The notes beneath the pieces were generated by a model. It ran no database searches. It was given only the letters and a program-made list of their open reading frames with translations, and was not told the origin of the DNA. From the NCBI GenBank assembly GCA_002189035.1, contig NEEC01000011.1, positions 1,178,001-1,242,000 on the forward strand: a DNA stretch of 64,000 nucleotides, written 5' to 3'. Shown in pieces: positions 1 to 64,000 of this stretch. Each line of letters opens with the position of its first letter. The first letter of the stretch is position 1. The position numbers and the translations under genes were made by a program. This stretch comes from Utricularia gibba (taxonomy: Eukaryota > Streptophyta > Magnoliopsida > Lamiales > Lentibulariaceae).

Positions 1-3000
1 GTTGTTGTTTTAGATGCTATATCACTTTCAAATCATTTGACACTATGAGCATATCATCAACATAAATCATAAGAAAAATATGAGAAGTGTTTAGATTGCC
101 CTTGAAAAAAATGTGCTAGAGCCATATTCACTTCTTTGAAAGCTAAGTTTTAACATGAGCATAGCAAACCTTTTATACCATTGTCAAGGGGGTTGTTTTA
201 AACTATATAAAGCTTTATTTAACTTGAATACCATGTGTTCCTTCCCCTTGATAGTGAAGCCATTAGGCCATCTTGTCATCCTTCTTGCGCAGTTCAAGGT
301 CCATGACTACAACCATACTCAAAACAAATTGAATTATAGTGAGATTAATAATTGGTGCATAGACATCATTGAAATCTATTCCAAATATCTGGCTGAATCC
401 CTTGGCAACTAAACATTCTTTGAACCTTACATCCTCTATTTTAAGGATTCCACGCTTAATTGGGTAGATCCATTTTCCTTTTATGACCTGTTTACCCTTT
501 GATAACTTCCTCAAAATTCATGTATTATCTTTTTTCATTGAGTCCATTTCATCCTCCATTGCAATTCACCATCTTTTAGCATGCTCGCATTTTATAGCAG
601 CCTAGAAACTACTTGGTTCATTATTATATTATGTTGCATCGACTACACTCAGTGCAAAAGCGAAGCAGTCTACATCGACATGTCATCTTGGTGGATGTAT
701 TGTCCTTCTTGGTCTACAAGTTGAAATGTATTTTGATTCTATGATGGTATGTTATGTTTCTTGAACATTTGAAGGTGGTTGTTGACTAGTTTCTGGTAGT
801 TAATGATTGTTATCAAAAGTCAACTCAATTTCTTTATTTTTTTTTATTCTCGAAATTTAGATTGTCTATATCTTCATAAATCGTTTGAAAATACTCTGTC
901 AGCATATATTCTTCATTAAAGAATGACTCTCCTTAACACAAGACACCACAACTTGTATCCTTTCACTCCTAGTTTGAAACCAATAAATACACATTTGAGG
1001 GCTCATGACTTGAGTTTGCCATTGTCAAGAAGAACATATACTGAAGAGCCAAATATTTTGATGTTCTCATAGTATCTAGCTTCCCCTTTCCATAGGTCCT
1101 AGGGTGTTTTACAATCAATGGCTGTTGAAAGTGCCCTATTGATTAGGACAGTTGTATAAGCAGCAGCTTCTGCCCAGAATCTATTAGGCAATTTGACAGC
1201 AAAAAGCATGCACCTTACTTTTCTCCATAATTGTTTTATTCATCCTTTCTACCACTCTGTTTTGCTGTGGAGTATGCAAGTTTGTCTTGTCTCTAAGAAT
1301 CTCTTATTTCTTGCAATATCATTCAAATTCAAAGGAGCAAAACTCCAAATCATTGTTTGTCCAAAGCTTCTTTACTTATAGGTCAATTTGTTTTTCAAAC
1401 ATATTCTTTTAGTCCTTGAAAGTTTGCAGAGCATCTGATTTATGTCTTAAGAAGAAAATCCACACCTTCCTTGAGTAACCATCTACTATGCTCATGAAGA
1501 AGGTTGCCCTAGAAAATGAAGGAGTAGTTGTACAATCTCACAAATCTGAGTGAACATAAGCAAGTAGACTTTGTGTATTATGTATTTCCTTCTCAAATCC
1601 AACTCTCTTGCTCTTTCCCATAACACAGAGTCACAGAATTCTAGATCGCCAATCTTTTGTCCATTGAGTAGACTACGTATGCTTAAGGTTTTTAGCCCTT
1701 GCTCACTCATGTGACCAAGTCTCAAGTATCAAAATAAGGCATTTTTTTTCATCACGTGGTGTGCTACCTATCATTGTATTGATTTATCTCACTTTAATTA
1801 TACCTTGCAGAATGTACAATTTAAAAGGCTACCTTACTCCTGTCATTACTATCAATGAGCCATTGCTCACTTAAAGTACCCATTGCTACTACTGAAAGTG
1901 AATTCCTTCTCTAAACTACACAAAGGGATGAGATTTTTCTTGATTCCCGAAACATGTCTGAGACCTTTTAGAGTTTGAGTTACTCCATCATGCATTTTTA
2001 TTCGAATGGTTCCATTACTTGCTAATTCTTTTGTAAAGTTATCACCCATAAACACTGAACCTCTAGTATGAGAAGCCTAAGTGGTGGACTCATCCTTGCT
2101 TGAGCATACATGGAATGCACATGCACTATCCATAATCCAACAGTCTTTAAACTGGTCTTGCTTTTGAGCCATATATAATAGTTCAGCCTCTTGTTCCATT
2201 TCAAGCACTAATAAATCACCATCACTGTCTTCGACTACATAGCTAGCTTCCCAATTAACAAGTTTCCAAATTTTCTTCTCATCCTTTTCCTTTTCCACTT
2301 CCTTCTTTTGTGAGTTCTACCATTTGTAGCAATCCTTTTTAATATGACAATTTATCTTACAAAAATTTTATACCTTGTTTCTATGTCTAGACTTGGATCA
2401 GTCCCACTTCCTTCTCACCAAGATTTTGTTTCTCAATTGTTCTCCCAAGGACAAGTAGACTTTCACCATGTATGATTGATGTTGTTGTGATGGTTTTTGC
2501 AATCTCTTTGGAGTAAATCTTCTCATACACTTCTTTCAAAGTCAAGGTGGTTCTTGTATACAAGGGTGTATCTATGAAGTGTTGTTCATATCAGGTAGGT
2601 AGAGAGCATAATAGTAAAATACTTAGATCCTCTTCTTTATATTTAGCTCCCACTACATTTAAAATAGCAATAAGTTCCTTGAATATTTTGAGGTGAGTTT
2701 CCAGACCGCCTCCCTCAACTAATCTATGATAATACAATTTCTTTTTTAGACTTAATTTTTTGGAGAGTGATTTAGCCAAATAGATAGCTTTCAAAGCATC
2801 CCAAAGCTCTTTTGTACTTTCATAGTCTTCCACTTCTTCTCCAACTCATCCGGTAGATATAAGTAGATTTGAAATCTTTCCTTTCTATCTCTTGCCTCAT
2901 TTTCCTCCCTTGAGTAGACCTTGCTCATTTTCTCGATTCCATATATGGCATCATCTAGATCAAGATGCATCAATATGGGCTACATCTTAAGCTCTCAAAC

Positions 3001-3216
3001 CTTAAAGTGTGCTCCTCTATCTAGAATGAGGATATCACATCTTAAAAAACCATAGCTTATTAACTGAATGATATTTTCAAAATAGAGTCACACATAACAC
3101 TTGAGAAGTCCAAAATATAGAGATAAATCAGAAAACCAAAAGTCTAAAATACCATAAAATCCAGAAGACCAGAAAATACAGTGAGGTTGAGGTTGAACTC
3201 CAACTTTGATACCACT
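1..3216 (-). mobile_element. Ty1/copia retrotransposon, internal region, degenerate, incomplete at left edge
   Basis: Reading the minus strand from 3216 downward gives the copia order gag, protease, GAG-pre-integrase, integrase, reverse transcriptase. Gag fragments lie at 2591-2973. A protease-like DSA (normally DSG) sits near 2130 in the context WIMDSACAFH. A GAG-pre-integrase motif MRLGHMSEQGL begins at 1725. An RT start (KGKWIYPIKR, then LVAKGFSQ) lies at 263-514, and the catalytic YVDD box is at 53-64. Frames are broken many times by stops and frameshifts, so it is dead. RNase H and the 3' LTR would lie to the left of base 1. A primer binding site abuts the 5' LTR at the right end. Confidence 0.9.
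3196..3214 (-). other. Primer binding site of the copia element
   Basis: The minus strand reads TGGTATCAAAGTTGGAGTT, matching the initiator-tRNA-Met type PBS (TGGTATCA core) usual for plant LTR elements. It sits 2 nt inside the LTR end at 3217, which fixes the element orientation as minus. Confidence 0.75.
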
Positions 3217-3620
3217 TGTTATATAATGAGTGTTAGTTTGCATTCCAATTTTCTTTTTAATCGTTTTGTGTGTGAGGAAGTAAAAAAAGAACATGATGCT
3301 TACATGGAAAATCCAAAGGGAGAAAACCACAAGCAAGGAAATGCCATTCACTAGAGAAATATCAATGATGAGATAACAGTTTCTACTAGCTAAGTTAACG
3401 CTATGGATGAATAAGATGAACACTTATGCATATATAGAGCACAAAGCTTCTACCTTTTTTTGCCTTGCATTTTGACATCAACTTCCTTTTGAAAAGGAAA
3501 GAATGGAGGCCTATAGTTTAGGCCTTCCCAAGGTGCATCTCTATGCGCAACGTGGATGCCTGATGGCTATCTTGACCTTAGCCCAAACAATGGGACTAAT
3601 TGGTACAATAATAATACACA
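3217..3620 (-). mobile_element. 5' LTR of the copia element (outer edge approximate)
   Basis: It starts TGTTATATAATG on the plus strand directly beyond the PBS. A minus-strand TATA-like CTATATATG lies near 3430-3438, as expected for an LTR promoter. The matching 3' LTR is outside the window, so the right edge is only an estimate. Confidence 0.5.
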
Positions 3621-4433
3621 CGAACCCATGTCATAATTAATAGGTTGATTATTCAATACCCATTAATGATATTATGGTCCATGATGAAAAGATGTATTGT
3701 CTCACAAGTCTCAAGGATTGCTAGAGTGCTCACCATATGCTTTGTGGTAGAGTGCTCTCATGTAACTCATACTTGCAGGTCTTGAGAGCTAATCTTCATG
3801 CCTGATGAGGTTCATCAGGTGTTGTCACATTTTGAAAAAAATAAGATGATCTTTTTCATCCAGCAATTGGATTCCAAGTCTATTTCAAGATACCTATAAA
3901 TTTATCGCCATGGACTTGTACAAGGTTGATTTCAACTTGATGCTTATCCCTAATCCTCACAAGAAATGTCCCATCTTGGATATTTTCGATGGTGGGTCAC
4001 ATCTTTGCCAAAATATCGAAAACTTGGTTTTACTTACAAGGGTGTTCTACAAAAAATTCCTATTGCTTTCAATTTTTGCAAGTATGCCACCAATACAAGT
4101 TCTTAGGCCTCTAACGTTTCCATTAAAATGGAAAAGCTGATAGCACATATTTCATAAAATGGGATGTAAGAATCATTGGGTTCCAGATCACCCCAAAGAT
4201 AAAAAACTTGATAACACGCATTTCGTTCATGTTTCAATATTGTAAATTTAATATATTTAGTAGTAAAATTAGATGTTTATATTTTGGTAATAATATTTAT
4301 GCTTTTATGTGTCAAAGTAGATTGATTTAATCTAACTTATGTTTTTTTAATATTTATCCATGTATTAGCATCAGTGTTACAAAATAAGTCAGGCTTAGTT
4401 TACATGCATAAAGTCAATGGAATGCAATACATA
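3621..4433. other. Intergenic, no gene recognised
   Basis: AT-rich sequence. A 76-codon open frame at 3910-4140 (+) has no recognisable domain, no splice context and no repeat partner in the window. Confidence 0.5.
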
Positions 4434-4581
4434 CGGAGAGTGGCATGATGGATTATCCTACAACTAGCATTTTGTAGGTTCAAGCCATGAGAATTCAGAA
4501 GAGTGATGTTTTGGAAAAGTGAGTGAAACAAAACTCATGGAAGATATTTCTCAAACATTTAAAACAAAAAAAAAAAAAAAA
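4434..4581 (+). mobile_element. Candidate tRNA-derived SINE with poly(A) tail
   Basis: A pol III box-A-like TGGCATGATGG (4441-4451, 10 of 11 consensus positions) is followed about 37 nt later by a box-B-like GGTTCAAGCC (from 4478). The unit ends in an uninterrupted A run of about 16-18 nt up to 4581. This A-box, B-box, poly(A) layout over ~150 bp is typical of plant SINEs. No target duplication was established and there is no second copy here, so the call rests on architecture only. Confidence 0.4.
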
Positions 4582-6360
4582 GACATGGACCGAAGGGGAG
4601 GAAGAAGCTGATTTGAGGATGGGACTTCAACTTGTAGCTCTTCCATCCCAATACTCAATTTCAGTGCTATTGTTTCAAGTTGGGTATAATAACTAACAGA
4701 GAAAAACAATGGATCTCTATTTTTGTCATGCTTTTCAAAAATTCAGTGTTGGGTCTATTATGCAAATGAATATTACTCTATCTTTAGTTTTAGTTTATGA
4801 AGATAAATTTACTATTTCAACATGTATGTCTAAATTGCATAACTGGGACTTTGGATTTGCAAAGGTGTTATGGTGACTTTAGTTCTTCTTTTTTGTTTAC
4901 GTTTTTGTATGTTTTGTTATTTTACCATATATTGGGTAAACCAAAGGGTAGGTGAATAGTAAACGTAACTTAGAAATTCGATTTGGAAGTAAACTAAATA
5001 AACATGATAGGTATAATATGTGATATTCTTGAGTAAAAACAATAAAATCGAATAGATCTAGTTATATTAATTTCATGAAAGATCTAAAGTTGTGAAAGGG
5101 TAAAAACATGGATTAGATTTAAAACTTGATTTTGCCACATCAATGGAGTTATCTTAGAACATCATTGTTTTACTTTGTATCAAACTTGAATTTTATTACT
5201 TCATTAGTTTGTATTTATTTATTTATTTATTTATTTTTGTTCTATATTCAGCCTTTAGTTTAAGTTAAGATTTAAAATATAATTATTCTATGACTCTAAA
5301 TCTAGAAGTTACACTACAAATAATAACTCGTCATGTTGGACTTCGATTTTTCTATGTATATTTTGAATTGTATTTTATTGTAAATTACGTTCTATAAATT
5401 TTATTTGATATAAAGCCTTTGAATTTTTATAATAACGAAAGAATTTTTGTTTACCAAAACACACCTATTAACACTATTTAAGGAAGATTCTCTCAAATCA
5501 AACTATGAGATTTCATGGAAAATGCATAATTTATGGAGAAAGTTTGGGATGTGTAAGAAGATCTAGGAGTCTTATTTATGTTTTTCATTAAACAAGTTTT
5601 GCACGGTGAGTGATGGAAGAACAATCATCTTGTCCAACCATTTTTCCTCCTATCTTGTTTTATTATGATTTTCAAGATTACAGCAACTCCGACGATGAGG
5701 ATGGTGTCGTGTCTTCAGGGACTATGGAGGTTTATTAGATTTTTGGTCACTGCGTTTTCACTGTGTAAGATTTTTTACCACCCCAAGTGATAAAAATTGG
5801 TTTTACTGTGTGAGAGAGGGAAGGTAAATGGCCAGATTTCTAAAAGTCCGCGTTCGCGTCGGAGTTCTTATGCCTGTGACTTTAATTAGTAACGGATATA
5901 GGGAAAATCAGATAAGCCAATTCATCAATAAAATAAATTTAAAATAGGCACACTTCTAGTATTAGTTTAGCTAAAATAAGTAAACGAATATGATAATCCA
6001 AATATTAATTTCCGATAATCCACTTTGATTTGTTGTGTGATTAATTATAGAAGCTTTTTTAGAGGATCCAAGGTAATTAACCAGTGAAAAAGGGAATGTA
6101 AATTTGAGTTTCATGAAATTTTAGTGACGGCCCACCTCAACTTCAGTGTGCCGGCCCATTTTAATTCTATTGAAATGATTAAAAAAGTTTTTTTATAGAG
6201 GATTTAAGACATTCGGCAATGAGAACAAAAATGAGATGATGCTGAGAGTCCTGAAGACATCTTATTCAAAACCCGCTTGTGTCGTTGAACTAGAGATCCT
6301 ACAAGTTCCTTATCCTAAAAATTGATTGAGATGAAGATGAGTGTTCGGAGTTGTTACTCA
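4582..6360. other. AT-rich intergenic DNA
   Basis: No coding exon recognised. It holds an (ATTT)n run at about 5213-5236 and a 10-bp inverted repeat (AACTCCGACG near 5686, complement near 5859) about 180 bp apart. Confidence 0.5.
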
Positions 6361-6366
6361 TTTAGT

Positions 6367-6719
6367 CTATTTTTCGACAATGCACCAGGGAGAAATGTCA
6401 CTGTGGCTCATGGCTTGAGCCCATTTTGCCTGGATTGGTGAACTACATTTCATGATAGGATAAGGATGCTTTGGTTGGTTTACCAAATAGATGAACCAGC
6501 TGCAGCTGTAGATAAAGGCATAATCTTTGAAGACAAGATAGAAGAGAGAAACGGATTTCCAAAGCTCGAATGCTTTGATTCGTAGCGACGATCGGGTATT
6601 CAAGGCCTGCATCAATTGGTAGAGCCGAAGTGGAGAAACAGATGGTTCTGTTCACAGTTGGAGAAGGCCCCAATCTCAAAGACCTCAAGATAGTTTCTGA
6701 GAAGTCCATGTATTAGTTA
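6367..6719 (+). pseudogene. Coding-like stretch with a stop and frame change, family unknown
   Basis: On the plus strand one frame stays open from about 6452 to 6585 (KGIIFEDKIEERNGFPKLE). The next frame stays open from about 6580 to 6716, ending LKIVSEKSMY then stop. A TGA near 6440 interrupts the first frame upstream. The composition (charged, E/K-rich, few rare residues) looks protein-like, but no family was recognised and open frames of 40-45 codons occur by chance. It could be a decayed exon pair or nothing. Confidence 0.2.
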
Positions 6720-6914
6720 CTCTTACAGTACAATCGATTCTTTTCCAAATTCTTTCTACTCGTAAATTTCAGAAACGTCAATACAAGCAGCACAATAAGA
6801 TTTATAGTCATTGCATTTCCATGTACAATTTCTCAACCAGATGATAACTTCCCCTCCACCACAACGTCACAAGAAGTCAAGCGCCAATATTCAGATGGGA
6901 AACAAAATATTGTA

Positions 6915-7856
6915 CTAAAGCACCTTAAGTTTTCCCCTTGCTATGGTTTCTTTTGCCATCTTCAATCTGCAACTTGTCTTCTGAGCCGCTTCCAATCCTG
7001 AACACACATTCCCATCCCCGAAAGTCACGGCAAAGTACAGATAAATGGAGCATAGAACTCCAGGAGAACAAGTGCTGTTAGCAGAAAATAATGTCTCTTG
7101 ATGAGAGTAGAACAGTCTCCCATTTCTCCTGGCTTTGGCGATAGTTTCTTCAATGACTCTGGTGGAAATGCTATCTGCTGCGGCTGAGATCTCTGGCGAG
7201 GTGAAGATATCACGCTTTCAATAGCCATATCTAACACGCAGGCCATAACAACAATAAGTTTCAAGTTTAGGGAGATAATATACAGTAAACGCAAGATGTA
7301 ACAACATTTCCTGTCAGAAGCTTCAGAGAAATAACTAGGGGAAGAATGCTCCAGTAAGCCTTTTGGTAGATTTTTCAGTTTTAGAACAACGCATAAAGAA
7401 AACCCACAAACAATAGGATAACCAATAATCAACAAGGGAAGAAACCAGAAATTCGTTTCTTTCACAAGCATGAGATTGCTATTAATTCCTGGACAGCATC
7501 TCGTTTAGTGTTTACCACCTCATCAGATACGGAATTCAAGGCACCAACTCAGAATCTAAGCCTAATAAAAAAAGCTTCACCAGCACCTTCAATGGAAGAA
7601 ACTCGGTAATCACAAAATCTCAAACTTGATCCCAAATCAACGCCACACTTTAACCTAACCTACTTCATGCTTTACTAAAAGCAAGGCGAAAACACAACAG
7701 ATCTGTGAGCAATCGGGGAAACAAGGGATGAGCACTCACCTTGGCTGCGGGAAAGAGCCCTCGACACCTTGGCTGGAGGCGGGTTGTTAGTTACCACGCG
7801 CTTTCTTCCACCAAACACCACGTACTTTCCATTTCGGCGCACCTCCAGAATCCAGC
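6915..7856 (-). CDS. Small single-helix membrane protein gene, frameshifted; function unknown
   Basis: Two minus-strand exons join in frame. Exon 1 (about 7856-7740, donor AAG|GTGAGT) encodes a basic stretch containing KYVVFGGRKRVV. Exon 2 starts at 7230 after a TAG acceptor and continues DMAIESVISS, a Pro/Gln-rich linker, then LIKRHYFLLTALVLLEF, which begins a hydrophobic helix. At about 7056 the frame breaks; one extra base there continues the helix as LCSIYLYFAVTFGDG and a Lys-rich tail ending at the TAG at 6915-6917. A cytosolic N-terminus, one membrane span near the C-terminus and a short tail are inferred. No ATG precedes exon 1 in frame (TAA at about 7857). An internal ATG at 7228 is the only conventional start seen. 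It may be a real gene with sequence errors or a recent pseudogene. Family not recognised. Confidence 0.5.
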
Positions 7857-7867
7857 CTTAAATGGTA

Positions 7868-7909
7868 ATTGCCCATTGCCCATTGCCAATTGCCAATTGT
7901 CAATTGCCA
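7868..7909. repeat. Heptanucleotide tandem repeat, 6 copies of ATTGCCM
   Basis: Six consecutive 7-mers: ATTGCCC twice, ATTGCCA twice, ATTGTCA, ATTGCCA. It lies just upstream of the minus-strand gene that ends at 6915. Confidence 0.85.
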
Positions 7910-8039
7910 TGCATTTTTATTTTATTCATATTAAAATAAAATCGAGCTGTCATGGAATAGTATATTTTTTCCCGAATGAATCCTGTATTAATTCTAATTC
8001 TCACACACAAAATGACACCATGATTTAAAAATGCTGACC

Positions 8040-10132
8040 ACGAATACGATATCCTTCCTTCCTTTATGTGTTTGAGTACCCTGTTGTTTCAATTTCTTAT
8101 TTTTACATTAAATTTGAGTCACTCACGACACACCCCATTTGACTTGGAAGTCAAAATCCATTCCGCAATTGAAATTGACGTTTGCTGCTCCAACACATCT
8201 TGCTTGTTCCACCCTCATGTACATTAAATTACTGTATATGTATGAAGTGTGTGTTAGTTTTTTAGTAATCTCATAAGAATGATGTTGATTTTCTTGTACA
8301 TTTTACATGAATTGGTGTATGTTGTTTTATGGAGTATTATTGATTGGAGTGATTAAAGTGAGATAGAGTAGAAGAATAAAAAAAAAAAAAGAGGAATAAC
8401 ATTATATCTCAATCAATCATCAACATTCTATTTATCTCATTCTCAATAATATAAAAAATAGAAAAAAAGAGGGAGGGAGCGAGGGGGATCTTGGACGATA
8501 TCAAGAAAGGGAAAGGAGAAGAGTTATTGTTTTAGAGGAAGCAGCAAGCAACATTTCCAGTGAAAATGGGTAATTAATTAAATTGATTTCGCTTTCATTT
8601 CTGCATTTGAAATTAGTTGCTTACTAATTTTCATGTGATGCTTTAGGGATTGAGGGATTTGATTAAATTCGGATGCTTGGGAGTGTTTTATATGATTTTT
8701 TTTCATCAATAACAAGATATATCTAAAAAGTGGAATGAAAAAACACTCAATATAGGATACCCAAGTTGGAAGTAGACCAAATAATAAGGATAGTAGAATT
8801 TCTAGATTTTTTCACATAGGGATTAATAGGAATAAGTAGACTTTATTGTATTTTTTCGACTTAAATATAAGTATGGTTTTCAGATCATTAGGAAGAAAGA
8901 AACAACAACAAAAAAAAAACAAATAGAGGAATCCTTGATAGATCTATCTAGACCATTTCACATTGACAATCATTTTCAAGTTTAGAATAAAAAGCCAAAT
9001 TAATCCTCTTGTAAAATTCATGAGAGTGTTTTAATTTAATGAATTTAACATTTAGATTTCAGTGTATTATTTTTTGCGATTTGGTGTCCATGATGTTAGT
9101 GTTAGTTGTGAATTAAAGCTAAACTTAACGTCGAGTAATGAATGAATCAAATACACTACAACATATGACCTCGTTATGTTCTCAGAATCCATTATGCACT
9201 TTCTTTTAATTTGTATTTTGTGTGAAATATTTACAACAAATTTGTGAAAATTCCCCTATTATCGCGCACAAGTGCAATGGATGTTGCAGCAGCCTTTTTT
9301 GCGGTGTGGAGGAGATCACCTGATCTGTGACTCCTTGGTTTTATGGTTCACGTTTTCATTGAAAAACTCTCAAATGAATTGCAAGTCAAATCCCATATAC
9401 GAGATCAATATGTTGTGCTCGGGAAAATGTATATTCACAATCAACCCAATTTAAGTTCGATTTTTTAGGTTGTTCTTATTCAAATGTATGAAAATGAATG
9501 ATGACATGGAAAATAAGAAAAATGGAAGTGCAAATAACATTAGAGAAATTTCCAAAAAAAAAAAAAAAAAAAACACTACTCGACATCTCTACAACTCATG
9601 GATGCTGATCGTTGGTGGCATATCCCTACCCAACGCATCTCTTCCTGTAATTACAAGACTAGAAGATCCCACCAACTTTGTCCACCATCGGTGCTGGTGG
9701 GGGCCGGGCGGTCTGGATGCCGCATTACAAGTCGAGCTTCTTTTGTTGCGTGTCCAATGTTTTCTTGATTACTCGAATTATTGCCCCTATATTGACACTT
9801 AAGGCTTTGGGGCGTTCGTCCTTATCGATAAATTCTATGGGGCGATATCGAGCTCTATAGTGATGCCCTTATATTGACACTCACCATTGGCTGATGTTTG
9901 GAGTGTTTTTAAGTTGTCATCCAATCGCTCACTATGCAGTGTTCATGCGCTCCTCTTTAGGTCTCCCTTCGAGCATATGCCCTCATGAGCCATCCGAGTA
10001 TCCCAGCCTCTACGCACTATTTAGGGCAGTTGCCTTTTGTCTCTTCATCCTATCTTACATGGGAGTTGATTGTCACTAATGTTGATTGTTCTTCCAATGG
10101 CTTACAGCTAATAAGGCTCTATTGTTATGTTG
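8040..10132. other. Intergenic, no gene recognised
   Basis: AT-rich with A runs at 8379-8391 and about 9549-9570 and a purine-rich patch at 8461-8490. Open frames at 9272-9860 and 9894-10079 show no domain or convincing splice pattern. A GC-richer patch at 9690-9730 remains unexplained. Confidence 0.45.
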
Positions 10133-10195
10133 TTGGATTTGTGAGCATGTCACTGGCTGCATAGAGTAAGAAAAGGGTAGGAACTCAACTAGAAA
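10133..10195 (-). repeat. LTR-end fragment related to the gypsy LTR at 15788
   Basis: About 60 bp beginning TGTTATGTTGTTGGATTT match the LTR start at 15788, including GAGCATGTCA and AAGAAAAGGGTAGGAAC. Similarity stops abruptly afterwards. It is either the remnant 3' LTR of the gypsy element to its right or the edge of a separate relative. The preceding GCTCTAT resembles a PBS end with the core deleted. Confidence 0.55.
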
Positions 10196-11489
10196 AGAGG
10201 TGAAATTGGATACATTACTAGCAATACCAGGATTATTAAAGGAAGTTAAAGAAGGCTCAGAAAAGATGATTTGTGACTACCCAATCTTAACTATAATACT
10301 AGAATTTAGGTTGTTTTTCATAACGTGATCCATTGTCATCGAAGTGGGTAAATATGTTAATAAACTATAAATAATGCTCTATCCAAGTGTTTTTGTCTAA
10401 CATAGTTCATAATCAAATAGATTCAAAATTTAGTATATAGTAAACAAGCTATGCTACTATGCATGCATCCATACAACTCGGAGAAATTTGGTTGATCACA
10501 GAACCCCTATTGAATTACTTCATCCCCTAAAATAAATAAAAGAGTAGTCATGTTTTTGAATTTTAAAACAAGTCAAAACCATAAAATATAACAAGATAGA
10601 ATATAAAGAGTTTATAAAAGTAACTTGAAGCATATTGTGAGTTCCCAAAATTATCTTTTACTACTTATCATGACCATCCAATCTTAACACTACTATCAAA
10701 TTAAGATAGGTGAGACGAGACATAAGGTGTCCTTGCCCATGGTTCCATGCTCAGGAGATCCACCTCTGATCATAGAACCACAAACTCAAATTATAAATAA
10801 CATATCTTATCATATATTTCTTGCATAACCTTCATACGTTTTAACCTTCCATTTGTACATGGTGCCTCATATATGCATGGCATATTAGCTATAATGTCCC
10901 TGGTAAAATCACGTTGCTAGAGATATGTGTCCATACCTCCTCCATTGATTCCTAAATTGTTTATCACGTAATACATAAAGATACATACCGCACAAGCTAC
11001 AATAAAAACATGACATCTCAAAAGCAATAGAGGTGATTATTCTTAGTAAAGAGAATCATATTTTTGAGACTCAAAAATAATTTTCCGAAACAACATGAAA
11101 TAACTTACTCCCTTTTACAATTTTTAAACAATGTAAAAAGTTTCAAAGAGTAGCCAAAATCACATTCAAGATAGTGGAAAATCAAGCACCAACACCACAT
11201 AGGCACATAAGTTTGCATAAATTAGTTTCAAGATAAACAAAACTTCAAAAGCAATCATCCTATTTATTTGACACCTTAGACTCCAAATCATCTTTAACTC
11301 TTCATTCACTTTAGTTATTGTAACCTTTCCATCCAACCTCTTCTCTTTACCTTTTTAAAACTCGAAAAATGAGTGAAATAAACCTAAATTTCATTATGTA
11401 TATTCCCTTTTACACCTTATCTTTATTTTACGTGCCACAACAAGTGGCATACATATAAGATGAATATGTGATGCATATGCAAGATCAAC
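10196..11489. other. Unclassified repeat-like DNA left of the gypsy RT
   Basis: No RNase H or integrase motif could be read on the minus strand where a gypsy element should carry them, so this part is deleted or too decayed. AT-rich, many stops in all frames. Confidence 0.4.
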
Positions 11490-13189
11490 ATGTGGCACGC
11501 ATGCAAGATCAACATGTGGTACCACCTCATGGTTATACTTGGATACATCTGATTAGTTGGGTCATAATCCATACATAGACGTCATCCCCCATCTTTCTTT
11601 GGGATAAGAATAGCTGGGGCATAGAATGGTGGGGTGTTGTTCTCTATCCATCCCTTTGCGATAAAAACTCATACTTGATTTTCGATCTCATTTCTATGTT
11701 TTTTTTGGATCCAGTCATCAGATGATTTTTGTGATCATAGAAACAATGGAGTGATTACTCAATGGGTTCTTCAAATATCGATTGGTGCTACTCAATCAAT
11801 CCTTTCATTATTTATCTCCAGAAATTGAAGTCTACTATCAATGTAACTCTAAGTTATCTTGCGAGGGGGTTACTCAGGGTCTAGTACCCTTGAATTCGAT
11901 GTTTTTGATTTCGGTCTATAAATGTCATCTCTTGTTGTTTGAAATCCCATGTTATTGGTCCGACCATCCTGAGTCAATCATACCCCAAAACTTGTGAGAA
12001 TCCAACCAATGACAATAAATGGAGGTTCATGACGAAATGATAACTGCCAATCACTAGTGGAATCGTTAGAAAAGTCTTGGGCAGGAGAGTGATTCCCCAT
12101 GTCCTATCATGGCCCTCATCCTCTTTATGTGAGAGGTGAGCATTTTGATAGCACCATTTTTATTGCATTTTTGTATGTATTTTTAGGGGTGTTTTGTATG
12201 GTAAAAGGTTGTTTCATGAGTCTAATTGCTTTCTTTTTGTGTATCTAATTGGTAGGAATGTGTTATTTTGAAAATAGGCTCAATTGGCAACAATTGAGCT
12301 GAGAACTCTAATGTTTCTTTCTAGTTTGTTTCTAAGTTTTAACAGAGTAGGAGTTAGTATTGACAGCACACTTTGTGCGTTGACGAGTTCAAAGAGATAG
12401 AAAAGTTGCGAAAAAGTTACTTTTCATCGAAAGTAACCATCTTCTGAAAAGATAAGATATGGAGCATAGATTTTCCTTCTATAACTCATGGTAAAGACGG
12501 AGATACCCTTCATTGAGTGGGAAAAGAATAGAGGAAGCAAGGGAGAAAATAGCAAACAATAAGGAGTGGGAGTAGAGGAGGACGGTGGTTCTCTTGCAAA
12601 TGGCTCCGACAGCTCTCAAATCCACACTCCCAGACCTTATTTTCGCTCAAAATCTCCAGATTCAGCAGATCTACAGCTTAGAGGACCCAATGGACATTTT
12701 ATTTTAGCTTTATGCACTTCCATTTTTGTTGTTGAACTTGTTACTATTATTTTCTGCATTTCCACGCTTTCCTTTACGTTCTTGGTGCTTGGTTGTGAAC
12801 AAGAAACATCATATAGACCTTATTTTAACTTATGAACTTATTTATGTTTATCCTCAGTATTTATTTTTTGAGTTTAGCATGTCTACTGTTCACGCCATCT
12901 TTTACATTATTTTTGGGTATGATAAAGTTGGGTTTAAGTCTATGGACTCTCTCTAGTAACACAAGAGCTAGATCCTAGTGTAAATCCCAACCAAATCACC
13001 TTTGCTTTACATTTTTATACATGCCCGTTATTTTATGAGCTCATTCACCCCTACACTCTTTTTATTTTAATTGCTATTATTTTATGTCTCACATGTATAA
13101 GAGCTAAACCCCTCAAAAACCCCCTATTTTATAAAGGACTTCAAGAAATTACAATTATTGCCTGTGGATTCAACTCTTACTTGTCACAC

Positions 13190-14585
13190 TAATAAACGGA
13201 AATTCCTAATGTCGTTGCAAAAATAGAAAATTCTTTATCAAATAAATTTATAGTCCCTAATCCTCACAAAATACATATTAAATTGAAAATGCACAGTGGA
13301 ATTCGGGGTCGATCACAAGGAACTTGTGCTTGTCTTGTATTTCAGCAAATGCAGAATTCAAAGTAGGTAAGTCTTAGTCCAAGCTCGGACCAACAGTGGT
13401 AAACAAGTTCGGTAAACAAGATCGGTAAACAATATCAGGTCTTAACGCTAAAGTAATAGGTACCGGTTTTGTCTCAGAATAATACTAACGTGCCTTAAGG
13501 ATCTACAGGTGGTGTGGTGCCAAAATTCCTAATTTAATCTACCATGTTCCTATACTCACAACTTCAAATAACCTAAGTCTACCTAGGTCATTCACCATAT
13601 TTTCGACTAAGCTAGTCCCCCATATCATCACCAACATTGTAATTAGGTCTACCCGCATGCAAAGCATATAGAACTAGGTCTACCCGGTTCTACCCCGGAC
13701 TAACACCTACTACTTCCGTCTTGATTTGTTGGTCTACCTCTAAATCAAGCATATAAGTTGTAAAGCTACTTGTTCCCCTCCTTAGGTTTACCCATGGTTT
13801 GATAGAAACAGGAGCTAAGAAACTAAGGTCAATTTTACTAAGACTCCTAGATCCACACCACCATGCTTCAACTTAAGGCACTCCTAGGGTTTAGCTACTC
13901 ATGTTTTGAAGGTAAAATGTAATGTCATTAATATAAAATAACGAAAATATTGAGAACATCGTGCAGAAGTTTAGTGCAGAAACTAAAGACATCAATAAAT
14001 TAAAAGAAAGCAGTAAGAAGTCTGGTTTCCGTCTGCTACTGTTCTGGGCTAGAACAGTAGCGCTGAACTGGGTCTTGATCTTCTTCCTTCACGCTGGAGG
14101 TTCTTCTCCAAAAAAATCCCTTTTCTTCTTCCTTCTCCTTTCGTGTTCTTCGTGTTTGAGTTGGGGTTGGGGGAGAAACCCCCTCGTGTGTCCTCTCTTA
14201 AAATTCTGGGGTGAACTCCCTTTTTTTGCGATTCTCTCTCAGCTTTCTCTTGCCTCCCACTTCCCAAGGCAAGTACATTCTCTGACAGATCTGCTGCTCC
14301 AGGCCCTAACTTGCAGACTGTCGCCGTGACAGTGTACTCATTGCCCCCTGCACCCTGGTGACTTGCACGAAATCCAGATTTCCTTGATTCTTGGGCTACT
14401 GCTAGACTCCAAAATCGGGTTAGACATGGGGTGGGCTAAATCAAAGGATTTAGCCCATTAATCACACCAAAAATCATATTTTCCCTAATCAAATAAAAAT
14501 ACTTAAAACTATAAAATTAACACTTAAACATAATTAAAATCTATGATTTTTCTTATCCTAAAACATGAAAATTTGTGTGTTATCA
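13190..14585 (-). mobile_element. Solo LTR, copy A of a 1.4-kb LTR family
   Basis: It is 1396 bp, from TAATAAACGG (the usual TGATAAAC start with G changed to A) to GTGTGTTATCA, flanked by a perfect 5-bp duplication CACAC at 13185-13189 and 14586-14590. It aligns along its length to the copies at 16263-17646, 29725-30450 and 33589-34494. The shared landmark GGGGTCGATCACAAGG near 13307 reads on the minus strand as CCTTGTGATCGACCCC, resembling a motif near the 3' end of plant gypsy LTRs; hence the minus assignment, which is inferred. The 122-codon open frame at 13961-14329 is part of the LTR. Confidence 0.85.
14432..14457. repeat. Conserved LTR hairpin, copy A
   Basis: Arms TGGGCTAAATC and GATTTAGCCCA (11 bp, perfect) with loop AAAG. 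The same hairpin is found in copies at 29854-29879 and 34339-34364. Confidence 0.8.
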
Positions 14586-15769
14586 CACACTATATTAATT
14601 TTTGTGAATTGTGTAGTAAAATAGCTAGATTTTATAAATTTCTTTTGAAACACTGAACATGCTAGGCCGTGACATTTAGCATCGAATTACAATGTGCATC
14701 ACATTTCTAGCTTTTGTGCCACATACTCCTTCAAAAAACTATGATTACTCTCTAAATCTAACAACAAGAGAAGTTGGCCTCTCATATTGACTTCTACGAG
14801 CATCAGCTATTCTGTAGAAGATTGGTTCGATTGTCCGGTGAGAGAATTGAGTAAGACTCGAATTTCTACCTCTACTTTATTGTCACTTTCTGTGAACTTG
14901 ATTAAAAACAATTTCTTTAACTTATATCTATGGACTAACCTTTTGTCAAAATGAAAATAGAGGCTTTTAGCCTGCCTTTCCTCAAACTCTTTCTGAGGTA
15001 ATCACCTAACAAGACGTGAAGAGCATTTACTACCAGAAGGTTGTTTTCCATCAAATTGATCCCTTTTAACTTCCAAGTTTTCTCTTCATCTTCATGTACC
15101 CCTCTCCCCCTCTAATTTTTCAATTGTCATCATTGTTACTAGATTGCTGATCTTGCCTTCACATAACATGGTTGCAAGACTCATCGCATCTGTTGTGTTC
15201 AAGGGGTTTCGTAATTTGATTAACATCAAGATTTGTGGTTGGAGACTTCCTAGATAAATCCGCGACTCGTGTTCCGGATGAAGATTTTCTATGGTAAGAG
15301 CAATCTCCTCTAAAAGTTGATTATAGTCCTCTAAATCCTTATCTATCTTCAGATGAGTCAATCGTTCGAGTGATGAGCCTCAATGTCACAGTCCAAATCT
15401 TAGGTTGCATTCTTATTTGAAGCTCGAGTTGTCCCTTTTGAGTTTCATAAACCAGCATTGTGGAATGCCTTCTAATTGTGCTGCCATGACTCATAGCTTA
15501 TCATCTTCTAAGGTTTGGTGATACTCAAAGATGTGTTCGCAATGATTAATCCTTTCAGTGGGTTGGATATACCATTGAGCTTCAGAATCTCTAGTTTCAT
15601 CATTTTATAGCCGTCCTCATGGTTCCCGTCATTGTCTTTAAACAACATATAGGTTGTTTAAAGCATTCCATGTTCTCAAAGCATTTTTCCATGTCGCTCA
15701 GATATTGGTCTATTTTATGTTGCATCTATTTCAGGACATTCATTAACTCTTTCATCCATGGGATCTAAA

Positions 15770-15784
15770 GTTGCTCTGATACCA
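15770..15784 (-). other. Primer binding site of the gypsy element
   Basis: The minus strand reads TGGTATCAGAGCAAC, the classic initiator-tRNA-Met PBS, 3 nt inside the LTR start at 15788. Confidence 0.85.
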
Positions 15785-15787
15785 AGT

Positions 15788-16170
15788 TGTTATGTTGTTG
15801 GATTTTTGAGCATGTCATTAGCCCCGTAGAATAAGAAAAGGGTAGGAACACATCCAGATCATTCAAGATGGGTTGAGGAATTCCACACTCTTCTTTCTAC
15901 CTATTTTGAAAGAAGATAACAAAAGTGTGTTGATTTTCAAAAACTACACCTACTGTTCCGAATGTCTTTCATATAGGACATTCTTGAAAAAAGTTAGCAT
16001 TAGGCTCTACTTCCAGGTTGGTTATTCCTTCCTCCTTGTATAGACCTTATCTTGTAGATGGCCCTAGTTACTTATCTGGTCTCCTTCCTTAGATGCTATC
16101 GACTCTATTGGGCAACTAGCAATGCTACTGTCTCATTTGTTTCCTGATCGGTGTTCATGCTATTTCTAGT
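15788..16170 (-). mobile_element. 5' LTR of the gypsy element (right edge uncertain)
   Basis: It starts TGTTATGTTGTTGG beyond the PBS. The first ~60 bp recur at 10133. The right boundary is unclear because the copia element at about 16170 begins somewhere here, probably inserted in or next to this LTR. Confidence 0.5.
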
Positions 16171-19100
16171 GGGAGTCTTGATGTTGTTGTTATTGTTTTG
16201 CTCCTTGGCATTCATCACATCTGTCCATCTCTCCTGATCTCATGAAACTCATTATTGATTAATGATAACACACATTTCATTAGTGTTTTTAAGTTATAAA
16301 ATTGATATGTTTAATGATAAAATTATGTATTTTAATTATGATTTTTAATATTTTATTAATTGTAGTGTTAATTATATTTTTATGCATAATATTAATTAAA
16401 TCATTGATTTAGTCTATATTATGATTTCTAATATTTTTTCAAGTGTTAGCAGCAGCATTATGGATCATATTTAGCTAGTTTATGAGCACAATTCAATGGG
16501 GCACAAGACACAAGGAGGAGACATGATTAATATTCAGTCGTCTACAGTCTGCAGATTCAGGCTAGGAACAGTACAGATGTCAGGAATAGTGTACTGACCT
16601 TGGAAAAAGAAAAGAAAAGAAAGGAAGATATTTTTTGGAGAGAGGAGATGGAGGAGAACATGATCAGACCCTAGAAGGGGGAGGAAGAACATGAAAGCAA
16701 GAAGATGAAGTCGATTTCTCTAGAAGAAAGACCAAAGACTTGAAGAATAACATCAAAGATCCAATTCAGTGCTACTGTTCTGAGTAGTGAACAAGAGTAG
16801 ATCGCGAACAAAACACTCTACTTTATCTTTAGTTTGCTGGACATTTCGTTACTTTGACGGTTGCTTTACAATGTCTTTAATATTCTCTTCAATTTATCTT
16901 AATGATATCATGCTTTATCTTTCATATATGAGTAACTAAAATCTTAGGGATGCTTGAAGAAGTAGAATGATGATGTGGAGGCTAGGGTTTATAATATGCT
17001 TTGTCATTGTTTCTTAGCATTTGTTTCTATCATTCCATGGGTAGACCTAAGGAGAGGTAAGGAACAAGTAGCTTCACAACTCTGATGCTTGATTTAGAGG
17101 CAGACCAACAAATCCATACAGGGATAGTAGGTATGTCTAGGGTAGAACCAGTGGAACGGGGTAGACCTAGTTCTGTATACTTTGCATGCAGGTAGACCTA
17201 ATTGCGGGGTTGGTGATGATATTGTGGACTATATTAGTTGAAAACATGATGAATAACTCGGTTAGACTTAAGTTATTTGGAATTGTGAGTATAGTAACAT
17301 AGTAGATTAAGTTAGACATCTTAACATCATATCAACTACACACCCTTAAGACATCTTAGTATTACTCTGAGTTAGAACGAGTACTTGTTACCTTTAGCGT
17401 TGAGACCTGATCTTGTTTACTGAATTTGTTTACTACTGTTAGTTTGAGCTTAGACTAAGAACTATTGTCACATCGAATTTTGCATCACGAAAAACACATT
17501 GCAAGCACAAGCTCCTTGTAATCGACCCTGAATTCCACTTTACATTTTGTGTTTAATTTATATCTTATGAGAATTAGGGCTTATAAATTTATTTGATACA
17601 AAATTTCTATTTTTACAACGACATTAGAAAATTTTTTCGTTTATCAATTAAAGACATTAGAGTTCATTACACTCCTCACATTGAAGTCAATATTCATTTT
17701 CGTACTATTAGTTAGACATTGTCTATTTATTTATATTGTTGTGCCAATGTAATCATCTTGTTTTACAATATATTGTTTATTATATATTGTTGTATCAATA
17801 TCCAAGTTTTAAATTTTCCTTTTGTTTACAAAGTAGCAGCAAAGCACGATAGTTAGGTTTTTGTTATTCTTATTCAACAAGTTGCATTGAAGCTTCGTTC
17901 AATCATGGATACTGCTCAATCAAGTGTTATGTGGAAGTTCAATGGCAAGGACTGTACTATATTGGCTGCTCAAATGATTTCTTATCTCCAAGCAATGAAA
18001 CTATACTAGACGGTTAATTCCAACCTATCTAATCCTCTAGAAAAAAAAAACCTCTAAAGCAAGCAAAAATAAAGGGTGGAATAGAAAGGACAAAGCAAGA
18101 TTCCATCGATTCTAGTATGTAAGAAAAAAGTGTTATCAGAGAAAATCACATTTTGAGAGTTATTGTTTTTAAAGGTCAGATGCAGATTGCACAGTATGCA
18201 ATCAATTAGGTCATGTGGACAAAGTATGTAAGAAAAAAAATCGATTACCACAAGTTTAGGCTTCTGTTGTTTGAGTAGTTAAAGATGGTGGCACTGAAAG
18301 CTTATTTGCTACCACTTACTCTATCTGAGAATTTCTAGAGGCAAGCCTCAGATGGAAGGTTCTACAAAATATGAGTTTCTATTTGCAGGAAATATTCTAA
18401 GATCCAAAATCATTCCACATGCAAGTTGGCTGGTGGACTCTAGTGCTCTACTCATATGATTGGTGATGCAAAATGCTTTACAATGAAGTACTCGTAGACA
18501 CCAAGCATAAGGCTTGGAGATGGTGAAACGCTAGAGGTCATCACCAAAGGTTCAATTCTAGTGCAAACACCAAAATGAATTCTGGTGCAAGTACCACAAT
18601 GAATTGAGAGATATGAGGATGTTTATTCAGTTCCTAGACTCAACATCAACCTATTGAGCGTTAAAAATTTAATGAAAAAGGATTCAAAATCCTTTATGGA
18701 GGTGGAATATGCATAATCGTAGATCTGTTAGGAGCTGAGGTGATCAAGATATCAGTTGTAGGAGATAATTATCATCTGCTCTCACCCATGATGTTATTGA
18801 GTTAGATAATGTTGTTACGGCTTTGAATCACTCATGATGATACAAAGTTTTTGGCTATATCAGTTATAATACTCTGGAGCTTATGTCCAAAAACCAAATC
18901 TACGGAGATCTACCACAACTTCACTCATATGTCATGCTTAAATGTGCTATTTGTCTACAAGGTATGACGAAACAAGCCTCTTTTGAATGACTTGGAGGCA
19001 GCAAGTATTTTGTAAGCTTTATTGATGATATATCCAAGTACTGCTGGGTTGTCTTTATGAAATACAAGAATTAAATTCTAGACAACTATATAAGCTTCAA

Positions 19101-19401
19101 AGCCTTAGTCAAGAGAAGTTATTGTTGTAAGGTGACATATCTCCAACACCCAATGGCTAATAAGTCTCGGCCATCTCTTTTGGTCTCAAGTAAATCGTTG
19201 TTGATCAAAGACATTAGAGTTCACTCCACATGCTGAACTCGATTTGCATTTTTGTGCTGTTAGTTAGGCATTGTTACTTATTACATATTGCGGTACCGAA
19301 GTAATCATCCTTTTAATAGCAATACACATCCAAGTTTTACATTTTTCTTTCATTTATAAAATAGCAGCAAAGCTTAAAGAGTCACACTTTTGGTATTCTT
19401 A
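16170..19401 (+). mobile_element. Copia retrotransposon, internally deleted, with a solo LTR inside its 5' LTR
   Basis: The 5' LTR (about 16170-16262 plus 17652-17871) and the 3' LTR (about 19145-19401) share AAAGACATTAGAGTTCA, TTAGTTAGRCATTG and TAGCAGCAAAGC. Between them, plus strand: gag start near 17905 (WKFNGKDCTILAAQM), zinc knuckle CTVCNQLGHVDKVC (CX2CX4HX4C) at about 18190-18235, protease-like WLVDSS near 18430, and integrase core GGSKYFVSFIDDISKYCWV near 18990-19060. Sequence then passes straight into the 3' LTR, so most of integrase and all RT/RNase H are deleted. Stops occur throughout. It is a non-autonomous fossil. Confidence 0.75.
16263..17646 (+). mobile_element. Solo LTR, copy B of the 1.4-kb LTR family
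   Basis: It is 1384 bp, TGATAACACAC...CGTTTATCA, with a perfect 5-bp target duplication ATTAA at 16258-16262 and 17647-17651. Relative to copy A (13190-14585) it is inverted. It interrupts the 5' LTR of the copia element: removing it joins ATTGATTA to AAGACATTAGAG, which aligns with the uninterrupted 3' LTR (GTTGATCAAAGACATTAGAG). The part corresponding to the conserved hairpin is diverged here. Confidence 0.85.
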
Positions 19402-20039
19402 AAAACTAAGGCTTGGAGACTTGGATGTTGTTGCTCTTGAGCTCTCCGTGACTGTGATTCTCTTCACTCCACTCCATGAGTGCACTGCTAGGTCACCCTA
19501 CTCCATGGATGCCACAGTCCTTCTATTTCCCTATTGGGGCACTTGCTTAATAAGCATTACCTTTAACGTGCAAGTGACTCTTCTCGAGTGTTGGCCTCTT
19601 GAGAACTTCCTTATGAGGGCACTATTGAGTTTGGGTAGTTTCTATCCAAGCCTTAGGCATGTAGGAAGTACTTCTCGGTTTCTTACTACGTGAGTAGCTC
19701 TTCCCGAGCACTTCTCATTTGAGCTTCACCCTACAGTCATATCTATCCAAACATTTCCTCAACAGGCCTATAAAGGGTATAACTTTCTGAACACTGCCTA
19801 CTTGGATGTTCCCTTGCACGAACTGATTTTTCCATGGTATTCCTACTTGGGTTTCGGCTATGCAATCCTACCTATGTATGCATTTCTTATCCAAGAGCTC
19901 CTCTGCCCAGGCACTATTTTAATGATTTCGTTCTGCCACAAATTAAGTTTATCTCTCCATGCTATAGAAATTCTTCTTGTTTAATGTGATTTAACATAGA
20001 CTTAACACTTTGTAATATCATGAAATTTAGTATCTTTGA
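19402..20039. other. Unclassified DNA with relatively long plus-strand open frames
   Basis: Open frames at 19421-19693 and 19802-19984 are Leu/Ser-rich translations of CT-rich sequence with no domain recognised. Probably repeat-derived. Confidence 0.35.
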
Positions 20040-20960
20040 CTATACCTTGTTCATTTTATTTAAATAATATTTATTTACATGACCAAGTCTTGGATGCAAA
20101 AGCTTATATGAATCCACAAAGTAAATTGAAGAAGTTTCATTCACATTGGAATTAGCATTAAGTACAATGAAGCCATTGTACTTACTATTTATTTAAAAAT
20201 TGTTTTGACATTTTTCTCCAATAAGTTTATTCGAACTCCATGATTACAATTATGTCTTTATATCCTCGTACATAATTGGTTTTATTAGGAGTCTTCTTTT
20301 CCTCTTTTCCCAATGATGCCCCTCTGATCGCATTAGGCGATATAATGACCAACTCTGTCACAAACATAGCACTCACCTTTTTTTTTCTTTTTTAATTTCC
20401 CACTAAAGTTGGCTTTATGGGGTTTCCCCTTCAATGTATTGAAGTTTGGTTTCTTTTGCAATTTTTGTGTCTTTGCTTTATGCTCAACAAAATTAGTCTT
20501 CTCTTGGAGCTCTTTAATCACATTTTGGACCTTGTTGTAGTGCTTGTTCTCAATTATAATATACTTCTAACCTCTTTGAGATCAATCCTTTTGTTTTTGT
20601 ATTTGAATTGTAATTTGTAATCATTTCAAGAGATGGGAATCTTCTAAGTAACAAGTTGGTATCAAATTCATCGGGTAATATTACACTCTAGTATTTAAGA
20701 AGTAGTTGCAATAATTCATTAATTTTCTCTTGCACATCTTGATTCTCCACCGTCTCCCAATGGAAAAAGCTGTTACAACTGAATTTTTGTTTAATCACAT
20801 CGTTGTCCATATGCTTTTCCATAATTGAATCCCTAATTGCTTCTGAAATTCTATAATAACCATGCAAATCAAAGAGTCAGTTTGCTAAAGTGGAAATAAT
20901 AGTATGTCTGATATATTTTATTCATTTGATCCAATTGGGTGTAGTTTATCTGATTAGTAA
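20040..20960 (-). mobile_element. Copia gag to GAG-pre-integrase fragment
   Basis: The minus strand carries Lys-rich gag sequence then a zinc knuckle CYVCDRVGHYIA (20333-20380), whose final Cys follows a stop codon. A decayed region follows, then a GAG-pre-integrase-like LLHPRLGH near 20085. Gag sequence appears to extend up to about 20960. No LTR was found on either side. Confidence 0.6.
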
Positions 20961-23500
20961 AAGAGTGTTCTAGATTATTTTTTAATATTTTTTTTATTTT
21001 TGAAAAAATAATAAGTCGAAGTAAAATTTTTTTGAAGAAATACAATAGAAATGATGTGTTATGAAAAAAATTACAGTAATGAAGATCATGAGGCTGAGGT
21101 TAAAAAATAAAATAAGAAGTAGAAATAGTTGTTTTATTATTTCTACTTTGTCAAAAATAGAAATATAAATAGGAAGTGTTTTTATGTAAAATTATTTTTG
21201 GTAAAAAAAAAAAAAAATAGTATCCAAAAATTTTTCAGAACACAATTTAAGTGAAATTGATAGCATCCAAGCCACCCCATGCATGTCAAAACCTTCTCCT
21301 TCGGACACTTGTAGTTTATCGCATTGAATTCTTCAACCTTTAGAGGCATAGGATTGAAAAGAGGGTTGATATGCAAAATTTTAATATCAAGGCCGATTCA
21401 ACATGTGGACCAGGGAGGGACTCAGCCTCGCAAATCCTTAAACCGTAGGAGCACATCCATTAAACAAGTGGACTAAAGTACACCTAGTGGCGCTACTAAG
21501 CATAGGCTCGATCAGCTAGAAAGATTAGGTCTGACAAGGACTTAGTTGCAACTAACCACTCCCCAAGACATATCTAATGGGTCCACCAACATCCTTCATA
21601 AGAAGGATAATGCATACTCAACAAACATTAAGAAAACCAAGTGAGTTGGATAACCAAACGTCCCCCTTGAGATATTCATGTCATATCTGACATCAGATAG
21701 CTGCATTACATCTCCCATCGAATCTTTACTTAATACTTAAAGAAACAAAATAACCAACTAAATATCATCTACACATACCTAAAAAAGAAATCTCCACCAC
21801 CATATGAGGGGACCCCAAGTTCAAAAGACAATCTTATTTCCAAGAGAGCAACCTCATGCTCAACACAACATTGTCTCAAAAAGCATTGCTCTTGAGAAAG
21901 TTTCATCTTCTTTCTTCCATTCAAATTCTGGTGGATTTCATAAAAATCATAATCCTCAAGTGGTTTTCTTCTAACACTCACAGTGTCTCTTGAGCAAATT
22001 CCTATCTTTACTGATTCTAAACACACAAACCTAAAATATAAAGTTGCTCGGAATCAATCCTAAAAGGAGTTTTTGAGAAGTAGTTTTGATTTGACGGCTC
22101 AAAAGGATTAGAGAGATTCTCACTGGCCAAGATTTGATATGACTCTCATCAATAAGGTGACTGAAGTCAAGATCATCATCTCTAAAGTAATTAATAATCT
22201 CTTAGGGTGTGTTTGGGTATGAGATTTAAATATATTAGGAAATATTTAAATAGGGATATGTAAATGGGAGAGGGACTTATGGATGGGATGAGATATGTTT
22301 GATTAATAAATTATAGATATGATATTAAATATGTTTTGGAGGTTTATGTTTTTGAAAAAGACAATTACACACATATTGTTGTGTAAACTAAAAACTAAAA
22401 AACAAAAACGCTATATTATGGTTCCTTTTACCTCCCAGCCCCACTTTGTTGTTTCGAGTATCTCCCAACCTTTGGGTACAATTCTAGGTTGAAAGATCAC
22501 AATGTATTCAAGATATTAGAATCCTTTGTTTTGCTGAAAAGAAACTCAATTGAAGAAGCACAGGAGATTTCGAAGAAGGGGAAGGGAATTGAGACTAAAA
22601 CGTCAAAGGAAATCCAGGATAAGTGAATCTTATCTCACTAAGGTGAGATGTTTAAATCCTAAAAATTAAGAATATAAAATTCTAATACTAATCCTACATA
22701 AATTTCATTCTACTTACCAAACTCAGAATTTTAATATACTCATGAATATATTACACTTAATACCATTACTGAAACACACACTTAGGCCATGTTTGATATA
22801 TATATAAAGGATTAAATTCACAAGTTTAGGAACCAAGACAATAGGAGAATTTTGACTCCGTTGTGCAACGTTCGTCTGAATGAAATACTCATCATAAATT
22901 CCCAACGTTCAATTAGGAAACAAACAATTGGCTTTGGTAAACATGCAAGTTTTTCTAAACCTACGTAAAATCCCTACCCAGTGATTTATCCCTAAACCTT
23001 CATTTATAAATACTTCTACCAAAGGTACATTTCTCGTGAATCCAAATAATCACAACTAAACTACCAAACACCCCATGACAAATAAACAATTGTTTCACAA
23101 TTTATCTAATCCAAATAGTTTAAATCTTATTAATTTTTTACTAGGATGCCAAACCTAGTAAGAAAATTAATCTACAACGGCATGTAAATTATGTTCTTAT
23201 ATCTTGTATACACTTGGAAAAATAGAATTTAAACTAATTTAACTTCAACAATTAAAATATGCTAAGAAAGTGGATACTAACCAATTGTTCTTAAAATCTA
23301 GTAAAAGACATTAAAATGGAAAAAAAATTCGAAAAACACAAAACTAGTTGAACGCTCACATGGGGAGAAACTCTAGAAGCTAGAAAATAAGAGAATAAAT
23401 TTGGAGAGCATATCAAGAATAATTGCAAAAAATGTTTTTTAAATAGAAATAAGAATTTATTTTAATATTTAAGAATGAGAAATTTATTTTATTTTTGAAA
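20961..23500. other. AT-rich intergenic DNA, repeats not classified
   Basis: No gene supported. An 85-codon minus-strand frame at 21769-22026 was considered as a homeobox fragment and rejected. GGGTGTGTTTGG-like sequence at 22205 and its rough complement at 23064 could be the ends of a hAT-like MITE, but the pairing is imperfect. Confidence 0.4.
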
Positions 23501-23745
23501 ATGAATATATGCAAAAGATATCCTAATTATGTCATGTCTTATTAATAGTAAGAGGATTCCCTTTACATGCACATGCAAATCTCATTTTTTCCTTCACATT
23601 AGTTGCGGGGAGGCCTGGAATCATCAATCCGTTGACCCAACAAGACTTCACAAGTTCAGACAGGGATGCAGAACTTCTAACAAGGCATTTCAAACAATAA
23701 CTCCCAACAATCATGAACAATAACGCGGGGCTCATTTTAGAGGAA

Positions 23746-23767
23746 GAAACACACACACAGACACACA
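23746..23767. repeat. (AC)n microsatellite
   Basis: AC/AGAC dinucleotide run directly beyond the RAD23 stop codon, in its 3' UTR. Confidence 0.8.
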
Positions 23768-23768
23768 T

Positions 23769-26371
23769 CTATGAGTCCTCAAAGTCACCAGAGTTCTCCA
23801 GCAGGTAGTTCACAGCCAGCTCCTCATTCCGCTCGCATGCTAAGAAAGCCTCGATCACGAGGGCTCTGTCGAAACCCATAGCTTCCATCTTCACACACCC
23901 AGAGGACATAAACATGAAACTTAGGAAGAGTGGGGAACAGAGCAAACAAACTATTAAGGAGAATGATTTTAAGTACCCTTTCGATGGCTTCCTGCTCTGC
24001 TGGTGTGACACTAACGGCATGAGGCATTTCGGCCTCACCCTGCTCGAATATATCACTGTGGAAAGGTAAAGGTAAATGGCAAGGCCCTTTCTGAAAGTGG
24101 AAAACGGAATGCACCTACCCTTCAGGGCCATCAATGGGTTCGTTGATTAACTGGAGAAACTCCTGATGATTTTCTTGTATGAGTCTAAGAAGTGATGGAT
24201 TCTGCTTCCCAAGCTCCTGAAGCATGGGCTGCAACCAAAATACATAATTAGTTGACAACGGAAAAAAGTGTATGTTACCTACGGCATGAATAAAAGAAGC
24301 TAACTAATAACTTATATTTCACCTGTAGAATTTGTGGGTTAGTATGGACCAGGGAACGCAGCGTTTGGAACTGCATCAAAAGGAAACATTTTCAGATACA
24401 TTCTTCCACACGAAAACCAATATTCAGAGAATGAAATGTAAGCATATTTGCATTTTCACCTGTGGGTTGTTCCTGAGAAAGTCAAGCGATCCAATGCCAG
24501 TGCCACCGGTGGCACCAGACACAGTCTCCTGGGGGTAGTAAAATAAGCATATTAGCAACAGCAGCAAGGGCATACAAACAAATCATCAAGATAGATGGTG
24601 AAAAACCCGAGGAAACAAATTCAGTGGAGATGTGTTTGGTGCTCCTGAAGCAAGTGAACTAGGATCTGCAGGATCAACGGATGGTTGGGATAATGGAACT
24701 AAAATTTCTGTACTTTCAGGAATCCCCTAGCACATAATAGAAGGATAAAAGGTCAATTTCATTAGCTAATCACAAATTGGAGAAAGTAAGATGAATCATA
24801 CTGAATATAAATAGTCAACAGCTCGCTCTGGATTGTTATATGCAGCTCGAAGAGCACAGATCACAGTCTCCCTGCTCCAGCTGCCACCACCCATATCAAT
24901 TAGTTGCTTAATCGTTGCCTCAATATTTTCACCACCGGCAACCATATTGGAGGCAGCATCCACATATGAAGGTGGGGGTTCACTGGTAAGAGGTTGTAAT
25001 GAGATTACCACAGGACCTACTTAAAACTCAGAATAAAGCATGAATACTGTAAAGCAAACTACATACTTAGCAATGGCAGCGGAATCTTGTGATCCACTAC
25101 TCTTAGGTAGCCTTTAATAATCAAAAGATCATATACACATTAGCAATTTATGTAATTTGGGCATCAAGTAAGATTTACAACTCACGTAGAAACTGGCTGA
25201 TCTTCAGCTGCAACAGGATTAGATGGTGTTGCAGCAGGAGCGGGCTGTCATACAAGAGATGTTATGACACATGAGTATGAAAAATTCAATAACATGTGTG
25301 CATATAGCATCGCACCTGGGATGAACTTGACCACTCGACGCCAAGCTTTTGCTCTACAATTAAAAAACCATGCTTATGAGCAACATATCAATATTGAAGC
25401 ACCTTTAAAATATAAGAGGCACAAACAGTGGGAACATGATTTTATAACAAGGGGAATTTTTGATTATGGAATAGAAAAAATTATACAAAAGTTGCAAGGG
25501 AGAACAAAAAAGTCCGTTTATTGGATAACACTGCACACAAATTTCAAAGAATAGTATGCACGAGATAGAAGGCACCTTGCTTAGCATGACAACAAGAAAT
25601 CCATCTTCAGAGACCTTGTTCTCAGCCAAAGTGCTGCCATCTTTCAACACTTTCCCATTATGGATTAATAATTGCTGACCACATGGATAGCTACCTTTTC
25701 CTTGCGCATCTTCTATGCTTTTCTTTACAGCCATTATCTAGTATCACAAAACATTCAAATTTACATCGGTTACGACAAACCATATCAACAGTATCCTAAA
25801 TCTCAACCTCGAATTCCTTCACACAACACACAGCCTACAAATCCATGAAGCGGTAAGATCACACACAATCTTTCCATTTTGTGTAAAAGAAGAAAGTGTG
25901 ATTAATTACATTGAATACCAAGACTAGGAAACAATTGACATTTTAAGTTCGCAAAACCCATAACTTTAGCTCAATAACACGTGAGAATCAACAAAACGCA
26001 TCAGACAAACTAGTGTTGTCTACATACGAAAAAAAGTCTTCACTCATTGGTCAACCTCACACCATTTATTGCCCTAAACCCATTACCTTAGCTCAATAAC
26101 ACGTAAGGATCACTAAAACAAGCATACAGTATCCAAAAAAAGAGAGGGAATTCGAATCCTCCCGACAAGGAACAAAAATACCTTGGAAACCAAAACACAA
26201 ACCCATCACGCCAAATGATTCCATCAGAACTACCCATTGTAGACATTGAGAAAAAAGAGCCGAAAAAGTGAAATAATCCAGACACCGGAAGGAGAATGGC
26301 ATTACCGTGTCATTCGGCTGGACTGTGATTTGGAATTGGCTACCCTTCAGGGTCTTCACTGTAAGTTTCAT
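23769..26371 (-). CDS. RAD23: RAD23 ubiquitin receptor (UbL-UBA shuttle protein)
   Basis: Twelve minus-strand exons join in frame to about 364 residues (family about 370-400): 26371-26306, 25737-25576, 25351-25316, 25244-25186, 25111-25067, 24982-24802, 24726-24607, 24528-24460, 24370-24323, 24228-24119, 24055-23977, 23888-23769, all with GT-AG borders. Order: ubiquitin-like domain 1-76 (start [15 protein letters not shown], end [10 protein letters not shown]), Pro/Ala-rich linker, UBA1 about 144-186 ([17 protein letters not shown]), STI1-like XPC-binding region about 239-297 ([14 protein letters not shown]), C-terminal UBA2 about 318-358 ([19 protein letters not shown]). RAD23 proteins carry ubiquitinated clients to the proteasome and bind the XPC repair factor, in cytosol and nucleus. 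An in-frame ATG 7 codons upstream (26392) exists, but the family starts at [13 protein letters not shown] replaces the common ERL before UBA2; otherwise intact. Confidence 0.95.
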
Positions 26372-26559
26372 TTCAATAAAATTAGAAAACACTCCACAAG
26401 ATCCGAACTTTGCTACAGAAAATGTCTAGGAATTGTGAGTGCAAAAAAGCAGTTAGACACAGATCTCTCTCAGAACTCGAAAAACTTGAAGAAGAAACAT
26501 GACCGCTGGGTTGTCGCCTTTATTACCAACACTCACGTTGGGCCTGCATCTTCATAGGA

Positions 26560-27059
26560 TCTTGCCCAACAACCAATCGGAAGGAATTCAGCCCACCTCA
26601 TTCTTAATCCCTGTCCACGTCTATGCTTAGGATATTATTTGTTCATTTATTTATTTATATATTATTTATGATCCTCACTCGTGAGAGAAACTCCATATGC
26701 CATGGTGATGATGTCCCCTAAGCAATGATTTCAAATCTTTTATTAACCCTAAATCGATAGATAAAAAAGTGATCGTCTAATTTAGTAATATGATTCTTGA
26801 TTTAGATTTGGAGTGCGCCTAAAACACCTAATAAATACCCAGATGCATTTGTACATAAGAATCCTTTTAAGATATATGCAAATATGGTAAATATAAAATT
26901 AGACATTAATTACCATAAATTAAAAGACTAAAAATTTGTATAAATACAATAGTCTTTGTAAGTAATTAATGAAGTAAGTTTTCCAATTTTTTTTATTTCT
27001 CAATATGATTTAGAAGTATTAAAAATTCTCTTTCAATTTCTTACTTTTCTCTCCTCTTC
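26560..27059. other. Upstream region of RAD23 and AT-rich spacer
   Basis: The RAD23 5' UTR and promoter should lie at 26372-26700. Beyond, the sequence is AT-rich with ATTT-type low complexity at 26637-26670. No gene seen. Confidence 0.4.
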
Positions 27060-27680
27060 TCCATGGTATTAAAAGGAGTGCTCGGCTCATCTCCCTTGAT
27101 TTTGAATTATTTGAAGCAGCAAAAACTATGTTGGTTGGTTGAAAATGCTTTGTCTTACTTTGGATGGATTGATATTCCTGACCATATTATAGATATGAGG
27201 AATTGTCCTTTGTTCTTAAGAAATTATATGATCAAGATGAATATTGCTTTGTACTTACTTTTTGGTATATGACTTCTAAGGCAGCGCATGAATGACAAAA
27301 AATGGATTTTCTTATTATGGCATTGGTTCTCGATTATATGGATTCAAGTTGAATATTGGTTTGATGCCTATGCAAGCTCCAAATCTTTTTATCTTTAGAG
27401 TGAGTTATATCAACTCACACTGGGCTTAGGCTCTATAATTGTCTATTACACTATATTAAAGTAGATTTGAAGTGAACTAGAATTTTTACGTCCACTATCA
27501 ACACCAACTAGCAACATAGGGAAGTAATTTCAACGAAGGAGGATAATGATGGAATGCAACATTTCCTTTTTGGTCTATATAATTTCTATGATCCACTTTG
27601 GATTCAAATTATTGGAATTGACACATTTATAATTGATGATGTCTATCACATGGTTGCTTATGGTTGAACATCACCATCCC
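27060..27680 (+). mobile_element. Copia gag fragment, degenerate
   Basis: Plus-strand frames, with several shifts, show a copia-gag pattern: WIDIPDHIIDMRNCPLFLRN near 27165, and a better-preserved block near 27545-27660 reading MQHFLFGLYNFYDPLWIQII, equivalent to the conserved QFLMGLNDSY...RSQIL segment. No LTR was identified. Confidence 0.5.
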
Positions 27681-29259
27681 AACGATGTCTCTATTGTTGA
27701 TCCAACTTTGGATCCTATCAGAGCTCTTTACATTGCTTCTACGATTACACATGTACATAAGCTTTCACTAAATCATGGTTTTCTGTTAAGTATCATTTTC
27801 TTACTATCTTTTAGATTGTTTTTATATCTAAATGTAATTAAACTTGTTTAGTTAGAAGTTCATAATATAAAATTTAGGTTTTTATCTAGTTTAGGATAAT
27901 TTTCCTAAATCTTATATTTTATTTAATATTTTTGTTAGTTTTATTTAAGTTTTTCTAGAGGTGCACACGGAGTAGAAAGTGTGAGAAAGAAGACAGCAAA
28001 TGATGACAAAATATATTTTTTCGAGTTGACATCTCTTTGATTTCTAGAAGACTGCAGACGCCTAATGATGAGCCTTGACGTGTGGTACACGAGAGTATCT
28101 GACAAATGAAATCATTAGCGTACCAATGCCAAAGCAGACGTTTTATTGCAAGTCAATCCAGTAGAACCACAAGGACACGAAAACTTAGATAAAGTAGTTC
28201 AGTTTAGTTCAGTTTGGATAGCTGAGAATTCACTTTTCAAGTTTTAGTTTTATACTTAGTTTATCTCTTTAGAGGATTTTACTCTAGCTTCTCTCTAAAA
28301 CCTTGTTTTCATTTCCTTAGTTTGTATGGCCATTCGGGGTAAGAAACTCCCGTTTCTGGATTGGGATACTCTCAGATCTATATTTCGTTAGTTTATCTTT
28401 ATCTCTTCTTTGAATCCAAATGGGTTTTATATGTCTTCGCGCAACTATGTTACAATCTTTCGATAATAGTTTCATTATTCAAGATTCATGGTTAGCTGAT
28501 CACTAATACCTGCGAGTTTTGAAGAGGAGCAAGGTTGAGAGCACCAACTCATGCCGTTTTGGCAGGAGGGAGACAACCTTTTGTCTATGGCCGTACTTCA
28601 AGATCAATGGACAGATAATGACCTCGTATCTGGACTCATTGGATCATTGAAAACACTTGTGCACATGTGCGCAATTCAATCGTGAGGATACGTTGGCAGA
28701 ACCTCTTATCTTCACGTTTGTCTAAGGAGGAGCAACATCGGGCTATTCCAGTGCCTTTTTGCAAGAGAGTGTAAAGGAATGTAGGTAATTGCTTACTCCT
28801 ATAACCGAGTATTTGAATCATGACAGTTGTATTCAATGTAACCTCACATTTCACTAAAAAAAAACTCTGTGTTCGACACCCGTACTATGCTTTTATGTTT
28901 TACGAGTTTTAAAAATATTTAAAACTTTTTATGAAAACGACACGCATCATTTTCCAATCAAGCATAAATAGTTTTTGTGTAGGAATTCCATCAATATGGC
29001 TGTAGACATTGAGTTCACTTTTGTTCAGTAGCAGTAAACTCTTTCCGATGGCTAAGTGGTTGAACATTATAGCTGCTAGATGAATTCTGTTGCATGAGTT
29101 TTGTAGACCTTTCGGATACCTGTGAGCATGTTTTTATCTTTTTATTTTACGAGAGCATGTGTATGACTAGAGGAATCTAAGGAGTGTAATCTAGATTGTT
29201 TTTTTTATGAATTGTTGAACTTCATGGTCATTGCGGAACAAGTTGCCAACCACAAAAAA
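27681..29259. other. Repeat-like DNA, unclassified
   Basis: T-rich sequence followed by CTCTGTGTTCGACACCCG near 28864, a motif found near 3' ends of plant LTRs, suggesting a solo LTR of another family around 27830-28990 whose ends could not be fixed. TGGCTAAGTGG near 29050 matches a pol III A box, but no B box follows. No gene. Confidence 0.35.
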
Positions 29260-29724
29260 AAAAAGAAGAGAGGTGTATGAAGGAGCCTAACGTAGTGGAA
29301 GGGTCAGCAGGGATAGACTAATCCGGAGGAGTATGAAGGAGCCTAACGTTATAAGGTGTGAGTGCTTAGCCAACACTCTGATATGGAAAAGGCATTGACT
29401 ATGTACCCGGATTACTCTGGAACAAGCTGCTCCTTCACTGCCCAAAGAAAAAAAAAAGAAGAGAAAAAAAATGGGTTGGCAATCGTGGTCTTAAGTGACC
29501 TTGGAGGGATCGATTCTATGAGGTATGATCTTCGAAAACACTCCTCAAGAGGAATCTACTCATGCATATTTGAGTGATGAAATGACATGCACACTTGCAC
29601 TTCTGTAGCTCATGCACCGAAATTTACTCTTAGTTTTATGTTCATCCATGATGCTGAAGGAACCAGTTCTCTGCTAGTCTTAGGTAGGACTTGGGGACAA
29701 GTCTAATATCGTTTTAGCATAGTG
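29260..29724 (+). mobile_element. Probable 3' internal end of the element ending in LTR copy C
   Basis: Non-coding. Immediately before the LTR at 29725 it has TAGGACTTGGGGACAAG, a purine-rich stretch like the polypurine tract region preceding a 3' LTR in plant gypsy elements. A 19-bp direct repeat GTATGAAGGAGCCTAACGT occurs near 29275 and 29332. Confidence 0.4.
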
Positions 29725-30450
29725 TGATAGCACACAAATTTTCATGTTTTTAGGATATGAAAATCATAAATTTTTAATTATGTTTAAGTGTTTATTTTAT
29801 ATTTTTAAGTGTTTTTATGTAATTTAGGAAAATGTAATTTTTGGTGTGATTAGTGGGCTAAATCAAAGGATTTAGCCCACCCCATGCCTAAACTGATTTT
29901 GGAATCTAGCAGCAATCCAAGAATCAAGGAAAAATCTGGATTTCGTGCAAGTCACCAGGGTGTAGGGGGCAATGAGTACACTGTCACGATGATAGTCTGC
30001 AAGTCAAGGCCAGGAGTAGCAGATTTTTCAGAGAATGTACTTGCCTTGGGCAGTGGGAGGCGAGAGAAAGAGGAGAAGGAGAGAGTTGCAAAAAGGGGAG
30101 TTCACCTAGAATTTTCAGAACACACACGAGGGGGTTTCTCCCCAACACGAACACGAAGAATACTGAAGGAGAAGGAGGAAGAAAAGCGATATTTTTCTCT
30201 GGAGAAGAACCTCCAACTTAAAGGAAGAAGATCAAGACCCAGTTCAGCGTTACTGTTCTGGACTGCGAACAGTAGCAGACGGAAACCAGAACTCTACTGC
30301 TTTCTTTTAGTTTGTTGATGTCTTTAGTTTCTGCACCAAACTTCTGCACAATGTTCTTAACATTTTCGTTGTTTTATGTTAATGACATCACTTTTTACCG
30401 TCAAAGCAAGAGTAGCTAAACCCTAGGAGTGACTTAAGGTGAAACATGGT
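29725..30450 (+). mobile_element. LTR copy C of the 1.4-kb family, truncated at right
   Basis: It starts TGATAGCACACAAATTTTCATG and follows the complement of copy A (14585 down to about 13860) closely, including the hairpin, CTTGCACGAAATCCAGATTT-type sequence (in complement) and AAACCCTAGGAGTG. Similarity ends after CATGGTG at about 30450, where the ~158-bp tandem repeat begins. About 0.65 kb of LTR is missing. The 144-codon open frame at 29884-30318 is an LTR shadow, not a gene. Confidence 0.8.
29854..29879. repeat. Conserved LTR hairpin, copy C (loop inverted)
   Basis: Arms identical to copy A. Because this LTR lies in the opposite orientation, its loop reads CTTT in copy-A orientation instead of AAAG, so the loop is inverted relative to the flanking LTR. 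Confidence 0.75.
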
Positions 30451-30452
30451 GC

Positions 30453-30880
30453 ATCCTAACTTCAATAAAGGCATCACGATTTTCGTTGATAGGACCCTAT
30501 TGGGCTTAGGAGCAAGACTGAACCTTGGGCCCGGACAAAGCTCCCAACGACAGCACCTGCCCTAAAACGGCAAGTTGTAGCTTGAAAAACGATGTAGGCA
30601 GCCGCCGACAACCCAATGTTAATAAATGCATCACTTTTTTTGTCGGGCTACAGCTGACTTGGGGCCCAAGCTCGACCTGATTTCGGACCCGATCCCGGTG
30701 CCCCCCTAGAGCGCCTCCTCATATATAAAGCATGTTGTTGAGAAAACCATTTGGGGGTGCTCATGACATTCTAACTTCAGTAAATGCATCACGATTTTCG
30801 TCAAGTAGGATCCGATTGGGCTCAGGAGTCACACCGAACCTTGGGCCCGGACGAAGTTCCCCTTGGCAATCTCTATCTCG
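30453..30880. repeat. ~158-bp tandem repeat, about 2.7 diverged units
   Basis: AATAAAGGCATCAC at 30464, AATAAATGCATCAC at 30621 and AGTAAATGCATCAC at 30779 are spaced 157 and 158 bp. Each is followed by a GGGCT...TTGGGCCC or GGGGCCC block. Units 1 and 3 are most alike (AACCTTGGGCCCGGAC in both); unit 2 is diverged. The array is far more GC-rich than its surroundings. Confidence 0.7.
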
Positions 30881-31289
30881 TCAACTCTATCTTACCCTTT
30901 CGGTGTTCATCATGAGGAGAACTACTAAGATATATGTAAATATGATAAGTTTACAATTAAGCTTTAGTTACAATAGATTAGAGGGATAAAAATTTGTATA
31001 AAAAATAATAGTCTTTTTTAATAATTAATAAATAAAATTTTCCAAATTTCTATTGCAAATCATGTCCAGAGCCCAATAGATATGAATTATGAATGTCAAG
31101 TCTCAACCAATATCAAAACATAAGGTTTCTTAACTCTTCTAATACATATGAAAACAAGATACGATAAATTACAAATATATTGTAACACAACCTTTATAGA
31201 CATATGAAGAGTTAGAGCTAGTCCAGGAGCATGATTGACTTATATATTGTGTTTCACTAAAGTGTTTTCAAAATCCAGGATTGGTACTT

Positions 31290-33265
31290 GTTTTATAGAA
31301 AAGTTACAATCTAAGCAATAATTCAAAGATTATTATGTGATGAAAGATATTGAATGGAAGTTTACGAAAAATAATGAGTGACAATTGATTTTGATTTGTA
31401 AATTCAAGGGTTGTTCTTGGAAAATTGTTCTTAAAAGGAAAGACCATTGTTGTTGGCTTGCTGAAGAGGTCTCTAATCATTGTGATGAGTGTGTGTCTCA
31501 ATCAAATAATAGATCAATAAGAATACAATGGATTGGAAAAAAATATTTTCAAAACTTATGAACCAATCAAATTATTTGCTGAAAACTTTTTGTATGACAT
31601 TAAAATAGATCTCACTCTCCAATGTGAACCTCACACAATAAAAAGATATAAGTATTATCCGTGGAAGTTAGGTGCAGTTTTTGAGGTTTTAGAATTTTTT
31701 AAATTATGTTTTTACGTGACCCAATATAAGCAGTCAAATCTTGGAGCAGTGGCTGAAATCTTGGAGTGATGGGTTATTCTATTGATTGATTAATATTTGC
31801 AGGAGTTTACTTTTGTCCAAAGGTTTTTTTTTTTGTAATAGACTAAAAATATAGATTGGTTTTATTCAAAATTTGTTGTTCACAAATTACTTCAATATAT
31901 ATTAAGGGAGAGGAAAGTAATTGGGGTTGATAGATCGCACTTGTTGTCTAATATACAAGGAAAGTTGCTAGTGGCCACCACATTTGACCCAAACAATGGA
32001 GTTTTTCCCTTGACATGGTGGATAATCAGAGGGGAGATATAGAATAGATGGAAGTGATCTTTTCGATTGTTCATCAAAGATTATGATATAACTAATGAGA
32101 ACTCATCAACACTCACAATAATCTATAATCAACGAACATAAATTATTCCTGCTATTTACCAAGTAATGCCAAGAATGCATGTAAAGTTTTTTGTTTTAAA
32201 TAATTATTAGGGGATATATTTGGTTTTTCATAACATATATCTTTGTGGAATAAAGTTCATTATTGTGTATTTCATTTGCTAAAAAGCATGAGAAGATATG
32301 TGAAGGTTGAAATATCTAATAGAGTTCGAAAACTAGTATGGAATACAACACGATCAACAACTCAAGTAGAATTCAAGGAAGTAATAAGTTAGAGGGAATT
32401 TGACCTAATGATCATACTTATCTTTCAACACTAAACCCCAAGCATTAAGCATGAGCATATTTTTAGAGGAGCAACAATTGTTCTCTGCTTACAAATAATA
32501 ATTCGAAATCTCTGAACTCTATATTAAAGGAAGTGCATGGCTTACCCTTCATCAACATGTTGAACAATATCAACCCTACATTTGTAGAGTGGTTTATTGA
32601 GAGGAGGCAAGGATCACATAAGTGGCCTGGATGATTTGGGGATTGAATTTGATGCAATTTTAGCAAGAAATGTTGCAACTGGAAGAGATGGGTGGATAGA
32701 AATAGATGATTGAGATAACTTCAGATGGTCCCATGCCAATGACATCGTGATATTGAGACTCAAAAACTATTCATGTGATTCCAGAAAAAGACAAATCTCA
32801 TATTTGATTCTTTTTTTATCAGTTTTTCCATCTTCTTTGAAATTTTATTATCTATTATTCTTTCACATCCTAGATATACCATGTAAGCATGCATGTTAGA
32901 CTATTTTTCACTTACAAGGAACATTATCAGAGTTCATGCATCCTTATTTCTTCAAAGTCAATTATGTAGCAATGTATGATGGTAATATTTATTGGTTACC
33001 ATATGCCAAGCATTGGCCTCTAGATGATCAACCATTGCTACCGCCACTTTGGAAGTATAGGAAGCTAAGATGTCCAGCTAAAAAACAAGCTTCATGGATG
33101 AAAAGTGTGTTTTGCAATGATTGTGATGAGAAAGGGCATAATTGTAGTAAATGCCCCAACAAAAAAAAGACGACAATACTAATGATGTTAAATGATTTTA
33201 CTAAGGAATCATGCAACATTGATCAATTAGTGAACGATGGATCTTGTCGACAGCAAGGAAAGTGA
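31290..33265 (+). mobile_element. Mutator-like (MULE) transposase remnant
   Basis: Plus-strand fragments in MuDR order: N-terminal DNA-binding segment at about 31395-31510 (CKFKGCSWKIVLKRKDH), transposase core at about 31915-32010 (VIGVDRSHLLSNIQGKLLVA, with the first catalytic Asp in GVD), SWIM-type CKHAC near 32885, and C-terminal region 32936-33265 ending in zinc knuckle CNDCDEKGHNCSKC (CX2CX4HX4C). Stops and frameshifts separate these blocks. Terminal inverted repeats were not found. It is either a decayed transposon or a fragment; a domesticated gene is unlikely given the broken frame. Confidence 0.75.
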
Positions 33266-33588
33266 AGGAATTGACATGAACCATATGTATCTAAATAAAT
33301 GATTACTTAATTTTAGTCATTAATGTTCATTCTTGTACAATCATGAACAAGTAGAATAACCAAAACAAAATACAATCAAATGACGAGCCACCAAGCCCCC
33401 AAAGAAATCCAATGTCACCTTTCATTATAATTATGTTAAAGGGAGGGTTGTAAATATGAACAATGAGAATAAGCAAGATGTATAGATTGAACAAGGCAAA
33501 ATGTTAAAATTGAAAACTGCATGGATGGAGCAAATCACACCACATTTAAGAGTATATGGTTGTTTGTGGGTGATATTGTTTGCTCTGT

Positions 33589-34494
33589 TGATAAATTGTA
33601 ATTTTAGGAATGTCGTTGCAATAAAGCAAATTTCCGTATCAAATAAATTTATAAGCCCTAATCTACATAAAATTAAAATTTAGAAAACTTATATAGTGGA
33701 TTTTGGGGTCGATCACAAGGAGCTTGTGCTTGTCATGTGTTTCAGCAAATGTAGAATTCGGAACAACAGTGGTCTTAGTCTAAGCTCGAACTAGCAGTGG
33801 CAAGTAAGTTCTGTAAACAAAATTATGTTTCAATGCAAAAGGTAACAAGTACTGGTTCTAACTCAGAATAATACATAGATGCCTTAAGGGTTTGCAGGTG
33901 GTATAAGCTGCAATGCCTAATTTAATTTACCATGTTCCTACACTCACAACTTCAAATAACCTAAGTCTACTCAAGTCATTCATCATATTTTTGGCTAAGC
34001 TAGTCCTTAATATCATCACCAACATTACAATTAGGTCTTCTCCCTTCTGGTCGGTGTTCTTCGTGTTGGGGAGAAGCCCCTCGAGCACTCTGCGTTCGTG
34101 TCCATTTTTTTTTCACTCTACCCCCTTTTTCGAAAAACATCTCCCTCATTTACTCCATTGCACTGTTCCTAACACCAGCACTGTTTCCAGCCTGAACTTG
34201 CAGACTGCTGGCAGTAGAACAATGCTATTTGTCTCTCTTCGGCTGCTATGCCCTTTTCTACTCGTTCCACACATTTGTGAGTCTGATTTTGTTGCTAATC
34301 TCTCTGCTGAACTCAGTCAAACATTAGCACAAAGATGGTGGACTAAATCGAAGGATTTAGTCCATTTTTCAACATAAACATACAAAATTAATATAAACAC
34401 CCCATAAACATGAAAAATTACATTTACATAACCTAAAGCACAATAAAATATAACTATTTTATATTATAAAATTCAGAGAAAATGTGTGTTATCA
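33589..34494 (-). mobile_element. Solo LTR, copy D of the 1.4-kb family, internally deleted
   Basis: It is 906 bp, TGATAAATTG...GTGTGTTATCA, with a perfect 5-bp target duplication TCTGT at 33584-33588 and 34495-34499. It aligns with copy A at both ends; about 0.48 kb is missing between ATTAGGTCT (near 34035) and the TTCTTCGTG block. Same orientation as copy A. Confidence 0.85.
34339..34364. repeat. Conserved LTR hairpin, copy D (compensatory change)
   Basis: Arms TGGACTAAATC and GATTTAGTCCA with loop GAAG. Compared with copy A both arms changed (G to A in one, C to T in the other), so pairing is preserved. Confidence 0.8.
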
Positions 34495-34499
34495 TCTGT

Positions 34500-37400
34500 C
34501 ATAAAGTAAGTAATGAGAAATAGTATATGGCTGTTTGAAGTCAAGGATATGTGGAGTAGTTATTCTTGATGTGTTGTGGTTTGAGAATGCATTGGAGTGC
34601 AATTTTCAACATAAACTAATGTTGAATTGGCTTTAAAGAAATGAAGCATGGAATAAGAACTGCATATTTATTCCAACATGTATGAAGTAAGGCTTACGAT
34701 TTAGCCATATTCTGTCATTTGGGATGCAAATAAAATTGGTGTGATCTTATGCTTTATTTATTGCACTTAGACTATTAAAAGGAGAGTGAAGCTGCCATTC
34801 ACATGTAGTTCTTGGTTAGGATGATCCTAAATGACATATAGCTTGAATATCTAATTAGTTTCACTTAGGTTGCTTTCTGTGATCCTCATTGCAAATTGGA
34901 AAATTGAGGATGCTTTAGAGGTTCTGATCAATTGGTCTTTGGTGAGTAACATACAATGATGTTGTTTTGGTTCCTAATATAAATGTTATTGTTGTGTTGA
35001 TTTTAACAAGTGACTTAACAAGAGGGGGGTTTGAGCATGGGATTTATAATTTGATGTATTTCAACTTTCATAGCAGAGAAATTGAAGGAAGAGAGACTAG
35101 ATGGTTACCCTCACTTTGTAAGTAATGACTTCTCATAAGTATGTTTAGGATCATTTCATATCATCTAGTAATTTGACTCTTATTTTGTAAATTGTTCTCG
35201 CGGCCGAAATGCGGTAGTGTGAAGGTGGAGTACGATGGGGTTTGTGGTAGGCTGCAAAATAAATGGACAGTGAATGCTCGTCCGAAGGGCGGAATGGTTT
35301 ACAGATGATGAAATTCGAAAGTTTGCATAGGATATGCAAATTCCACACCATAGCGGCAAGATTTCAGATGTGGGAACACAATAGAGTGAAGAATGGAATC
35401 GTATCTTTAAGTCATTAACACTGCAATTTCATTTTTGGGAACATATAAAACATAGACCTCTTTTGTTCAAGTGATATATATGTTAGTAGCAGCAAAAGCT
35501 CATGACTTGAATAAGCTATAATCAACACATATCCTAATATGGAAGTAAGCATTACAATGTGAAAGTTAAGTCAATAAAAACTTTATAGTGGTATCTTAAT
35601 CATAATAATAATTGTCAATATACTCATACAAATAGAATATTATTGAACAAATCGAACAATATTTGAATACAAAAAAAGGGGCACAACATGATGAAAAACA
35701 AGATTTGATATTCATCAACATCAATATCAAAATAAATTGACAATAGAATTCTCAATGGACGTTGCGTGATTTAGAACAAAATGAAATGTGGGTCAATATA
35801 GAACAAAACGCATATGATGGTTGGGTCAAAACAGCCAAAAAAAAGTAACCATAGTACCTCTATCTATAAGAACATTAGGGCCAAAATCTCATAAATGAAA
35901 ATGTGAATTGGGTCAAAATAGTTTTAAATAAAATTCATTAGATTAAAAAATTATAGATAAATAATTGTTGGATCAAAAGTGTAGAGCACACGGGTCAATA
36001 TAACTGGATCAAGAAAATAATGTGTTATACAAATTAGACCGATTCAAAATATGTGGGTCCAAATTGACAATCTAAATAAACAATGAAATTAAAACTACCA
36101 CCACCCCAGAAAGCAACCAACAAGGATACATATACTTTATATGATAATTATTAGAGCTGATTTACCAAGGACATTAAATATTTTAAACTCATTGTGTGAT
36201 TAAAAAGCAACAAAATAAATATTATTTCAAGAATCATATATCCAAGATAACAAGGAAATCGTATAAGTATATAATTATATTTGTTTTGCAAAAATATATG
36301 AAAGTTGGTTATTATTTCAAACAATAATATTTATCTCAACTATCTTATTCTGTTATTGCATAACATCTTTTTCTTACAGTTAAAACAAACAAGGTATGGC
36401 TCATCTTACTCTCCTACTATATCCTTTACTTATCTTCTTTTGCAACTTTACATCTTGATGTATCCCTTAGTCCTTTCTCACTAGTAATTATTTAGCTACA
36501 TGAGTCATAAACCATTCTACCTAAAAGTTGGTATGTAGATTTGCCTATAAATTATACTGGCAACACCACTATTAGTTGTTTTTAGTATCTCACATATTGG
36601 TGTTGTAATTGTACTTTTACTCGTATTGTACATAAAGCAAAATCATTTGGACAAACATATTGTTTTGTTATATATACCACATCCCTAATCTCTCATGTAG
36701 GTAAATCACTTCACAATTGGCAAATCATTTATTGTTTTTTTAATAAATCCGCATGGATCCATCTAGAGTCATTAATGAAAACCTTGATATTGCGAGTTTT
36801 CTAAATCTTGTTTTATAAAAGAAATCCTTTGAGATTTGTACAGTTCCTATCCACGAAATCAAGTGACATGTTAGGTTTCATTAGTCATATCAAGGCTTAA
36901 CTTCAAATCATGATCCACTAAACCAACCCCTCATATTGATTGTGCTATTCCACCAGAGTATCCAACTGCTACGTATTTGATCAAATGCTTTAACACGGCC
37001 TTTTAAAAACATATTTCTCAAGTTGGATTTGGTGTAATAAACATTTATTCATTTGGTTTTGTTCACAAAATAGGGAATTGGGGACGACCAAAGCATTTAC
37101 AGTGATATAATTATGTTGTAATAATATGTGAGATTCACAAGAATTAATTGCATTGCATTGAAGGGAGAGACTTGAGAACTGAACTATACTATTTGGATGC
37201 ATATGATGGTGACACCGTGTGCTTTCCATTTTATGCTTCATGGGATGACGATGATCCCGGCACACCGTTTTTCATTTGCATTTTTCTAATCGGGCGACTT
37301 TTCCAAAAGACAACACATGCTGAAAACACCAGTCGGAGGACACATGGTTTGAAGCATCCGGTAACTTCACAGCTATGGAGCCCGCGGGACCCACGACCCT

Positions 37401-38160
37401 GGACTCTGTGGGGCCCGCACAGAGGCGTCCGAACCAGGCTGGATGATTGTTTTTATTATTATTATTCATTTTTAATATATGAATAATGATAATCAAGTAC
37501 TCAAGGGGGGGAAGTTGGATTTGAAAGCGAGTCGGCCCACCTTCCATTTTTATCTGAACAACCGATCATGCCTTAAGTACAATTCATTCAATGGCAGTCC
37601 TCTCTACGCGACGCACGTCTTCCTCACTTGGGCTTCCGTATCATTTTCAAACACGATTCACTTTTTACCTTTATATTTTGAGCTAATTCAATGGGAACAT
37701 TTCGAAACCAATGCGAAAACAGGTACTGAATCCAGGCTTTTGCTTTTTTTAATGTTCAGGTGGGATCATTGTGGTACAACCCTTTTTCCTTGAAACACTG
37801 AAAAAGCAGTGAATATATTGGATTTCCTGTGGTTGTGTTATGCAAGGGATGATTAGTGTGTTATTAATAATGTAGGTTGATTCCTAACATTTCACTGATG
37901 TCTGAGGTGAGGATAGGAGAGGGGCGCAGCTGCAGTGTAGTGGTGACTGCAGGAGCCTGGGGAGTTGTAGACGGTAAGAAGCAGTTGGGTACTAAAACAA
38001 TGGGAGATATTGGAAGGAGCAGCCGGCTGCGGATTAAACAAGTGGAGTTTATCTTCCAATTTGCATCTAACTGCCATCTCACCACCAAACATCCCAACGA
38101 ACCAGAGAACAAGTAAAGACCTCGCATTTAATACCTTTTCTGCAAGCACCAGCTGTGAGA
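34500..38160. other. AT-rich intergenic DNA, then CER3 upstream region
   Basis: No gene recognised. A GC-richer patch at 35190-35310 has a 36-codon open frame. An (ATT)n run lies at about 37449-37466 and a G7 run at about 37505. Several overlapping open frames at 37148-38390 are on both strands and show no domain. Confidence 0.4.
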
Positions 38161-38162
38161 GG

Positions 38163-38171
38163 TATAAATTG
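38163..38171 (+). promoter_or_regulatory. Possible TATA box for CER3
   Basis: TATAAATTG lies about 230 bp upstream of the inferred CER3 start at 38390. Position and sequence fit, but nothing else supports it. Confidence 0.25.
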
Positions 38172-38389
38172 TTGCAAGGCATACATCTGCTATGTCCGCT
38201 TTTAATGCTTCAGGACCATCTTCACCGGCCACCTACATTTAGAAATAGTCAAAGTTGGAATTTTATTTTAATGTTTTTCCAGCACACCGCCATGGATGTG
38301 TATTTAACGGCCCTTGGGAAGTTATCAATCCCTTGTTCTGTTGAGTATTGCCCATTTCTCCCGAATGGAGCAGACGAGTTGGAGTAGGA

Positions 38390-41063
38390 ATGCACCTTTG
38401 TTTTCCTGGCCATGGGGGATCTTGGAAATTCCAAGGCAAATCCACATTTCTCTTCATTGTTGTCATTCCCGTTCTTGTTTTGGTTCTTAGTGCCCAATCT
38501 GATTAGCAGTGTTTGTTTGTATGCAGTATTTGCTGTATGGTCCTCTGATTGGAAAAGCACTTTATGGGTTGTACAATGGGAAGCTCATTGATGAAGCCTG
38601 GTGTTGGCATGTTCTCATTTTGCTTATTCTCAGAGCTTTTGTTCACCAGTTTTGGAGCTCATATTCTTGCATGTATTTTGTCAATCGTACACGAAGAATC
38701 AATGAGAGCGGCTATGAGTACAGCCAAATCGACGCAGAATGGCATTGGTAAATGATTTGAACTTTGTTAAGTTGAACCTTTAGCGGAACATTATCTTTTG
38801 TTATTGCTTACAGGGATAACTTCTTGATCCTTCAAACTGCGGTTGCTTCATCACTCTTCTTGAGTTTCCCATCCCTGTTTCAGCTTCCCCTGTGGGATCT
38901 GAGAGGAATTTTCTGCGGCTTCATACTTCATGCATTAATATCAGAGCCCCTCTACTATTGGCTCCACAGATTGTTGCATACCTCTGATCTGTTCGAAAAG
39001 TATCACTGGCTTCATCATAGCTCTAAAGTTCTTCATCCATTCACAGGTAATGAACGAGAAACTCCTCACTAAATGATGACAGGTGTGAGTTTTTATTGCT
39101 GATTCTTTTTTCTGAATGTTCTGTTGATGCAGCTGAGCATCTGACCTTCTTTGAGCATCTGCTACAATGTGTTGTGATTGGAATTCCGATCATGGGAACT
39201 GTTGTCATTGGGTATGGCTCAATAAGCCTGATGTATGGCCATCTTTTGGTTTTTGATTTTCTTCAGTGTTTCCGGTATTCGAATGTTGAAATTTTCCCTA
39301 GCCAGATGATTGCTGCTCATCCTGTTCTCAAGTATTTCATCTGTACACCAACGTGAGATATTCTTCTATGGCTTTGCTTGAATTATGATCACGATTTTCT
39401 TGTTATGGAGCAGAAGAAATCGAGTTTGATATGTTTGTGTTTGCTTAATGTTGCAGATATCACGCACTTCACCACTCAGAGATGGATAAAAACTTCTGCT
39501 TGTTCATGCCTCTGTATGATGAAATATGGAAGACAACAAACACAAAGTCATGGGAGCTTCATAAAGTGAATGATTCACGGAAAAGTGAGTTTCTCTTATT
39601 CATATGTCAACATCTACGAACTGGAATTCTCTAACTCTTCACAAATATTGAAATGGCAGCTAGCCGAGTACCGGATTTCGTGTTTCTAGCTCATGTTGTT
39701 GATGTTATGTCGGCCATGCATGCTCAGTTTGTGTTCCGGTCCTTCAATTCTACATCCTTCTGCGTTAGGTTCTTCTTGCTCCCACTGTGGCCAATTTCAT
39801 ATTGTGCAATGATCCTGATATGGGCAAAGTCAAAGACATTCTTGTTCTCCTTCTATTATCTCCGTGAAAAGCTGCATCAAACATGGATTGTACCAAGATA
39901 CGGCTTCCAGGTAAAGGTTTTCATCTTCCGCATTTACAGAAAAACATGAAATCAGCCAGCAAATCGGATGCCCCTTTTTGCAGTACTTCTTGCCTTTCGC
40001 CAAAGAAGGCATCAACAAGCAGATAGAAGATGCGATCCTCAAGGCAGATAGGCTTGGAGTTAAGGTCATCAGTCTTGCTGCTCTGAATAAGGCAAGGTTC
40101 CTTTCTGTTTCTTGCTTTCCAGGATTTTCCATGGCGGATGTCCTCCATTTATCGAAACTATGGAGAATTTGACTGAGAAGCTATTTGATTGCAGAACGAA
40201 CCTCTCAACGGAGGTGGAGTACTTTTCACAAATAAGTATCCAGACCTTAAAGTGAGAGTATGCCATGGAAACACCCTTACAGCTGCTGTGATCCTGAAGG
40301 GAATTCCTCAAGATGCCGATGAGGTTTTCTTAACCGGGTCAACTTCAAAACTGGGAAGAGCCATCGCAATCTATCTTGCTCGTCGAAAGGTTAAGGTTAT
40401 GGTAAGAGCTGGAGCACCTAAACGATATTCAAAGTCATCCAGCTTTCAGAGATATTCAAAGTGTCTGATGTTATTTATTCCATCGTAGATGCTCACGACG
40501 TCTTCAGAGAGGTTCATGAAGATCCAGAAAGAGGTGTCGCCGGAGTTCCAGACGTATTTAGTACGAGTTACCAAGTATCAGGCAGCCAGCAATTGCAAGG
40601 TAACGAGACATGAGCTTAGCATAGTGTACAGACATCTGCAACTCACATATTGCTGTCCTCAGACATGGATCCTTGGTAAATGGGCAACACCACAAGAGCA
40701 ATACGCTGCTCCTCCAGGAACACATTTCCATCAATTCGTTGTCCCTCCGGTGATCCAGTTCAGGCGAGACTGCACGTATGGAAGCCTTGCCGCGATGAGA
40801 TTGCCCGATGATGTTGAGGGACTGGGCTCCTGTGAGGTAAACGCAACCCACAATTCCTACTTCGCACCATTAAGATCCGGTCGAGTTACCATCTTGTTGT
40901 TTTTCAGTACACGCTGGGTAGAGGAGTGGTTCACGCCTGCCACGCCGGAGGGATGGTTCATTTCCTGGAAGGATGGCAGCATCATGAAGTCGGAGCTATA
41001 GACGTTGAGCGGATTGATCCTGTTTGGGAAGCTGCTCTGAGACATGGCCTTAAGCCTGCATGA
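38390..41063 (+). CDS. CER3: CER3/WAX2 cuticular-wax alkane-forming protein
   Basis: Exons: 38390 (or 38412)-38435, 38527-38747, 38814-39046, 39133-39352, 39457-39584, 39660-39910, 39984-40091, 40195-40401, 40489-40599, 40663-40836, 40908-41063. From the ATG at 38412 this gives 610 residues in frame (family about 620-635). ER-membrane fatty acid hydroxylase-like half with His boxes HRLLH, HWLHH and HALHH, then the WAX2 C-terminal half ([15 protein letters not shown], end [12 protein letters not shown]). CER3 acts with CER1 to turn very-long-chain acyl-CoAs into alkanes for the epidermal cuticle. The N-terminus expected for the family ([15 protein letters not shown]) is present but needs two extra G bases, one after the ATG at 38390 and one in the G run at 38414-38418. 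Introns 1 and 7 have GC donors (AAG|GCAAAT, AAG|GCAAGG). Sequence resembles CER3 much more than CER1. Confidence 0.93.
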
Positions 41064-41360
41064 TCATCTTCTACAAAGAGATATGGAGTTGATTTCGGAT
41101 CGAATTTGGATTCGGAGCTTCTCCCAGGCACTGGTATGGGAGTGCACCGATGTCTATCGATGGACAAAATTCCATTCCACGTATATAACGTATCCACCAT
41201 TGTTGTGTTCAAATCGATAGATGAAGAAGCACAGCCACTGGTTTCATGTGCCCATAAAAGTTTCCACCATTGACGAGTAACAGTTGCTCCTGAATTCTCG
41301 ACGTGTGCTCCTCTAAATAGACACGCCTCCCGAGCGTTGGCGTCGTCAATTTGAAGAGCC

Positions 41361-42170
41361 ATGATGCCGTGCCTCTTGTTGGTTGCCTTCTTCGTTTTTT
41401 TCCGGTCGATCGCAGCCTTTAACATCACAGCAATTCTTGAAAATTACCCAGATTTCTCAACATTTAACAGCTTTATTTCTCAGGCCAAATTGGCATCTCA
41501 GATCAATGGTCGTCAAACTATCACCGTTCTCGCCGTCGCCAATGGCCCCGCTGGTCAACTCTCCGGCATGCCGCCGGAAATGATGAAGGGCATTCTCAGC
41601 ATTCACGTTGTGTTGGATTATTACGATATCCCCAAGCTTCAGAAATTGTCTAAAAAGACCGCGATCCTGACCACACTGTTCCAAAGCTCCGGCTTGGCCC
41701 GGGGTCAACAGGGATTCCTTAACGTGACTATTGAGTCAGGGGGTAAAGTGGCGTTCGGCTCCGCCGTGGCTGGGGCACCTCTAGGGGCCGATTTGGTGAG
41801 ATCCGTCGACTCGCAACCCTACAATATATCCGTATTGGAGGTGAGCAGCTTGATTATTCCACCCGAATTCGATGGCCGCGCCACAAATTCCACCACTTCT
41901 CCGCCAACTCCAAACGCGACCCAGTCGCCGGCACCATCGGCAGCGTCACCCGCTGCGGCGGAGGTTCCTTCCTCGGCAGATACCCCTGCGGTGGATGACT
42001 CCCCGGCTCCCACGGCGGCTTCACCGGTGGGTGATGCCCCTCCGGCTGACACGCCGGAGGCCAGTGCCCCTGGGAGTGACAGTCCGAGTAGCAGCGGCGG
42101 GATTCTTGGGGGTGGATTCACGTTGGCGTTGGCGTTGGCGGCAGAGTTGGCCACTCTCTTCAAAATTTGA
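41361..42170 (+). CDS. FLA: Fasciclin-like arabinogalactan protein, single FAS1 domain, GPI-anchored
   Basis: Intronless, 269 residues. Signal peptide about 1-19 (LLLVAFFVFF). One fasciclin domain about 20-165 with the H1 block TITVLAVANGPA and the H2 block HVVLDYYD. Then an Ala/Pro/Ser-rich arabinogalactan region about 170-240 with many AP, SP and TP dipeptides for O-glycosylation, and a hydrophobic C-terminus (LALALAAELATLF) after small residues, consistent with a GPI-anchor signal. It belongs to the short single-FAS1 group (FLA3/5/14-like); the exact orthologue was not settled. Secreted to the plasma membrane/cell wall; the family affects wall properties and, in some members, pollen. It starts only 298 bp after the CER3 stop, on the same strand. 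The long reverse-strand frame at 41819-42163 is a GC-rich shadow. Confidence 0.93.
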   Translation: MMPCLLLVAFFVFFRSIAAFNITAILENYPDFSTFNSFISQAKLASQINGRQTITVLAVANGPAGQLSGMPPEMMKGILSIHVVLDYYDIPKLQKLSKKTAILTTLFQSSGLARGQQGFLNVTIESGGKVAFGSAVAGAPLGADLVRSVDSQPYNISVLEVSSLIIPPEFDGRATNSTTSPPTPNATQSPAPSAASPAAAEVPSSADTPAVDDSPAPTAASPVGDAPPADTPEASAPGSDSPSSSGGILGGGFTLALALAAELATLFKI

Positions 42171-42469
42171 GCTTCTCGATTATTTATAATTTTTGAGTAT
42201 TTTTTTTTGAATAAAAGAATTTATTTTTATCCTTTTTTTTGTTAGAATAGCACAAAATTTTGAAAATTGGTGATTTACCTGAATTATTCGGTTACCTAAA
42301 TAATTTGCTAAGAAATTGGAGACGTCTGCGGCTGCGGAGATAAGTTCGTGGGCGAGAGACATATCTTGTGGTTGTGTGTGGCGGTGCACCGTGGCGTCGG
42401 GGAAGGGAAGGTTCCCCAAACATCCACGTAATTTTAGGGGAGCATAAGAGACGCTTTGCGTTCACATTT

Positions 42470-43287
42470 CTCTTCCGAGCGCCCCATTCGGTTAAACTTT
42501 CAGCCACTGCCGTGTTCTAGGAATTCGGTTGGCCATTCTAAGGTCTCTCTTCTTTCTCTGAGCTAAAAAGCTTCCGTCTAAGGGTTCCTCTTTTTTTTCC
42601 ATAAAAATTTATCCCAATTACGTTCGGCAATATGATTTCTATCTGGGTTTTCGTTGCTTTCCCCGAATTTTAGGTGGGGTATTTTTTTTTCGCTTTAGAA
42701 TGTTAATTCATGAGGAAACTCGGAGACAAAATTTCGCGTTTCTTATGTTTGCCTTATCTTTGCGTTTGCGCAAGTGCTTCCCTTTTGCATTCTTTATCTA
42801 GCAATTGCTGTAACTTCACAAGGAACTATATTTGAATGGTGCCACAGCTTTCATTCGTTCTGTGACGGTTAATCTGTTCAGTTGATTAGGGAAACTAATT
42901 TATAAAGAACTCAGCGTTCATTTTACATGTTTGGTCTTTTCATGTTTCGGTGCTGACATATTTGATTTGTGGATTCTTCTTTTCTGATAGCGGGTTGTGG
43001 GTGTTTATGCTAAAAGTAAGTTGCTGTCTTTTCACTGTTTTTTGAAGTAAGCTTACTATCTTTTGTTGAATCTTTCATGCTTCTTATGTTAAAGGTTTAA
43101 GAATATCTTGTAGTTCATGTTAAATCCTCCTGAAATGGAAGTCTTATTGAGATGACAAGGTCCTAGATTTCGGGCATACCCTCACTTTGAGTCTTTTCCC
43201 AACAGTTAGCTGTTACTTTTTTTTGGTGGATCCATTTATCTTATGTCTATTATTCTGATTATTGAGTTGCTTGGCAGATTCTTCAAT
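42470..43287 (+). other. ClpC leader: probable 5' UTR exon and 5' UTR intron
   Basis: The CDS ATG at 43288 is preceded by an acceptor TTGGCAG (43271-43277) only 10 nt upstream. T-rich intron-like sequence extends back to a possible donor CTAAG|GTCTCT near 42541. A first non-coding exon around 42470-42540 is inferred; the transcription start was not determined. Confidence 0.45.
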
Positions 43288-46200
43288 ATGGCGTACACAA
43301 TATTTCAATCAACAAATTTGCCTTCTACTTTTGGCTACAATGGACTGTTTGAGGCATCTACAAAGAACAAAAAGGCTGCGACAGCACTTTTATGCTCAAG
43401 ATCAGCTACTTCTAGAACATGGAGCTTCTGTGGATTGCGTGGAGTTAATGCCTTGGACATGATGGTGCACAAAAGTGGCCAGCCATTGCAGGAAAAAGTA
43501 GCAGCTATTACCTCCACCAGGCCAAGAATAAACTCAAGAATGGCACCACGTGCCATGTTTGAGCGCTTCACTGAGAAGGCCATTAAGGTCATAATGCTTG
43601 CACAAGAGGAGGCAAGGAGACTCGGCCACAATTTTGTTGGAACGGAACAGATCTTGCTAGGACTTGTCGGTGAAGGTACTGGGATTGCGGCTAAGGTTCT
43701 CAAGTCAATGGGAATCAATCTTAAAGATGCGCGAGTTGAGGTTGAGAAGATAATAGGGCGTGGTAGTGGATTTGTTGCTGTGGAGATACCTTTTACTCCT
43801 CGTGCTAAGCGTGTTTTAGAACTGTCACTCGAGGAAGCCCGTCAACTTGGTAATGATTTCATCTTTTTTGGTTCTTTTTTTTCTGTTTGGTATGATTGAA
43901 TTCGTACTTTCAATGATTAAGAAGTAGATTTACTTTCTGATTGTATTCATCGTTGGAGATATGGCTGCAATGACCCGTTTTGTTTTTGCTCTGTTCCTCC
44001 CTGATCTTCACCTTCCTGAATCAGTCACATACAGAATGCCTAGCTTCCTTGATGCTCTTTATATTTCGAATTTTCTCAGGCCACAATTACATTGGGTCTG
44101 AGCACTTGCTGCTGGGATTGCTGCGTGAGGGTGAAGGTGTGGCAGCTCGCGTTCTTGAAAACTTAGGGGCGGATCCTAGCAACATTCGAAACCAGGCACC
44201 TCTGTCTTCTTTTCCCACTGGATAGTGATTCTATTACGTGGGCATATTTTAAACAAGCTTTCTGGCGATCAGGTTATCAGGATGGTGGGCGAAAGTGCTG
44301 AGGCTGTGAGTGCTGGTGTTGGAGGGGAAGCTCAGGCAACAAGATGCCTACCCTTGAAGAGTATGGTACCAATTTGACGAAGTTAGCAGAAGAGGTAGTT
44401 CTTAAATTGTACTTCCTTTTCAAAGATATGAAACTGATCTCCTTATTGGTGATCTTCTCTTTGTTTAGGGCAAGCTGGACCCTGTCGTTGGAAGGCAAGA
44501 ACAAATCGAGCGTGTGACTCAAATTTTGGGAAGGCGTACTAAGAATAACCCTTGCCTCATTGGAGAGCCTGGAGTTGGGAAAACTGCCATTGCAGAGGGA
44601 CTTGCTCAGAGAATTGCCAACGGGGATGTTCCTGAGACTATTGAGGGGAAAAAGGTATTGCTCTAGGCGTTTTTTTTTTTTTTTTGATGATATTGAGGCT
44701 ATTAAGATCTATTTTTCCTATCAAGTGATGGGTATTAGTTAGCCTTTTCTTAACCAATACTTTCTTTCCAAAATTACAGGTTATTACACTTGACATGGGC
44801 CTTCTTGTTGCTGGGACGAAGTATCGTGGCGAATTTGAAGAAAGATTAAAGAAACTGATGGAAGAAATCAAGCAAAGTGACGAAATTATACTGTTTATTG
44901 ATGAGGTTCACACCCTAATTGGTGCTGGAGCTGCCGAGGGAGCCATTGATGCTGCAAACATATTGAAGCCTGCTTTGGCTAGGGGGAGCTACAGGTACCA
45001 TTGATAGACAGTGTTTTTCCTGAATTATTTGTCATGTGTCATGCTAATCTACTATCCTGTGCTTCATTATTTTTTACTTTGATTTACTTCCAGTGCATCG
45101 GGGCAACAACTCTGGATGAATACAGGAAGCATATCGAGAAAGATCCAGCACTGGAAAGAAGGTTCCAGCCTGTGAAAGTCCCTGAACCCACAGTAGATGA
45201 AACCATTCAAATTCTTAAAGGGCTTAGAGAACGTTATGAAATACATCACAAGCTTCGTTACACAGATGAAGCGTTGGTGGCCGCAGCTCAATTGTCTTAC
45301 CAGTATATCAGGTGACAAAAAAACTCATTGCAATTTCATTTGTTGGTGCATATACTTGGTCTCTGTTCCTTTTTTTTTCAGTAGGCAATATTCTTGTTCT
45401 CATTTTGAAATTTTCATTTTTTTGGTTTTCTTTGCTTTAAAAATATTCTCCATTGCTGTGTTTTAGCGACCGTTTTTTGCCTGATAAAGCAATCGATTTG
45501 GTTGATGAAGCTGGTTCCCGAGTTCGACTCCGCCATGCACAGGTACATGCATTCATGTGCAGATGGCAAATGTTATCTTTGCTGCGTTTTTATAGTTTTA
45601 TCTTTTCCTGTGCCAGTTCCCTGAAGAAGCAAGAGAACTGGAGAAAGAGCTTAGACAGATTACCAAGGAGAAAAATGATGCAGTCCGTAGTCAAGACTTT
45701 GAGAAGGTGGTTGGCATCCTTCGCATGCATAAAGATGTTCTGATTCATGAACCTCGGATCTATTTGTGCATTTTCTACTCAGCTTTTGTTGGTAATTGAC
45801 TCTTTGGATATCCAGGCTGGGGAACTTAGAGACCGTGAAATGGATTTGAAAGCGCAAATATCCACTCTTGTGGACAAAAGCAAAGAGATGACCAAAGCAG
45901 AAGATGAAGCAGGCGATGGAGGTCCTGTTGTCACAGAAGTCGATATTCAGCATATTGTCTCTTCTTGGACAGGAATCCCAGTGGAGAAGGTGTCGACCGA
46001 TGAATCTGATCGCCTTCTAAAGATGGAAGACACCCTTCACAGACGGGTCATTGGTCAGGATGAAGCTGTGAAAGCCATTAGTCGTGCAATTCGCAGGGCT
46101 CGCGTGGGGCTTAAGAATCCTAACCGCCCCATTGCGAGCTTCATCTTCTCTGGTCCAACTGGAGTTGGGAAATCTGAACTTGCAAAAGCACTTGCAGCTT

Positions 46201-46997
46201 ACTACTTCGGCTCTGAGGAGGCCATGATCCGGCTTGATATGAGTGAGTTCATGGAGCGTCATACGGTTTCGAAGCTAATAGGGTCGCCACCTGGTTATGT
46301 TGGTTACACAGAAGGTGGACAGCTGACGGAAGCTGTTCGTCGGCGTCCATACACGGTTGTGCTATTTGATGAAATCGAGAAGGCTCATCCCGATGTTTTC
46401 AACATGATGCTTCAGATTCTCGAAGATGGGAGGCTCACGGACAGCAAGGGTAGAACCGTGGATTTCAAGAACACCCTTCTCATCATGACATCGAATGTTG
46501 GAAGCAGCGTCATTGAGAAGGGAGGAAGGCGGATTGGCTTCGACCTCGACTATGATGAGAAGGACAGTAGCTACAACAGGATCAAGAGCTTGGTGACGGA
46601 GGAACTGAAGCAATACTTCCGTCCTGAGTTCTTGAACAGACTGGATGAGATGATCGTCTTCCGGCAGCTGACAAAGCTCGAAGTGAAGGAGATCTCTGAA
46701 ATCATGCTGAAGGAGGTGTTCGACCGGTTAAAATCTAAGGACATTGAACTCCAGGTGACAGAGAGGTTCAAGGACAGAGTGGTGGAGGAGGGATACAACC
46801 CAAGCTACGGTGCCAGGCCTCTCCGGAGGGCCATCATGAGACTCCTGGAGGACAGCATGGCTGAGAAGATGCTGTCTCGGGAAATCAAGGAAGGGGATTC
46901 AGTGATCGTGGATGTGGATTCTGAAGGCAATGTGATAGTCCTGAATGGGAGCAGCGGGACGCCACCCGAGCCCGCACCAGAGCCAATGCTTGTGTAG
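43288..46997 (+). CDS. CLPC: Chloroplast Hsp100/Clp chaperone ClpC (AAA+ ATPase of the Clp protease)
   Basis: Nine coding exons: 43288-43849, 44080-44195, 44273-44394, 44469-44654, 44780-44994, 45094-45311, 45467-45542, 45617-45706, 45816-46997. They total 2767 nt; two added G bases give 922 residues, the usual ClpC length. Order: plastid transit peptide (~1-60, Ser/Thr/Arg-rich), two N-domain repeats ([20 protein letters not shown], then [20 protein letters not shown]), D1 ATPase with GEPGVGKT (about 299) and ILFIDEVH, middle coiled-coil/UVR segment, D2 ATPase with GPTGVGKS (about 642) and [11 protein letters not shown]. ClpC unfolds stromal proteins for ClpPR and associates with the import machinery. 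Frame breaks by one base at the G4 run 44324-44327 (before [13 protein letters not shown]) and at the G5 run 44982-44986 (before ELQ). Intron 2 has a GC donor (CAG|GCACCT). The upstream ATG at 43243 lies in the leader intron. Confidence 0.96.
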
Positions 46998-47239
46998 GGT
47001 AGGAGGGTGCAAGCACCCGAGGTTCGTGGGCCGCATTTATTTAGGCAGATGCCACCTGATACGTGGTTACCAACATTTCCTCTGGGGTTGTACTCTCTGT
47101 ATCACTATCTGTATTTGTATTTTAGCGGGTGCAGTAGAGCGAGACCAGGTGCTTTTCTTTAAAAAAACATGAAGATTTTGGTTATGGGGGTGCATGGTTA
47201 TAAAAACCATATTAATTTTATTTGCAAAGATTGACACCA

Positions 47240-47311
47240 GTCGTTGTAGTATAGTGGTAAGTATACCTGCCTGTCACGCAGGTGACCCGGGTTCGATCCC
47301 CGGCAACGGCG
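47240..47311 (+). tRNA. trnD-GUC: tRNA-Asp (anticodon GTC)
   Basis: 72 nt. Acceptor stem GTCGTTG (47240-47246) pairs, with one G-T pair, with CAACGGC (47304-47310), discriminator G. Anticodon stem CCTGC/GCAGG encloses CTGTCAC with GTC at 47273-47275. T arm contains GGTTCGATCCC (B box) and the D arm AGTATAGTGGTAAGTAT (A box). No intron and no encoded CCA, as for a nuclear eukaryotic tRNA. Confidence 0.97.
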
Positions 47312-47317
47312 TACTTA

Positions 47318-47323
47318 TTTTTT
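47318..47323 (+). terminator. RNA polymerase III terminator of tRNA-Asp
   Basis: T6 run 7 nt after the tRNA 3' end. Confidence 0.85.
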
Positions 47324-47329
47324 CCACTC

Positions 47330-48317
47330 ATCACTACACTTTCATGGGCCAAATCTATATGTACAGCTCATACCATCAATTACGTTGCGCGAGTTCTATT
47401 TTATGTAAATTTATGTATTCGGCTCATTGATTAAAAATATAATAAAATATCTTAACATATACAAAAGATTGTAATACAGGTGACAAACTTTACATAATTG
47501 CATTTATATAAAATATACAAAATTTCTAGGGTTATTTATTAGTTTTTTTTTCATGTATTTAGATCATCTATGTTAAATAATTATGAATTATTTATATAGG
47601 TTTTTTCAATTCCATGTATCATACATGTATTAAATTTACATTGAAATATATATTTTCACAACAGAATGATAAATTTGAATAAAATGCTCTTAATTAATGA
47701 TGTTTTAAGTAGCATTGTAACTATTATCTATTTTAAAATATTTCATGATATTTTTAATGTTTAAAAATCACTCATCTTTAGAACTATTATAAATCATATA
47801 CACTCACTTTGCATCTCGGTGTTAGTGTTCGAAAGGTTTAAGAAATTAAAGATGATATTGACTAATTTGGTGATTTATTATGAATGGTTTACTTATCCAT
47901 CTTTTAGTGTGCAAATAATAGATATTGTTTCCGAAAAAGTATAAAATGGTGATTTTGGGGATTGAATTGATTTATTCTTGCTTTCATCGAGACTAAACAT
48001 GTTATGATTATAAAATATAATATTGATATACCTTACTTATATTTGATTTATAATATATAGAGTATTTTGATAATAAAAGTAAAAAAACAATGTATACATA
48101 TAATAAAATTTCATAATATGCATAGCATTACTCTTAAATGCATATCAACTTTCTCTTAATGTTGATGTTGAATTTCTATATTTGAAAAAGAAATTGATAG
48201 AATTTTTCTTTTTTGATGAAAATGCTCGAGCAATTATAATAATGAAGTTTTTTTTCTTTAAGTGAATATGAGGATTAAACAATTATATCTTGTATATGTA
48301 AAATAGAGGCCATTAGA
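47330..48317. other. AT-rich intergenic DNA
   Basis: No gene, RNA or repeat recognised. Confidence 0.5.
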
Positions 48318-48322
48318 ATGAT

Positions 48323-48648
48323 TGACAGTTTATGAGGTACAATATCTCATCTTCAAATCGTTGACATTAGAACAAATGTCATATGTTGAAAAAAAAATGT
48401 TGTAAAGCCACAAAGTAGATTCAAAAGTTATTACCCAGTATAGCAAGTTCAATGGATATTTATAAACAACAAACTATCCACTAGTTGACCATTGAGAAAG
48501 AGTTTAGTGGGCTTCAATTGATCGATCTAATTGAGTTTTCCAGAGTAATGTTGAGTACTGGCATTTGATCAATCCAACTATTCTTCTACTTCATTCTTGT
48601 TACATCTTTAGGAGGAACTTGTACATGATTACAAAGCAAAACCCTTCA
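48323..48648 (-). mobile_element. 3' LTR of the outer copia element
   Basis: 326 bp, TGACAGTTTATG...AACCCTTCA. It aligns with 56649-56973 through blocks such as GTAGATTCAAAAGT, TAGTTGACCATT, GAGTTTAGTG and CCAACTATTCTTC. The flank ATGAT (48318-48322) matches TTGAT after the other LTR at 4 of 5 positions. Confidence 0.8.
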
Positions 48649-49111
48649 TACTCAATCATGGATGTAGCATAGTTAAACACGCTCCCTTGCTATGAAGTGT
48701 TGGTGTAGGGCATTGTTTCATTCCAACTTTATCTCTCAAATTCATCAATGTGAATACGCTTGAGTGCATGGTAGCAGACTCTGATATACTTACTTTTTCC
48801 GAATTGAGTTGGGTTTTCTCCTAAGTCAATTGCAAATTTGTTGACAATCCATAGGGTTGTCACTTTATTGATTGATATATCAAGATCTTCTAATATTTTC
48901 TACAACCATATTACATGTTTAACAACTTCAACTCCAATTATATATTCTTGGATGAGAGTGCAACAACGTCTTGTTTCCTAGAAGCCCAACTAGATGTCCT
49001 ACACCCAAATGTAAACAAATATCGAATCATGCTCTTTGAGTTCTCAATCCTTCCTACATAATATGAGTCAATAAAACCCATTAGATTTATACTTATATCT
49101 TTCTTGAAAGC

Positions 49112-49130
49112 AAATCCATAATCATTGGTT
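49112..49130. repeat. 19-bp direct repeat, left copy, flanking the nested copia
   Basis: AAATCCATAATCATTGGTT, part of the outer element's RNase H, is repeated exactly at 53468-53486. The two copies bracket the nested element and behave as a long target-site duplication. Confidence 0.85.
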
Positions 49131-52100
49131 GACTTGAGACTCGATATTCAACAAGAAAGTCCATGTGCTCCTTGATAAGTCATCAACCACTCTTAAAAAA
49201 TATTTGGATCCTTGAAGTGTGACAACATTATATAATCCCCATAAATCACAGTGTATAAGATGGAAAAGGCACAATGAAATCGAATGACTTGGAAAAAAGG
49301 CTAATCTATGAAACTTGACGAATTCACATATATCACATGGTTGTCCAGAGAGACTACAACCAACTATAAAATGTTTTGCCTTATTTTCATATGGATGTCT
49401 CAAACGACAATGTCATAAAAGCGTAAAATTTAAACCATTCACAGAGGCACAAAACAGAGATAATTTCGACCATTTATGATTTACCAAATTACTCAACGCC
49501 AAGGGATCAGGATGAAATGGAGCCTTTTATGTAGCAGCAAGGAAATGAAGCCACCAAGATTCACTATCCAACATATATAAGCCATCACGAATATGTCCAA
49601 CAGCTAGTAATTTATGGGAGACTTGGTCCTGCATCACCCAATGATTATTGTATAGATTAAAAAGGACATTCATATCCTTCAGCATATACCTCACGAATAG
49701 AAGATTAAATATAAAGTTGTGAACGAATAGAACATTGGATAAATGCATATCATTCTTAAGTGAAACATTTCAAAGACTCTTAACCCGTATAGATAAACCA
49801 TTTGGTAAAGACACAGTGACACAGTCAACAACACCTATAACTTGAAAATTGTGCATGAAGCATGTGATATGAGTAGTGTCTACAGAGTCAATAACCCATT
49901 CCCAAGGTTCACAACTAAAAGACAGATCAATTTTGCTAGTCATCAATAATTCAGAATGTAAAATACCTACAAAGTGGTGGGTCATATTGGACATATGGAC
50001 TTGAGAATCATAGCCGGTGAAAGATGATGGCAAGTACAATTGTCAAGGTCCTTGATTTGCAAGAAGCTGCTCAACTCTTGTTGTATGATGTGGAGGGAAG
50101 TTTCAAAGCCAATAAAAAGCATATATGTGTCATTCAATTGTGTGTCCATGCAATGTGCCATGGAATGAGAAGTCATTCTATGATAGTATTGAGCCACCAT
50201 GTTCCTATTTGTAGAAATACCCATCAAAACTTGAGTGGATTGAGAGTAACAACCAGCATGAGTGTAATGTGGAGAGTAGCCATCAATGGGAGTAGAGGTT
50301 TGATGATGGAAAGGGACACCGAAAGATGTATTAGTCTTCTTTTTGTTCCACTATGATGGGTAATTCCCAATGAGGAGATAATGATTTTTACACAAGTATT
50401 CCTACTTCTTACAATAGTCATAGTAACGACCATCTTTCTTTTTCACATTTCCTGTAAATGAGTTATTCATAGAGACATAAAATGCAGATTCATCATGTCT
50501 CCCATCATGTGACTTAGCACTCATGGCAGCATTTGCAAATATGTCTAATGGTTTCTCAATGGTAAGGCCATTCATAACAATAATTTGATTTTTCGTCAAC
50601 TCAAACTTCTCACTCAAACCACGTAAAAAGTGAATCAACTTAGTAGGAACAAAGATTTTATCAAAAGGAATAACTGTCTCGCAAGAATCACATTTCATCT
50701 TAGGAGTAACGATATCAAGATCTTTCCATAAACCATTCAATCTAGTATAATAATCAGCAATGGTCATATCACCTTACTTCAAATGATAAATGCCATGCAG
50801 GAGTTGATAAAGCAAACTATTATTAAGATATCCATGATGATTTTGCGAGGTAATCCACAATTCTTGTGCGCACAAAGCACCACTAAAGCTTGCAACCAAT
50901 GATTTTGAAATAGAACTGAGTATCCACAATTAAATCATGCAATCATTAAAAATCCATAAATTGTAACCAGGATTAATGACAAGAGACCAAGAAATATCTC
51001 CATTGATAAAACCTAAATTATTCTTTGACCCTAAAGCCAATATGGCAATTTCTTCTCCATTCAAAATAAATCATAATTGTGAGAGGAGAATTCACAAGTG
51101 CAATGTTAGGATGTTCAAAACCACTCATAACCAATGGATTTGATTGTTCTAAAATAATAGGAAAACCTAATTCTGGTCCTTACAAGGTTTCATCACTCGA
51201 TGTCATTTCTACACGTAGCAATTGCTCACCAACAAGTCGGTTCTTTCTTTTGAGATGTCTCCACGCTCACTACACCATGAACAATTACGCTACCAGCGTT
51301 GAGAGTTGGCCAAATGGAAGGAAACATAAGGTAGTTCCATGAACGGTGAATCGCAAAAGCAAAAAAAAAAAAAAACAACGTTCATGCACATTTATGCATG
51401 TGATAAATTGTGCAGTACAACTAGAAGTGTAGAAGTTGTACTGCATAATAGTAATAACATTCGTTCTTCCTTCCAAAGTTCCAATGTCTATTCAACAAAA
51501 TGCTGCTGCTTCGTTCATCATTGAGTTCCAGGTGGAGAGCATAATCCAAGTTATCTAATAATGTTTTGAAGGGTAGAAGACATCCATCAATTGCTTATTG
51601 GATGGGAACTGAGGAATATGAAATCCTCATTTGTATTTCTCCCGTACAATATAGCAATCTATTTCAATATGTTTGGTCCGTTCATGAAATACCAAATTAG
51701 TAGTAATGTGAATAGTAGATTTTTTGTCACACCAAAGAGGAATCATGGCCAAGCTACGATATTCTGCCTTTGCTGAATACTTTGACACTATGCCTTGCTT
51801 TTTTGTTTTCCAGGAGATCAAACATCCTCCTAACATGACACAAAAACTTGTGATAGATTTCTGGGTGAGGGAACAAGCTCCCCAATCCAAATCACAATAT
51901 CTATCGAATAGAATGAGTTCCCTTGTTGGATAGAGAAGACCATGAAAAATGAAGTTAACAAGATAGGCAACAATGTATTTAGCAGCAAGCCAATGCTCAA
52001 GAGTCGGTGCATGCATGAATTGAGACAACTGCTGAACTTAAAAGACAATATCTAGATGCATAAAACTCAAATAGAGCAGTCGACCAATAAGAGCCTAGTA

Positions 52101-53467
52101 TTCATTTGAAGAGAATAAGATCTCAATATAAGATGATGGCCCAATATCTTTAATACTAAATTGAGCATGTAAAGCTTGTTTCAATTTGTTGATGGCAAGG
52201 AGAGAAGGACCAACTAGGAGAATGTCATCACCATAAACCGCTAAAGCAAGAAACGTGGTTGCAGTTTTCTTCATAAAGAGACATGAATCGGATAAGAATT
52301 GTTTAAAATACAATGAGCTAAGAAAACCATTGTCTACCTACTTGCTTTAAAACATAAAGTGATTGTTTGAACTTGCATACCTAACCGGCGTTTACATGAT
52401 ATACCGGAGGTGGTTCCATGGAAATGTCTTCGTCAATGTGATCGTGGTGGAAAGCACTATTAATATCTATTTGGTGTAGATGCCAATCCGGTTTCGCCGT
52501 CAGAGCAAGCAAGATTTGTATGGTAGTAATCTTGGTCAAAGGCGCAAAGCGCATAGTGAAGTCCACACCTTCCACCTAAGTGTATCTTTTAGCCACAAGG
52601 CATGCCTTATATCTAGAATGATACCGTTAGGATGCTTTTTGATTTTGAAGATCCATTTGCAACCAACAGTCTTTTTTCTAGAAGGTAGTGTCGTCGTTAT
52701 CCAAGTGTGGTTATCCACCAATGATTGAATCTCAAGAGTCATGGCATCTTGCCACACCTGTATCTCTTTAGCATGCTCATAAGTAGGGGTTCCTTCAACA
52801 TGAAGACTTGAATGGGGTTTGGAATCCTTAACCTTTAATAATGCAGTTTGGAGTGCAACATAATCCAGTTTCCAATATAGAGCTCATCGTATTCTAGTGC
52901 TCCTTTGGATGAGATCATTACTCATGCTAGGATGCTCTCTCAAAGACTACTGGTCTGCGTCATTACCTATAGCATGCTCATTGGAAAAATGGTGACCTGA
53001 AGTGGGCACACAATTTTCTAATTATTGAGACTTCATAGTAAGTGTGCCACTAGAATGCTCACCACTAGTTTCATAACCTACATAAATAACGTTTTCAAGA
53101 CTAGCAATAGCTTGAGGACCTGCAGCAATAATGGAAGGATGGAGATAGTCAGCATCATAATGGTCATCTAGACCATTGAAATTGTCATCAAGATCACAGT
53201 TGTCATTATCAGTTAAGAATGACAAAACAATATCAAAATTCTGAATGTAATCATCAACTCCCTTCCAAGGGAAAATATGCTCATAAAACTTGACATCCCT
53301 ATTAATAAAGATTTCCTTTGTAGTTAAATCATAACTCTTATAGTCTTAATGATCAATGGAATAACCCACAAAAATGCATTTTCTGGTACATGGTGTCAAT
53401 TTATCTACTTGTGGGTTAGAGACATCTGAGTAGCACAAACAACCAAAAACACATTAGTGATATATCA
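49131..53467 (-). mobile_element. Nested, circularly permuted copia element (one LTR)
   Basis: From the right end on the minus strand: integrase C-part (VFGCLCYSDVS near 53435, then CIFVGYSIDH), RT (KKTVGCKWIFKIKKHPNG near 52670; catalytic box reads VYGDDIL near 52230), RNase H (51627-52028, GGCLISWKTKKQ and HERTKHIEIDC), a single LTR (about 51297-51497), gag (50402-50767, DYYTRLNGLWKDLD), zinc-knuckle start CKK, protease (WVIDS near 49895), GAG-pre-integrase, integrase N-part (GSKYFLRVVDDLSRSTW) ending at 49131. It therefore starts and ends inside integrase, with about 130 residues of integrase missing between the break points. Both halves resemble one Tork/RE-type lineage. Stops make it inactive. 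Confidence 0.8.
51297..51497 (-). mobile_element. Single LTR of the nested copia element
   Basis: Between the RNase H end and gag lies about 200 bp with (T/C)GTTGA...TCAACA ends. Next to its left end the minus strand reads TGGTAGCG, a possible diverged PBS. No second copy exists on either side of the nested element. Exact ends are tentative. Confidence 0.5.
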
Positions 53468-53486
53468 AAATCCATAATCATTGGTT
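53468..53486. repeat. 19-bp direct repeat, right copy, flanking the nested copia
   Basis: Identical to 49112-49130. Sequence on its right continues the outer element's RNase H upstream half. Confidence 0.85.
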
Positions 53487-56400
53487 ATATTGAGATACTT
53501 TATGACTTGTTTTATAGCATCCATGCGTGTCTTGTGAGATTTTCTCAAATACCTAGAAAAATAGCTCATAAAAGACAGATATTAGGTCTAGTAGTAGATA
53601 AATATATAAGTGAATTAATCATACTATTTAATGTTTTTTCAACCACAATGTCTTCATCATTTGCTAGATCAGGTTGCAAGTAGACTAGTCGACTTTGCAT
53701 TGCTCAAATTATACTTCTTGATGATGTCTACCGTATATTTTTTTTTGGCTCAAGTAATTGTATTTTGATGAATGCTTAATCTCTAATCCAAGAAATTAGT
53801 CCATCATTCCCAAATCAGTCATTTCAAATATAGTCATAACTTTTTTTCTTGTCACAATAGGTGATTGTTGTTGCTTGTAAAGAGTAAGTCATTTACATAT
53901 AGTGATACAATGAAGTATGCTCCTTCCTTCATCAGTGTACATAGAATTGTGTCATTTTAGCTCCTTTGAAAATCCCTAGATTAAAATTGTGAAACAATTC
54001 TAGTATACCAAGCACGTGATGTTTGTTTAAGGCCATACAAGGCTTTATGGAGCAAAAGGACTTTTCTTTTCTATCCTATTTAACAAAGCTTGGTGGTTAT
54101 TGAATGTATACTTCTTCTTTTAATTTTCAATTTAAGAAAGTACTTTTAACATTTGAATGAAATATATCCTAATGATTGCAAGCCACTAAATCAATTAGCA
54201 GCTTTATGGTGTACAAGCATGCAATAGGAGTAAAGGTGTCATTGAAGTCAATTCTAACTACTTGTGAATACCCTTGAACAATCGAGCGAGCTTTCAACTT
54301 GTTGACAATTCCGTCTAGATTTGATTTGGTGTGAAAAGTCCACTATTATCTTCCAGTTGTTAGGTTTGAGAATTAATTTCCATGTCTCATTCTTTTCAAT
54401 GGACAGAATTTTAGATTTCATTGCTACTTTGTAATTAGGATCTTCTTAGGCTACATCCTAAAGTGCTGGTTCTTTTGCAGATAAGCATTTCGCATATATC
54501 TTGCTTATATCTCTATAACCCTCTACAAGTACTTCCCCATTGTTTTATATCATTTTCAGGAGGCTCTACAGGTTCAATTTCAACTTTCTGCTTAACTTGT
54601 CCAAGTTGTTGCTCCTCATCCAATTGAGCATCATCAGTAGTTTTAAAGGATTCTTTAAATATGTCATTCCATGAGTATGAGGTAGGAATAGTTTCAAAAG
54701 TCCGATCCCAACATTTTTTCTCATCTACAAGAACATCTTTGCTCAAAACTATTTTCTATGTTTCCAGATCCAACACTCTATATGTCTTTGAGATACTACT
54801 ATAACCCAAGAAGATTCCTTTTTCAGCCAATTTATCAAGTTTTCCTTGTCTCTTCTCTTTTGGAACATATATAAAACAAAGACTCCCAAAGACTATCAAC
54901 TGATTTACTTGATAGCACATCGATTCACAAGGTAAATCAAGGTATTTACTGCTTCATCTCAGAAGTAAATTGGTAGGCTTTTCTAAAAAAGCAGACATCT
55001 AGTCATGTTTATAACTATTCGGTTTTTTCTTTTCAAAGTCCCATTTTGATGAGGTGTGTACGGTGCTATAAGTTCATGCGCTATGCCCTGGGATATACAT
55101 AGTGTAACTAGCTCGATTGGTGAGTATTCAACTCTATTGTCTATTCTTATCTTAAGAATTTTTTCCATATTTTCATTTTCCATTATAGCCTTGAACTACT
55201 TGAAGTAGTTGAGAATCTGTGATCTATGGTGCAAAAGAAATATCAAATTATATTTAGTGAAATCATTAATAATTAACAGAAAATAATGGTTACCACTCAA
55301 CGTTTTATAGCTCATTGGTCTACACACATTTGAATGTACCAATTCCAGTCTTTTAGTGTTTTTCCAAGTTCATGTGTCAAAGGGAAATTTGTTTATTTTT
55401 CCTAACTGACAAATTAAACATATTTATTAGTGTTTCAATTTAGAGATTCCTTCAATTAGATTGTTTCTCTTCACGTTGAGGAGATTTTTCTGGTAAATAT
55501 TCCCGAACCCTTAATGCCACATATTTTCCATCGTTAGGCTACTCAAGCATGTATCTTTCCTAGTCTCAATGACAAATGTGATAGGATATGCAATTTATTT
55601 GTATAGTAAATATCTTAATCTTGTAGTTGTCCATTGCTAATAAGGTTATGGTGAGCTCTTGGAACAAGGAGGGGTTTTAGGGTTTTGAAGCAGGTGATTT
55701 CATATATCAAGTGATTATTGTAGCCACTATCTGAATACCGGTGTTTATCTTTTGTAATTGATTTTTCAACGGCAGATAAGCTAGCATGAGTTTTAGTAAC
55801 AACAAGAACCATATTACTCATATTTTGTGAAAGTTCATAAATCTCAACTACAGTCAATAATTTTTAGCTTTCTATTTTTCAAGCAAACCATCTCTTTGTC
55901 CTGTAACTTAATAGTGTATGCATATGTTCCAAGAATTCTAGAAGCAATCTTTTCTTCATGTTTCTCTTGCTCTTCAAATATGGTTATCCTTTGTACTTCA
56001 TCTCTCATGGTATTTAATAATTCTGAAGTTTGTTAGGCTTCTTGTGATGGGGCTGAATTTTGAGGGCATGCTTGTACATATTGTGTTGCTAACCCTCTTA
56101 TCTTCTACTATTCCTCTCAACAACTTGATCTTGCTTCTAGGTTTGTACGAGTTATCCATGAATGATTGAATAGAATCTAAGTTTGACATTTTCACCAAGT
56201 CGAATTCCTTCTAAAGATTCAACCTTTCTGCTTTCCATGAGTTTTTAATTTCAGAAAATTGTGTCTCAAGTATTTTCCATGCTTCTCTAACTATTTCATA
56301 GCTTATTACCATCAGGAAGACGTCATCGTTGAGAGAGCCATGCATAGGAGCAAGTGCTTGAGAGTTAATCATTGTTTCTTCTTTTGTGAATTCTCTAGAT

Positions 56401-56648
56401 TTTCCATCATTATCTATTGGTGAGTTTTTAGTCACTGTGTCATATAGACCCAAAGCTTGCATGTTTCACTTTATTTTTTCTACTCAGATAAGGTAATTTT
56501 TTCCATCCAATTGAGATGGTTGTAATGATATGAAGTTGTTGGTTTTGTTATTCATTTTTTTCCTACATGGTTAGTGAGGTAATGGTATATATGTGAGGTA
56601 GCGTGTTGTGTTATACTTGATTCATTAATTGAAATCGCTTTGATACCA

Positions 56649-56973
56649 TGACAACGTTTATGCCATCGAAATAAAAGATTGATGAATTGAAGAAACTTGG
56701 AATGAGAACAAAGATCAGATGTTGAAGAAAATATTGTAAAAGCACATAGTAGATTCAAAAGTCATTACCCTGCAAAACAAGTTCACTGGGTATTTAAAAA
56801 CAACAAATTAGCCATTAGTTGACCATTAAAATAGAGTTTAGTGAGCTTTAATTAGTTGCTCTGATTGAGCTTTCCACAATAATGTTGATTTGGTCAGTCC
56901 AACTATTCTTCCACTTCATAATTGTTATATCTTCAGGAAGAGCTCATACATGGCAGCAGGGCGAAACCCTTCA
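56649..56973 (-). mobile_element. 5' LTR of the outer copia element
   Basis: 325 bp, TGACAACGTTTATG...AACCCTTCA, immediately adjoining the PBS complement GCTTTGATACCA. It matches the LTR at 48323-48648. Confidence 0.8.
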
Positions 56974-57170
56974 TTGATAATCTCGAATAGTAAATCTTTT
57001 CTCCTAATCTTCTCATTCAACAAGTTTTCAATGACCAGTCACGTTTCCATAGCATCTTTGGTTCAATTATTTAAGGATAGAATTATAGTGTTTTAGTAAT
57101 CACTTCAAGTCCCAAGAAAAAGCAAGCCCTAAACTTAATCGTCAAAAATCAATTTCACAGCATTCAATTA
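56974..57170. other. Short spacer, repeat-derived
   Basis: No feature recognised between the outer copia element and the gag remnant to its right. Confidence 0.4.
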
Positions 57171-57560
57171 ATGAATGAGCTTTCTTAATTTATTGGAATT
57201 CTCAATCACAAGCGCTCACCAGCTTTTTGATGAGAAAGGTCTTGTTATGCACTCTTTTCAACTCAAAAGTTTGCTCTAATAGCTTCCATAGTGTCATAGT
57301 ATTTTTAACATCACTCGCTTGATCATGGTGTCATAGCATAGGATCATGCGCCTTTCTATCCATTCTCTTTTCATTCCTTAGTTGTTATCCCTTCTCATTT
57401 TCTTGCCTCATCAATTGATTCATGGAGATGCTTACAATACAATAGGTCTTTTCATTTTACTCTTCCATAAAGTGTAGTTTATAAGCATTGAGGTTTATCA
57501 CGGTTGCAAATCTATGATCCATTTTGGAACAGAGAATTTCCAACAGTGATAGCCACTCAA
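57171..57560 (-). mobile_element. Copia gag N-terminal remnant
   Basis: The minus strand reads MDHRFATVINLNAYKLHFME near 57520-57465 and, after frame changes, LLEQTFELKRVHNKTFLIKK near 57285-57230, the usual copia gag pattern (LWxxLEExF...KxLxKxL). No LTR was located beside it. Confidence 0.45.
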
Positions 57561-58241
57561 GAATCGAACAAGCAACATGCAAAATGTTTTAGAAGATGGG
57601 GTTTGGAGCAAACCAAATACCCTATCAGATGATGTTAATGGAGGAGCAAATCTTCAATTATAGAAATTCTCGTCGGATTTTGAAGAAGAGTAATAGATTT
57701 TAACATGGAAAAATTCCAAAAATTGGGACGAAAAACCACAAACGCAAAGTATATCCCTCATCGAAAGAAAACAAGGTCTTACAACTCTTTTGCAATAACA
57801 ATCTCCAACATTATAAAACAAGCAAATAGAGAGAAAACACTTCTTTTCTATTGACTTCTTCTCATTCAGGTTTCGTCAAGTCTCACCACAACAGTGCATC
57901 TCTCTCATTATATATAGAGACAAGACTCTTATTTTAACAGCACATAGCCTCCTTCGAGTTCGAGCCAAACACAAAGTTGTACTTTATTACTATATCCCGA
58001 GAATATTTTCTTCATTGGACTTCTCGTTCTTTTCTAATGGATCAAGTCCATTAGTTTCCCTCTCATGCATTGGACGTGGGCTCACCCATTTCATCAAGGG
58101 AGGGATTTGGAGGGAGATACAATCAGCAGTAGCATCTTATTGTTGGATATGATATATCTCTGATATCTGGGTATGACTTTTTTTTCTTCTTGGGGTTTCG
58201 CATTTGTGGGATTTATAGGTCGTTCTCTATCGTTTTTTCAG
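57561..58241. other. Spacer upstream of the Nudix fragment
   Basis: A few short plus-strand open stretches. TATATATAGAGA near 57910 is TATA-like. No exon recognised. Confidence 0.35.
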
Positions 58242-58505
58242 GTGTATTCATTATAGAATCCACTGGCCTCGAATTGAAGATATCCAAGTTCTTATTATTA
58301 TCTCTCAGACGAATGAAAACATGGTGTTTCCCAAGGTTTGGGGCATCTTGTTTTCCTTTTCCTTGAAGATTTGTAGTTTCAATTTACTGTTTATATCGTC
58401 AGGGTGTTTGGGAACTAGACGAAAACATTGAATTGGCAGCTTCTCGAGAGACTTTAGAGGAAGCTGGCGTCAGACGGTTACAACCGAGCCGAGTATTTGT
58501 TTCTT
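58242..58505 (+). pseudogene. NUDT: Nudix hydrolase gene fragment
   Basis: Two plus-strand exons: 58242-58335 (acceptor TTTTTCAG, HYRIHWPRIEDIQVLIIISQ, then ENMVFPK, donor AAG|GTTTGG) and from 58403 (acceptor CGTCAG) GVWELDENIELAASRETLEEAG, with stop at 58504-58506. This carries the Nudix box GX5EX7REUXEEXGU; the U position is Thr where the family normally has a hydrophobic residue. It resembles the plant NUDT4/12/13/16/17/18/21 group, which hydrolyses nucleoside diphosphate-linked compounds such as diadenosine or inositol polyphosphates. The N-terminal exon and the family's C-terminal half (after the Nudix helix) were not found, so it is most likely truncated; a third exon downstream of donor GACG|GTTACA remains possible. 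Confidence 0.6.
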
Positions 58506-58869
58506 AGAGTGTAAGAGCCTTGATTCCTTCCTCTGTCCCTGTGCACTTTGATCAACATTTATTTATTCCGATGAAAGCATATGGTGAAAGGACTTTCAAG
58601 AGAAAAGTCAGGAAAAGTTTCACAAGAGTTCCGCATCCCCTTTGTTGGTCACCCAAGAATTGGACGTTTGGCCGGAAAAAGATCTCCGTCAACGAATCTG
58701 GGTATGCTTATCTTTCTTCTAATGCTTTTCTCAGTCTTGCCAGACATTTTATATATTAACAGATGCTCGTTCACATATCTGCAATGCAACTGTCGCTGAT
58801 ATGGGACGGACTTATGCTTCGCTAGATGACAGTTATAGAAGCCAAGGATGCTTGTATTCATGTGTCAAC

Positions 58870-60060
58870 TGACTCGCCCACCTGAGCGACCGGGGATCCA
58901 ACCTTCGGCCTTGTGCAGAACCAAAGGTGGACTTCAAACTCCATGTGAGCCCTAACCACAGATGAAGAAGCAGATGGGTCAAATGATTAACTAGGAAGAG
59001 ACATGATCAGATACCAAACTGCCATTTTCTTCCTTAAAAAAGCTCATCTGCACTGTGTCTGGTGGTCGTGAATAGTACCACTGATCCGATAGGACTTGGG
59101 TAGAGGATGAAATAAGAAACGGAAGTCTGCAGCCTTGTCGGTTGATGGCATTCAATTCTTACAGGCTCTTGAGCAACCTTGCGTAAGAATTGAATGGTGG
59201 GTGGTAAAGATGGCCCTGGACTTCTGATTCCATTGTTCTGTTTGGTGTATTTCTTGAATGGGGACAAAGGGGCTATTGGTCCATGGAGATGACCGCTCAC
59301 AGTCCCTCCTCTCTCTCTCCATGTTCAGAACCTAATGCACAAAGAATTTTTTTTTTTTCCTCTTTTGTTTGTTTCTTATCAACATAGTTCTGCAGAACAA
59401 AAAATGAAAATGGGCGTTGGGAGTCTGATCATATAAACCGAAAACTTGCGAAGCAGCAGCAGTAGGATGGGTTTCCTTTCCTTGGTTTGAGTTTGGGGAA
59501 ATTGGGCTCCCTCCTTGTGTTGCTGTCAAGCATCGCTGGCCTGGCCTGGCCTAGTCTCCCAACACTAACACAGAAGGGGGTTTTTAGGTAGCCCACTTGA
59601 TTTGGTCCCAGTTCCCATTTTGTACCCATTGCATTTTTAGGTAGCATGTAGCTAGCTAGCTAGTAGCTACCCCTCCCTCTTTGTGCCCACATTTTCTTAC
59701 AATAAAACATGCAGGCATGCCGCACATGTTGGAAATTCCGATGAATTCGGAAAACATTTTGAAATTAGTTTAGTAAATCAAAAAATGATCGAAATTTCAA
59801 ACATGAAATTCCTTTGCATTGGCAATGCCTGGATGTTGGAGGCGCGCCCATGTCAGGAGCATGTTGGCGCATCCTGAAGAAGCATAATCAGAATAATATA
59901 TTTGAAATAAAAAATGATTGGGTGGGCCCCCGTTGGAAGGTCATTATTAAATAAATCCCGCAATTATTCAATGTAATGAATGTTGAAGGGAAGGGAAGAG
60001 GAGGGAGACAAAGAAGACGACCATCTCATCATCCATTAATCCCCTCCCTGCTATTTATTA
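58870..60060. other. Intergenic DNA with a short hairpin and (TAGC)n
   Basis: No gene recognised. It holds the hairpin at 59149-59196 and a TAGC tandem run at about 59648-59663. CT-rich and GA-rich tracts are frequent. Confidence 0.4.
59149..59196. repeat. Perfect 14-bp inverted repeat (hairpin)
   Basis: CATTCAATTCTTAC (59149-59162) and GTAAGAATTGAATG (59183-59196) separated by 20 nt that include GCTCTTGAGC. The stem does not extend outward. Confidence 0.8.
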
Positions 60061-60077
60061 TTTATTTCATCATTAAA

Positions 60078-60105
60078 AAGAGAGAGAAAGAGAGAGAGAG
60101 AGAAT
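60078..60105. repeat. (GA)n microsatellite
   Basis: AGAGAGAAAGAGAGAGAGAG-type run of about 28 nt. Confidence 0.85.
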
Positions 60106-60229
60106 TCTGTTCTTCTGTCTTCCTTCTTACACTTCGCCATCTTCTCTCTTGTCGTACGGCAATTTAAGACCCCGGATTCCCCTTCCCCCTACCATTACAC
60201 ACGCCCACCTTAAAAACAAATATAATAAG

Positions 60230-60347
60230 AGAAATGTATTTAAAAAATTGGTATTATTTACGAGATATTATAATATAAAATAATATAATAACTACTGTAT
60301 TACTTTTTTTAATATAAACGATATTTTTATATCATAAATCTTATAAA

Positions 60348-60378
<31 letters not shown>

Positions 60379-63300
60379 CTAAAATACATAATTATAAAAA
60401 TAACTTTAAAATATAATTTATAATTTATTAATAAAAAATTTAATATTAAATTTGTTACAAAATTAAAAAATTATTAAATTCGATTGTTAAAATAACAAGA
60501 GAATTGGATTATTGTAAATATCTGAAAATTTATTAAATATAAAACATAAATTGGATTAAATTTTCATTCTTTTTCATATTCTAATTATATATGTTATAAT
60601 ATATTTTTTATAAAATATATTTAATTTAAGATATTAGAAATATTAAATAATAATTCCATAATTAGAAAAAGAGTTATTAACATATTTTAGTTATAAAATA
60701 TTTATGATTATAATATAATTAATTATATAAGTATTAATATATTCAATTTGATAATATTATTATTTATATTTAAAATTTTTAACATTTAATTATATTATTT
60801 TAAATATTTATATATAATCTTACATGTAAAATATCAACGTTTTTAAAGCTTCTTTTACTTTGCAAATACATTTTTTCTCTTTTCTCTTTTCTCTATTTTA
60901 TTAATTTCCCTTTAGTTAAAAGGAAGTTGATGAAATATACAATTGAAAGTGATGAAACATCACATTATAATTTATTTTAAATTCACTAATTTTCATATCT
61001 CACTTTTAATTTAAACAAATTTTAAGTTAATCATATATAGTCATTTAACAAATGATTTTGATAGGAATTTGGAAAATGTAAATTGAATAATTAGAAAAAA
61101 AATTAATAAAGAAAATTTTGTATTATTTTACTTAATTGTATATGCTTCGTTTTATGTTTTAAGGAAATCAGAAGTAGGAAATTCAAACATATGTTTTTAA
61201 TTTAATTAGAAAAGTAGTATTTTATTTAAATGCATATGAAATTTTTTTCATAAAATACCAATTAATTACTACCGAAGTAAATCTATAGAGTCGCAACTTT
61301 AATGTTTTTTTGGTATATAACAGACGGAAGAAACGTTTTGGAAATGAATTTTTTTTATGAAATTTCTATGTAATCAGTTTAAATAGTTCAATTATAATTA
61401 TTTAATACATATAAAATAAATCAAGATAAATGCACACGTATTTAAATAAATAATTGTTCAAATAATCTTTTACAATTCCATGAAATTCTTGCCACCATTC
61501 ATATTGAAAATTTTTACTTTTGTAATATTTTCAGCGTATTGCATTTACATATCATTTAGAAATTAAAAAAATATAAATTTTGCTATTGAGAAAAAAAGCA
61601 GAAGCTGAGCCATTAAATATCCATGAGGATGCTTAATGAATCTCTATGATAGCATTTGGTTTGTTTGGATATTTTGAATCCAAGTCTATTTTGTTTGAAT
61701 TTAAATTAATACATCTTAAGCAATTAATATTTATTTCTAATTTAGTGAAGAATATGATTTGTGTTTCAAATCATAATTTACCTTTCACATGCAGGTGAAA
61801 AAAATATGGATTTATTGAATTTTTATATAAAATTATACAAATATCTCTTAACTTATTAAAAAAAGAACCCAAAAATCAATTATATGTCAATTATGGTTTT
61901 CAACTCCACCACCTATTCCCATATTTTAGCATCTTCTTCATGAACGCAATGCTGATGCTGGAGCTTCTCTGGATTTTTTATAACAACAAAATCTGATAAG
62001 TGGGATTTTGAAATATGAAAGAAAGGCGTTGTTGGTTTGCTTTTTAGTGTGATAGGTTTAACAAGGGTATTGCATTGTTTTCATCCTTGGCAGGTGGTTT
62101 GGGTTATCAAGAGAGCTTGTGTTGTGTGTTGGGACACTACATACGATGTCATTTTCAGAAGTTTCTTTTTATTGAATACTATTAACATGCATATCCAAAT
62201 GATATTGACGAATTTAGCAAAAAAAAAAAAAAAATGAAGTGATTCTAGAAGCTCGATGGGTTAACTAACATATTTAAAACGTGGATGTCCCAAAATTTTA
62301 AGAGAGTTTGCTCATTGCAGATTCGATCTTATAATTTGAAAATGATAACTAAGTTGAGATAGATTATGTTTATCCAGACAAATGTCTATGTTTTTTTTCA
62401 GTTTTCAATTTTCTGAAGTTTTTTCTACTATCTTGCACTTAAGTCTTTCATTTCATAAAGTAAATAAGAGTAGGTTTACATGGCATTATTAGTCTATACT
62501 TAAGACAATCACTCATGAAAATACATTCTACTTATTTGGTAACTTCTAAACTTGGATATATTAAGTTAGTTGTGTTATCAGTTTTTTTGTTCATATAAAC
62601 CTTCACAAGTTTTCAGATCATCTGATAAAATTATATTTATTTCCCTTATTATTTAAAGCATACCACACAATATCTAGCCACTCATTCTAAAATAAAGAAA
62701 AAATAATATATGAATATATCCATAATTAGAAATTTAAAAATAAGTATAAAAAGAAAGAAATATCGAATCTTATAAATGTTAAATAATTAAGTATGTTGTC
62801 ACGTTACTGTTCTTGATATGAAGTAATAACACCTAAGAACTGAAACAAGTTCTTCAATTAGGAAGAAAATTTTTCTTGTTATTCTTTTTAGTTCATCCTC
62901 TTCCCCTCTCATAAGGTGTTTGGTTTCGTATCTTATTTGAATGCTTTCAAAATTAATATATCTTTCTTGTGTTTTTTCATTTATCTAAGATATTTTATTT
63001 ATTGCATTTTATATTATTCATAGCCAAAATGTAAAGATTGTATGTAACCTAAATAATCTATCATGTGTCCCTTCTTGTATGATATGCTCGTCAATTAATT
63101 ACATATGAATTAGATATGATTTGTTTCATACTACTACAACTAACACATAGGTAAATGTTAGAAAATATAATATGGATTAAATTGCATTTATGCATAAAAT
63201 TGTAAAAAAATACTAAAATTATTAAAATATTAAAAATATCATATAAAACAACTAATTTAGTTACAAAATATCTTAATTCTATAATAAAAAAATGATTAAA

Positions 63301-63380
63301 AAATGTGTGTTATCAGAATTTTGTGATTAATACAAAGTGTAGGAAGCACTATGTAAAGAGCAATACGCAAGTTCAACGCA
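60230..63380. other. Very AT-rich gene-free DNA
   Basis: A/T content is visibly extreme (long ATATAATATA and TTTAAAAT stretches), with stops in all frames. No element ends or coding motifs recognised. Confidence 0.5.
60350..60379. repeat. (AT)n microsatellite
   Basis: Uninterrupted AT dinucleotides of about 30 nt within very AT-rich DNA. Confidence 0.85.
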
Positions 63381-63438
63381 GCACCGAGTATAGCAATATG
63401 AGGTACTGTGTGCCTCCACAAGTTTAATGTCGCATTGG

Positions 63439-63556
63439 ATAGTGCAGATAGCCACACTTGATAGAAATTGTACTCTTCTGCAAATCCAATGAAATATCGA
63501 ATAGTGTAGATCACGCTATTTAATTGAAACTATATTCTTCTGCACTTTCAATAAAA
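63439..63556. repeat. 62-bp tandem duplication
   Basis: Unit 1 (63439-63500) and unit 2 (from 63501) share ATAGTGYAGAT, TTGAAA/AGAAATTGTACT-type sequence, TCTTCTGCA and CAATRAA in the same order, with about 75-80% identity by eye. Confidence 0.6.
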
Positions 63557-64000
63557 GGTGGTGGATTTATTCTTATTCATTTGGTGAATCAAAATCCACA
63601 CAAAACCCTAACCAATTGCCCTCTAAGTGCCATCAATGGTATAATTTTAGTTAATAATATCAGGTTTTGAAAAAACTTAAATATAGCATTCTTACATTAA
63701 AAATGAATCATTTTAATCTTCCTGAATGATATCATTTGTGCTCCACCCCGGCTACTGGACTCAGGTGTCCAAAATATATGAAAGTAAGTCTAATTCAGGG
63801 TATTTTAGATAAATGGCCCCTGTTTCACTTGTATCTAATAAAAGTAGACATTGTGTGACTTTGGTTACAAAATTGATCATGATCTAATTTTAAATAATAA
63901 TAATAATACAATCGTTTTTTATATGATTATTTTATTTTATATATAAACATAAATAAATAGTTTTTAATAAAAAATATTATATATTCTATAATATATTAAT
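63557..64000. other. AT-rich intergenic DNA to window end
   Basis: (AAT)n at about 63891-63907. Nothing else recognised. Confidence 0.5.

Follow-up and report, generated by a model that had tools for sequence, protein, structure and literature searches.

The window analysed here is a 64,000-nucleotide stretch of the Utricularia gibba genome (C255:1178001-1242000 in the searched assembly of 100 Mb and 516 contigs). It contains a nest of two copia-type retrotransposons, in which an insert on the minus strand (about 49,136-53,466) lies within a second, outer copia element (Table 1). Just to the left of the nest are a gene for a Clp-type ATPase on the plus strand (44000-47000) and a tRNA-like sequence with a GTC anticodon, identified by eye (47241-47312).

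An earlier reading of the window, made from the sequence only (hereafter the sequence-only reading), had proposed that the outer element resumes on both sides of the insert within its RNase H region. The resumption holds. In the same assembly, the outer element is uninterrupted at the insertion site in eight further copies, and because these run straight through it, no target DNA was lost. The position needs correction: in our reading of the alignment, the insertion site appears to be the boundary between reverse transcriptase (RT) and RNase H, at the motif IKYLN-TNDYGFAFKK, and not well within RNase H.

Table 1 Features of the nested copia elements (window coordinates; C244 and C451 are other contigs of the assembly)
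Feature	Position	Strand	Evidence
Outer copia, 3' LTR	48361-48649	-	289 bp aligned to 56697-56974, 78% identity
Outer copia, RNase H side of the interrupted body	48650-49111	-	Matches C451:3902831-3903194 and other outer copies
Left target-duplication copy	49112-49139		49112-49130 exact; 49131-49135 outer-like; 49136-49139 (GAGA) common to the insert; outer relatives GTTGA(A/G)TTGAG
Insert, integrase N-part and pre-integrase, with broken end in the integrase core	49136-49412	-	84% to C244:172549 onwards; homologous C244 frame has gag_pre-integrs and rve
Insert, protease, gag and leader	49413-51277	-	80-84% to C244:172826-174629
Insert, single internal LTR (TG...CA, 182 bp)	51278-51459	-	Aligned to C244 LTRs 169070-169265 and 174630-174793 + 175482-175516
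Insert, polypurine-tract region and RNase H	51460-52037	-	84-85% to C244:169348-169678
Insert, reverse transcriptase	52095-52883	-	RVT_2 1.2e-8 in 52095-52337; 83-85% to C244
Insert, integrase C-part (SH3-like), with second broken end	53022-53466	-	SH3_retrovirus 9.5e-5; 81-83% to C244:171557-172185
Right target-duplication copy	53468-53495		25/28 identical to left copy
Outer copia, RT, integrase and gag	53496-56696	-	Eight outer relatives run on unbroken from the left side; rve-like 0.03, gag_2 3.8e-4
Outer copia, 5' LTR	56697-56974	-	LTR pair match with 48361-48649

Domain order of the insert and its canonical relative

The insert reads integrase C-part, RT, RNase H, one 182-bp LTR, gag, protease and integrase N-part, and Pfam profiles run on the window place RVT_2 and SH3_retrovirus at the permuted positions. 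Used as a query against the whole assembly, the insert matched itself and one clear relative, C244:169,070-175,516, in five pieces. This relative is canonical in order and has two LTRs (169070-169265 and 174630-175516), which start with TG and end with CA, and a 5-bp target duplication, AAGGC. Along the plus strand it comprises LTR, RNase H, RT, integrase C-part, integrase N-part, protease, gag and LTR, the element itself reading on the minus strand. Pfam identifies gag_3, gag_pre-integrase, rve, SH3-like and RVT_2 in canonical order, so that C244 has the gag-protease-integrase-RT-RNase H arrangement of copia, with integrase ahead of RT, and the insert has the same arrangement rotated. The 5' LTR of C244 is itself split by a 685-bp palindromic, MITE-like insert (C244:174794-175478; L046:7295-7979).

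Alignment of the insert to this full-length relative matches all coding blocks in swapped order. Window 49136-51429 (integrase N-part, protease, gag and LTR) corresponds to C244:172549-174779, and window 51278-53464 (LTR, RNase H, RT and integrase C-part) corresponds to C244:169070-172185. The swapped blocks and the Pfam positions confirm the sequence-only reading in its claim of a rotated order with both ends in integrase. The identity to C244 is 84.2% for the integrase N-part and protease, 83.5% for gag, 84.7% for RNase H, 85.1% for RT, and 82.8% for the start of RT and the integrase C-part; the LTR is more diverged than these coding blocks, at 70-75%. An origin of the gag half and the RT half from two different families, against which the earlier reading had wished its proposal to be checked, was rejected, because both halves are equally diverged from C244.

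The two blocks leave out 363 bp of the integrase core (C244:172186-172548), present in C244 and missing from the insert, in agreement with the loss of about 0.4 kb estimated earlier. The insert amounts to about 92% of one unit; on a circular map its ends, 363 bp apart, almost meet. The match of all coding blocks to C244 at similar identity and in swapped order, together with this gap, shows that the insert comes from a single family and is a circular permutation of it, with sequence trimmed away where it was opened. Its one LTR, at 51278-51459 alone and mid-element as first described, sits between the gag and leader side and the RNase H side, with normal flanks. Between the LTR and the RNase H side, about 50 extra bases (51460-51512) with a second polypurine-like stretch are not found in C244.

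Target duplication and junctions

The target is complete and bracketed by a long duplication. The 19-mers at 49112-49130 and 53468-53486 are identical; among simulated pairs of 50-mers of local composition, the longest common match in 2000 trials was 14 bases. Past the 19-mer, the sequence is GTTGA(A or G)T... in the eight outer relatives, GTTGACTTGAGA in the left copy and GTTATATTGAGA in the right copy. Because the left copy agrees with the outer relatives to 49135, and the GAGA at 49136-49139 fits both the outer element and the insert, the duplication spans 24-28 bp, is identical at 25 of 28 positions and adjoins integrase sequence. The 19-bp duplication described previously is therefore correct as an exact match and too short as a full length, and after the comparison with the outer relatives an exact 19 bp was replaced by 24-28 bp as the whole stagger. 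The 4-bp GAGA overlap between duplication and insert could be a microhomology.

The insert thus has the features of a double-strand-break patch, being bracketed by duplicated target without target loss. The right junction contains one extra A (53467), which re-insertion of a circle, as set out below, does not account for. Searches of the whole assembly with each junction, a check suggested by the sequence-only reading, found both at this locus only. The outer LTRs differ by 22%, the duplication copies at 3 of 28 positions and the C244 LTRs by 14%; these values are consistent with the outer copia having inserted first and the insert later, and fix the insert's own age only poorly. The insert is a single old event.

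Origin of the insert

We consider it probable that the insert is a one-LTR circle that was broken open within integrase and then sealed by end joining into a double-strand break with staggered ends. A copia element of a low-copy family would have formed, or been excised as, a double-stranded one-LTR circle. A cut in its integrase gene would then have opened this circle, with trimming of about 363 bp. Once linear, the piece would have been joined into a break with an overhang of about 24-28 nt in the older copia, where fill-in of the stagger would have produced the long target duplication, and the 4-bp GAGA microhomology may have aided one join. A one-LTR circle, trimming and staggered-break joining would together explain every feature, the extra A aside, in a single event. 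The near-meeting of the ends on the circular map is as expected of an opened circle, and the insert has what a re-integrated one-LTR circle should show: a rotated body with nearly meeting ends, and a single LTR between the leader and RNase H sides. Three parts of this account are inferred: a free circle, and not a tandem array, as the donor, the staggering of the break, and its closure by end joining. The capture of a circle had been proposed in the sequence-only reading and gains support here, with its staggered-break version favoured. A two-LTR circle was rejected as the donor, as just one 182-bp LTR lies between the gag and RNase H sides. The sole related copy left in the assembly, C244, is about 16% diverged, and the donor is therefore not identifiable.

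Ordinary copia integration is excluded by the lack of terminal LTRs, by the ends lying in integrase and by a duplication of 24-28 bp as against about 5 bp. The main rival to a circle is copying from a tandem array, in which a break is repaired by template-switching synthesis along a head-to-tail LTR-body-LTR-body-LTR arrangement, or a fragment of an array or of tandem cDNA is captured. A segment copied from an array would have an identical internal order, and tandem elements with a shared LTR are common in plant genomes (PMC11899658). Such tandems resemble the insert in the body-LTR-body order of their middle, but they have terminal LTRs and a 5-bp duplication, whereas the insert has no terminal LTRs and a long duplication. 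Moreover, nothing in this model stops the copy at a length just under one unit (about 92%), and the assembly contains no tandem of the insert family and only one other element, C244, so that we regard array copying as unlikely.

The remaining explanations are far less probable still. Insertion by LINE-type machinery, raised in the sequence-only reading, would give a long duplication, and it is general knowledge that duplications of this length are usual in LINE-mediated insertions; however, its hallmarks were not found, there being no poly(A) tract at either insert end and no TT/AAAA-like nick context at the site, and the transcript of an LTR element would not be permuted in this way. This route is very improbable. 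We give as little credence to an assembly error in which parts of two elements were fused. Repeats are nested in this region, which is known here from the assembly, but assemblers need long identical overlaps, and the closest relatives differ by roughly 10% or more near the joins; the duplication copies have diverged at 3 of 28 positions and the junctions are single-copy. From these alignments, the nearest relatives appear too diverged to have caused a false join at the junctions. Nested and broken elements are common, which speaks for two independent insertions or for an ordinary one that was rearranged, yet one duplication brackets the whole insert, the two halves meet at one LTR with equal divergence, and an outer duplication of 24-28 bp cannot arise through deletions in a canonical copy. 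Both of these schemes are already contradicted by the data and have hardly any likelihood left.

Comparison with known systems and other copies in the assembly

In the human genome, a rotated order has served as the signature by which re-integrated circles are recognised (Takahashi and Innan 2020, PMC7188851), a study that also cites circular translocations in cattle. The human duplications derived from extrachromosomal circular DNA and, as far as they are described there, the cattle translocations are like the insert in that a fragment was circularised, cut elsewhere and re-inserted rotated; they are duplications of chromosomal DNA, whereas the insert is a proposed one-LTR retrotransposon circle in a plant. 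One-LTR circles are known to form from LTR elements, and those of Ty elements likewise have one LTR and one body (PMC4751563). The Ty circles were described as free, with re-entry proposed by LTR homology, whereas the insert is joined away from the LTR and without long homology.

In yeast, retrotransposon DNA is taken up at double-strand breaks (Moore and Haber; Teng et al., as cited in PMC10802722), and this capture, as summarised there, shares with our proposal for the insert the integrase-independent uptake of retrotransposon DNA by end joining; the yeast cases cited involve mostly short fragments at induced breaks, whereas the insert is an almost complete unit, permuted, and lies in a natural genome. 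In rice, asymmetric or staggered nicks with end joining have been proposed to explain insertions that have duplications at their flanks (Vaughn and Bennetzen, as reviewed in PMC7407515). These patch-mediated insertions have a short bracketing duplication and the same kind of explanation, but the inserts reported in that review are 10-1000 bp long, as against 4.3 kb of a mobile element here.

In a survey for other rotated copies, the best 150 of several hundred RVT_2 and gag candidates were scored, setting 150 RVT_2 matches against 127 of 150 gag matches and leaving out the gag matches in arrays on C477, C39, C15 and C513. Gag lay 1.5-6 kb upstream, as expected, in 71 of the best 150 RT matches, and downstream within 6 kb in six; four of these six also had an upstream gag (neighbouring or tandem copies). 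Of the two others, the RT match at C4:2033374 belongs to a dense cluster of copies. At C1:4095005 (C1:4095005-4097549), gag lies about 2 kb downstream of RT on the same strand, at 4097010, with no upstream gag and no integrase or pre-integrase nearby among the matches listed; this locus is possibly a second rotated copy or two broken neighbours, and is a lead only. The gag matches at C477:104030-125559 and 178921-191940, and also on C39, C15 and C513, are spaced near-regularly at about 3.1 kb and 3.8-5.3 kb; with no RT among the matches listed, they resemble a tandem array of either a gag-only element or a satellite. At C255:652880-660466, two successive copia copies of the same orientation lie about 6 kb apart, possibly as a tandem sharing an LTR.

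The re-integration of circles is in itself already known, for other kinds of DNA and in other organisms (yeast, cattle and human), whereas in plants retrotransposon circles are usually called a dead end (PMC10462705). Searches with partial coverage of the literature brought up no account of a plant copia fossil with rotated order and one LTR, which is weak evidence of novelty. A clean fossil of this kind, with a relative in canonical order, sister copies whose target is intact and a duplication of measured length, suggests that circle DNA can persist in the germ line, and the combination of rotated order, one LTR and long duplication provides a simple signature for a genome-wide census. Plant retrotransposon circles may even re-enter chromosomes through break repair often enough to constitute a second, integrase-independent route of spread, a prospect that we regard as unlikely, and whose rotated copies would be recognisable and countable in genome sequences.
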